A stretch of 64,000 nucleotides of DNA from Liolophura sinensis (lineage: Eukaryota; Mollusca; Polyplacophora; Chitonida; Chitonidae), in the NCBI RefSeq assembly GCF_032854445.1, contig NC_088300.1, forward strand, positions 18,574,608 to 18,638,607, read 5' to 3'. Position 1 is the stretch's first letter, and each line of letters starts with the position of its first letter. Position numbers and translations under genes: made by a program. The notes under the pieces were generated by a model. It did no database searches. It saw only the letters and a program-made list of their open reading frames with translations, and was not told where the DNA came from. Below, in pieces: positions 1 to 64,000 of this stretch.

Positions 1-1229
1 GAACTTAGCAACACTATGGCCAAGCACTCTGACATAAGATGATGTTATTAAAATATGATCCAAACCTAAAGTGATGGACGTCATTCTGGGAATATTCCAG
101 TGATCTTATTCTCTCCACTTCCACTGAATCCATGCCTTATTTTGCTCAGGCACTGAGTACTTGACTGAGGACACATCACGTCTGTCACCAGTATTGCGTG
201 CATAGTGAGGCATATAACTGACTTGTTCATATGAAGATGAAACAGTACCCCGTGAATAACAAACAGATAACAAAAATTAATTAAGTGCAAGTGAGATTAG
301 CAGAAGAGCAGCCCCGAGTCATTCCTTCTCTATTTCAGTGTGGAGTCTAGATTTCTCCATGTTCTCTTTCATTTTAACATTGGTTTAACATTATCTAGTA
401 TAATGTTAATCACGCCATGCAATGTCACAAATGACAACCATTCATCCACAAAGAAGCCTGTTAGACTTTGTCCAGGTACATGTTAAGTGGTATGGTTCAT
501 AACGTGTGTCAGGTGGTCGCCTACGGCTACACATGTACATTCCACTAGCACATGTACCTCACATGTACATTTAATAAAAGCTTACAGTAAAGTCTAAGTA
601 TATCTATACACAGAAACCAGTCCTGCACACCTTTACCTGGTCAAGTTGTTATAACAGTCAAACTATATGCTGTAAGAGGCACACTGTATGTTTGGAGACC
701 AGAGGTCAAAGGTGACATGGCCTGATGCATGAATCAGGTGATATGTTATAGAGCTCCTGCCAGCCTACCTAGTTGATTACCTCATACACCACACCTTGGT
801 TAAGTATTTAAAAAGCGGCTAACAAAGCTGAGTAATTCAGTCAGTCCTGACGAGAAAGGGACTTGGTTGTTCAAAAACCCTATTAACAATTAAGACTATA
901 CTTAATTGTGGGAAAAAATGAGTTTGATATTGGCATACATGTACTTTGACATTAAAGAGTGTCTCGATACTTTGCTTTTATCCTTTAAAGTCTTTAAAGC
1001 AAACATTCAAATCATGTTCAAACTGCAGATCCAAAAGTACAATATAAATTATGATAATAATGACAGCTATGAGCTTAATAAGACAGGAAAGATGAAAAAA
1101 AAAAATGGCAATTCAAATACAGAGGATTAAATTGTCCATGGAGTTATACCTAAGTGACAAGTTTATGTTTTGTGAATTTCCCATAATAAGCAGCATAAAT
1201 ATTAGGCCAAAATTAAAATATTGTTTGTG
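1..1229. other. No gene recognised
   Basis: AT-rich sequence without an ORF that reads like a conserved protein and without a convincing exon bounded by splice signals. Around 530-570 there are three close copies of the palindrome-rich word ACATGTAC. It may be intron or intergenic DNA of the minus-strand gene suspected at 2.3-4.4 kb. Confidence 0.5.
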
Positions 1230-1660
1230 CATATGTGGTTGATGTTTAGGTGATGCAGAAAAAAAAAGTCAGAGTGTCAATTTCCTGTCATTTTAAAACT
1301 ATCTGCCACTTTATAGGTTTACTTCACTCAAACATTAGCTGTCAAAACAACATTTTTGACCACCTTTGTGTGCTGAGCTGTTCTATAGATTGGAATGATT
1401 AAATAACATTGTGATGTTTTTACATGATATCATGATATCACACTCTCAATAGACATTAGTGTCTACCTGCTTAAGATTAATGAGATTTTCTGAGGAAATA
1501 TCGATTAAAGGTCAGTGTCAATACAGGGTAACTGAATACAGATACAATGTCATAATAGAGTGCACATGTTGTCCAGGCTAAGGATGGCAGTAAATATAAG
1601 CCACCCTTAAACCGGATTTTAAAAACGACCTTAAAACGATCAGCTAAAAAAAAAAAAATT
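1230..1660 (+). repeat. Old dispersed repeat, partner at 42.3-42.8 kb
   Basis: Several blocks recur in the same order at about 42330-42780: 'gttctatagattggaatg', then 'aaatatcgattaaaggtca', then 'ctgaatacagatacaatg', then 'gtgcacatgttgtccagg'. Identity looks moderate with indels, so this is an old interspersed element of unknown class. No coding capacity is seen. Confidence 0.55.
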
Positions 1661-1818
1661 AAATGAAATAAAATAATTTGACATCTGAAAAAAGAATTTC
1701 GGTCGGGGCCTTTTTGAGAGTCGCGTAACATCAAACATATAAAACTGTAATTTTGGCCTTACAATGACATCCATCTCAGAAATCTGTGAGTTTACCAAGA
1801 GGACGTTTTCCTTAATGG

Positions 1819-2187
1819 TAGTCATGCTGTTACACTAAAACCACGCGTCTTACATTCAAGGCATGTGTGTAGCCGCGTAGTGGAGTATGAAGAGGGAATG
1901 CAGAAGTTTGATGTTGCAAAAGTCATGCAGGCGAGTAGCCACGCAGTGGAGTATGAAGAGGGAACAAAGAAGTTTGATGTTACAGAAGTCATGCTGTTAC
2001 ACTAAAACCATGCGTCTTACTTTCAAAGCAGGCGTGTAGCCGCACAGTGGAGTATGAAGAGGGAACACAGAAGTTTGATGTTGCAAAAGTCATGATGTTA
2101 CACTAAAACCATGCGTCTTACACTCAAAGCATGCATGTAGCTGCGCAGTGGAGTATGAAGAGGGAACACAGAAGTTTGATGTGTAAA
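1819..2187 (+). repeat. Minisatellite, about 101-bp unit
   Basis: A unit containing 'GTAGCCGCGTAGTGGAGTAT' followed by a 'GAAGTTTGATGTT' block and a 'CACTAAAACCATGCGTCTTA' block is repeated about 3.5 times. The GTAGC block starts near 1870, 1935, 2036 and 2137. The first spacing is shorter because one unit lacks the CACTAAAACC part. Confidence 0.8.
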
Positions 2188-2318
2188 AGCAAAGTAATAG
2201 GCAGATTAACCCGGGTCATCTTAAGCATGGGCAATATATGGACAGTGTAAATAAGCTATGAATTAGAAAAAAATGTATGCAAAATTTAACTTACTAACAC
2301 GGGAACTGTTTGACTTAC

Positions 2319-2352
2319 CTTTCGAGGACTAGGCATGCTTGATGAGGAGAGC
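2319..2352 (-). other. Candidate 34-nt exon of a minus-strand gene
   Basis: On the minus strand a pyrimidine-rich tract ending in CTCCTTCAG precedes 34 nt, followed by a strong donor, AAAG|GTAAGT. The exon contains an ATG at 2336-2334 that opens six in-frame codons, MPSPRK, and ends exactly on a codon boundary. It could hold the start codon of a gene whose 5' exon lies near 4.2 kb and whose remainder runs off the left edge. Both splice sites are good, but a 34-nt match can arise by chance and no protein family is recognisable. Confidence 0.35.
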
Positions 2353-2399
2353 CTGAAGGAGAAAAGGAAGCATGTTAAAAAATAAAGTAATATTCATGT

Positions 2400-4200
2400 A
2401 AATAAAAATTAGAAAAAATAATGAACGCCTTTCAATTATGACTCTTCAAACATTTGTATTGGCCATTTATTTGTCTGCGGCAACCAGTAAATCTACTACA
2501 GAAACCATGTTTTTCAATACGATGCTTTATATCCATGAATTTGAAAATGTCGCGTGAAACTACATGTATGAATAGAAACTATGTAAGATTTTGCACAAAG
2601 AGCAGCCCAGACTATAACTGTTATAATAATGCAGATACAGCCATTTATCTAAAACATCAATGCTACCAGATGTATCAATTTTAAAGACTGATAATGTGAG
2701 TAAAGATACTAAATTTACTTCAGTAAGTAAACTTTTACATTTCAACATGTCATACATTTGTAGGTGTGAAGCATCTTGGTCAACTGTAGTGGCCTAAGCT
2801 TGCCGTTGATTGGTTTAAAATGCATGACCTACGTGGAGGGAGGGAAACAAAACAGCAGCGAAAAGCTGCATGAAATAAGCCGTATCTGCCTCATTTATTA
2901 TTTTTTCATTCAGAGTAGAATAGATCTTAACACCTTTATCTTGGTGTTCATTGTGTAACTCAATATCACTGAACCTTGTTTCGTACCTAGAGCTATTCAA
3001 TCAACAGTCTGAGTTGCATTCACATACAAATACTTTGTGTCAATATGCCAGATCTCACTGTCAGGTGTATAAATAAAAAAAAAGTGCTTTCTTGTACGCA
3101 TTTTCAACAGTAATTTGAATGTTTTAGAGCACAGGCATTCCTGAAATTGATATTGCTACAAGAGCTAAAAGATAGCAAAAAAAAAAACACCTGCAAACGA
3201 AACTTAACAAAACTATACCAATTTGCAGTGGGTTGCTAGGTTATGCAACAAACTTGTCAGGCTGTCCACAATTATCAGACTGTGTAGTGTGAGAAATTCA
3301 TTGAAGTAGAGTAACATCTTATAAATGCCTTGAAGACCAACCATGAATAGGTAGACAGCTGGACAAGTAATCAAGAACTTTAAGAAATTGACAACTCCAA
3401 TTCACACCTGAATTTACACATTAATCTCAGTTTATAGTAATGAGTACTATATATCACATTTATACTTAGCCCTGAAAAAAAGCAAGACTTTTTTCATTTT
3501 CACTTTTGTTAAGTCTTCAAAAATCTATTTAACAGCACATAATCCATACTCATCAGCCCTCATGCCATGGTTGCTTCGTCCTATTAAGTTAATAACAAAG
3601 GTCTTTATACTGAGTTTCCATGAAACTTCACTTAGAACTTTATCTTGAAATCATTGCTTCACACATGTATTCCATCCTTCAAAACTAACAGAAACGTTAC
3701 TTTTTTCTGACAGCGAATATGCCACATTAAACAATATACTCAGTAAAAAAAAATATAACATTTGCTTCAGATGCCTTCTCTGTTATGCTTGCATTGTCAT
3801 TTAGCACAATGAAAAATTCGCTTTGTGAGGAAAGCATTTGTTGATATCTTTATGTGGTTTTGGGCAACTGCATGCGTCACGACCGGTAAAGAGGGCAAAA
3901 TAAGAATACAGTGAACACCATTAAAAAAAAATCAACACGGTGTCGATATCTAGATATATTTTATAACCATGACTGTAACATAGTACACCCACGAAACGCA
4001 TCGCACAAAGTGTTACAAGCAAAGATGCAAGAGGCGTGAGCAACAGTCTCGGCCCATTTTTCCGCAGAACTTTGCACAAAAGTCCTCTTGTGCACCAAGC
4101 CCTAGATCTTTATAGGGCGTACCGAAATTAAGATAACATCCAAGCACAGATATATTTAGAGCAAACGAACGAGGAATGCGTGGAAAATTAACGCAAAATT
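2400..4200. other. No coding sequence recognised; possible intron
   Basis: No ORF here has family-like sequence. If the minus-strand exons at 2.3 kb and 4.2 kb are real, this is their first intron. It contains only short A-runs and low-complexity AT stretches. Confidence 0.4.
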
Positions 4201-4211
4201 TACACACTTAC

Positions 4212-4400
4212 GGGAACCTGCTGCCGAAGATTTTCGGAAGACGCCAATGGACGCTTGGCGGGCTACAATGTCATTGGATGACCTCCTACGTCAGAGGAAG
4301 GTTTGCAATATGATTGGTCTGTTTCCGGGTTGTCCTAGATAACGGACGGGGATTTCTCAGCTGCTTATCTAAGCGAGGCACTCCGGATAATGTGGTCAAT
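4212..4400 (-). promoter_or_regulatory. Candidate minus-strand promoter and noncoding first exon
   Basis: The block is less AT-rich than its surroundings. It has CCAAT boxes on the minus strand (ATTGG at 4273-4277 and 4313-4317 on +) and a CRE-like TACGTCA at 4287-4293. On the minus strand it runs into a consensus donor, CCC|GTAAGTGT, with the last exon base at 4212. This is the usual layout of a short noncoding first exon under a CCAAT/CRE promoter. The transcription start is not determined. Confidence 0.4.
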
Positions 4401-4419
4401 GGGCGGACGTGCGCAAGAC

Positions 4420-4980
4420 ATAAAATTAAATCTACAGCCTTCCGTGATCGAATAATTTAAAGAACAAAACACACATAAATTACAGTTAACACGAATAGGT
4501 TATATTTCACATCTAGGGTTTTAATTAGGGCTAGGGCCCTATGTCTAAATAATTATAGGCCTATATATATAATGGGTGCAAAAAAGAGTAAGAAGTAAAA
4601 GTCGTATGCCTTGATACTGACTGTTCAACTGTGCTATTAACTGAACAGTCACATCACATTAAGACGGTATACACTTTGTATGGACGATAAATAGACAGTG
4701 CCCTGGCTTAACCTTTGGCTGAACCCTCCAGATGCCACATTCTTAACCCCGTCTGCGCCAGGTGACCATAATAACAATGTTTTGGGCGGTCCATGTGATT
4801 GTCATTTAAAGTGGCCCTGGGCTCCCAGTGTACAGGCTTACTTAGGCACCGCGAACAACAGACCCCGGAACACATGAGCGTGCAGCATACTAGCGGTCAC
4901 TTTACACTGGCAATAATAACGAATGTTATGTTTGCTGTTCGCCTGCATTGGTCATGTCTGATATACATGTACCAAAGGTG
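4420..4980. other. Intergenic; nothing recognised
   Basis: No ORF or splice arrangement of note. It lies upstream of the candidate minus-strand promoter. Confidence 0.4.
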
Positions 4981-5156
4981 ATGTATATTTATATTTATAT
5001 TTATATTTTAGAAAAGAAATTTTAAATATTCCGTATGACCTTTGTTCATATTTTTATCGTCTGAATGTAATAGTTTTGCATGCCCCATCTTCTCCAAATC
5101 CTCGATGCCTTGTCTCACCTTGGTGGGATTTAACATCGGAGTTTTCCTGATGATGT

Positions 5157-5400
5157 AAAAAAAAAAAAAAAAAAAAAAAAGTTCAAAAATAGTTTCCAGA
5201 TGCTGGGAAAATAAAGTGCCGAGATATTCTCCTGATGCTGGCAAAATAAAGTGCCGAAATATTCTCCTGATGCTGGCAAAATAAAGTGCCGAAATATTCT
5301 CCTGATGCTGGCAAAATAAAGTGCCGAAATATTCTCCTGATGCTGGCAAAATAAAGTGCCGAAATATTCTCCTGATGCTGGCAAAATAAAGCACCTAAAT
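5157..5400 (+). repeat. A-run followed by 35-bp tandem repeat, about 6 copies
   Basis: A run of about 22 A precedes a 35-bp unit beginning GATGCTGGCAAAATAAAG. Copies start at 5199, 5234, 5269, 5304, 5339 and 5374, exactly 35 bp apart; the last is partial. Reverse-strand ORFs of 75-128 codons here are products of the repeat (35 is not a multiple of 3, so all frames cycle) and are not genes. Confidence 0.9.
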
Positions 5401-5536
5401 TTTGAGTCAAAATGAGCCTTTCTTTTTTCGGGCTGAGTTACACTTCTCGTGTATTACGTTAAAGTTATCATGGAACACAAGGTTTGAAGACAAGACTCAG
5501 TTGATTTTAGATGTGACTTTTATACTCTCAAACAGA

Positions 5537-5564
5537 AAGTGTGTATACCGTTTTATACACACTT
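5537..5564. other. Perfect 11-bp inverted repeat (6-nt loop)
   Basis: AAGTGTGTATA at 5537-5547 is perfectly complementary to TATACACACTT at 5554-5564, with loop CCGTTT. It is one of two near-perfect hairpins within 105 bp. Confidence 0.75.
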
Positions 5565-5604
5565 GTTGGAGAATAGCCCACGATTCACACAAGATGTATA
5601 TCAC

Positions 5605-5639
5605 ATCATGGAGGTTTATTATACATGTACCTCCATGAT
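5605..5639. other. Perfect 11-bp inverted repeat (13-nt loop)
   Basis: ATCATGGAGGT at 5605-5615 pairs with ACCTCCATGAT at 5629-5639. Both arms are flanked by CAC/ACATGTAC words. Function is unknown; it may be the relic of a small palindromic element. Confidence 0.75.
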
Positions 5640-5649
5640 CACATGTACA

Positions 5650-6680
5650 CAATTAAATGGGTGGGTACATAAAGATTCATGGTGTATGCAAGGTTCACAT
5701 TAATGTTCCTCTGCAAATTTGTTACAATTAATTAATCCTTTTTTTTTTTTTTTTTTTTTACACAACTGCTTTTAAAGAGTATGCCTTATAATTGAAAGGC
5801 ACCTATAGTAAGAGGGCTTCAGTCTAGTGTGTAGTTAATATCATATCGTTGAAATTAACGTTCATTCATTCTTGTCGAAATGCCGAGGGATGAAATTTTT
5901 CCTTTATCCATGCAAAGTAAATGCAATAGTATATATCTGTGAACTGGACCTTTTCCTATTTTGGATTCAAATCATTTAACGGAGGACTTTTATGGATACA
6001 CTTAAAATATACACAGGCCTATATATCGACGGAAGATGTGGCTGAGAGCTTTTTATGTCCTGTTATAGCACTATCATGCTGTGAACAGATAAAGATCACA
6101 TTGCAGTTTTCCATTTCACTATGAGAGCGTACCTGTGATGTTTTGCTAGTTAAATTACATAATATATTATGCCTGTTTGAAATCCAGACAGTAGGTTATT
6201 TCAGTGGAAAATGACGGCGTCCAGCTCGTCCACTTATTTATTGATTAACGCTTATCCCAGGCGAGTTGACGCCAAAGATGCATGTACGAAGTAAGAATTA
6301 ACATTTTTCGACCGGTCATTTCTTCACCAGATGTATATTTAGTGTTCGATTTGAAAAATTCGGTGAAATATCACCGATGAACGAGAAGAGGGTATGCCGC
6401 TTTCGTTACTTTCAAGATGGACGGTGAGAGACCTTCTGGTTATTATACTATATCCTAGAGGGTACCATATATTTTACCATATTTTATTTTGTTCTATATA
6501 TATAATGGTCGGTTCCTTGCATGAGCCTGCAATAGAAGTCTCCTCTCGGTTAATGTATAATATATTTCTTGCATGGAATGATCGATATGTAAGCTCTACC
6601 ACTTACCCGGAAAAAACCATGCCATATAGTGAAATTTCCGAGGAAAATAGATGCACCTGCATATACAAATATCATGAATC
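5650..6680. other. No gene recognised
   Basis: AT-rich, with a T-run near 5741-5759. A 139-codon + strand ORF (6394-6813) overlaps the antisense side of a reverse-transcriptase remnant and has no family features, so it is not called. Confidence 0.4.
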
Positions 6681-6689
6681 TATGCGTGG

Positions 6690-7860
6690 TATATACCAGC
6701 GGTCAAATAGGACGTTCCGGGTAAATAATAGAAAGGCCAATTTCCAAAACTACGTTAAGCTCAAATTAACACCAAATAAAGAAATAAGAAATATATACAG
6801 TACGAAATTATAGCAAGGGGTCATTTACAGAGAAGCAGCTAACACCTTTCAATGATGTTGAAAAGACGCAAGGAATGATCTAAGCAGTGAAATGAACATG
6901 ATGATCAGTATTCAAATAGTATAGCATGCTATAGTAGTCTATATGTTGTAAATAATCTAAGTATGTTTCTCAGTTGCGCTTTCATTGTAACGATTCATAC
7001 ATACAAATCATTATATATGCGGCGATCTAATTCAACACGACGAATGTATATATACAGCTCCTAGCCCAGGGCAAAGCGGAATTAGACACAATCATGAAGC
7101 AGAGAGCCAGAGGTTCTTACAAGATAATTATACTCATGGTATATAAAAATTAAGAAACATTGAGGGAAGGTGCTTGATGGAATAACTTATACTCACCTAG
7201 CTGCTTTGCAGTAATACCTCGTGACGTTCATTGAAATCATAACACACGGGATCTAACAAATGCTGTACAGTGTGAGATAGGAACACGCCTGCACGCCATA
7301 TGCAAGAGCTTAAGTTACAATCCAAATAAAATACAAAGTCAAAATTGAAACTATCGATAATTGTCGCAAAGTTTGTGAGGCAGGAAACCGTTTTGGTCAG
7401 GGGGAAAATGTACCATCTGGAAAGTCCGTAGTTTCCTTTAAATCCACCGAAGGATATATAAATATATCTTTCACAGCCTTTGCTTCCTTTGTTTAAAACT
7501 AGCAGGTCATCAATATACCATTTAGTGAACGAGAAAGATCGGGCCTGGTAAAGATTACTCTTTAATAATTATTGTGTATAGTGTCGTATTCATACGAGAA
7601 CAGTTAGGTCAGTGAAAAGGGGGCACCATTTGTATCCATCGGAATATGACGTCCCTGTTACTAACATAGGCCCAGACAATGAGATATTCAATCAGCTCGA
7701 TGAACAACAAATCCCATGATTGGTAATCACCCTTATTGTGGAACTGAAGAAGGCTTTGTTGCCTTTGACGTTAATTTAAACGTGGCAACTTTTATTGAAC
7801 GTCGAAACAATTAGTGATCAGATGAAATTCTGTCAGTTAAAGGAAACATGAAAGGCTTGG
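6690..7860 (-). pseudogene. Reverse-transcriptase element remnant, copy 1
   Basis: Read on the minus strand, short pieces in shifting frames match a reverse transcriptase. TNGAP lies near 7622-7636 and the catalytic WYIDDLL-type box near 7505-7530. A DFNFDF piece follows, then a piece equivalent to the YGV..SQLIR region near 7310-7340. Stops and frameshifts are frequent. Nucleotide blocks align in the same order with 57.7-58.6 kb and, for the 3' part (6705-6800), with 60.44-60.60 kb. The IPMGTN/YIDDLL type of RT is common in marine-invertebrate genomes and may be Penelope-like; that clade call is inference. Confidence 0.6.
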
Positions 7861-8194
7861 TTTTTATTTCTTAATACGTAATATATAAAATGGTTTAACA
7901 TATAAAACTATACGAAAAGGTGTATTAGCTTTCTTCTTGGGGCGTAAAAATAACTTTAAGCTATATACACTTTTCTCAAGACACCATGCAGCGGTTAGGC
8001 CGGAAAAGAAGTAGCCTGCTGTGATGACATCAACGGTGATAACTGTCAAAACAGCTTTGTTGCATGGGGAGAGATAGCCTGAACTGAGGGTCCGCATGCA
8101 TGGATTTATACTGTCCATGTCCAACATTCAAGGGGTATGGGTGTACTTGTAAATGAACTTTACCATAAGAATGGGATGTCACCGTAGCCTATAA

Positions 8195-8195
<1 letters not shown>

Positions 8196-8243
<48 letters not shown>
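8196..8243. repeat. (TA)n microsatellite
   Basis: Uninterrupted TA dinucleotide run of about 48 bp. Confidence 0.95.
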
Positions 8244-8245
<2 letters not shown>

Positions 8246-8382
8246 CATATGCGCAGCACCCGCGTTTCTCAGACGGATTAGAACGACCAGACTTATATGA
8301 AATGACCTGTTCTCTATACATTGTTTCTGAATCAAACCATGTAATCGACGTAATATGTTATACTAGCCCCAAGTATGACATA

Positions 8383-8989
8383 TATCGGGTGGGCATAAAA
8401 AATGGGCCGTACTTTGATGCTGCATTGCTCCATTATCCTTTGTTCAAACCCTTTCAAACTTTAGACATCCAAATCCATGATTTTGTTAACATACTGACCA
8501 ATTTTCAAGGTCATAGCTTGAGTAGTCTGTACACAGGGTTAAAATGAAAACATAGCCTCAAAAACGCACGTTCCGGTGACCCACATTGCATCACCTGTCA
8601 GGTGTCATGAGTAGAGCGCGCGCTGCACCCGTGTGACACGCGTCAATCAAGTATGATCTGGAAAAATTGTGTGGCTCTAGTATCAGAGAAACCCTTCTGC
8701 CAGATAGGCACAAGTTTTGCTGAATGAAAATGGTTTTCTCTGCGGCGGACTAGGAATTGATCCCAATATGTTTCACTGAAAAGGGTTGGAGAGGGGCAAA
8801 AATTGTGAAAGAATTCCCTGTGAAAAACTGGAATAAAAGTTCATAAATCTTAAAGGATGAAACTGAAATTTGGTCTGTATACTTAGGACATCATGGCTTT
8901 GAGTGTGTAAATTTTTAGAAGCTGACGTAAGTGGGTTTCGAAGATATTGAGTATCAAAGAATGGCCCATTTTTTTGTGCCCACCCGATA
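8383..8989. mobile_element. MITE with about 37-bp terminal inverted repeats
   Basis: The left end, TATCGGGTGGGCATAAAA followed by AATGGGCCGTACTTTGAT, is inverted at the right end (8953-8989) with only a few mismatches and one indel. Both ends are flanked by TA (8381-8382 and 8990-8991), the target duplication used by Tc1/mariner-type transposases. The roughly 607-bp interior has no transposase-like ORF, so the element is non-autonomous. The superfamily rests on the TA duplication alone. Confidence 0.8.
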
Positions 8990-8991
8990 TA

Positions 8992-10255
8992 TTAACGCAT
9001 AAAATAATTAGCTAGGTCTTTCACGACGTGTTACAGGGCTATATACGTTGATGTGGAGATCCAGGATTGCGCAGTTATCACCTGCTCTTGAACACACGTA
9101 TGGAAATTTGCGCACTACCCGGAAACGCTTGGAATAATCAAATCACGCACATATATAGCCTATATATGCTATGCTAATTTAGACAACAATAAACTTAACA
9201 ATCGTCAGCTGTCGGTCGATATGGCAGTGCACCGATATAGCTGCATCGGTGTAAGGCGCTAATTAAGGCTAATTAAGTTAATTGAGACAAGACCAGGCAC
9301 GTGAAATGAGCATAACGGTAATTAATCACGTCAAACCTCTGTAATCTCAGCCTTCAATTTCTTCTTGCCTTTACCGTATACGATGACGTCAGTCATGCAG
9401 CATATACTAGTATTGAATTGATTTTTGACTTGGTGTTGAACGGACATCTGCAGGGAAAGGCAAACTAAGGGGAATGTGATAGCTACGCATAGAGGCCTAC
9501 ATGTACCTGTGTACGCTGACTTATATAGGCCTACATCCGCACGTGCAGGATGTACATATATTTACATGTATATGCACAAAAACTTTATACCACATATGCA
9601 GTCATCTATATGTACTACCGGGTGACAACTTTGTTAATTATATGATTAGTAGTTATACACTATACGTTTTCATTTAAATTAAAAATATTTAGGCCTATCT
9701 TTTTTTCAATCAAACTCAGCCTCATAGCCAGACCTATACAATGCTATACATGTACAATGTCATATTTTCAGGCCATAAAACCTCAGAAAGAGGCTTAATT
9801 GTTATTTCGAGACCTGTATGGTATGTAAAAATACAATGTTTATCGATTTGTAAATATGGCGGGACAAACTTCCAAAGAAATGCAATAAAAGAATTTTAAA
9901 CAGCTGTTTTCCACTTAATATGTAACACATATAATTCACTGATGATGTACGTGTAAATGCGTTCCCATGAGCTATTGCTTATTCATATTGGTTATCTCCC
10001 CTAGTTTAGTGAAAGCGATCATTGCGTGGGGCACAGCTAAGGGAAAATTCGTATTTGGATGACAAACGCTTGTGGAAATCAGCCTGGTACTGAACGAAAC
10101 GCGTATTGTAGGAGTCAGGATTATTTCAGTGTTCGTTTCAGGCATTAAGGCATGGAATAATCTGATATGCTTATATGAAGCAACCGGTTTTTCGTATATG
10201 ACATCTACGTTAACCATTCGGTGCCCACAATAACCAAGGAAGCCAATCTGACAAG
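8992..10255. other. Intergenic region upstream of CFAP36
   Basis: No ORF of note. The CFAP36 promoter and 5'UTR must lie in its right part, but no TATA box or RFX X-box could be assigned with confidence. Confidence 0.4.
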
Positions 10256-13200
10256 ATGGCAGCAAGGAAGAACGAGTGGGTGTACGATCAGCTATTAGGT
10301 TTCTTAGGGAGTCCTTTATTTCAACTCCCGGTGATAACTTACATGGAAGCCAGATGTATAAGTGAGTATACTGTGCTTCTCGCGTAATATAGGAGGAAAG
10401 GCTGATGGAGCTGAGATACTTGAATCACTTCACGTCATTTTAACCTAGCAACATGCAACCACCTGCCAATGCCATAATGATTTATGTCGAATGTACTAGT
10501 ACCTTTGTCAAACAAGCTGTCATTTGTCGCTTGTCATTTTTACTCCAAAAATGTTTGCACTCTTGGACTTACGATTTACCATGCTTTTCGAACTTCGATT
10601 TGAGAAGATCGTAGCTTTATAGCTGAACTAAGCCCATCTAGATGGAGCTACTACTGTACTACTGCAACTACTGGTCCTGTTGACTAGCCAAAATCTGTAA
10701 AACACAGGTTCGTATAGAACTGGGTAGGCTATGTACACATGGTATATATTTTAAAATTCTGACATTCATCCACACTGTTGGGATGATGTCAAAAGTTTAA
10801 AATTTTATTTTTTTTATTTATTTGATTGGTGTTTCACGCCGTACTCAAGAAGGTGATCAGCATTATGGTGGGAGGAAACTGGACCTAGGGAAACCCATGA
10901 CCATCCGCAGGTTGCTGAAGAACCTTCCCACGTACACCCAGAGAGGAAGCCAGTAAGAGCTGGACTTGAACTCACATCGACTGCTTTGGTGAAAGCCTCC
11001 TGGGTCATTGCGTCACCCTGGCTTGCTAATCACTTCAGCCACGGAGGCCCCCCAGAAGTTTAAAATAGCACACTGAGTCTCTCAAGATGGACTATATATG
11101 TGTGACACTAGATCAAGCATAAGACTATGAGAATGAAAGACTATATTCATACAGTTTCAGTGATTAGATACACTACTGTAGCTCTCCTGTTTCATATATG
11201 CTGATGGATGGAGAGCTATTGAGTGAATGTTGCACAAATTGGGCAAAATTGATTCCATGAAATCCAAACTGAGGCATTGGGTTAGGTTTCAAAGAGGGGT
11301 ACCTCGCATGAAGTATAAACGTTTGCAGTATATGGAAGCTGTTTTGAATAATTGTACATTGAAAGGAGACGCAAGATTTAGCATTGTTGAAAACAATTAG
11401 CTGTTAGCCCATCAGCATATATAAAACATATAAAAGCTTAGCTACAGTACTAAATCTAGTGTGTGATTAAAAGGGGCCGGCTGATAGTCTACTAAACTTC
11501 AGTGTACTATTTCATTTAATTTATTAAGCTGGTATTTAACCCTAACCTAAAATATTGTAATTCGTCGTAGTGAGTCAGATTTGTTGATGGAGGAAACACA
11601 ACAACAGGGATACTTGAACATTTTGTCAGGCACTCGACAAACGTCATTGTGTGAAGTGTGAAGTAGTCTTGTACAATATATGTTGTATTGTGCGGATCTT
11701 GGTTGAGGTGCTTGTCTTTAGGTTGCTAAGATTCACTTAGTGTACATGCATGTAGGTTCAGTCAGGAACTCGGGCAGGAAATGTGTGAGAAAAATTAGAA
11801 GAAAATTTGAAAACAAGTTTTTGAGACTCCAGTTAGGTTATCATTAGAATGATTCTTTAACAAGTTGGATTCTTGTTAGCCAGGGGCCTCACGCCAGCAT
11901 GACGCAGTGATCCAGGAGCCTTTCACCAATATGGTCGCTGTGAGTTCAAGTCCAGTTTATGCCAGCTTCCTCTCTGGGTGTACGTGGAAGGTCTTCTGCA
12001 TCCAGTAGATGGTTATGGGTTTCCTCCGGGCCTTGCCTGGTTTCCATCCATCATAATGCTGATCAGCAAGTGAAATATTCTTGATCAAATGAAATCAATC
12101 AGAATTTTTTATAAAGATGCATGCAGCTAATGATCAGAAGTTTTGATGACATTACATTTTTGACCGTGAATATAACCTTCCTTGTTTAATGTTGTAAAAT
12201 TGGTGTTTGTGAACAGTTTTTGAACCAGGGACAGAAGATTCACAGGAGTACAGAGAAGTACATAAAGAATATAAACATTTGGTAAGTTACCTTGTCAAAT
12301 TTTCATGGAGAAGGATAATGTAATGAGAGCACAGATTTACAACCTAGTATCACCTGTATTAGGAGTCATCCATCACTTGGTTTTTGGCACGTTTAAATCA
12401 GTGACTGCAGGCATGAAAGTTTCGTGACCCATTCAAATAAGTTTAATACAGGTACTACATGTAAAGTTGGTATACATATGACTTTCTGTAAGTATCTGTA
12501 AGCCTGTTATATAATAGTTTGAGAAGTTCATATTGGCAGTGTTCCTTGTAGTTTCAGAAGTGAATGAATTATCAAGTATCATTGAGCTCATATTTGAGCT
12601 TCTATATGTTACTGTCATAAATTGTTTATAATGACCAACTGATACATTGATATGAATTTCAGGTGGAAACATTGCTAGAGGGATTCATGAAGGACACAGA
12701 ACTGACGTATGAACAGATATTAAAGGCTTTGCAGGACTTGCGGGTGCAAGAAGATTTGAAAGATATTTTTCAGGTGTTTATTAAATGTTTCTGTCTGTTT
12801 TGGGATCTCCAAAAAATGACATGTTCATTTGCAGTTATGAATTTATGAAAAAAAATGGGTTGTATTGGAGAAAATATTAAAACAATAATATCACCTTATG
12901 TGTAAGTCTAAAATGACAGAAATGATCATTTTATAACATCACCTCAGAGTTATTCTACATTATAGTTACAGTTATGTGTCTTTGAAAAGCCATCTGGTTC
13001 TATATGTTGATGTTTTACAACTTGTTTTGACAGGTTATCTTTGAACAGGTGCTTTCAATGGAGGATTTTGGGATATTTGTGAGATTGATGACCCAGAAAA
13101 ATATAGAGTTGCAGCAGCAGGCCTTGTTGTTGATCATCCATCGCATAGGCAGTGTACCTGAGATCATGCAGCCAGGTGGTGGGGCAGAGGTGAACAAGAC

Positions 13201-13746
13201 CAGCACACCTGTCACAGAAGAAGATGCAGTTTTACGAGCAGTGCTAGAGTAAGTCTTCATCTCTTATTGTCATTAATTGATCAGTAGACAGTGCTGCTCT
13301 CAACTCTATTTGGTTTTTTCTGCCATTTTTATGCCATTCATTTAGTTGGCAACATTTGTTGCAATATTCACCCAAATGCTGACATTGTAGTACTTGGGGG
13401 AGTGCCAACGATGTCAGCTCCGCAGATACAATGCACACACAGTTAACTGATTTTTGTAGAATAAATGGTCATAGTTCAAAAAAGCCAGCCCATATTACAA
13501 AAATATTACTCTTGAATCTGTGTGACCAATGACATTTAATGGCTCTTTATCGTTGTATGGCTGAAAAATTGCTAAGTTTTGATGTATAAACCCAACCATA
13601 CATACTTGTATACATACATTGTTGACCAATATGACTTGACCAATGAGGTGGTTTAGTGGAATTAAGCTTTTTCAGCCGTGGCCGTGGCTTTCCTCCACTC
13701 ATAAACTCGGCTTTGCTTCCTACACCAATAAATTAGTTCTTGGTTC

Positions 13747-13780
<34 letters not shown>

Positions 13781-16387
13781 CCCAAATTCAGTGTCTATAC
13801 TCAGCTCAAAATCAATTCAAGGACATGTTTGCACATTTTGTGACAATTCTTAAATTCCAGTATTATGGTAAGGTGACTTCAAATTTGTCTGTTATAAGAC
13901 ATGTACTGCTGTGGTCTCTAGTACATGTAGCTGTGAGCGAACTTTGCCACAAATGTAGATCATCGCTTTACCTTACAAGGAAAATATGTCAGTATTAAAA
14001 GTTAAAGGTTATTTATCCCCAGGTAGTGTGGTTACAACCTTTCATAAAACTGAATTCCATCGTCAAATCGAAAATTTCTTAGCATTAAGCAAAGTCAGTC
14101 AGTGATTTTACTTGATAATCTGCAAGATGTATTTAAATACATGTAGGTATGTTTGATCTTAAGGTAGGAATTTAGATGTGGTATGATGATATTATGATGC
14201 CTGTCTTCAGGCAATCAAAACGAGAGTATGAAGAAATGAAGAAGACAAGTGACAAGGAGAAGGAGCAACTTGATGCCGTGTTAATCACATCCCGGGAAGA
14301 AGCTTCATATCTGGAAGAGAAGAGGGCAAAGGAACAGGAGAAAATGAATGTGGTAAGGCGACTTGATGCTGAGAAAATAATGATATTCTGCTTGGAGGAA
14401 TCTTTAATGATGTTCTTTTGGAGGGAATGCTTCAGTAATGCTATACTGCAAGTAGGGGTGGGGGTGGGGGTGGGGGGATTTATCATGTTAGAAATGCATC
14501 AGTAATGATGTTCTGTTTGGAGGAATGTATAAAATATTTATGTTTTTTTGGGAGCAATTCATAAATATTAATAATGGTCTTGTAGGAGAAGCACTTAAAT
14601 AATGCGGTTTTACTGGCAGGAATGCATAAAATTATTACATTCTGTTGGGAGGAATGCATAAATAATGGCCTTTTAGGAGGAACAGTTAAGTAATGATGTT
14701 CTGCTGGGAGGAATGCTTAAATATTTATGTTCTGCTAGGAGGAGTGATTAAATAATGAAATCTGCATACAGAAGCTGATGGGGTAGTTTTCTAAAGCTTA
14801 CAGGTACCAATTATAAAAACATATGAGTTAAACTTCAAAAGACAGGGAAATAATTACAGCAATCAAAGGAATCCTGTTGGATTGGCAGACATTAATAAGT
14901 TGTTGTATATCTTCATGCTTTGAAATGTGGGTTGTTTCCCTTGACATAAACATTGTGCATTCGAATGTGACAGGCCATCAGTCAGTTGAGCATTGAGGCC
15001 GACGCTGGTTCACAGAAAAGTAAATCTAACCGAGGTAAAGTCCCGCCAAACCTCTCCAAACCGCCATTTGCTGCTATGCCTGTCCCATCAGGAAGGAGTA
15101 TATCGATATCTGCCGAACCCAGTCGTGCACAGCCCAAGGTCACTGTAAGTGTTTTTTTCTTGTCACAGTTGTCTAGAAGGTTTGTTGAAAACTGTTTGTT
15201 TTGCCGATATGAACTTTGCAGATAAAATAATCAAAGACGAATGTACAGTATTTTTTATGTTGGTATTTAGTAGTGAGATGCTTCTCATCTGTGATGGATA
15301 AAAGAATTCAGCTGATGCCCTGTGAAAAACACTTTCTAAGAAATTGAACTGGATTTAATGTTTTGACCCTATTAACTCGCAAATAATTGTATACGTTAAT
15401 TGTGAAGCCTGTTGTGCTTGAGTGGGTTCTCGCATTTTAGGGTTCAAAGAAATGAACCAGCATTTTTGTGATTATTTTGCAGCCTAGTTTCACACATTCT
15501 ACAGAGGCACCACCAGTCCCAGCGAGACCTCCTACTGTGTCCAGCTCAGAGGCTGCAGCTAACTGGCTTAAGTCAGCCCTGTCTGATGCAAATTCCTCAG
15601 GAAATGCTGTCAATAAAGCAGCGGTAAGTGATAAATGTGGTCTCTCATTTGAGGGTGGGGGAAATATCTGATAGGAATAATGTGGGGAAAGTGGGGGATG
15701 GGGACATTTGAGTTCCTTTGGAAAGCAATTCACTTTAACTTCTAATGGAATAGTTGAAGTGAAAAAGCTGTTGGGACAGCAACCTATAACAGTGATCCAG
15801 TTACATGTTTATGGATATAATACACTGTACTTCTATTTCTACTTCTAATGTGGCATGTGTGACACTACATTCCACAACAATAATTTACTTTTATTGTTAA
15901 AATGCGAAACTGAAGAAATACACATACGTGAATTTCTAAAGTTAAATTTGTTTGGTACCACCTCACAGAAGTGGGTCTGATTCCTTAATTGCCTGCCACA
16001 TTGGCAATACTTCAGCCATATTGTGATGATGGATTAACTGAACTGATGTGTGAGAATCTGTCTGACTTCTGGGTGTGTTTTCAATCCTGACAGGCTGCCA
16101 TGGGAAACTTGACCCCAGAGCAAGTTAAGGAGAGACAAGAGTACCTGAGGCAGCAGAGAGACAAGCTGTTAGAGATGAAGAAGAGGGAGAGAGAAAAGCA
16201 GCTACAAAATGCAGCCAAAGATCTACGACAGAGACCCACTTCTGCTCGTGTAGCACATAAGGCTATATCCAGAGGAGGGGATGTCAGCTCTGAGGCAACG
16301 CCAACCAGTGTGGACAACGAGAAGAAATTGGCCATGCGAAAAGCCATTGCAGAACGGCTCAAGGCTGAGGTGATAGGCAGCAAATGA
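10256..16387 (+). CDS. CFAP36: Cilia- and flagella-associated protein 36 (CCDC104), 8 coding exons
   Basis: Exons: 10256-10361, 12217-12281, 12663-12773, 13034-13248, 14211-14352, 14974-15144, 15483-15623, 16094-16387. All introns are GT-AG, phases join without conflict, and the total is 1245 nt (414 aa; vertebrate proteins are about 340). Residues ~5-125 form the BART domain: an N-terminus with LLGFLGSPLFQLPVITYMEA, then ETLLEGF, DLKDIFQ and EDFGIFVRLM. BART domains bind ARL2/ARL3-type GTPases, and CFAP36 binds ARL3 in cilia. A charged coiled coil follows (exon 5, REYEEMKK...KEQLDAV), then a Ser/Pro-rich linker and a basic C-terminal helix (exon 8, LRQQRDKLLEMKKRERE). The start codon is the ATG beginning MAARKNEW, matching the family N-terminus. 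Introns carry SINEs and simple repeats. Confidence 0.93.
10806..11053 (-). mobile_element. SINE family A, near full length
   Basis: On the minus strand it has the tRNA-like head (GGGGCCTCCGTGGCT), box-B-like GAGTTCAAGTCC, a body with CAACCTGCGGATGGTCATGG, and the tail GTACGGCGTGAAACACCAAT plus AAAT repeats. It lies in CFAP36 intron 1. Confidence 0.85.
11883..12101 (+). mobile_element. SINE family A, diverged
   Basis: Starts GGGGCCTC, carries GTCGCTGTGAGTTCAAGTCC, CCATCATAATGCTGA and GTGAAATATTCTTGA, with a worn tail. It is the second copy in CFAP36 intron 1, opposite in orientation to the copy at 10.8 kb. Confidence 0.8.
13748..13779. repeat. (TA)n microsatellite
   Basis: About 32 bp of TA repeat in CFAP36 intron 4. 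Confidence 0.9.
14384..14756 (+). repeat. Degenerate tandem repeat
   Basis: Variants of GGAGGAATGCATAAATAAT with ATGATGTTCTG recur irregularly about every 35-65 bp in CFAP36 intron 5. The array is old and diverged; the G-rich tract lies within it. Confidence 0.65.
14454..14477 (+). other. G-quadruplex-prone tract
   Basis: Four runs of 4-6 G separated by single T on the sense strand of CFAP36 intron 5, 101 bp after the exon 5 donor. Four G-runs of at least 4 with 1-nt loops is the most stable class of predicted quadruplex, in DNA and in the pre-mRNA. Confidence 0.8.
15800..16005 (+). repeat. Dispersed repeat, twin at 18.4 kb
   Basis: About 190 bp closely matching 18415-18620 in the same orientation: 'ctatttctacttctaatg', 'gtgacactacattc', 'gaagaaatacacatacgtga', 'cacagaagtgggtctgattc'. 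It lies in CFAP36 intron 7, while the twin is 2 kb past the gene. A following CTTCAGCCATATTGTG block also appears at about 32045. Confidence 0.75.
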
Positions 16388-17995
16388 GGCAGCCAGCTTT
16401 CTGTACCTGTATGCAAGTTTAAGCTATAGTAAAATAGTGGATTGGTACATGTGACTGAGTGTATTGGAGTTAGTACTACTTAAAGTTGTACGTCAACATA
16501 TTTTCACCTGTGATATTACTGCGTGCATTGATGAACTCTGAACGACCCACCCTCACTAAATACTGCATGCCTGTGTTGGTTGATCATGTTTTTCTTTAGC
16601 TTTATGCCATAATGGAGTTCATTTAATAAACTTGCCTTGTTGCTGTATTTCGGACTTTTCATCAGTTGTTAAAATGTGGTGTACAAATCAGTTAAGGAAT
16701 TAGTCAGTGAAAGCATTAAACTCAGTACTCACATTTGAACTTTTTGTTGGGAAAGTCATTTATTGTTGTGGAATACATATAGACGTTAGGAAATTGCCAA
16801 GCTGAGCAGCCTGTGTCAACCAGTTCTAAAGAAGTGACCCCACCAGTCAGTGCCCAAGGACCTTTCTGCAGACTTCATTTCCCCCCTTGGCTAATTAGTG
16901 TCCTCTAAGCATTTGCATGACTAGTTAAGAAATCCAGGGTATGATAGCATGCAGGTTATTTTTAGCAGACAGTGTATGCATCATTATACATATTGTAAAT
17001 AAAGGCAACTATTTTGGCCGTTGTCCTGGAAAGAGTTAAGCTCATTGTGATTCAGTGGTTGTTAGCCTGTACTGTAGATGTACCTTGTGATCTAGATGCT
17101 GAGTCCCAAACTTTCTAAGTTGCTAGCTTAATTGTTGACACTTTTATTTGTATGTACGCATATATTTTAACACTTTTATGAGCATTTATGAATGTATAAA
17201 ATAGCGCATTGAATAACTCTTTATAATGCAGAGCATAGAGTGTTACCTCTGATCTGTGGCAAATGTCACATGAAAAAAACACCTATCTTTATCTTATTTA
17301 CATGTACACATGCCTGTTTGTCCACTTCTAATGACTTGTTATTTCATGCTGTCTTATTTACAATATAAATGTATGTAAATTGTTATATTGTTCATCTGTT
17401 ATTGACAACATATGTATGTGTATATATAATTGTAGATGTACATTGTGTTTTAGGTATTCACCATTCATGTGTTTTATTTAATAGACTTTGAAGCTCAAAG
17501 CTGAAAGCATATTGGTTTTAAAGGCAAAAAAAAAACCCTCTAAAATGAAGTATGTATCATATGAAAGAGCATTGAACACTGTGATGGCTGATTGAGTATT
17601 ACCACATTGTCATGTGGGTAAAAGGCAGATGTTGAAAATCTTTTGTGAAGACTGTTTGGAAGCCATCAAACTGCATTTTTTTTTTTTTTTTACAAAACTT
17701 TACTTGATGACTAGTTATATCTGTATGCATTCCAACAAAAATTTTGTTTTGATATTTTATACAGGTCTCATGGTTTTTATGATGGGTTCAATTTGATACA
17801 ATGTGATTTTTTTGTGGTTGTGAAGCTGTGTTATGTGAAATCCGTCCATGTTTGGCTGATTTATAGCATTTGTATTTTTTGGTCATTTTCAGTGAATTCG
17901 TCCAGATTCTGTATTGTTTGTTGTGTATGATGTTAGATAAGTTTTAACCTGTCTCATAAATTATGGATGTAAATGTATTAATAAAAAACAAGATA
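16388..17995 (+). other. CFAP36 3'UTR region and downstream sequence
   Basis: No further ORF. The 3'UTR starts after the TGA at 16385-16387. Possible polyadenylation signals are AATAAA at 16625-16630 and a later one near 17978; which is used cannot be told from sequence. Confidence 0.5.
16625..16630 (+). terminator. Candidate polyadenylation signal of CFAP36
   Basis: Canonical AATAAA 238 nt after the stop codon, followed within 20-40 nt by T/G-rich sequence. Confidence 0.5.
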
Positions 17996-18414
17996 ATTCT
18001 ATCAATTTTCACTGGTGTTATTCACATCAACTTTTAGCATTGCTGTATTTAGACAAAAAGCAGTGTTAAGATACATGCAAAATGTTTGATCACTTTTATG
18101 CGGTCTGAGATTATTGTTCTTGGCAACAAATGAATTCTGCAAAGAGATTCACAGAGGTACTTAAAGGTAGTTATCCAGCCAGGATGTTTTGTGTTGAGGA
18201 AACCTGACAGAGCGTTGTGGAAACCACCATATCTCATCAGGTAACTGACAAACCTTGTAACTTAAAGTAGCAGCCAAACCAGTGCAAGCAGAATTATGCA
18301 AACATGCCCATCCAGGGATAGTGGACTGTTGGCAGAAGTGGACCTAATTACTGCAAACTGCATGGAGGCCAATCTGAGAAGCTATGGCTACTTCAGGCTG
18401 ATGCTACAACCTAT

Positions 18415-18620
18415 AAAAGTTATCAGGTCACACGTTTGTGGATATAACACACCACTTCTATTTCTACTTCTAATGTGGCATATGTGACACTACATTCTAC
18501 AACAATAATTTACTTTTATTATTAAAACAATAATCTGAAGAAATACACATACGTGAATTTCCAAAGTTAATTTGTTTGGCACCTCCTCACAGAAGTGGGT
18601 CTGATTCCTTAATTCCCTGC
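18415..18620 (+). repeat. Dispersed repeat, twin of 15.8 kb
   Basis: Second copy of the about 190-bp block described at 15800-16005, with substitutions and small indels. It is more likely an interspersed element than a tandem duplication, since the intervening 2.4 kb is not duplicated. Confidence 0.75.
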
Positions 18621-18629
18621 CACTGAAAG

Positions 18630-19726
18630 TTGCACATTATACATGTAGCTCTGTTTTTAGACTAATTTGTCTTATTTGGTTGGTATATCAGAACATATAT
18701 AGACATGCTGATTAGACAATGCTGAATGGCGACAGGTATCTCTTAATTTGGCCATGGAATATATGAATAGATTCTAGTTGGTGCTGGACATGAGCTTGTA
18801 TTACCAGTGTTATTCCTGGTAGAGGTTTTATTCCAGTGTTCTGACAGATCAATACTGCAGGGCCTGCGACCAGGCTAATTTCAATATTCTTCTGCCCTTA
18901 CACTGATAGGTCAAGGACATGCAGGTGTTTGACATTCCTTATTTCTGGTGTGCAGTAAATCTGATCGAGCAACATATTTCCTCGAGTTACGAAGAGAAAC
19001 ATCCCAAATTGTGCTGGATTGACCTTAAGGAACATTTACCTCTGTTCACACCCCCATTACATCTTCCCCTCGTATAAATCGATGTAAATTGTGTGGTATC
19101 TGTAATTACGCCAACCTAAGAACAGTTATGTTAATTTTTGAGAACATACGGTCAATCCCACACCATTGTCGCAATTACTAGTTGCATTCCTCGATGAAAG
19201 TTAATCCACTCCACAACTAAAAAACACTAGTGCCGTAATGTAGATAGTTCTACTCTGCTCTCAAGGAATGATATTGACATTATGTGTGGGGTTTTTATTT
19301 TTCTTTTCCTTTGTTTGTTTTTTGTCTAAGGCATGAGGACATACTTGAACAGGACACTAAATGGGTAAATTACTGAGAGACAAGCATGTAGGCCTGTATG
19401 GAGACATAACATGAACACTACATCATGGATCGATCTCTCCATTGTTTACAACAACTCCATACATAGGTAAATTACTGTCTGAAGTCAAACAGTGTTGTTT
19501 GGTCTTTGCTATCTGCTTAAATCTGCATACCGGTGTAGATTTACGTGCTGGTCAGCTGAGTCTAATAACATCCTTGGCTGTGTACCCATGTGCAGTTTGA
19601 TAACAGTGCTTGTCACGTGATAGGTGTGTAGTGGCGCGCAGCGTGGACCAAAGTTAGTCTGATAGACTTCAGAAATTTTAACGGGTAGCTTATTTAAGGT
19701 ATGTAAGTGATTAAAAATCTTTACAA
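18630..19726. other. Intergenic region upstream of the transaminase gene
   Basis: No ORF with family features. The promoter and 5'UTR of the downstream transaminase gene should lie at its right end; no core element is obvious. Confidence 0.4.
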
Positions 19727-22700
19727 ATGTCTGCAACGGCGAGATCGAGTATCTTATCGACGAAGGTGGTACAGCTCTGTGCCAAACAGAACCATTCCAT
19801 TGGTGTATGTGGGGCAAGATTTGCTCCCATTGGAAAATTTGCAGGCCTTGTTTCCAGTTTCGCGTCTCGTCGCTTCTACTCCGAGAATGGCTCGGGTGAG
19901 TGTTGTCACCAGAAATGTATGATAGTCCCGCGTTGGCAATAGTCTAAGTTTACCGTAGCTACCACTGTGAAGCTAAATCCTAGTAAATGTGTTATAGATC
20001 CCCGTTATATCTTGATTGTCATTTAAGGATATCCTAATGTGGCATATTATGTCAGAAAATGTGCATGTCTGAATTTGATTGTATCTTTGTCGTCATTTTA
20101 CACATCACAACAGCCAACCAAAGTTATCCCCAGAGCACATAGTGTGTACAGACAGTATCAACAATACACACTAATTAAATCCTTTCAAATTGTTTGGTAT
20201 TATCTGGTATTATCTGGTATGATTTATTTATTTATTTGATTGGTGTTTTATGCCGTACTCAAGAATATTTCACTTATACGACGGCAGCCAGCATTATGGT
20301 GGGAGGAAACCAGGCAGAGCCCAGGGAAAACCCACGACCATTCGCAGGTTGCTGGCAGGCCTTCCCATATATGGCCGGAGAGGAAGCCAACATGAACTGG
20401 ACTTGAACTCACAGCGGCAACTAAAATGTTGATATCATGTCTTTTTACGTTCTGCTGCCTACAAAATATTTGTCACTGTCGGGGCATAACCTACATTCTG
20501 GATGCGTTTATGGGTGAGGTTCCACTTCTTCCCGTTTCACCCCTCAAAAACTAGTATCACGTTATGTCTTAGTCTCGGGGGCCTCCGTGGCTCAGTCGGT
20601 TAAAGCGCTAGCGCAGCGTAATGACCCAGGAGTCTCTCACCAATGCGGTCGCTGTGAGTTCAAGTCCAGCTCATGCTGGCTTCCTCTCCGGCCGTACGTG
20701 AGAAGGTCTGCCAGCAACCTGCGGATGGTCGTGGGTTTCCTCCGGGCTCTGCCCGGTTTCCACCCACCATAATGCTGGCCGCCGTCGTATAAGTGAAATA
20801 TTCTTGAGTACGGCGTAAAACACCAATCAAAAAAAAAAAAAAAAAAAAAATCTTAGTCTCTGTCGTGTAACAAGGAAGGTAATTCAGAGCAAGCATATTG
20901 CCATCTATATAGTAAACAGATGTAATGTATAAACTACCAGCAGGTCGCAGTTTGGATATCAAAAATCACACCTCTTGTTCAAGGTACATGTTAAGGTGTT
21001 ATCATTTCTGTTATACTGTTGAGTGCAGTATTAAAACATAGGAAATCTGTGAAAGCATTATTGTTTGATGAGTATTGAAAGACTATGTTGCATTGTGGTT
21101 AGCTGAATACAGGACTTGTTATGGGGGGAATGTGTTGTTTAGATTGCTGTTGCCTGTATCTTGGGTGACGATGTTGCAGTGTGGTTGGCTGAATACAGGA
21201 CTTGTTATAGGGTAGTTGTGTTGTTTAGATTGCAGTTGCCTGTATCTTGGGTGACTATGTTGCAATGTGGTTAGCTGAATACAGGACTTGTTATAGGGTA
21301 GTTGTGTTGTTTAGATTGTAGTTGCCTGTATCTTGGATGACTATGTTGCAGTGTGGTTAGCTGAATACAGGATTTGTTATAGGGTGGAAGTGTTGTTTAG
21401 ATTGCAGTTGCCTGTACCTTGGTTGACTGTGTTGCGGTGTGGTTGGCTGAATACAGGACTTGTTATAGGGGGAATGTTTTGTTTAGATTGCAGTTGCCTG
21501 TATCTTGGGTGACTATGTTGCAATGTGGTTAGCTGAATACAGGACTTGTTATGGGGTAGATGTGTTGTTTAGATTGCAGTTGCCTGTATCTTGGGTGACT
21601 ATGTTGCAGTGTGGTTAGCTGAATACAGGACTTGTTATGGGGTAGTTGTGTTGTTTAGATTGTAGTTGCTTGTATTTTGGGTGACGATGTTGCAATGTGG
21701 TTAGCTGAATACAGGACTTGTTATAGGGGGAATGTTTTGTTTAGATTGCAGTTGCCTGTATCTTGGATGACTATGTTGCAATGTGGTTAGCTGAATACAG
21801 GACTTGTTATGGGGTAGATGTGTTGTTTAGATTGCAGTTGCCTGTATCTTGGGTGACGATGTTGCAGTGTGGTTGGCGGAATACAGGACTTGTTGTAGGG
21901 TGAATGTTTTGTTTAGATTGCAGTTGACTGTATCTTGGGTGACGATGTTGCAATGTGGTTAGCAGAATACAGGACTTGTTGTAGGGTGGAAGTGTTGTTT
22001 AGATTGTAGTTGCCTGTATCTTGGGTGACTATGTTGCAGTGTGGTTAGCTGTATACAGGACTTGTTATAGGGTAGATGTGTTGTTTAGATTGTAGTTGCC
22101 TGTATCTTGGGTGACTATGTTGCAGTGTGGTTGGCCCTATCCAGAGCCGCTTTAGTTCAATACCCAGGTTAGGGGCTGGTTTTGTCGTATGTGAACTGGC
22201 CAAAGGGGTCTCGGTCACATGTCCCCATTGTGAGGTTGCACTGAATCTCTCATTCACTTTTTCTGCTGTACATCAGTGCATTTGAGCTCAAATAATTTTC
22301 ATACCATCTTTAAAGTTCAGATATGGTTAAATTAAGGCTAAAAACAGAATACAGGGGTTACCCAAATTAAAACAATATAGAGCCCTGGGCAGACTACTTG
22401 GATACTTTTCACTATTAAATAGGGGATCACATATGATTTTGTGTATTAAAAGTGAGGATGTTCAACTTGTATATACTTGCTAAATTTTTTCTCCAGGAAC
22501 CCTGGTTTGCTCCACATTTTCTAAAACTCTCCACTGTCGCACATGTCAAACAGCAGTCAGAATTGAAATGTGCTTTTATTGTTATTCGGATTCCAGGGTC
22601 TAGTTTGCTGCTTTGTGAGGCATGCTTGTGAAGTTCTCTGAATGCGTTGTTTCTGATAGGGTTGGGATCACAAAAAATTTTTTAAAGGTGAACTTCAAAA

Positions 22701-25700
22701 GTTTTTGATCAGTTGATACATTTTGATACATGGTTATGATTGTGTCATATTTTATATTATTGTGTATATGTAAGGAAAATTGTAGGGTCTGTATGGTCAA
22801 AAATAAATCGCACAAATATAGATTTCTGTAATGCCATGGTTGTAACACCATTTTGGAAAATGGGGAGGTGAAAGCGGTCCTAGTTCATTGATCTGATTGT
22901 TCGTGATGCTAGAGTAACTTAAATTTTTGCAAACATGAATGACAGACACCGTGCACAAGTGACACTACATGACTACAACATTTTAATATCAAAAAAGAGA
23001 ATGAAGCAATGGACATTTTCGATACGTCACATTGAATGGACAGTTTTAAACACTTATCTTAAAAATATCTAATGAATTATTTTAACGAAGAAACCTTCTA
23101 CAATATTGTACAATAACAGGAGAATCCTGTAGACGACATTTGTTGTGAAAATTGAAAGCATTGCACTTCAGCTTTAGTTATGACCCAATTCCCCCATCCC
23201 AGCCCATCTGAGTACGGATGGCAAGCTGTTGTTGTGCCTAGATGATAATGTCACCTGCAAGCTTTATTATCTCATTTACTTGTACCCTCAAATATAATAT
23301 GATGGTGTGTACTAATGAGCACCCATGAAGTTTTTACACTAGCCTTGGCATTCCTGTCATACTTGAAATGTCTTTTCAGATCAGAAATAGGACGAAAATG
23401 TGCACTTGATTAAGAGAACTATATAAGAGAATTTAATTGTTAAATTACTGTATAATTGTGTCAATATCAAGTTACAGTTGTGTTTGAAAATATCCAGATT
23501 AAAAGAATAAATATAGAAATTCAAGTACCATATGCTATGTTATTGTATCAGAATCTAAAATTCACAAGTGCCATCAAATTGTTTATGTGCACAACCTTTT
23601 CTCATTTTCAAATGCAAATTGGGTAGTCGATTTTATTAAATAAATATGAGAAAATGAGAACTCTTTCATTGCAATTGTCTTCCTTTTAGGAGCAAAAGAC
23701 AAGAAGCTGTTTACCCCTGGCCCTCTGGGCACCAGCCCCACAGTTAAGCAGGCCATGCTGAGAGACCTGGGCTCTAGAGATGTGGAGTTTGTAGAAACCG
23801 TCCGTTATATCAGATCAAAGCTCACCAAAATTGCAGGTATGTGAGAATTCATTCGGTTTCAGAGATGACAAACTTTAGTGTTTTTATTCTTTGTTTAGAG
23901 ACACTTGAAAAAGTATTACATTATACACAGCAAGACTGTTTGGGTGGTATGGTATTGTGTAGGCAAAACTTATTTATATACATAAACCACATTTACATGT
24001 AACTCTAATACAATTGACAAGACATATCAGTCTGGACTGAAAAAAAACAACTGGTCTCTAAAGCTTAACTTGAACAGTTCACACACATGTTTTTTATATG
24101 ATGCATCTGAATTTTTAAGTTATTGATATTTTACACAGGTGTTTATATATAAATGTACATGCCTGTCATCCTCTTGCTGAACAGTGTCATCTGAATGGTG
24201 GACACTTAAGGCCTTCAGGGTTCAGAGTTTAGTTATGTTTGTGCCATCATACACTGTATGTACAGCACATATTCATACCTGCATGTTTTCATTTAATTTT
24301 GTTTATCAGGAGTATCTTCGAGTGAGTTCACCTGTATACCTGTCCAGGGTAGTGGGACATACGGTGTGGAGGCTGTGTTCCAGAGTACTGTTCCTAGGCA
24401 GAACGGCAAGGTAAACACCTGTAATCAATGGCCAGGGGGGCGAAGATCATTCCCGTAATCCACCTGTCGGTGTTTTTCACTGACTGATGTTCAGGCAGAT
24501 TAGTTGGTTAAATTGTCCATGAAGTTACGTGTGATTTGCTTTAATTTGCATGAACCCTATATATTCTTCAACCTTTTCGCATGTTTGCAAGGTAATTATT
24601 TAGTTACCTCAGTGTGTCTCAGTACAAAATTCACTCTGCTGAGTTGAATTTTAAAACTGCCATTACCGAAAAAACCCACTTAATGGAAGTGATTATTTTT
24701 CTCTCTGCAACAAGTATTGTCCTACAAGTTGAACAATAATAACAGAAGGGTTACTGATGAGGCAGTTTGTGCAGGATGATTTTCAAATATAGAACTACTT
24801 TTTGTATACAGTTTGATTTATATGTGATTATATAAGTCTTTTAAGGAAATAAAGCTGTACAAAAGCATTCCTAAATACCAAGAACAAAAAAAAAAGAGGA
24901 AAATAAAACACTTTACAAATTTATTATTGTATTAATGATTTTAGGTTCTTGTTTTTGAAAATGGAGCATATGGCAAGCGTCTGGCCAAAATCTGTGAGAA
25001 AATGGGAGTGGATCATCATGTGGAGTCTTTCCCCGAGGACGACTTCATTGACTTCAGCCGGGTGCAAGACATCGTCAAGGCAGATAACTCCTTCACAAAT
25101 GTGGCAGCAGTTCACTGTGAAACAAGCTCAGGAGTTATCAACCCTGTTGATCAGATTGGAGGACTGGTGGAGACCTACCTACCCAGTAAGATGCTGAAAT
25201 ACTTACTTCACTATCATTATTGAAGGCAGCGAAAGCATTGATATGAATAGTATGTCAGAAGAAACAGTATTATTTATCTGTTTATTTATTTGAAAGGCGT
25301 CTTACACCGTACTCAAAAAACTTAACTTATACAAGGGAGGTCAGCATTTTGATGGGAGGAGACTGGGCAGAGCGCGGGGGAAGCCCACGACCATCCACAC
25401 ATTGAAACAACATTGAACACTCTCCAGAAAAATAGTTTGATCTACTTTTTGGGAAAACTGTTTTTCAAGTGAATAAATTTTGTTTAGATTGTGCAGTGGC
25501 TTTTGCCACTTGACACAAAAAGACAGCTAAACTTCTGAATTCAAAATGCATATATATTTTGACCTATGAATGCCTTTGATGATACCCACTGGATCCAAAC
25601 AGATGACTGTAGAAGACAATGTTTCAAGAACATTTCATTCAGTTAAAAAAAAGGAAAGTTTTTTGTTTGATTTTGACACTTGGTGCTTGTAAGTTTGAAT

Positions 25701-28011
25701 CTATTAAGATAAGTGAAGATAGTCATGCTTGTGTCTCTTCTCTCAATATAGTTGTTTTGGTATGTACATATGAACTTATGTATGCTTAGGATTTTAAGTT
25801 GTTTTGGTGACAAGTGATTTCAGTGCCTAGCCACTTTTTAAAAAAAGTATTTCTGAATCTTTTTAAACACTAACACTTCTTGAGGGAGTCATGGCAATTT
25901 TTTTCTTATAACTCAATTATGAGTGTTACTCCTCAGATGCGACTTGTTTCGTGGATGCGATGAGCAGCTTTGGTGCAGTTCCTATCGACGTTGCAGCCTC
26001 GGGTATTGACTACATTGTCAGCTCAGCCAACAAGTGTGTGGAGGGTGTCCCTGGTTTTGCTTATGTCATAGCTCGAATCGAGAAAACTGCGCAAGTGCAA
26101 AGGTCTGTCTGAATAATGTCTTGTCCTGTTCAGTTAATGAAGTGGAAAATTCATTTTGAGTTTGGCAGTAAGCATATTTAGTTAATTAACTTTTTTCGTT
26201 TTTGTGTATTACTTATTTATTTTTTTATGGGTCATTTTTAAGACTTTAGGTGGGGTCGCTGTGAGTTCAAGTCCAGCTCTTGCTGGTTTCATCTTCAGCC
26301 GTACATGGGAAGGTCTGCCAGCAACCTGCGGATGGTCATGGGTTTCCCCCAGGCTCTGCCCGGTTTCCTCCCACCATAATGCTGGCCGCCGTCGTATAAG
26401 TGAAATATTCTTGAGTATGGTGTAAAACACCAATCAAATAAATAAATAAGACTTTAGGTGGACACCCTTAATCCAAGTGATTAAGGCTAAGTATTGGTTA
26501 GTCAGGTGTACACTGACTGTTTGGGACATGAAACCCCCTCTTATCTTACCATGTTTACCATTACATTTTAGGTGAAAATGATGACTTTTTGCATTAAGAC
26601 ATTTTGCTCTGATTAAGTTTAATTTTTTGATGTTTAATATGATTTCATCTTGAAGGATTTTCCCGAAGTCTGAGTCTGGACCTTGTTGACCAGTATGAAA
26701 CTCTGGAGACAACCGGTCAGTTCCGGTTTACTCCCCCAACTCATGCCATGCTGGCATTTAGACAGGCTCTGGATGAACTGGAACTGGAAGGAGGAGTCAG
26801 AGGCAGGGCTAGTAGGTAAGACGCATATAAGAGTTACTTCCCCTTATATGAATGTGGCTCAGCAATTTGTTACATTTGATTGGAGATAGTATATTGACTA
26901 CATTTGTGTATATAAATTGTTTACAAGACTTTTTTTTAATATTTCAGGTATCGTGAAAACCGAGAAATCCTGAAAGAAGGGATGGCAAAGCTAGGATTTA
27001 AGGAACTACTTGATGACCGACACGATGGATACATCATCACATCCTATCACTATCCCAAAGATCCTAAATTCTCTTTCAAGGACTTCTACACTAGGCTCAA
27101 TGACAAAGGTGAATATCTTCAGAATATAGATTGAGAAGAACACGACCTGCAGATGGTCGTGAGTTTCCTTCGGGCTAAGCCTGGTTTCCTGCCACCATAA
27201 TGCTAGCCGCCTTCGAATAAGTGAACTATTCTTGAGTATGGCGTACAACACAAGCGAAATAAATGCATAAAAACGGTCAAGGACAATTATTACATCCTCT
27301 GTTTTATTGAATTGTTTGGAAAATTGTTTGTTTTATTTGAATTGTTTCAAGATGTGCTAGAGAATACAGATCGATGGAAGTTTTACTTAGCAATTTTCTC
27401 AATATAGTGAGCGTGGATTTTTGCTGGTTCAGTCAACTAAGACAATCGATCTTTGTTGCAGACATCAGACCCTTCACTAATGAGATTACATTCTCAAATC
27501 CTGCTCTAAGTGGTGAAGCTTCGACTGTTCATTGCCAAGTTTGTAAGGCATCTGACAAAGTTAGATGGTTTTCACCAGGCTTTGCCCATTTTCCTCCTAC
27601 CAACTTAGGGGCTGTTGTATAAATATTATTGAGTATGGTGTAAAACCAAATATCAAATATTAATAGTAAGTTGTATTTACTTACCTCTCCTCTTTGTTTT
27701 CTTTGTGAAGTTTTCTGCCTTTAGTCTTGTCATCTCATGGACAACAGTATTGAAGTACAGGATCAGTAACAGAATAATATGTACTGAAGCACGTTATGTC
27801 AGCCTAAATTAAAATACGACCATGATGTTTTGTTTCCTTCTTCTCTTACACAGATCAGGTGATCTACCCAGGTAAAGTGTTGAATGCAGACTGTTTCCGG
27901 ATAGGTAACATAGGTTACCTGAAGCCTGCGGACATGAAGCACCTAATGGTGTGTGTGGAGGAGGTGTGCAAGGATATGGGTCTGAAGATGCCGCTGGACA
28001 GTGAGGGATAG
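19727..28011 (+). CDS. 2-aminoethylphosphonate:pyruvate transaminase (PhnW-type), mitochondrial-type leader
   Basis: Exons: 19727-19895, 23690-23836, 24310-24410, 24945-25185, 25937-26102, 26669-26815, 26948-27108, 27854-28011 (1290 nt, 429 aa). It is a fold-type I PLP enzyme that moves the amino group of 2-aminoethylphosphonate to pyruvate, giving phosphonoacetaldehyde and alanine. Family marks: [18 protein letters not shown], the [10 protein letters not shown] glycine loop, [39 protein letters not shown]-lysine motif [30 protein letters not shown] and the C-terminal FRIGNIGYL. This matches PhnW rather than AGXT, whose PLP-lysine motif differs. The first ~55 residues are rich in R/S/A without acidic residues and end RRFYS, like a mitochondrial presequence with an R-3 cleavage site. 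Exon 6 start needs care: the better-looking acceptor at 26655 (exon from 26656) gives the family-like [10 protein letters not shown] but breaks the frame; the acceptor at 26668 keeps frame and loses GFSR. Confidence 0.9.
20221..20420 (-). mobile_element. SINE family A, 5'-truncated
   Basis: Minus-strand copy with a TAAATAAATAAAT tail, GTACGGCATAAAACACCAAT, body and box-B region. The tRNA-like first part is missing. It lies in intron 1 of the transaminase gene. Confidence 0.85.
20577..20850 (+). mobile_element. SINE family A, full length with 10-bp target duplication
   Basis: Head GGGGCCTCCGTGGCTCAGTC with box A (TGGCTCAGTCGG), box B (GAGTTCAAGTCC), the family body, a GTACGGCGTAAAACACCAAT tail and about 22 A. 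TCTTAGTCTC occurs at 20567-20576 and again at 20851-20860, a perfect 10-bp target-site duplication. It is among the best-preserved copies here and useful as the family reference. Confidence 0.93.
21081..22135 (+). repeat. 86-bp minisatellite, 12 units plus a partial
   Basis: The unit begins GACTATGTTGCAGTGTGGTT and includes CTGAATACAGGACTTGTTAT and TTGTTTAGATTGCAGTTGCC. Starts fall at 21081, 21167, 21253, 21339, 21425, 21511, 21597, 21683, 21769, 21855, 21941, 22027 and 22113, all exactly 86 bp apart, so units differ only by substitutions. It lies in intron 1 of the transaminase gene. Confidence 0.95.
22140..23680. other. Intron 1 remainder; nothing else recognised
   Basis: AT-rich intronic sequence between the 86-bp array and exon 2 of the transaminase gene. 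No mobile element was recognised. Confidence 0.45.
24563..24592 (-). mobile_element. Fragment of a TIR-ended MITE (family 2)
   Basis: ATTCTTCAACCTTTTCGCAT followed by GTTTGCAAG is the inverse of the right terminus of the copy at 35.5-35.7 kb. The interior does not align convincingly, so only one end is called. It lies in intron 3 of the transaminase gene. Confidence 0.55.
25271..25405 (-). mobile_element. SINE family A fragment
   Basis: Minus-strand tail and body only: AAATAAATAAAC tail, GTACGGTGTAAGACGCCTTT, CAAAATGCTGACC, GATGGTCGTGGGCTTCCCCC. Diverged; in intron 4 of the transaminase gene. Confidence 0.75.
26254..26446 (+). mobile_element. SINE family A, 5'-truncated with 15-bp target duplication
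   Basis: Begins in the box-B region (GGTCGCTGTGAGTTCAAGTC) and ends in AAATAAATAAA. TAAGACTTTAGGTGG flanks it perfectly at 26239-26253 and 26447-26461. A 5' truncation with an intact duplication is the mark of target-primed reverse transcription. It sits in intron 5 of the transaminase gene. Confidence 0.93.
27147..27265 (+). mobile_element. SINE family A fragment
   Basis: Body from CCTGCAGATGGTCGTGAGTT through CACCATAATGCTAGCC to a worn GTACAACACAAGCGAAATAAAT tail (shown in two parts of the element). In intron 7 of the transaminase gene. Confidence 0.75.
27560..27655 (+). mobile_element. SINE family A fragment, old
   Basis: Keeps AGGCTTTGCCCATTTTCCTC and GAGTATGGTGTAAAACCAAA. Diverged; in intron 7 of the transaminase gene. 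Confidence 0.6.
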
Positions 28012-28690
28012 TTGGGTTGAGGTGGGATACTGTTCTGCTGGGACGTTAAGCAATGAGGGATTATGTGGTACAGTATAGTACATTTAGGCAAAAAATTTTG
28101 ATAGATATTGTCCTGCTTGGACTTTAGGCAGTGAGGTATAAATGTGGTGTATTTAGGCAACAAATTATGAGGGATATTGTTATGCTGGGACATTAAACAA
28201 TAAGGGATAATGTGGTACATTTAGGCCACAAATTATGAGGGATATTGTCCCGCTGGGACAATAGGCAATGAGGGATAATGTGGTACATTTAGGCCACAAA
28301 TTATGAGGGATGTCATACTGTGCTGATGGGGAATATTGTGTTACATTTCAGTAACAAATTGAGGGATAGTACGGTAAGTATAGACAACAAATTATGATGG
28401 GATACTGTCCTGTTAGAACATTAAATGTCGAGGGATAATTTGGTACATTTAGACAGCAAACCTTGCTGGGACATTAGGCAGTGAAGGATAGCATGGTCCA
28501 TTTGGGTAAAAAATTATGAGAGATATTGTCCTGCTAAGGCATTAAATATTGAAGAATAATTTGGTACATCTAGGTAATAATATTGTCCTGGTATGGCATA
28601 TTGTCCTGCTGGGGCATTAAACAATGAGGGATAATGTGGTACATTTAAGGAACAAATTATGAGGGATATTGTCCTGCTGAGGCATTAAAC
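27999..28690 (+). repeat. About 68-bp minisatellite starting at the transaminase stop codon
   Basis: Units carry CAATGAGGGATAATGTGG, TACATTTAGG and ATATTGTCCTGCTGGGACAT; starts fall near 27999, 28051, 28129, 28198 and 28266, then become irregular. The last sense codons and stop (CAGTGAGGGATAG, 27999-28011) read as the first unit, so the array begins inside the coding end and forms the proximal 3'UTR if transcribed. Confidence 0.8.
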
Positions 28691-28759
28691 AATGAGGGAT
28701 GGTGTGGCATATCCAAGCTATGAAACATCAGGGATAGTGTTTTACCCCTTAGATTTAAA

Positions 28760-29520
28760 TTAAGATGGATCGTGTATCTAATCCAGGTTATAAACATTGA
28801 TGGATACTGTTGTGTATCTAATGTGCATGTAGGCTGTACACATCGAGGGATATGTGTCTCTTTCCGGGTGTAAACATTGAGGGGTGTGTGTCTCATTGCA
28901 GCTGTAAACATTGAGGGATAATGCACCTAATGTAGGCTGTAAACATGGAGAGGTGTGTGTCTCATTCTGGCTGTAACCATTAAGGGATGTGTGTCTCACT
29001 CAGGTTGTAAACATTGAGGGGTGTGTGTCTCATTGCAGCTGTAAACATTGAGGGATAGTGTACCTAATGTAGGCTGTAAACATGAAGAGGTGTGTGTCTC
29101 ATTCTGGCTGTAACCATTAAGGGATGTGTGTCTCACTCAGGTTGTAAACATTGAGAGGTGTGTGTCTCATTGCAGCTGTACATTGAGGGATAGTGTACCT
29201 AATGTAGGCTGTAAACATGAAGAGGTGTGTGTCTCATTCTGGCTGTAACCATTAAGGGATGTGTGTCTCACTCAGGTTGTAAACATTGAGGGGTGTGTGT
29301 CTCATTGTAGCTGTAAACATTGAGGGATAGTGTACCTAATGTAGGCTGTAAACATGGAGAGGTTTGTGTCTCATTGCAGCTGTAAACATTGAGGGATAAT
29401 GTACCTAATGTAGGCTGTAAACATTGAGGGGAGTGTGTCTCATTCTGGCTGTAACCATTAAGGGATGTGTGTCTCACTCAGGTTGTAAACATTGAGGCAT
29501 GCTTGTCTGATTCCGACTGT
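28760..29520 (+). repeat. About 34-36-bp minisatellite with about 136-bp higher-order period
   Basis: Short units of the type TGTAAACATTGAGGGGTGTG / TGTCTCATTGCAGC alternate in a set of about four variants. The GTTGTAAACATTGAG variant starts at 29004, 29141 and 29276, so sets repeat every 135-137 bp. The GAGGGATA word is shared with the adjacent 68-bp array, suggesting common origin. Reverse-strand ORFs here are repeat artefacts. Confidence 0.85.
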
Positions 29521-29529
29521 AAACATTAA

Positions 29530-30765
29530 GAGATGTGCTGAGGAAAGTGTGTATCATTGAATTGGGCTGTAAGTATTTACAGTTGTAGTTACTAGCATTG
29601 AGGTGCTGTCTATCGAATTCATAATGTGGACAGTGAAAGTATGTGTGTCATATCAGTGTCTCTAATCAGTGCTATAACAACATCCCCTCCTCATTAGCCA
29701 TTATTAACTGTGTTCTCAAAGCTATTTACATTTTCACTTTTTTATTTTTAAGTCAGCAAATTTGATGTACACTTATCACCATTAAGGGACAACATGGGCA
29801 TGTACACTGGTTCTCTCTTACAATAGATATAGAAGGTGATAAAATTTTTGGCTTTTTACACTTTGCTTAGCAATTTTGAGAGGTAAGGGGTTGGCCTGAT
29901 CAGCCCAATGTTGCGGCCTGAGTGTCATGTCCAGTGTCTTTGGGTTAGTACTTTAATCATGCAGCAGTATGAAGGCTGTAGGACGTTACTGATACACTCA
30001 TTATAGGTACTAATGCAGCGACATTTGTGTGGGGTTGTGGATTTAGTAATGTCAGGAGACATTGCACACTGTTTGATTACCTTTATTATGCACATTTGTA
30101 TGAATTTATTATGCTATGTATGGGGTTGCTTTTGTACAAACCTGTGGTAACTGCTTTATATTCAGTTCTGTGAAAATCCATTGCAAAGTAGAGATATTCA
30201 CTTGTTTTAAAATGGAGGAAGGAAAGATCTATTTCGTGACCTTTCTTTGTGAATATTTGTAAAGAATTATGCACAGAAAAGACACGGTGATTCTTTTTAG
30301 ACAAAGACGAAGTCATTTTGAAATAAAATGTAAAACATGTCATCATTTTAAAAGGAAAATCTATCATTCCTGGTGTATTTGTCGATCTTCGCTGGGTTTT
30401 TTTTTTTTTAAATTTTTAGAAAATGCATGAAAGAATGTTTCCAGATATATTGTGGACTTTACAATTCTGCTTGCAGTTGAAATGTGTGACTTAGTTACCT
30501 GTAAACTTACATGTATTCAAATACGTCAGAAATATGTACACATCTCATTGTATAAGTGATCTTTGCAAAATTATGTTTATTTGTATGTGTATGTATGTTT
30601 TATGTTACATCTAAGTTCACAACCAAATGGGAGTTCAGTATTAAGTCTGCCTTTATATCTCTTATATTTGTTTCATCTCTCCTCACAAAATAAGTATTTA
30701 TTAAATGAATGAAGATTTTGACATTGCGTTTCTTTTCACCTTTCTACACGAAACATTCCACCTGT
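29530..30765. other. Intergenic; nothing recognised
   Basis: No gene or clear repeat. Several ATTAAA/AATAAA-like words are present but none can be tied to the transaminase transcript. Confidence 0.4.
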
Positions 30766-30769
30766 TGAA

Positions 30770-30890
30770 GGTTGGTGGTTTACACTCACTCCTGTTTCCT
30801 CCACCCATGAAGAGGACCATTATAGAAGTGAAAAGTATTGAGTATGGCATTATGCACCAATCACAGAAATAAATAAATAAATAAATCTGA
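30770..30890 (+). mobile_element. SINE family A-like fragment, old
   Basis: Keeps GGTGGTTTACACTC, AAGTGAAAAGTATTGAGTAT, CACCAATCA and AAATAAATAAATAAA. Only the tail half is convincing. Confidence 0.6.
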
Positions 30891-30929
30891 ACCTTGGATT
30901 AGGAACCTGAGTGCAGAGGTATTTCCCAG

Positions 30930-31110
30930 CATTCTTCAGTTTTCTCCAAACTGTTCTTGGCGTCATGAACGACTACATGGTGGCAGTCGGGTTTATAGAT
31001 GCAGGAAACACATGCGCTCAGAGTAAACCATTGTCTTTCCTAACGTACCTGACACATCCCCGAACTCCTAATTCCACTTCCGCACTAGCAACCTGATTGG
31101 CCAAGTGCTC
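30930..31110 (+). repeat. Dispersed repeat, related copies at 31.64 and 36.5 kb
   Basis: TTTATAGATGCAGGAAAC then GCTCAGAGTAAACCATTG resembles 31645-31735 (TTTATGGGTGGATGAAAC, GCTCAGGGTAAACCACTG) and, more weakly, 36540-36600 and 33075-33170. An old family of unknown class. Confidence 0.5.
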
Positions 31111-31287
31111 AGACCATTGCAGTTTTAACCGCCTGATCCCCCAACATAAGCAGGCAAGCCTTTTAGGCTGTAGTGTGGTGTAAATTACACATACAGTTAG
31201 GTACCTTCTGGTTAGTCTTACAGGTGGCTGTTTTATTGCACCAAATTTAACCATGTGTATAACATTACTGTTCCTTATATGGACATA

Positions 31288-31535
31288 AAGGTGCCGAGTG
31301 GTTAGCACGATGCAGTGACCCAGGAGCCCCTCACCAATGCAGTCCCTGTGAGTGCAAGTCCAGCTCATGCTGGCTTCCTCTCCAGTCATTAGTGGGAAGG
31401 TCTGTCAGCAACATGTGAATGGTCATGGGTTTCCTCTCGGCTCTTCTTGGTTTCCTCCTCCATAATGTTGACCGCTGTGATATAAGGGAAATGTTGTCGA
31501 ATACAGCGTAAAACACCCATGAAACAAATATAGAC
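31288..31535 (+). mobile_element. SINE family A, diverged near full length
   Basis: Head AAGGTGCCGAGTGGTTAGCA, box-B remnant GAGTGCAAGTCC, CTCATGCTGGCTTCCTCTCC, GAATGGTCATGGGTTTCCTC, GTAAAACACCCATGAAAC tail. Every diagnostic block is present with substitutions. Confidence 0.8.
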
Positions 31536-32148
31536 ATGAACAAACATTAAAACGAAACAACAAGCTTGTTACCCATGTACATACACAGTTTGAAAACAAA
31601 ATCCAGTTACATTTATTTCATTGTTTTATAACACTTATGTAATGGCCAACAGTTTTATGGGTGGATGAAACAGGAGTGCTCAGGGTAAACCACTGACCTT
31701 TGACCAGTAACTGATGAACTTTCCAACATGTGACCACAGTGACATTCAGATATGCTTACCATACTGGTGGAATTCACATCATCTTCAATAAACATGCACG
31801 AACTATCACATCCGTGTTACCAACTGCTTATTGTTACCCAGTGGGGGAATATAAAAATTCCATCAAAGACCATATTGGAACCTGCATTTTGTTTGTCTTT
31901 GGTGAAAGACAAGCACTTATCCACTAGACCACTGCTTACTCCTTTAAAATGCAGTTACATGATGCATTACTTTGCTAGATAATTGGCACATGGCCTGTGA
32001 TGAATGAATGAACGATTATGGCTGACCGCCACATCGGCAAATATTTCAGCCATATTGTGGCAAAAGTCAGTGATGGAGAAGCTTTACGAACTAACAAGTT
32101 ACAGTGTACAGAAGTAGATTGTGAAATTAACTTTCATTTTATGTCAAA

Positions 32149-32480
32149 TTGTTGAGTGAGTGACTGCTTAGGGTTTAAAGTTCTACTTAATTCTTGTCAT
32201 ACGATGACAAAAGAAGTCCTCAGAGTGCACATACAAGTAATGTGCCTCTTTGTAGCAGAACAGATTTCCACCGCTCTTTTATCTAGTGCTTCTTCACTGA
32301 GACGACTTACCAAAGGCAAGTAAGCCGCCCCACCTGAGCCATCATACTAATACGAATCAACCAGTTGTTGCCAAGCAAACAACTTCCTCATTTAAGGTCT
32401 GAGGTGTAATCCAACCCAGGATTGACCCTGGATCTACCACCCTTGCAGTAGACGCCTTACCGAGCCATTGGGGCTGGTCG
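32149..32480 (-). mobile_element. SINE family B, diverged
   Basis: On the + strand it reads GAGTGAGTGACTGCTTAGG, CCACCGCTCTTTTATCTAGT, CACTGAGACGACTTACC and GGATCTACCACCC, the minus-strand version of the copy at 43.1 kb. Many substitutions mark it as older than the 43.1 and 47.7 kb copies. Confidence 0.85.
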
Positions 32481-32484
32481 AATT

Positions 32485-33850
32485 ATTGAAAACCCGAATA
32501 TACTTTAAAATGGTTTTGACTGGTGGTTTCTCTCAACCTTCACTTGGGTAGAATGATAATCAGGTCCCAAGCTTACCTTAGAAAGAGAAAAGAATTTTCA
32601 TTTATCAATTAGCAATCTTTGAGTTCAACCAGACTTCCCTTTACTTCCAGTACTACACAAAAATGAGTGCAATGAATACAGCTTTATACAACTTCCAGTC
32701 ACCTCTTCATTTGTCCTCCACTAAGTATCAAGCTTAGCTTTTGTGGTTAGATCAAGATCACATACTCTGTTACCGTGGAAAAGACAACATATTTCCTCTA
32801 TGCTCCAGCAGCCTACATGTGCAATATGTGCTACATGTAATTTAGAGAGTTTATACTTTACCCTAAATATGCTAGCTTATACACTGATAAAGCTGGTTTT
32901 CGAACTTAATCTGAGGGGCCATAAAATAAACATGCACACAAAATATTATCTATATCAGATAACATTTTGAGAAATTATTGAACAGAAATCAAAGAGTGAT
33001 ACCGACAAACCCAAATATCTCTTTTTTTTTTTCACGAATGCTTGGAATAAAAATATCCCACTTGAGTGGCGACAAATTTATGGATGTAAGAAAACTGGTA
33101 AAACCTCAGGAAATCACTGCATCTCACCAGCCACCTGACAAACCTCCTGATGTAAGGCTTCAGTCAAGTAAGTTGGCACTGGATTCGAGGAAGGGACTTT
33201 ATTAGTCAATGGGTCTGAACTTTGGTAATCCAGCCTACTCAGCTGTTACATATAACAATTTCCATACCTATAAAATTATTATTTTTTAAATGTTATAAGT
33301 TGTTTCATAAGCAATGCGCAAGCTGTGCATGTGTTTTTTCATTTTTATAACAACTTCTGTTCCCGCTTTCTCACAACCTGTAGTAACAAAAGCTGGTCAT
33401 TGTGGCAGTCTACATTTACTGGCGAAATCAAGAATCATTCTTGGAAGAAAAAATACAAACACACTTGACAAAAACCGAAGCTGATTTTTCTTAAATTATA
33501 TTTATGACGCACATATTCTAATTTGGTGTGCAATGAATATGAAGATACAACTGAAAAATTTCGTCAAAATGATCCATGTAGTCCCAAGTAATTGTCAGCT
33601 GAACACACATCAAGATGGTGAATGTCTCCAGAGTCATATGAGGCATAACCTGTGGTCTCGGACAAGTTTTCTTTGTTCAATCCTCTGTTCCACTCAATCA
33701 ATGGTAGCACAGGTGTGGCACAGGTGTGTACTGTTGAGAGGTGAGTATAGGAATGTCCACATTCTGTATCATCTCATAACCTAACCAGACACAAACAGGT
33801 GGCAAAGTCCATCCAATTCCGCAATCTTCTCAAATATTCAATGTGACAAC
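32485..33850. other. Intergenic between convergent genes; nothing firm
   Basis: No ORF of note. It includes a weak copy of the 30.9-kb dispersed repeat near 33050-33200. The PSMA3 3'UTR lies at its right end (minus strand); a clear AATAAA was not located. Confidence 0.4.
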
Positions 33851-33852
33851 AG

Positions 33853-40647
<6,795 letters not shown>

Positions 40648-41071
40648 TATAGTTAAATTTCGATGACACTTGCATTCACAGGACTAAAGACTAATGTTTT
40701 GGCTTTGTCACGCCGTTATGTTGCACTTTATGTTGGTTGTTCTTGCGCAGAAACAACTTCCGATCAGTTAAAAGTGAGCAAGACATCTCGATGGAGAAGT
40801 ATTCCCTGCTTGAAATGTTGTGGTCGGATTTAAATATACAGTATTGTATTGTTTATAACGGTTACAAGAAATGACAAAAACATTTTAGGGCTCTTATGGA
40901 ATCCGAAGATTGGTATTTCATATTTAAGCTCAGGAATATAACACAGGATTACTTCCCTTTATGTACGCTCTCCAACTGTAAGAGACGCGAATAAGAATCG
41001 AGACGCCATGCTGATTCTTCGTTCATGTTTGAACGCATTTTGACGTTTTGAGTTGGAAAGAGAAGTACACC
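40648..41071. promoter_or_regulatory. Shared promoter region between PSMA3 (-) and SPTSSA (+)
   Basis: Only 424 bp separate the two divergent start codons, so both promoters and both 5'UTRs must fit here unless an upstream noncoding exon exists. No TATA box is evident in a suitable place for either gene; an ETS-like CTTCCG occurs near 40757. That fits TATA-less divergent housekeeping promoters, but start sites are not known. Confidence 0.7.
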
Positions 41072-44000
41072 ATGCTGAAAAAGGTTTTTGACTTTTTATC
41101 ATACTGGTATTTCCAGTATACGCTTGTGACTGCACTTTATATGATGGAACCCATTGAAAGATGGGTTTTCAGTATCCTTTTCCGACGTTGAAAACGGCAT
41201 GGGTTGTTGAATCATCGCCTGCCTGGACCGAGGGCGTGGAATTTACACTTCTGTTTTTGTTGAGGTATCAGTTAGCAATATTGTCGGTATTGCTATATAA
41301 TGCTACTGTATTTCCAAAACATGTATAGAACTATTTGTACAAATCTATATTTGATCAATTTCGAATGCTGTCTTTAAATAACTACCGAGTACTGAAAATA
41401 AAGCGCATTAGCCTGGGCGTTCGAATCCAGCAACCTTACGTCCAGCGCTGAAAGACTCCTTACCTCATATGTCATATAGCACCCTACCCACCAATATATA
41501 TATTCAAAACTGCCCACAATGGGGCACTTGACTAGCTTGCGGAAGTGACAAGCAGACAACAAGATAAAAAAAATAACATGGGAAGGAATTGAAAAAAGAA
41601 AAACAAGGAGAGATTTTCTGACAGCTAATTTCTATGATATCAGAAAATTATATTATGTTAAACTAGCTTATCCAACCTACCTGGTCTAGCCCCACCTAAA
41701 TCTGTGGTCAGGTGCCAAAGGTTCTACCTGTACCTGACCATGTGATCTTTTTCTTTGTTGTCACTGGTTATGTAATAACGTTCAGGCAGGTAAACACTCT
41801 CAAACCCATTCCAAATTACAGTTCTCTCAAAAAATATGGCTAGTATCATTCAGAATAGAATCATCTTGTGTAACATGTTGTAACCACAGCATCAGTCTGA
41901 TCTGATTTTTTTTTACAATTTAATCGGAATCCACTCCTATATTATAACATACTGGCTTGGTCACAGTAAGAAAGGTGTGCGCTTAGCCACTTTCTCAGAA
42001 AGTTGCTTACTTCAGGAAATGATGTGTTTTTGTAGATAGATCCGACATAGAGGTACTCTCTTTCTGTGAGAAGCAAAACATCTTTTTTTTTTTTCAATGG
42101 GGCCAAATATGGCAGCACGAAATCAGCTGTGAAGTTGATATTGGGCAAGGTCTAGTTCATACCAGGGAAAGTCCATAATTAAATATCTGAGAACAGAGGC
42201 GAAACTTACGTGTCATGTGCAAAAGTCAGGTGAATTACATTCGCTGATGGCTTCGCAGTCCATTCAACAATTTTTAAGTACAGCGTAAAACACCAATCAA
42301 ATGAATAAATCAACTCGCTGTCAAAGCATCAATTTCTTATCATTTGGAATGCATCTGCCACTTCATGCTTCTGCGTCAGTCTGGAATAAGCATTACATTT
42401 TGAACTGTTGTATAGATTAGAATACTTAAATAAGATTGTGACATATTTTAGATAATGTCGGTTTCTCAACATGATTGATGCACCAATTGAGGTTAGTTGG
42501 GTAGACTTGGCATCATGCGCCAAATAGCTCAAAATAGACCTTATTTACGAGTTCAAGATTTTGTAAAGAAATATGCAATAAAGGTCATTGTCAGTGCTTG
42601 CAAAAGGTACATAAATGTCTAAAGGGGTATAAAAGTGGATTTTGGATATTAAGTATCGCGTGTACAGCAAACTTTGCCGATGAAGTAGCTAAATACAGAT
42701 ACGATATGATAATCGGGTGCACATGTCATCCAGGCTAAGGTTGGCAGCAGTCTCCACATATCAGTAAGATTGGATTCTGTCTAAATCGAGAGCTAAATCT
42801 GCCCAGGCTGGCCTAATGACTGGGAATGATAGACTGGATGGGTATAAAGGCCTGGGTTCAGAGGGGTTTTCCAACTCATAAGTGGCCTTAACACAAAATT
42901 ACTGCTTGAACATCTATCAGTGCACATGGTCAAGCAGAGCACATTTCTATCTATTCACAAGTATATATTATATTGCACAGATAACGATGCTAGTATCTGA
43001 ATAAGAAGAAGTTGTAAATCCATAAGCAATATGTTGTCCAGTGTACTTCCATGCCAACTTCCTAATGCCACTAAAATAAGTTATATGTTATATAAAGAAC
43101 CACATTATTTTAGGCCTGTTTTCTTGGACCATAGACCGGCCCAGATAGCACAGTTGGTAGAGCGTCCGCTTCGGGACCGGTAGATCCAGGATCAATCCTT
43201 GATCGAGTCACACCTAAGACTTTAAAAGAGGAAGTTGTAACTTCCTCGCTTGGCATTCGGCATAAAGGGGATAGTGCAACGACTGGTTGACCTGTATCAG
43301 TATAATGGCTCGGGCGGGGGGGCTTACTTGCCTTCGGTAAGTCGTCTCAGTGAAGCAGCACTAAATAAAACAGCGGTGGAAATCCGTCCTGGAGGCACAT
43401 TACACATACATGCACCCTAATGATTCCTTCGTCGTCATATGACTGGAAAATTGTTGAGTACGACGTTAAACCCCAAGCACTCACTCACTCTTGGACCATA
43501 GTGCAGCAGTTTCTGTGTTACAGTCATTTATGTATAGCCAACCCTTCTCAAATTTGGTCTTTATATAGTTAGGCAGGCCCAATCTGCAAAGCGTATGTAA
43601 ATCGTGGACATTAACAGAGATGAAGCAAGTTTTTGTATTTACTTCCTTGTTGTTTAGATAATTGTTGCACTGCCTTGTCTGCAGGCTTTTGGTTTCTTTG
43701 CCAAATTTCCTGGATATTGTAGGTGTCCACTTTTTTTTCTGGATATGTATCACTATGGTACATATTCTGTTTACTGATCAGATTTTAGCACCTGTGTTAA
43801 TAGACACATCATCTATTCATTCAATAGAATTCCTTATTCCATATTGAGGAAGTGAAGTGAGCATTTGCTTTCACATTTGTTTGTTTTGGGCCATAAGTGG
43901 GAAGGTCTGCCAGCAACCTGCGGATGGTTGTGGGTTTCCCCCGGGTTGTGCCCGGTTCCCACCCACCATAATGCTGGCCGTCGTCGTATAAGTGAAATAT

Positions 44001-44393
44001 TCTTGAGTACGGCGTAAAACACCAATCAAATAAATAAATAAAATTTGTTTGTTTTGAGATGATGATTCTGATAGGCAGTTAAGGCTTGCACCCATTGCTC
44101 TTAGCACAAGTTTAGACAAGTTTGTGTTATAGTCTTAATATTTAATTTCTTTTTATGCATTTTAGGTATATATTTCATGATTGTGCATGTTAATTTTTTA
44201 CTTCCAGCTGTTGTATGCACATAACTGTTTCCTTAACCCCTCATCAGATGCTGTCCTTGTGGCAATCCTGGCAATGGGAATATACACAGCTTTTCTCTTC
44301 CTCCCTGGACACACTATCATGCTCATGGACTTCTTTGAATACTTGCTGGGTATAGACCAGTCACAGTCAGAGTATGTGGCCACAGAAGCGTGA
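41072..44393 (+). CDS. SPTSSA: Serine palmitoyltransferase small subunit A-like, 2 coding exons
   Basis: Exons 41072-41171 and 44248-44393 join at a split AAT codon (phase 1, GT-AG) to give 81 aa; human SPTSSA is 71. The protein is a small ER-membrane activator of the SPTLC1/SPTLC2 complex, which starts sphingolipid synthesis. Exon 1 gives WYFQYTLVTALYMMEPIERW, matching the family core. The join restores the VFN found in vertebrate proteins, followed by the second hydrophobic segment (AILAMGIYTAFLFLPGH). A longer tail (IDQSQSEYVATEA) extends past the vertebrate end. The Met after TALY aligns with human SPTSSA Met28, the position reported to set palmitoyl-CoA preference (Val in SPTSSB). The 3.1-kb intron holds SINEs and repeats. 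Too short for routine gene finders, but both exons and the junction fit. Confidence 0.88.
41705..41740. other. Imperfect palindrome, 9-bp arms
   Basis: TGGTCAGGT at 41705-41713 is inverted at 41732-41740, with further complementary AGGT/ACCT words nearby. In the SPTSSA intron; no function assigned. Confidence 0.6.
42242..42311 (+). mobile_element. SINE family A tail fragment
   Basis: Ends with GTACAGCGTAAAACACCAAT and AAATGAATAAA. Only the last 70 bp is recognisable; in the SPTSSA intron. Confidence 0.6.
42330..42830 (+). repeat. Old dispersed repeat, partner at 1.2-1.7 kb
   Basis: Shares ordered blocks with 1230-1660, including GTTGTATAGATTAGAAT, CAATAAAGGTCATTGTCAGT, AAATACAGATACGATATGAT and GTGCACATGTCATCCAGGCT. 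In the SPTSSA intron. Confidence 0.55.
43135..43489 (+). mobile_element. SINE family B, full length with 12-bp target duplication
   Basis: tRNA-like head with box A (ATAGCACAGTTGGTAGAGCG) and a weak box B, then a body with AGGAAGTTGTAACTTCC, GAGACGACTTACC (inverse) and GCGGTGGAAATCCGTCC. It ends TTGAGTACGACGTTAAACCC and CACT repeats. CTTGGACCATAG flanks it at 43123-43134 and 43490-43501. It lies in the SPTSSA intron and is the family B reference here. Confidence 0.93.
43889..44042 (+). mobile_element. SINE family A, 5'-truncated with 14-bp target duplication
   Basis: Body from GGGAAGGTCTGCCAGCAACC to an AAATAAATAAATAAA tail. ATTTGTTTGTTTTG flanks it at 43875-43888 and 44043-44056. It sits about 200 bp before SPTSSA exon 2. 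Confidence 0.92.
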
Positions 44394-44947
44394 CATATCG
44401 CCACAGAAAGAGGTTAGGGCAATATGAACTGAACTTTTTACAAAGACCAAAGGAAATTCAAACCTATAATTTGTACCTATTCGTGTGACACTGAACTTTG
44501 AGGACTCTGCACAGAATGGTGATTAACCATTAGACATACCCAGAACTTCAAAATGACGAGGATTTGAAAGAGAACCAGCCATGGATACCATGTTGTTTGT
44601 ATTGCTGGTGGATGGCTAAAATTCCATTCATTTCTGATCCTGTTTTTATTACAGATACATGTATTTGGCTGGGTCCATGTGCAAGCAGTATAGCCTACCC
44701 TATATCTTCTTAAATTTGGGAAACCTGGTCTGCACATTTTAGCCAATAATTCCGACCGTGTTATGAATATATTCATATCTTTAATTTTCCAAAAGGCTGG
44801 TAAAGAAATGTTCTATTCTGTTTTCAACGCTACGTATATCTGTCCCAAATTTGAGAAGAATTAGGGTACTCAGTGTGGACATACAGCTTTTTCAGTAAAA
44901 ACCTGGCTGGTATCATGGTCGCTTGCTTTTAGTTTCTTTGTGTGATT

Positions 44948-44983
<36 letters not shown>

Positions 44984-45290
44984 ATGTATCCACCTCAGTA
45001 AATTATGGATGTCTGTGAATCGCCTAATGATGTCAGTTGTCTTTTGTTCACACAAATGCATGCCATTTTACCTTCTTCTCTATCCTTTGTGTCATTAGTA
45101 ATAAGTGCATCATGCTGATTGGTCAGATAACATCTTCTGAATCATTTTATACAAAATGTGAATATTAAAGGTTTTATTATGTGCTTGTACTGTATATAAA
45201 GTTATCCATGTGTGAAAGTTAATACAAATCTTGATATTGTATCACAGTGTTCATCTTTTAATAATGTTACTTACGTCAGGCATATTAGAC
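44394..45290 (+). other. SPTSSA 3'UTR region
   Basis: No ORF. It contains a T-run of about 29 nt (44951-44979). A clear AATAAA was not found; ATTAAA near 45166 could serve. Confidence 0.45.
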
Positions 45291-45439
45291 TAGTTGTGTC
45301 AGTCACCAAGACATGGAAGGTGTGGGTTCATTCCAGCCCTGAGGGACCTATACTACATGTTAATACTGGCTTGGATGGTTAGAGTGCTGGCTCGTTGCAA
45401 CTATCAGGCCTTTGACCAGTTACATGGCAGGTTCATATC

Positions 45440-45592
45440 CATCTCCTGTTGCTTTTGTCTGCGGCCTTGAGTTCCTTTATGAGGTGAGTGGTTTACACTG
45501 GGTACCATTTTCCTCAACTCATAAACCTGACCAACATTGCATGGGTGAAAAAAGTACAGCATTTAAAAACAATCAAAGAAATAAATAAATCC
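45440..45592 (+). mobile_element. SINE family A-like fragment, old
   Basis: Keeps GTGGTTTACACTGGGTACC, an eroded tail and AATCAAAGAAATAAATAAA. It resembles the 30.8-kb and 62.8-kb copies more than the young A copies, hinting at an older subfamily with GTGGTTTACAC. Confidence 0.55.
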
Positions 45593-45599
45593 AGCCATG

Positions 45600-47700
45600 G
45601 TTGGTATTGGTTCCTCAATCTGAGATCCTCTCTTCTCCATTGTTGCCTCCTGGGGTCATGACAATAAGCATGGATTAGTGTTTGTAGGGCCTGTTACATG
45701 GTGTTGGAGGTTTGGACATTTGATCACTTGCCTTCCACCACTATGACATAAATATCATGAGTTAGCTCTACTGGAGAAAATATTTACGTCACTCGTGGTA
45801 AGTTTTATCTGTCACCTTGCAACAGCTGTTGGTTTATTCAGTTCTATCTGGTTTCATCACCCGAAATGATAACACGAAATCATACTGTTTTGAATGAAAA
45901 ATTCTTCAGTACGATGTCAAACGTCAAGCAATCAAAGGGACAATACTCCATATTTTAGTCCTATCTCACAATGGGGAAGAATCGTTAGAACATCTCCCGG
46001 ATCCTGCTTTGGATTTATGTGTGTGTCAAGGCCAGTGTGTGCACAAAGTGTTAGCAAAGCCCATGTTTTAACCTTTTACAACATCTGGCAATAAAGAAGT
46101 ATTGTCTAAAGAAATCTTGGAAAGGATGAACAAAACTGTAATCAATTCGTTTCATCTGTGTATCAATTTTCCCTTTGCTGAAAGTGGGACAGACTTGTCA
46201 TCTTATAGAAGTGAACAATCGTGTAAACAAGATTTACGTCCCGATCAGCACCGATATGTGATGGATTGGTGCTTGCTCCAAAACTTGTTGTGCATAAGTT
46301 TCAAATGATCATTTAAAAATTTCCTGGATAAAGATAGCCTGGTATCCATGAAACTCAATATTCTTCCCAGGTGTTTGGTACTGAGAGTTGAAGTTTTAAC
46401 ACATCTGCCTTGATATAACAACATTTTATAGTTGTTGCGTAATGTCAAGGGTCCAAAAATAAGCTCTAAAATCATGTTTCAAATTTTGTCTTCAGTCAGA
46501 AATAGCTTTGTGGAACCGACCCAGCGTTCCAGGTTATTTTATTTTACTGCGGAGGACCTGTTTGTTATCCAGTCCTAGTCAGCCACTGGCTTTTTTTTAT
46601 TATTCAGCTCTAGTCTATTTCATTGCAAAAGTAATCAAATAGCCAAAATATGTAAATTTTGTCTTTGTATTTTCTGGGGGAAAAAAGACTCATTCTCGAC
46701 ATGATCAGTAATATTTGACCTAAAATTTTGTCCATATCTAAGCTATTCATTTTGCCTGCTTCTGTGAGAGTTCTGTTGATCTTGCAAATACAAAAGACGA
46801 CAGTATGCAGAGTGAAAAAAAAATAAACAAAAACAGGTTCATATGTAACCAGTGAAGTTCGGCCTCTTAGCTTACATCAGGCCTTCAGCCCGAACATGTA
46901 AAGTCTTAAATATTAGAAATTTACGGACTCATAGTACAATAGCTGAAGAATTCGGTAATAAAAAGTGAATTGATGTTATTTCCAAATTATAAGGCGCCAA
47001 TTTTGGAATTCCGCTTATGAAAGTGAAAACATGCAAAGGAACCAGTCCTTGGGGACGCATAGTCCTCTAGCAGAACCCAGGTTTATGCGGGAAGGCCTGT
47101 ACAATACAAAATATCACAGTCTATTTATATGGAAAGTAAAACTAGAGCAACGACGACAGTTTGATAGTTGCCAAATCGTAATACATAACCTGTGAAATCC
47201 AATCTCATTAATTCACTTCCATTTGCACTGTTCTAATGCTACTGTATGTTAAATGTGATGACAACAGTATTTTTGAGTAAAGAAAAAAAGGTTTGTTTCT
47301 CTACTTATGTAAATGCCCCTAGATCTGTTGTTTAAGTTTGAAATGCAGTTATATTACTCGCAATTTATTAGACTTCACTGGTTTGGAATTACTCAAAGTG
47401 TTGTGTTGTCATGAAGACCTCGTGAGTATTCTTTGGAAGGTAGGGTGATGCCTATTTTGAAAATGTTACCGGGCACTTACTTTGTTAAAAAGCTGCCTGT
47501 GTAAATCCTGCGTGGCTAAATCTGTAACATGCTAAGGTAGCAAATACTTTACCATGAACCTGGCTACAATTAGGCATATAGTGAGAGAATGGTATTTATA
47601 TTTTGGGAGTGGTAAACAACCTTTTTCTGTCTACCTTCAGAAAAGCTGGTTATCTCTAACCTGTTCTAAACATCAATCAGACATTCGTCAGATTTCTCAC
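45600..47700. other. Intergenic; old repeats only
   Basis: No coding sequence recognised. Blocks at 46790-46960 and 47110-47240 (e.g. GACGACAGTTTGATAG, AACCTGTGAAATCC) resemble each other and 59560-59645, marking an old dispersed family. Confidence 0.45.
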
Positions 47701-47715
47701 CCCTCCTCTAGTTGA

Positions 47716-48082
47716 GTGAGTGAGTGCTTGGGGTTTAACGTTGTACTCAACAATTTTTCAGTCATATGACGACGAAGGAATCCTTAGGGTGCATGTACGT
47801 GTAATGTGCCTCCTTGTGCCTCCAGGACGGATTTCCACCGCTCTTTTATTTAGTGCTGCTTCACTGAGACGACTTACCGAAGGCAAGTAAGACGCCCCGC
47901 CCGAGCCAGTATACTGATACGGGTCAACCAGTCGTTGCACTATCCCCTTTATGCTGAACGCCAAGCGAGGAAGTTACAACTTCCTCTTTTAAAGTCTTAG
48001 GTGTGACTCGATCAAGGATTGATCCTGGATCTACCGGTCCCGAAGCGGACGCTCTACCAACTGTACAATCCGGGCCGGTCCC
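47716..48082 (-). mobile_element. SINE family B, full length
   Basis: Minus-strand copy of the 43.1-kb element over its whole length: tail GTACAACGTTAAACCCC, body, and head CGTCCGCTTCGGGACCGGTA. CTAGTTGA flanks it at 47708-47715 and 48083-48090, a likely 8-bp target duplication. Confidence 0.92.
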
Positions 48083-48094
48083 CTAGTTGAAGGT

Positions 48095-48740
48095 GCATGT
48101 ATATTGCGTCAATATTGGTTCTATAGATGATTTCCAGCGTTATATACGCAACCATTCATGTAAATACTTAAATAAAGAACACCGTCTTAAACATCTTTTT
48201 TAACATCTTTTCAGTGTTCATGAAGAAAATGCAATGAAGATAAAATGCGCTTTAACCTTTCAAACATGTATAACTGCTGGTCGCTACATTTTCACATCAG
48301 ACATATATAGCTATGACACTCTACACGTACATTAACCTTGGACGCAGCACGTAAGGTATACTTACTGACCAAGAAGACGACAAGATTTCTTTTGCTTCTG
48401 TACAAACCCACCCCAAGAACCACTCAAATCGTCATCACTTTATTTATGTTAATAAATTTAATATGTATCAAGAGAACCATATTTTGAATCCTAAATGGAC
48501 TTTCAGACAATGCCTGCTCACAACCAAGGACAAACAAACAATAACAATACGAAAACATATTTTAAAAACATATTAAAATGACATGGCGTTTTATTGAAAG
48601 TTATAGGCCTACAATGGATAAGAGTAAAATATGCTGTTAATAAAACTCACTATATTAATAAAAATGAACTATTTTCTTCACTTAGCCAGAAGGACTTCGC
48701 GTAATGGTTTTGCCAAAGACGAAAATTTTGTAGACGTTTA
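48095..48740. other. No gene recognised; possible promoter at right end
   Basis: AT-rich. If the candidate exon at 48743 is real, its 5'UTR and promoter lie in the right part. Confidence 0.35.
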
Positions 48741-48742
48741 CC

Positions 48743-48856
48743 ATGGCGACTGGTTTCCAGTTTAAATTTAGGAATTTATACAGTCAGAATGAGCGTATTC
48801 AGAAGCCTTGTCACATTCTCTTCCTGGCCGTGGCGGGAAATGTTGAATTTATCCAG
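48743..48856 (+). CDS. Candidate first coding exon of an unidentified gene
   Basis: An ATG in good context (TTTACCATGG) opens 38 codons that read like protein (MATGFQFKFRNLYSQNERIQ, then KPCHILFLAVAGNVEFIQ) and end at CAG|GTAAAA in phase 0. I do not recognise the family, and no convincing downstream exon was found before the retrotransposon at 49.8 kb. The 3' end merges with a minisatellite. It could be a real exon with distant partners, an exon orphaned by repeat expansion, or chance. Confidence 0.35.
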
Positions 48857-49260
48857 GTAAAAAGTGTAGAACTCATTGGGCAGAAAGTGTTGAATTCATC
48901 TGGGCTGTGCTGAGTGCATAATGCTGCAAGTGTTCTATTCACCTAAGCTCCATCTAGGCTGAAAGTGTATTGTTCACCAAAGCCGAAAGTGTTCAATTCA
49001 TCTGTGCTGAAAGTGTGTAAGTCATCATAGCTGAAAGTGTTAAAGTGCAGAATTCATGTGGGCAGAAAGTGTAGAATTCGCCTGGGCTAGCTGTGTTGAA
49101 TTAATTTGGAGTGAAAGTGTTCAGTTCACCTGAGCTGAAATTATTGAACTCATCTAGGCTGAAAGTGTAGAATTCGTTGAACCTGAAAATGTTGAATTTA
49201 CCTGAACTGCACCAATGAATTCGCCTGAGCTGAAAGTGTTGAATTCAACTGAACAGAAAA
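48838..49260 (+). repeat. Degenerate about 30-bp minisatellite
   Basis: Variants of GCTGAAAGTGTTGAATTCATCTGGG recur about 13 times with 28-32 bp spacing and much divergence (core word AAAGTGTTGAATTCA). The first unit overlaps the 3' end and donor of the candidate exon at 48743-48856. Confidence 0.8.
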
Positions 49261-49804
49261 TGCAGAGATACTTCCGAAATGTCCCTTTGTGCGTTTCTAC
49301 CGAAGAAATATTTGTGCTCCGACATATAAGGAAGGATAAACGCTCCTCTCCGTCCATCTGTCTGTCCATTTTACCTTGTCAACTTAGCTCCTCCTATAGT
49401 TCTCAAGGGATTTTTTAATGAATTTTTTTAATGCATAAGAATTTCTTATTTTTGACCAATTTATAGACATTTTTGTCTTAGATTCGTGTGGCTGTTTGGC
49501 CGGCCTGCGTGGCTTGGCTCAGACACCAGTTGTCGTGTGTCCTGTGTTACAGCTGGCCGTGGAACTAGCGTTTGTGCTCTCAGCTTTTGTTTAGTGGTCA
49601 TCCAGTCTGAGGGTGGTGCGACATCACGTTCTGTTGCTCTTAGCGGCAGGACATATTCACTAGCCTCTCTGTAAATAGCCTGTACATAGTTTAGTGCATT
49701 TCCACTTGGTAATATCGTATCTATTTTGCACTCAGCATCCACACTGTTCCAAACGCATAGTTGTGGTCCTCTCTTTAGGGTAGTAGTTCTCGACCTGGCC
49801 CACA

Positions 49805-51275
49805 ATGTTGTGGGCAGGGCGAGTAAATAGACCCTTAAGCCTTAAGCTTGTAATACAGGGAGGTGCACAACCGGTTGAAGTATACAATCGGCTAAAGGAG
49901 TTAGTGGGGAGTGGGCCTAATGTCTTAAAGGGACTAATCAATGTGTCTGGAGATGTCTGGAATGTTACAGTGGCTACGCAAACTGTGAAGGAACAGCTGT
50001 TGGCTAGCGGCTTCACATTCAAAGGGGTAGATTGTCCAATATATGATGTGGAGGAGCAAAGGCTCCTGGTTAGATCTCGATGTCCGATCAAGGTGCCCGA
50101 TGACACTATTCGAGGTTTGATGTCCCGGTATGGCACTGGTCCATCACGTCAGCCGGGAACATTACCTTTTTGATAGGTCACTTGAGAATGGTATGCGCCG
50201 TATTTACATGAGTGGTGTGACCGAGATCATTCCACAATCAATTTCGGTTGGGAATTTTAGAATTCCTTTGTGGTACAGAGGTCAGGTCCGTGCCTGTCAC
50301 ATCTGTGATAGCACAGAACATTTCAAGGCCGACTGTCCTTTAAAGGATAAATGCCTCAAGTGTAAACAGGCAGGCCACTTTCAAAAAGGACTGCCCGTTG
50401 AGTGATGAAAATGACAATGGCGATAATGACGATAACGATTGCAATGATAAGGATGATGATGAAGCTGAGGGTGACAATAAAGATGAAAATGAAGATCGAG
50501 GAGATGATGATTGGTAATTATAGTGAGGGACATGGGGATGATATGGAAATTGGGGTTTCTGGCGAGTCTGTTCCTTCCAGTCAACAAAATAAGGGGACAT
50601 TGGATAACTCTGCTGCTGACAACGAGGAAGCTGGAGAGTGGCAAGTTGTCACTAACTCCATGTCCTCCCAGCAAAAAAGATTCGAAATAAGCGCATTGAT
50701 GCTACAAATAAGGTCAGGAAGTTAAGCCAATCGCCAGTAGTAGGTGAGCCTTTGCGAGGCATCTCAGACGTCAAATAGCTCGGAGTGGGTTGTCAGTATG
50801 AGTCAAATCTCGAATACCTCCTCACCCACTAGATCGTCAGAAATTTCGAATATAACGCCATCCTGCATTAAGGAGACGCAATCCAGTGGCGTGACACCCT
50901 CCAAAGGTGCACTTGGTAAGAGCCCGTCCTTATGGGGTAGCACGTTCAGCCCTGAACCCTTCAACAATGTCACAGTTAGACACTAGAGATATAGCAGATT
51001 GTCTTGACCTTCAGGGAAGCTCTCAGCAATCTGATATGTCTAGGGCTGGTGGAGAATCCAATATGGAGGAATCTCTTTCGGAATGGATGTACCCGAAGAC
51101 TTACCTGCCTATACCAATGGCAAAGGTGAGGACTTGGTACCTGTCCTCAACATCCCTGGGGTCGTATTATCGCACATTGCGACGTGATTTTAAAGTTGAC
51201 AAGGTTAAAAAGCAGAGGAAGTTGATAACGTTGTCACAGGAGGATTTTGCTGAGCGTTGGGCAGGCGATGTATAA
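49805..51275 (+). pseudogene. LINE ORF1, frameshifted
   Basis: The first frame (to about 50173) holds an RNA-binding-like N-terminal part. The frame then shifts (50130-50405) to HICDSTEHFKADCP, a complete CX2CX4HX4C knuckle, and a second knuckle that begins CLKCKQAGHF and is broken by one extra base in an A-run near 50385-50390. Acidic Asp/Asn-rich and Ser-rich stretches follow in other frames, ending at 51275. The protein would bind element RNA; here it is split into at least three frames. Confidence 0.8.
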
Positions 51276-51315
51276 AAAGTCCAGAAAAAAGAAAAAGAAC
51301 AAATAAATATTAATA

Positions 51316-52360
51316 ATGGCTACTACAAAGATCTTACAGTGGAACTGTAGAGGATTGAGGTGTAACCTCGCAGAGCTCCAAATGTTAGCTCAAGACCTCA
51401 ATCCTATAGCTTTTGATTGATAACTCTGATGACTGATCCTAGTTATCAATGTCGAGATTATGTGTCTCATCACGCTGTTTGCCACGTCTTCGAATGGAAA
51501 GGCATTAGGGGGTTCTTCTCTTTTGATTAGGCAGGGTTTAATACACAATAGACTGGCACTGAACACCGATTTGCAGGTGGTGGCGGTGCGTATCACACTG
51601 GGTACAGTATTAACAATCTGTTCTATTTACCTTCTTCTACTCTTCACCAACAAGAGCTGCAAAATTTATATGATCAATTACTAAACCGTGTCTTCTTTTG
51701 GGTGACTTTAATGTCTACAGTGTTTCTCTGGGGTGGACTCTAAACGTAACCAGAAGGGCTCTGTATTGGAGGATTTTATATCTAATAACTCTCTATGCGT
51801 CTTAAATGATGGCACACATACTTACCTTCATCCTGCAAAGGGCACTTATTCGGTCCTTGATTTAGCTCTGGCTGATGCAGGGCTAAGGTCGGAATTCAGC
51901 TGGAGCGTCCCTGATGATCTGTGCGGAGCGACCACTTCCCCACCATACTTACCCTTGAGAAGCCGGTATCTTCCTCCTTCCACGCTTTAATTATGATAAA
52001 GCAGACAGGCCCCGCTTTGCTGTTCTGTGTGGTGAAACACTTACAAGCGACCTTTTTCTTGATGCAGTTGATCCTATTCAGTTATTCTCGGATCAGCTAA
52101 TCGATGTAGCCTCCAAATGTATCCCGAAATCTTGTGCGGTTCCCCGTATTAAGAAACCCTGGTTCACGGAGGATTGTAAACGAGCTAGACGTTTCAGGAA
52201 ACGTGCTGAGCGCGTGTACCGATGTAGACCATCTCCCGGTAATTTAGATGATGTTAGGCGTACTCGAGCTAAAGCCCGTAGGACTATCAAACAGTCCAAA
52301 CGTGACTCTTGGAAACGTTATGTTTCTAAGATTAATCATCGTACCCCTATGTCAAAAGGA
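51316..52360 (+). pseudogene. LINE ORF2 endonuclease part, broken
   Basis: It opens with ATG and KILQWNCRGLRCNLAEL, the N-terminal endonuclease block, 41 bp after the ORF1 stop. A stop follows at once (51417), and residues up to the LLGDFN block near 51697 are only partly present, so an internal deletion is likely. TYSVLDLALADAGL (51848-51890) is the late EN block. The EN-RT linker KKPWFTEDCKRARRFRKRAE is readable near 52152-52212. Confidence 0.8.
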
Positions 52361-52502
52361 ATATGATCCAACGCATCAAAGGCAATGGATCCAATGTCAC
52401 TGTCAATCATCTTAAAGACGGGAATAATTCTTTGACAGAAAAACTTGACATAGCCAATAGGTTGGCGCTTCTTTTGCGCACCATTCGTCTTCAGATAATT
52501 AC

Positions 52503-54945
52503 TTGCCTCAGTCCCAGCGTAACAAGGAACGGACCGAGGCAAGTCCTCTTGATTTTACATCCTCAAATGAAGAATCCTACAATGTTACATTTTCTCTACA
52601 TGAACTATCCGCATCCCTGAGCAAGGCCATGACTCCAGGGCCAGATGATATCCACTATCAGCTTTTACGATACTTTCCAGAATCTTCCTCGAGAGTGCTT
52701 CTTGGAATATTTAATACCATTTGGATTTCCGGGAATTTTCCTGCCTCATGGCAAAACGCTATTATTGTCCCCATCCCAAAGCCCGGAAAGGATTCTACCG
52801 ATCCAAATAACTATCGTACTATTTCCTTAACCAGTTGTGTATGCAAGACTATGGAGAGGGTGATTAACGATCGCTTAGTCTGGTTTTTGGAGACTAATGA
52901 GTTGATAAGCGACATTCAATGTGGATTTCGAAAAAATCGCAAGTACTGTTGATCACCTTGTTCGTCTAGAATCCTTTATTAAGAACGGTATCGTTAATCG
53001 TGACCATTTCGTATCTGTTTTTTTTGACCTGGAAATGGCTATGACACTACTTGGAAATATGGCATTATGGAAAGATATGCATGGATTTGGACTTAGAGGT
53101 CGGCTTCCTGACTTTATTCGTAAATTCTTAGACCATCGTCACTTCCAAGTTCGGGTTGACTATCTCACTACTTTGAACAAGATCAGGGGGTTCCTCAAGG
53201 CAGCATTTTTATCAGTTACTCTCTTTAGCATTAAGATTAATAGCCTTGCCAGAGTTTTATCTCCTAGTATGAATGCATTCCTTTTTGTGGACGATCTTGG
53301 TATCTCTTGTCGAGGCAAAGGTATGCACATTATTGAGAGACAACTGCAGATTTGCCTTAACAAAATCCATGCCTGGGCACTGGAGAACGGATTTAAGTTC
53401 CCCAAGTCGAAGACTAACTGTGTACACTTTTGTTGGAAGTACTTCCCCCATGAAGACCCCAAGGTATTTTTAGATGGGTCCCCCATCAAGGTTGTGCCGG
53501 AGGCAAAATTCCTCGGGGTGATCTTCGATAAGCACCTTACATTTAAATCTCACATTAATTATCTTAGAGCCAGATGCCTAAAGGCGCTTGATATTTTGAA
53601 GGTTGTCTCTAGTGCTCGATGGGGAGGGGATCATGAAACCCTACTTCAGCTCTATCGAGCACTGATTCGTTCTAAGCTAGACTATGCCTGCAGTGTTTAT
53701 GGAGGTGCGTCACGCTCCCGGTTGAAGAAACTCAATACTGTACATCACCAGGCCCTACGGTTGTGCTTAGGTGCTTTCCGTACCTCTCCTGTGGAGAGTC
53801 TGTATGTTGAGGCAAACGAGCCTCCCCTGGAGCTTCGAAGAACTAAACTATCCTTACAGTATATCACCAAGCTTAGAGCCAATCCATCCAACCCAGCCTT
53901 TGATTGTGTCTTCCATCCGGAATTTGAAGACTTATATGCTCAGAAGCCATCCATTGTGCCTCCACTGGGTGTCCGCATCCAGGAACATGTGCAAGCAGCT
54001 GGACTTGGGCTGGATACTATCACCCCCATACGCATCCAGGAAGATCCACCGTGGTTAAGCCCTGAGCCTCAGGTTGATACCTCGCTCTCCTCCCTGAAGA
54101 AATCTTCCACCAACCCTTTAGTATACCAACAGGAGTTTAGTAATATGTGTTCAAAGTATCCATTTTATCACCGTATATTCACTGACGGTTCCAAGAATGA
54201 TGATGGCGTGGCTTTCGTCGCTGTCCTTGGGCCCAGAACCATTTCAACCATTACAAATCCCTGTTCTGCCAAGGCAATTAGGTGCGCACTTCGGTCAATT
54301 CCAGAGCTAGGAGGTGGCAGATTTCTCATCTGCTCTGACTCCCTTTCCTGCCTCCAGGCAATTCGGGCTAGTTCACCTGTACATCCAGACATTCTGTCTA
54401 TCAGGGAGATGTTTAAACGACTTAATGAAGATTTTATCATTGTCTTTTGTTGGGTGCCCGGGCATATGGGTATCCCTGGGAATACTGTTGCAGATGAAGC
54501 CGCGAAGGCGGCTCTGCATTCCGTTACTACCCAAAATGACGTTCCATATTCGGACTTGCGTTCACTTATTTGCTCCTATATCAAGCGCTTGTTTCAGGCT
54601 CAATGGGATGACCAGACAACCAACAAACTGCATGATATTCGTCAGTTTGTCGGTCCAGCACCTTCCCTTTCACGGCATCGTCTCCGCTCTTGCATTTTGA
54701 GGAGGTGTCGTATCGGTCACACACGTGCTACGCATGGGTATTTGTTGAAAGGAGAAGATGCTCCTCATTGCTTTACTTGTGATCAACGGTTCACAGTCAA
54801 GCATATATTGCTTGACTGTGGCGACTTTGCTCCTGTACGAGATTCCTTTTATCACGTGGGCTCTCTTTCAGAACTTTTCAATTCTGTAGAAAGTGATACT
54901 ATTTTTGATTTTCTCTCTACCATTGGTATGGCAGGAAAGCTGTGA
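52503..54945 (+). pseudogene. LINE ORF2 reverse transcriptase and RNase H, two overlapping frames
   Basis: Frame 1 (52503-52952) has RT N-terminal blocks: LSKAMTPGPDDIHYQLL, IIVPIPKPGKDSTDPNNYR and ISDIQCGFRKNR. It shifts at about 52925-52950 into a 674-codon frame (52921-54945). Near residues 35-42 that frame has a FDLE box, and residues 122-126 are FVDDL, the catalytic YxDD box with both Asp kept. GVIFDKHLTFKSHI and the RALIRSKLDYA block follow. RNase H starts at FTDGSK (residue 420); CSDS and the late GHMGIPGN..ADE (His at 515) are present. The expected AEL..I block with the second acidic residue looks lost by a small deletion between them. The zinc-like C-terminal part (CFTCDQRF..HILLDC) is kept. 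The long open frame suggests moderate age. Confidence 0.9.
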
Positions 54946-55015
54946 TTTTAAACTACCGTCTGTGTTTGTTATGTGACTTCTAGTGTCCTTTTTTGAATGA
55001 ATAGTAAATGAATTA

Positions 55016-55115
55016 TCCGTAGTAGATCGACTACTTGACGTTTTATTGTCGCGATAAAACTGAAATATTTTTGAAAGCGACGTTAAAACTTTCACTCACT
55101 CACTCACTCATTATT
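55016..55115 (+). repeat. LINE 3' tail resembling both SINE tails
   Basis: GATAAAACTGAAATATTTTT then GAAAGCGACGTTAAAAC and a CACT repeat. Compare SINE A (TATAAGTGAAATATTCTTGA, GTACGGCGTAAAAC) and SINE B (TTGAGTACGACGTTAAAC plus CACT repeats). Confidence 0.85.
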
Positions 55116-55222
55116 TCGACTTGAATTAAGTAATCCTCGGCAGATACGTAATACTATGGAAAAAAGCCGATAGCGACCATGAGTGCTTTTGCACTTTCTG
55201 TCGATTATTTATTTAGGCCAGA

Positions 55223-55472
55223 AAATATTTATTTATTTATTTGATTGGTGTATTACGCCGTACTCAAGAATATTTTGATTATACGACGGTGGTCAACATT
55301 GTGGTGGAAGGGATGCGGGCAGAGCCCGGGAGAAAACCACGACCATCCGTAGGTTGCTGCAGGCCGTCCCACAGCTGGAGAGGAAGGCATGCAACATGAG
55401 CTGGACATGAACTCAAAGCGACCGCATTGGCAATGCTGGGTCATGCATTGTATCGCGGCCACGGAGTCCCCG
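55223..55472 (-). mobile_element. SINE family A, near full length
   Basis: Minus-strand copy from GGGGACTCCGTGGCCGCGAT to GTACGGCGTAATACACCAAT and AAAT repeats, 110 bp past the LINE tail. Similar words on both sides (GAAAATATT, GAAATATT) may be a worn target duplication. Confidence 0.88.
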
Positions 55473-55479
55473 AAATATT

Positions 55480-56275
55480 ATCGAATGTACACCCCGAACA
55501 TTAAAGTGTGCTTTTCTCTCAGATGTTTCAGTTTTCCTTCATGCATATAGAGAAGACAAAGGGCAAATATGTCGGTTCGAGACGAATGTAATTCTAGTTC
55601 CTTTTAGCATTAATTTAGTAGATTTTTTCGGCCTGGCTTTTTTCTCTTTTTTTCTGCCTTTATTTCTGCACTGAGATTGATAGATGATATTTGGTGATAC
55701 AGGCTTTGAAATCTGCTGCCACGTGTATTTTGATTAATATGCATTTGTAAAGGAAATGAAAGGTTGACATCACTGTTGTTATTCTTACACATCTATTCCC
55801 CTCTTGCGTTCCGTAGTTAAAAGTTCATCCATGGTGCATCGAAATGTTTACCAGTGATCTCACAAGTCAGGGCACAACAAGATAAGAGAGCTTTCATCTT
55901 AATACTGATATAACGATTGTTCAGTGTCCTTAAAGGATGCATGAAAATGAACCATAAAACAAAGACTATGTTTCTATGCTAAATGAAGAAAATTATGCCG
56001 CGGAATTTTTGCTAAAAAAATTTCATTTTGGGGCATGTTTATACCTGTTAATTATCCGCCTGTATTATGCATATTTTCCGACAACGGTCGGATTTTTTTC
56101 ACAAAGTACGTCATGGCTGATCTTGCTCGGAACTCGGTGAACACCCCCGTAGTGCCCCAAGCCTGGTGAATGCGATAGTGTGGGCACGGTGACATGTACA
56201 CAGATACCGTGTGGCTTCTTCGGATCAGCTTAACGATTCCTCCGCGCCCCTAGACCCGCCCTCATTCGGTCTATT
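55480..56275. other. No gene recognised
   Basis: AT-rich, no conserved ORF or splice structure seen. Confidence 0.45.
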
Positions 56276-56282
56276 CCCACAG

Positions 56283-56432
56283 ACTCACCAATGCTCATGC
56301 CGTCAGTTCAAGTGCAGCTCATGCTGGCTTCCTCCTCGGTCTGCCCCGCGTTCCTCCTAACATAGTGCAGGCCGACCCTGTATAAGTGAAATATTCTCGA
56401 GTACGGCGTTTACATTTACCTCCTATAAAATA
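56283..56432 (+). mobile_element. SINE family A with internal deletion
   Basis: CACCAATGC, GTCAGTTCAAGTGCAGCTCA, GCTGGCTTCCTCCTCGG is followed directly by CTGCCCCGCGTTCCTCC, so the AACCTGCGGATGG part is missing. The tail is GAGTACGGCGTT. Confidence 0.75.
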
Positions 56433-56871
56433 AAATAAAAACAATAAAGCAATAAAAATAAAAACAATCCAGTTTTTCGATCCAGTGAGTAAATATTGTC
56501 TCATAACTTGAGATACAACCGCGTCTCCACGGTGCAATTTATCCTGTTGACTTGTCCAACTCGATATATAGGCCACTGAAAATAGGGCACAAACCAGGTC
56601 CCCCAGAAGATAGGAGCTGAGTTGTAATATCTGTAATGAAATGTTTTGCGTTACAAGTAAATATAACAGTAATTCATACACAAATTCAAAGTGGCTCACC
56701 ACCTTCGATGTGTTTGTTTGTTTGAGGTTTAACATCACTTTTTTCAGTATTATTCCTATCATAGCACGAAGGTTGACCCCAGTATCTTCCAGAAAAGTGC
56801 CGAAGTACCCGTCGGAGAGTATCACAGGTGGATATTCCTTAAGGACTTCTGAATACACAAAAAGGTACCCT

Positions 56872-57052
56872 AATTCCTCAACATTTTCGCATACGAAAGA
56901 ACAACTTTCAGTGCAATTTATGCACTATACGTTAGTCAGATTAGCCATTTCAAGGGTTTCACAAACAGCATAATTTCATCAGTCTACACAGAAAAATGTC
57001 TAACAAATACACTTGAATAAACACCTTGCAAATATGCGAAAAGGTTGAAAAA
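56872..57052. mobile_element. MITE family 2, copy
   Basis: AATTCCTCAACATTTTCGCA at the left is the inverse of TGCGAAAAGGTTGAAAAAT at the right. The interior aligns with the 35.5-kb copy. Confidence 0.75.
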
Positions 57053-57699
57053 TGTCAGTACCACAACATTTCCGTCTGACAGAATAGAAGGCTGTTCGTA
57101 ATCCCGGACTCGAGACAATAAAGGGACTTTCCAACACCAGGGTCGCCCTCACGGTCAGACAATGACCTGAAGACACAATGGGTCCATTGCTAAAGTCGTT
57201 GTGCACTTACTTGTACCAGGCGCAACTGATTATGCATTCTGTAAGAAAGCTTACAATAACATACATCGTCCCCCTTCCCCTTTGATGGCTTGGGTTGCAT
57301 GTCTGACTTGAATTTAAACCAAATAAGCTCAAGGCACTGAATGGCCCCTGCATGCATGAAAATCCACTAACCACCACAGACAATGACTAAATCACGAACT
57401 GAAGCTTACCTCCTCACTGTACATACATTGTGTCATGTTCTATACGTAAACATATACCGATGGTGGTTTGCGAGTTTCACACGCTATATTTATCCACACG
57501 CTTTCTTAATCTCTATGGATGCAAAAAATACCACTCTTATAACTTTAAGGCCACTCGTCTATGGTGGGTCCTCCATGTTGCCTTGTCTGATTTGACAGAA
57601 CTTTTGTAAACCAACCTCAATATCAATATCATTGGCATCCATGTACATTTTGTCTCCACTCCATACTTTGTGTTCAGTGCTATAAATGGTTATATAGTC

Positions 57700-59075
57700 T
57701 GTGCGTTGAAACGGACATTCGTATACAACTCGTCAACAAATAAGGACGTTCGAGGTCAATAATCGCAAGGCCAGTTCCCAAAACGACGTATAACACAAAC
57801 CACCAAAGAAGTAAGAAAGTATATAAAGTACAAAAATAGGATGGACTCATGCAAAGAGAAGCAGTGGGCTGTTTTTAATGATGTTGGAAATGACAGCGTA
57901 TGTTCTTGGCGATTGAGTGAAATCAGTATACAAATCGTGTACCATGCTAGAATATCAGTTGTTGATAGAAAAATATGGATAACAAACTATGTTGCGCTTT
58001 GATTGCAACTGTTCGTGTGTCCAACGTGACACTCTAATTCAATTTGACGAATATTTGGCCCTTATACCCGGGTTAAGCGGAATTCGACACAATTATGATG
58101 CAGAGATTCTGGACGCTCTGTCTATATTTACCTATAACAGAATTATACTGATTGTAAAATTTAAGAAACTTTGAAGGAAGGCGTTTGATGGAATAACCTT
58201 GACACACTAGTTTTTGCAGTGACGTTGATTAAAATCGTCACCTAACACGCAGGATCTAACAAATGTTGCAAAACTACTAGCTATACTGCTATCCAAATAA
58301 GGATAATTTACAATGTCAAAAATAGTTTCTGCAGATAATATTCATATGAAAACAGGTATATGTGGGGGGGGGGGCAATTTGTACTCATCGGAATACCTAT
58401 ACTCTGTTGATATACGGTTTCTCTGAGTTTCACTGAGATGTTATTTATGAGAAATTCAAGCAACTCAGTGAACATTGAAACAAGATAACCCTTGTATGTA
58501 GTGGAACTGCATACAAGAACTGAAGATAGTGGTGACCGGTTTTATTGAAGACGGAAACAACCAGTGATGAAATTCTATCTATTATATCCATGTGAGGAAT
58601 ATTAATACAGAAAGATATGTTCGTTTACGGTACATGTCAATGAGCGTCTAGTTCTCCAGTGAGACGTTTGGAGTTTTTATGTATCCACATACAACCGACA
58701 CCAGAATTTTTTGCACTGGCACAGCAGTACTTATTCCAAAAAGGCCGTTCTTCTTGTAAGTGGTAATAAAGCGAGCTTTGTATGGCGGTTTATGCATTTT
58801 TGGTAATCCAGTAAAGTTGTGGTATGTCATTGTGACGGGAAGGTACAGATATACGCCTCTATATACTCCTGAAAAAAGACTAATGTTTTTTAAATAGTTC
58901 CTCCAGAGTATAGGTCGTTATGGAATACGTTTTTTTTTCCGGCAGTTGTGATATTAAACTCCTCCACAAGAACCTGATAGTAATAAATCTTGCAGACAAA
59001 TATGGTATTATTAGGAGCTTTGTCCACAGGAACAGTAACGTATTTTCTCTGGAGATCACGAAGTACCTTTCGCAT
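57700..59075 (-). pseudogene. Reverse-transcriptase element remnant, copy 2
   Basis: Minus-strand pieces in order: KYVTVPVDKAPNNTIFVCK (59075-58890 frame), GLPKMHKPPYKARFI (58830-58648 frame), and LLEFLINNISV with QSIGIPMSTNC (about 58460-58370). These are ordered RT blocks of one family, separated by frameshifts and deletions. The 3' part (57720-58260) aligns by nucleotides with 6705-7260. The motif style (VPVDKAPNN, GLPKMHK, IPMGTN-like) differs from the LINE at 52-55 kb, so this is a separate retroelement, possibly Penelope-like. Confidence 0.72.
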
Positions 59076-59221
59076 GCTTACATATATGACGTTAAAATCA
59101 CATTACCAATATTCGGATTTTGGTCTTCGCAGTTGTCAAACAAAATAGTACTTTTATGTTTTGATGATAGATCTACATGCATCATACATTACAAAAACAC
59201 AGCCATCGCACTCAGCAGTTT

Positions 59222-59252
59222 TTAAACCCCAAGCACTCACTTACTCACTTAG
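59222..59252 (+). mobile_element. SINE family B tail scrap
   Basis: TTTAAACCCCAAGCACTCAC with CACT-like repeats, the last bases of a family B copy without its body. Confidence 0.5.
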
Positions 59253-59559
59253 CAGTTCTTCGTCGTGCATGAGTCATTTTATGCACATGACGAACCATGT
59301 TTGTGTACTAAACCCTATGCATTACATGCCTTGAGGATATGTAATTGACACATCAAATAGGATTTAATATTTTCTAAGAAAAACTCACAGGACTAAACGA
59401 AGGGATTTAATAGGACATGGCGTGCTGTGCAAAGAGGTTTAAATCGTATTAAAAACGCATCACTTTATGCTCTAGATGCTCTAACGTTGACCCGTACTAG
59501 TGTACCTAAGTGTTTTAGGAGCACACTTACGGTACAGTTATGTGTATAATTAAGATGTA

Positions 59560-59850
59560 CAGCATAAAGAGAAAAACAAAGCAGCGACGACAGTGTGATA
59601 GCTGGCAAATGGCCACACGTAACCGGTGAAATATGGCCTCCTATCAATTTAAAAGAGGTAAGAATTTGACCGTTTGAGTTTTGCTTGAGGTTTAGCGACT
59701 GTTAGGGTTTTATTTTAATTGTTAATGTAAAATGTTAACAGTAACAAAAAAAAAAAAAAAACACGCCCCTATTACAGGACCTACTACAGGAAAGATAAAG
59801 AGAGTACATAGTGGACCGGACTTGTTAACTTGCCGGAACTAGATTCCTGC
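59560..59850 (+). repeat. Dispersed repeat, partners at 46.8, 47.1 and 61.6 kb
   Basis: CGACGACAGTGTGATAGCTG and AACCGGTGAAATATGGCC match 46790-46870 and 47145-47205. The right part (CCCCTATTACAGGACC, GGACTTGTTAACTTGC) matches 61637-61705. Jointly these outline one element of about 300 bp or more, of unknown class. Confidence 0.6.
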
Positions 59851-59854
59851 CTTA

Positions 59855-60242
59855 ATATTTCTTGACAATTCAGACGAACCTCGGTTCAAAAGAAGTCATT
59901 CAGTCACTGATATTTCATGACAATGCAGACGAACCTCGGTTCAAAAGAAGTCATTCGGTCATTCATATTTCATGACAATGCTGACGAACCTCGGTTCAAA
60001 AGAAGTCATTCAGTCATTCATATTTCATGACAATGCAGACGAACCTCGGTTCAAAAGAAGTCATTCGGTCATTCATATTTCATGACAATGCTGACGAACC
60101 TCGGTTCAAAAGAAGTCATTCGGTCATTCATTTTTCATGACAATGTAGACGAACCTCGGTTCAAAAGAAATCATTTATCCATTCATGTTTCATGACAATG
60201 CAGACGAACCTCGGTTCAAAAGAAGTCATTCAGTCATTCATA
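59855..60242 (+). repeat. 55-bp minisatellite, 7 units, dimeric pattern
   Basis: Units carry GACGAACCTCGGTTCAAAAG then AAGTCATTC; the GACG starts are 59873, 59928, 59983, 60038, 60093, 60148 and 60203, all 55 bp apart. Units with GCAGACG and GCTGACG alternate in the middle, giving a 110-bp dimer. Confidence 0.93.
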
Positions 60243-60439
60243 TAAATTTTATTTTGAAAAACTTAAGTACAAACAGCCCACAATGTGTCTCACAATACCG
60301 GAAGCGGGCATTAGTTTACCGATAGGACAAGTGCCAGTAATCCATTTGCAGGCCTCATGAAGGTCATGGACCAAATTTCACATATCATGGAACGTCTTCT
60401 TGAGCCACACTTCTTGGGTATCGTTTGTGCATGAATTCT

Positions 60440-60830
60440 GGCTGAAGTGACCCAAACTGGACATTTTCTCTTGTCCTCGTTACGGTGTCGACCTTTGGAA
60501 GTAATGGATCGCAAGATCAATTTCCAAAGAACGTTCAACACAAACCACCAAAGAACTAAGAATGTATATAAACTAAGAAATTCGGACGAATTCATGAAAA
60601 GAAAAGTACTTAAGTTGTCAACAGTTTCAGTGATGACGGAAAAACAATGAAGAACGTTCTTCGTGACTGAATTAAATCAGTATCCAAATGGAGTAGCTTG
60701 CTGGTTCATAAGTTAACCAAAATATGGATCTCAGCTGCGCTTTGATTGTAACTGTTCATATATCCAACATTGCCACCTTGTTGAACAAGATGCATATACC
60801 GCCCTTAGACCAATTTTTATTAGTGCGTTG
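60440..60830 (-). repeat. Reverse-transcriptase element remnant, copy 3 (3' part)
   Basis: CAATTTCCAAAGAACGTTCA, CACAAACCACCAAAGAACTA, AGAATGTATATAAAC align with 57760-57830 and 6730-6800. GCGCTTTGATTGTAACTGTT near 60735 matches 57993 and 6975. Only the non-RT end of the element is present. Confidence 0.6.
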
Positions 60831-60859
60831 TGCACTCTAGAGTTGAACGTCCTCGTGTA

Positions 60860-60920
60860 CTGTGTGGAAACCCGGCAGAACCCGGGGGGAACCCAGCCGC
60901 AGTTTGCTGGCGGAGGAATG
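60860..60920 (-). mobile_element. SINE family A body scrap
   Basis: Minus strand GCCAGCAAACTGCGGCTGGG and CCGGGTTCTGCCGGGTTTCC match the central part of family A; no tail. Confidence 0.6.
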
Positions 60921-61012
60921 AATGAAATCATACGTATATATTGCTTATAATACGGCGATCTGTATATGATAAATTCCATTTTCTTGGAGTTTGACAGTTT
61001 GGCCGCCACTAA

Positions 61013-61014
61013 GT

Positions 61015-61081
<67 letters not shown>
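61013..61081. repeat. (TA)n microsatellite
   Basis: About 66 bp of TA repeat; the reverse-strand Ile-Tyr run it encodes is an artefact. Confidence 0.95.
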
Positions 61082-61084
<3 letters not shown>

Positions 61085-61089
61085 ATGCT

Positions 61090-62760
61090 TTGAGTGTTTA
61101 ACTATATGAGAAACCCTGGGCTGCCTAAACTTCAAAGGATAGTTAGTTGTACGTTATCTGGTATTCCAAAAAAAAATAAATGAAGACGATTAAAACAGAA
61201 AATATACTAAAAATAAAAAGTAAACAAAAAAAAATACAGAAATAAGAAAGAAACAAACAAACAAACAACCAGGTTACAGCTAAAACTGTGGGATGAAATA
61301 AGAGAAGATGCCCAAAATGACAATGTTACCTTGTACTGCGATTCCCAAGTGCATATTCGGGTCATTCGTTGGGGTTTTGTATATACGCTTTCAAAATCTC
61401 CATGTCCAGAGGCCTTCTTCTTTCGATTCAAATTTAATTGCTCCATATCTAGGTCTACCATTGTGAAAAGAAATAATTTATCCTATTTTATAATTAAAAA
61501 TCAAGGTTTTCTTTTCCCAGAAAGGGACAAAATCTAGCTTAAAAGGGGCATGCAAAACAATGATTGCGTTAAAGTTCAGACAGGGATTTATTCTGACTGT
61601 TCATGTAAATGCTTAAACATTAGCAAACTACACTCTCCCTATTACAAGATCTAATACAGGAAAGGTGTAGAGTGCATAGTTTTGAACCCGACTTGTTAAC
61701 TTGCTGGTAGCAGCTTATACGTCCCCTTGCACCATAACTTAGGACTAGGTTACACAAAGCATTACTGTCATTTACACTGTGGGGACACAGGAGAGTGGCC
61801 AGGTAATCAGGCACAGAAATTAGTCTAATTGTATTGACAGAGCGCAAGGAAAGATACGGATTGACGGAAAGAATAAATGAAGGTATGTATTGACAGATGG
61901 AAGATCTTTTCACTTAGGAAGAATAGAGAAAATGGGTAAGGTTAAGAGCTACATTGCCCAAAGAGGAAACAAAGAATTATACAAATAAAGGAGAAAGATG
62001 TCGACAAAAGGCAATGGGTTGACCAAAGAGAACAGTTTACCTATTTTCCACTCAAGCCTCAGGAGACGGGTTGAACAAAGGTGAAAGTAACGACTATACG
62101 AATGACAGACCAAATCGGGAATATTGCAAAAAAGGCAGTGAATGTATACACTGCATGGGTAAAGGGATAAGGGGGATGGTTTGACCAGTGAGTAAATGAA
62201 GGCGTCGGACCCTACGTCAGGGTATTGTAAATGTGTTACTTTCAATCCTCTAAATATGAAAACGCTGGATTAATATTCCATAAATGCTGACCACTCAAGT
62301 AGCCATCGTCGGGCTATCTCACACCACTCAGTGGTAACGCTCCGAAGTAAATATAAAAGTCGACAAGAGGACAAAAGGTGTTCTTCTTCGAATGGACTCC
62401 GGGTCGCTAATTTCACCAAATTGACCGACTGGATCCAGTACCTTTAAATACCCTTAATGTATCCTCGACATTTACGTCATCAGTTAGCTTAGAGAGTTCT
62501 GCAACTTTTACATATAACCAGTGACACGGTGACAACGAAATTCCTTGAGATCATTGACAGGCCGACTGGTCCGACAATGCTTCCACGATGAAATGGACAA
62601 TCAGTACTGTATATATACAATGAAAAGTTCGATGAAATGAAATAAATTTACATACACGTAACAACGTGTGAACAAACAATTACAAATGATTTCATTTTTA
62701 TGCCAGTGATGTGTAGATTTATCTACTTGTGCCTATTTGTACACAGCATTTGCCTTGGTC
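61090..62760. other. No gene recognised
   Basis: Only one dispersed-repeat block (about 61625-61720, partner at 59763-59850) was identified. No conserved ORF. Confidence 0.45.
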
Positions 62761-62764
62761 TGCG

Positions 62765-62905
62765 TGTGGGAAAAGTTGCCAATAATTTGACATAGGTCCG
62801 TGGTTTACACCGATCACTCAGTTTTCATCTATCCACAAAACAGACCGCCATCGTACAAGTGAAAAAATTCTTCAGTATGGCGTTAATTGACCAATTAATA
62901 AAACA
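62765..62905 (+). mobile_element. SINE family A-like fragment, old
   Basis: GGTCCGTGGTTTACACC, CCGCCATCGTACAAGTGAAA, CAGTATGGCGTTAATTGACC and a short A/T tail. Same GTGGTTTACAC variant as 30.8 and 45.5 kb. Confidence 0.6.
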
Positions 62906-63489
62906 TATTAATCGGAGTCCTGATTAGTCTAGAGTTTTGATCATCATGTCAATAGGGCTCCGCTTTAGATAACAACTGACTTCTTTTTTGGGCAAATTTT
63001 CACTTTCACGAAGCAGATGTGTGCGTGTTTTGTGTCGTTGTGCCGAGGGAGTCTTTACAAATGTAAGCTGTCGGTGCTGTTTTACATTGTAAGAACACTA
63101 CTGTAATAGGGATTCATTGAAAGAGTGGCAGCTCAATGAATTCCGAGTAAGCCCAGATACAGCTTCCCTGTGTGTTTAATAAATGGAGTGTAAACAGTAC
63201 TAACCACTTAAATAGAATGGTATTTCATTTTTGTAACCGTTATTGGGCGTAAACATGAAACAAAAGGAGCTTAATAAAAGCGCGCATGTCTATGTGGTAT
63301 ATATACATCTACTTTTAGGTGTATGTCCAGCGCTAAGGTAAACAGCGTCTTTATAACATATGCATTGTTGATCTGACTATGGTAGGGCCTTACAGGAGTT
63401 CACCTATGTATTGAAAAATGCCGTCCGAGTCTCCACCACTCGGGAAATTTAATATAAAAAAAAAACAGTTCGTTCGCTCAACACGTGTA

Positions 63490-64000
63490 TATGAAGTTAA
63501 GCAACTCATTCATGTTCACCGATTGCTGTTCCCCAACCCATGCAAGACATTCATGTTCATCAGTTATTGTATTTTACCAACCCCTCTAAGACACTCATCA
63601 CCAATTAATGTGATTTTTAACTCATCTAAGACTATTAACTATTAAGACTATTGTTTTCCACCGAATCATCTAAGATATTCATCTTCACTAGTTCACTGTG
63701 TTTCACCAACTCATCTTCACTGGTTTGCTGTGCCCACCAACCCATTTAAGACATTCATCCTCACCAGCTGTTGTTCTCCCAACTCATTACTTAGATATTT
63801 ATCTTCACCAATTCATGTGTGTCACCAACTCATCTAAAACATTCACCCTCGCCAATTAATGTGTCTTCAGCTCATCTAAGACATTCCTCTTCACCACTTA
63901 ATGCATCCCACTAACTCATCTAAGACATTCACCCTCGCCGATTACTTTACCCTCAGATAATCTAAAACATTCATCTTCACCAATTAATGGGTCCTACCAA
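63490..64000 (+). repeat. Degenerate 45-50-bp tandem repeat reaching the window edge
   Basis: Variants of CTCATCTAAGACATTCATCT with TCACCAATTAATGTG recur about 10-11 times and continue to the last base, so the array extends beyond the window. Divergence and indels are high. Confidence 0.8.

Follow-up and report, generated by a model that had tools for sequence, protein, structure and literature searches.

The DNA analysed here, hereafter called the window, is a stretch of 64,000 nucleotides (C6:18574608-18638607, C6 being the contig) within an assembly of 609,464,459 bases in 632 contigs. On its forward strand lies a real gene of the PhnW type (19727-28011), with an ATG at 19727, a stop codon ending at 28011 and eight exons separated by seven GT-AG introns (Table 1). 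An earlier note on this DNA had described PhnW motifs running through eight exons with true introns; the seven introns and the motifs of exons 2 to 8 are borne out, but exon 1 contributes the leader only. The case for exon 1 as drawn is that no other ATG-to-donor candidate of the right phase between 16420 and 23690 has a donor score of at least 5; when the threshold is lowered to 1, this interval yields 11 right-phase candidates, of which exon 1 alone reaches 90 bases. On the donor matrix used, five of the seven donors called in the gene score 5.0 or less, and a 57-codon open frame by itself lies within what chance allows (about 6 percent, by our own estimate). A short way upstream of the ATG there is a donor-like site, at 5.0 by the same scoring, so that the 5' end of the gene may differ from the model.

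Table 1. Exons of the PhnW-type gene and position of the reading-frame break (window coordinates).
Feature	Position	Strand	Content and basis
Exon 1	19727..19895	+	Start codon and leader, residues 1-56, RRFYS to residue 52; splice and phase signals only
Exon 2	23690..23836	+	PhnW motif; GT-AG edges, PhnW match, whole-genome family match
Exon 3	24310..24410	+	GSGTYGVEA motif; GT-AG edges, PhnW match
Exon 4	24945..25185	+	NGAYGKR and HCETSSG motifs; GT-AG edges, whole-genome family match
Exon 5	25937..26102	+	D226, K252 (aligned with the PLP lysine of 1m32), SSANKCVEG motif; holds the frame break; whole-genome family match
One-base reading-frame break	26077..26092	+	Inside exon 5; PhnW is matched in one frame before the break and in another after it
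Exon 6	26656..26815	+	SLSLDL and RFTPPTH motifs; GT-AG edges, PhnW match, whole-genome family match
Exon 7	26948..27108	+	GT-AG edges, whole-genome family match
Exon 8	27854..28011	+	R397 in CFRIGNIG, stop codon; acceptor and stop

Several repeats are found in and around the gene. Intron 1 holds 12.2 copies of an 86-base unit (21081-22132), and an array whose units measure 34, 103 or 137 bases begins less than 1 kb downstream of the stop codon (28827-29537). Copies of a short interspersed repeat lie in the introns (20591-20838, 20220-20416 and 26251-26445), in which ARAGORN found no tRNA; that this repeat is a tRNA-derived SINE is a guess. Elsewhere in the window, an exon at 36656-36859 on the reverse strand belongs to a proteasome alpha-3 subunit (Pfam Proteasome, 7.3e-9; PDB alpha type-3, 1e-14), and the segment 34375-34455 on the same strand, which is without a Pfam match, may by its resemblance be the last exon of that gene. 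A coiled-coil-like exon at 16091-16381 on the forward strand has no trustworthy match in Pfam or PDB; we take it to resemble the C-terminus of CFAP36. A 674-residue frame at 52921-54945, also on the forward strand, matches reverse transcriptase (2e-7, over the cut-off) and RNase H (9.8e-5, under the cut-off) and is probably a non-LTR retrotransposon. A search of the whole window with Rfam at gathering scores gave no match.

With an X placed at the frame break, the spliced protein scores 446.2 bits against TIGR02326 (cut-off 400.8; residues 62-419) and 434.8 bits against TIGR03301 (cut-off 360.8), both of which have curated equivalog cut-offs (NCBIfam), and 464.3 bits against PRK13479 (cut-off 296; residues 59-426). 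The top PDB match is the PhnW structure 1m32, with 349.5 bits, and identity to the three PhnW structures is 50, 48 and 42 percent. Alanine-glyoxylate and serine-pyruvate aminotransferases (AGXT) share the fold family, and structures so named also match the protein, from 78.1 (3zrp) and 72.2 (1vjo) down to 31.7 bits (2huf). It is hardly conceivable, however, that the enzyme is an AGXT merely resembling PhnW: the curated PhnW cut-offs are passed, the best AGXT-named structure falls about 270 bits below PhnW (a more than fourfold difference, which disfavours AGXT as the best match), and 77 of the 78 columns in which at least 95 percent of 83 rows agree are retained, the exception being Y361. These rows comprise 80 bacterial loci (the best 80 of at least 582 confirmed) and three PDB entries; D226, K252 and R397 are identical in all 83. 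We take Asp168, Lys194 and Arg340 of 1m32, to which they correspond, to be the PLP aspartate, the PLP lysine and the substrate arginine. Kinship with PhnW, as judged from the sequence, is firm, in agreement with the earlier assignment, and the protein is predicted to be a PLP-dependent 2-aminoethylphosphonate (AEP):pyruvate transaminase. For all its likeness to bacterial PhnW (50 percent core identity to 1m32, besides the conserved columns), the window gene differs in being spliced, in its N-terminal extension before the bacterial start and in the frame break that it shows in the assembly.

That break, one base within exon 5, had been passed over in the earlier note; the family motifs quoted there are real. 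Spliced unaltered, the exons give a frame that stops after exon 5. At columns 270-278, scored against the 83 PhnW rows, the shifted reading gains 16.4 bits and the unshifted one scores -14.7. A 251-base stretch around the break occurs once in the assembly, and the whole-genome family search returned PhnW exon matches at the window locus only (n = 5; exons 2, 4, 5, 6 and 7). Since exon 5 is broken and neither this search nor the 251-base stretch revealed a second copy in the 609 Mb assembly, the sequence as given does not encode a full enzyme; the missing intact full-length frame concerns the assembly or the allele, and not the kinship with the family. A recently broken pseudogene, as might be read from a break in the sole copy found, is improbable, in that no further frame break or stop was seen across the eight exons, conserved residues are retained on both sides of the break, and the break falls within a short single-base run, presumably a usual kind of site for assembly errors. 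Splicing could in principle bypass the break, as an AG 13 bases further into exon 6 opens, when read by eye, a frame into SLSLDL and would give a shorter enzyme. We regard this as very improbable: L270, G275 and R278, alike in 81, 72 and 77 of the 83 rows, respectively, would be lost, and the residues replacing them have scores from -12.6 to +0.5 bits over the six placements tried. As the eight exons show no other break, an assembly error or a private broken allele is the most likely explanation.

The N-terminal extension had been described as a basic, mitochondrial-style leader of 55 residues ending in RRFYS; counted to the end of that motif it has 52 residues, with seven Lys or Arg and no Asp or Glu. 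Its end, R-F-Y before S, presumably fits a mitochondrial cleavage motif (recognised by eye), so that a basic, acid-free N-terminus with such a motif is found here. None of 26,750 windows of 52 residues, drawn from the 85 sequences of the tree described below (the core of the window protein and PntC included), has the make-up of the leader. The leader is no more amphipathic than its shuffled versions, however: its best hydrophobic moment was reached by 48.5 percent (14-residue) or 80.6 percent (18-residue) of 5000 shuffles. Mitochondrial import of the enzyme is plausible.

For the phylogeny, 85 rows were used, namely the window protein, 80 bacterial loci (the best 80 of at least 582 confirmed) and four PDB entries, the sole non-PhnW row being PntC (6pd1); AGXT was left out. 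The window protein lies among the PhnW rows of this tree, but its position there is an open fork, from which it departs on a long end branch of 1.01; no starred set of the 85-row tree contains it. No sister bacterial group or donor lineage can be named. The nearest bacterial relative among the matches listed is L001, from Hydrogenedentota, at 58 percent identity. Neighbouring genes of the best 80 of at least 582 loci include a PhnX motif at 14, PbfA at 18, PhnY at 13 and PhnA at 11 (the last three at 48 percent identity or more), and PepM together with Ppd at five, one of which, L029, reaches 32-34 percent only. Context labels, assigned as one of four groups per locus to 45 rows among these 80, change 18 times on the tree, against a shuffle mean of 24.1 and with no shuffle in 200 as low; with 3 as the least possible number of changes, they are far from single origins. 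By path, and in a placement without support, the five nearest of the best 80 loci are L006, L001, L008, L005 and L036; next to three of them lie breakdown genes (PhnX, or PhnY with PhnA), PhnX in two cases, and none of the five has PEP mutase and decarboxylase beside it. The neighbours of these rows thus favour breakdown over synthesis. With the window row unplaced, however, the bacterial context is silent on the direction of the window enzyme.

Two observations concern the bacterial and viral relatives themselves. In L071, a single 680-codon frame (5032-7071) carries a PhnX motif and a PhnW match in the same frame and is likely a PhnX-PhnW fusion in a Rikenellaceae bacterium; L016 was rejected as a second such fusion, its overlong PhnX frame differing from the frame of PhnW. 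A scan of viral contigs showed that one IMG/VR contig (L081, 4001-5029) encodes a PhnW relative of 37 percent identity.

Within the window, we confirmed that the gene has no PhnX or PhnY partner: nine bacterial marker proteins (PbfA, PhnY, PhnA, Ppd, PepM, PhnC, an MFS transporter and two PhnX) gave no tblastn match at E <= 1 over the 64,000 nucleotides. In an animal genome, the lack of partners in such a stretch says little. Searched exon by exon, 14 control genomes give sub-cut-off matches to PhnW (14 of 14), PhnX (13), the decarboxylase (13) and PEP mutase (6), and for this reason the identities of the pathway genes in the whole assembly were taken from spliced or whole proteins. A PhnX is encoded on contig C4 (C4:22411666-22412427) by a single frame of 281 residues, which scores 290.4 bits over a cut-off of 220 and whose seven PDB matches are all phosphonoacetaldehyde hydrolases or called like one. 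It has the Lys of MGLxK, which we take to be catalytic in PhnX. The protein is divergent, with 34-45 percent identity and 45 of 56 columns retained among those shared by 11 or more of 12 bacterial PhnX (the 14 found at the best 80 of at least 582 PhnW loci, minus L016 and L071, whose frames are overlong). As an in-frame stop lies just before its ATG, this PhnX is without a leader. It belongs to the same genome and not to a contaminant, as argued by the length of its contig (25 Mb) and by a repeat about 3 kb away that matches, at 96 percent identity, the intronic copy at 20591-20838 of the window. A second PhnX-family match, on contig C9, reaches 34.5 bits, far under the cut-off.

The same assembly encodes, on contig C10, a PEP mutase of seven spliced exons and 291 residues, with 403.4 bits over a cut-off of 319.55 and 570.1 bits to 1m1b/1pym, presumably the PEP mutase of the mussel Mytilus edulis. 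A phosphonopyruvate decarboxylase lies on C6, at 43.71 Mb, where six exon matches cover profile positions 12-113 and 171-360; when spliced from eight exons, X standing in for a further short one that was not found, it scores 448.4 bits over 312.5. First-exon candidates with a donor score of at least 5.5 number four for PEP mutase and 12 for the decarboxylase, and one of the 12 has a basic, acid-poor, leader-like start. No convincing PhnA was found in the genome (best 28.1 bits; cut-off 407.55). For PhnY, none of the 22 exon matches exceeds 635.65, a whole-protein cut-off that is out of reach for single exons; the best has 77.3 bits (30 of 43 candidates were scored), and the matches are scattered and of the aldehyde dehydrogenase type. 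The genome search proposed in the earlier note turned up PhnX and PEP mutase over their cut-offs and, among the candidates scored, no PhnY over its own, and the fate of phosphonoacetaldehyde, which had been left open for want of a partner in the window, has a likely answer in the PhnX.

All three members of the set for AEP synthesis (PepM, Ppd and the AEP transaminase) therefore occur in one genome, as does the PhnWX pair for breakdown. As far as sequence can tell, the family of the window gene and the co-presence of all four genes in one assembly are settled. Transamination is reversible, and we think it likely that the PhnW-type enzyme stands where AEP synthesis and breakdown meet, at a branch point with PEP mutase, the decarboxylase and PhnX. 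In such a scheme, PEP mutase would form phosphonopyruvate, the decarboxylase would convert it to phosphonoacetaldehyde, and the transaminase would interconvert phosphonoacetaldehyde and alanine with AEP and pyruvate, supplying AEP for lipid and glycan head groups, while PhnX would cleave phosphonoacetaldehyde to acetaldehyde and phosphate. As the genome also has PEP mutase and phosphonopyruvate decarboxylase, the transaminase would complete AEP synthesis.

The direction of the pathway is a separate matter. The earlier proposal, that the animal recycles or degrades AEP, agrees with the PhnX in the genome but is incomplete, PEP mutase and the decarboxylase being present as well. An enzyme that is mainly degradative, recycling dietary or turned-over AEP to acetaldehyde and phosphate together with PhnX in the manner of bacterial PhnWX, would account for a PhnX over its cut-off and would accord with the PhnX motif at 14 of the best 80 of at least 582 bacterial loci, including two of the five nearest. 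PhnW and PhnX of bdelloid rotifers are described as a resource pathway (PMC3499245), and a PhnX-like protein is listed in the proteomics of snail hemocytes (PMC6281880). Yet the genome also holds the full synthesis set, and PhnX is leaderless while PhnW may be mitochondrial; we consider a mainly degradative role possible but rather unlikely. We judge synthesis to be no less likely than degradation. Two reasons put it first here: the set is complete, and ceramide aminoethylphosphonate, an AEP sphingolipid, is described as the main sphingolipid of marine molluscs and cnidarians and as contributing, in mussel hemocytes, 29 mol percent of phospholipids (PMC9174665). We infer that the net direction is mostly synthesis, with PhnX serving as overflow or turnover.

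A more doubtful elaboration is an AEP cycle split between candidate compartments, with PEP mutase and PhnX cytosolic and the decarboxylase and transaminase mitochondrial. Phosphonoacetaldehyde intended for AEP synthesis would then be shielded from PhnX, and only the exported part would be destroyed. The leader of the PhnW-type protein, the leader-like candidate exon of the decarboxylase and the leaderless PhnX are compatible with such a split.

Within the phosphonate metabolism of invertebrates, the gene is probably an ordinary component, if one that has received little study, and it adds to a known family, AEP transaminases having been reported already in coral, oyster and rotifers. In the coral Acropora digitifera, a gene set for AEP synthesis that includes the transaminase was reported in 2013 (PMC3640398), so that there too AEP transaminase, PEP mutase and phosphonopyruvate decarboxylase occur in one genome; the coral transaminase gene model has four introns, against seven here, and PhnX is not treated by name, the word phosphonoacetaldehyde having no occurrence in PMC3640398. 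A coral PhnX is tabulated among candidate transferred genes (PMC4878875). In the oyster Ostrea edulis, LOC125651440 is annotated as 2-aminoethylphosphonate-pyruvate transaminase-like (PMC12015263) and is, by annotation alone, an animal member of the same family as the window gene. Bdelloid rotifers share, by description alone, these enzyme activities, with transcripts for PhnW, Ppd and PhnX that are there called foreign (PMC3499245). A description of the four-gene set in an animal was not found in the titles and abstract beginnings of the open-access papers listed, which is no claim of its absence from print.

How animals balance the making and the breaking of C-P bonds is little described in the open-access literature searched. 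With PEP mutase, decarboxylase, transaminase and phosphonatase in one genome, that balance, and the compartments in which it is struck, become directly testable; the control of such a two-way pathway, possibly by compartment, would be new.
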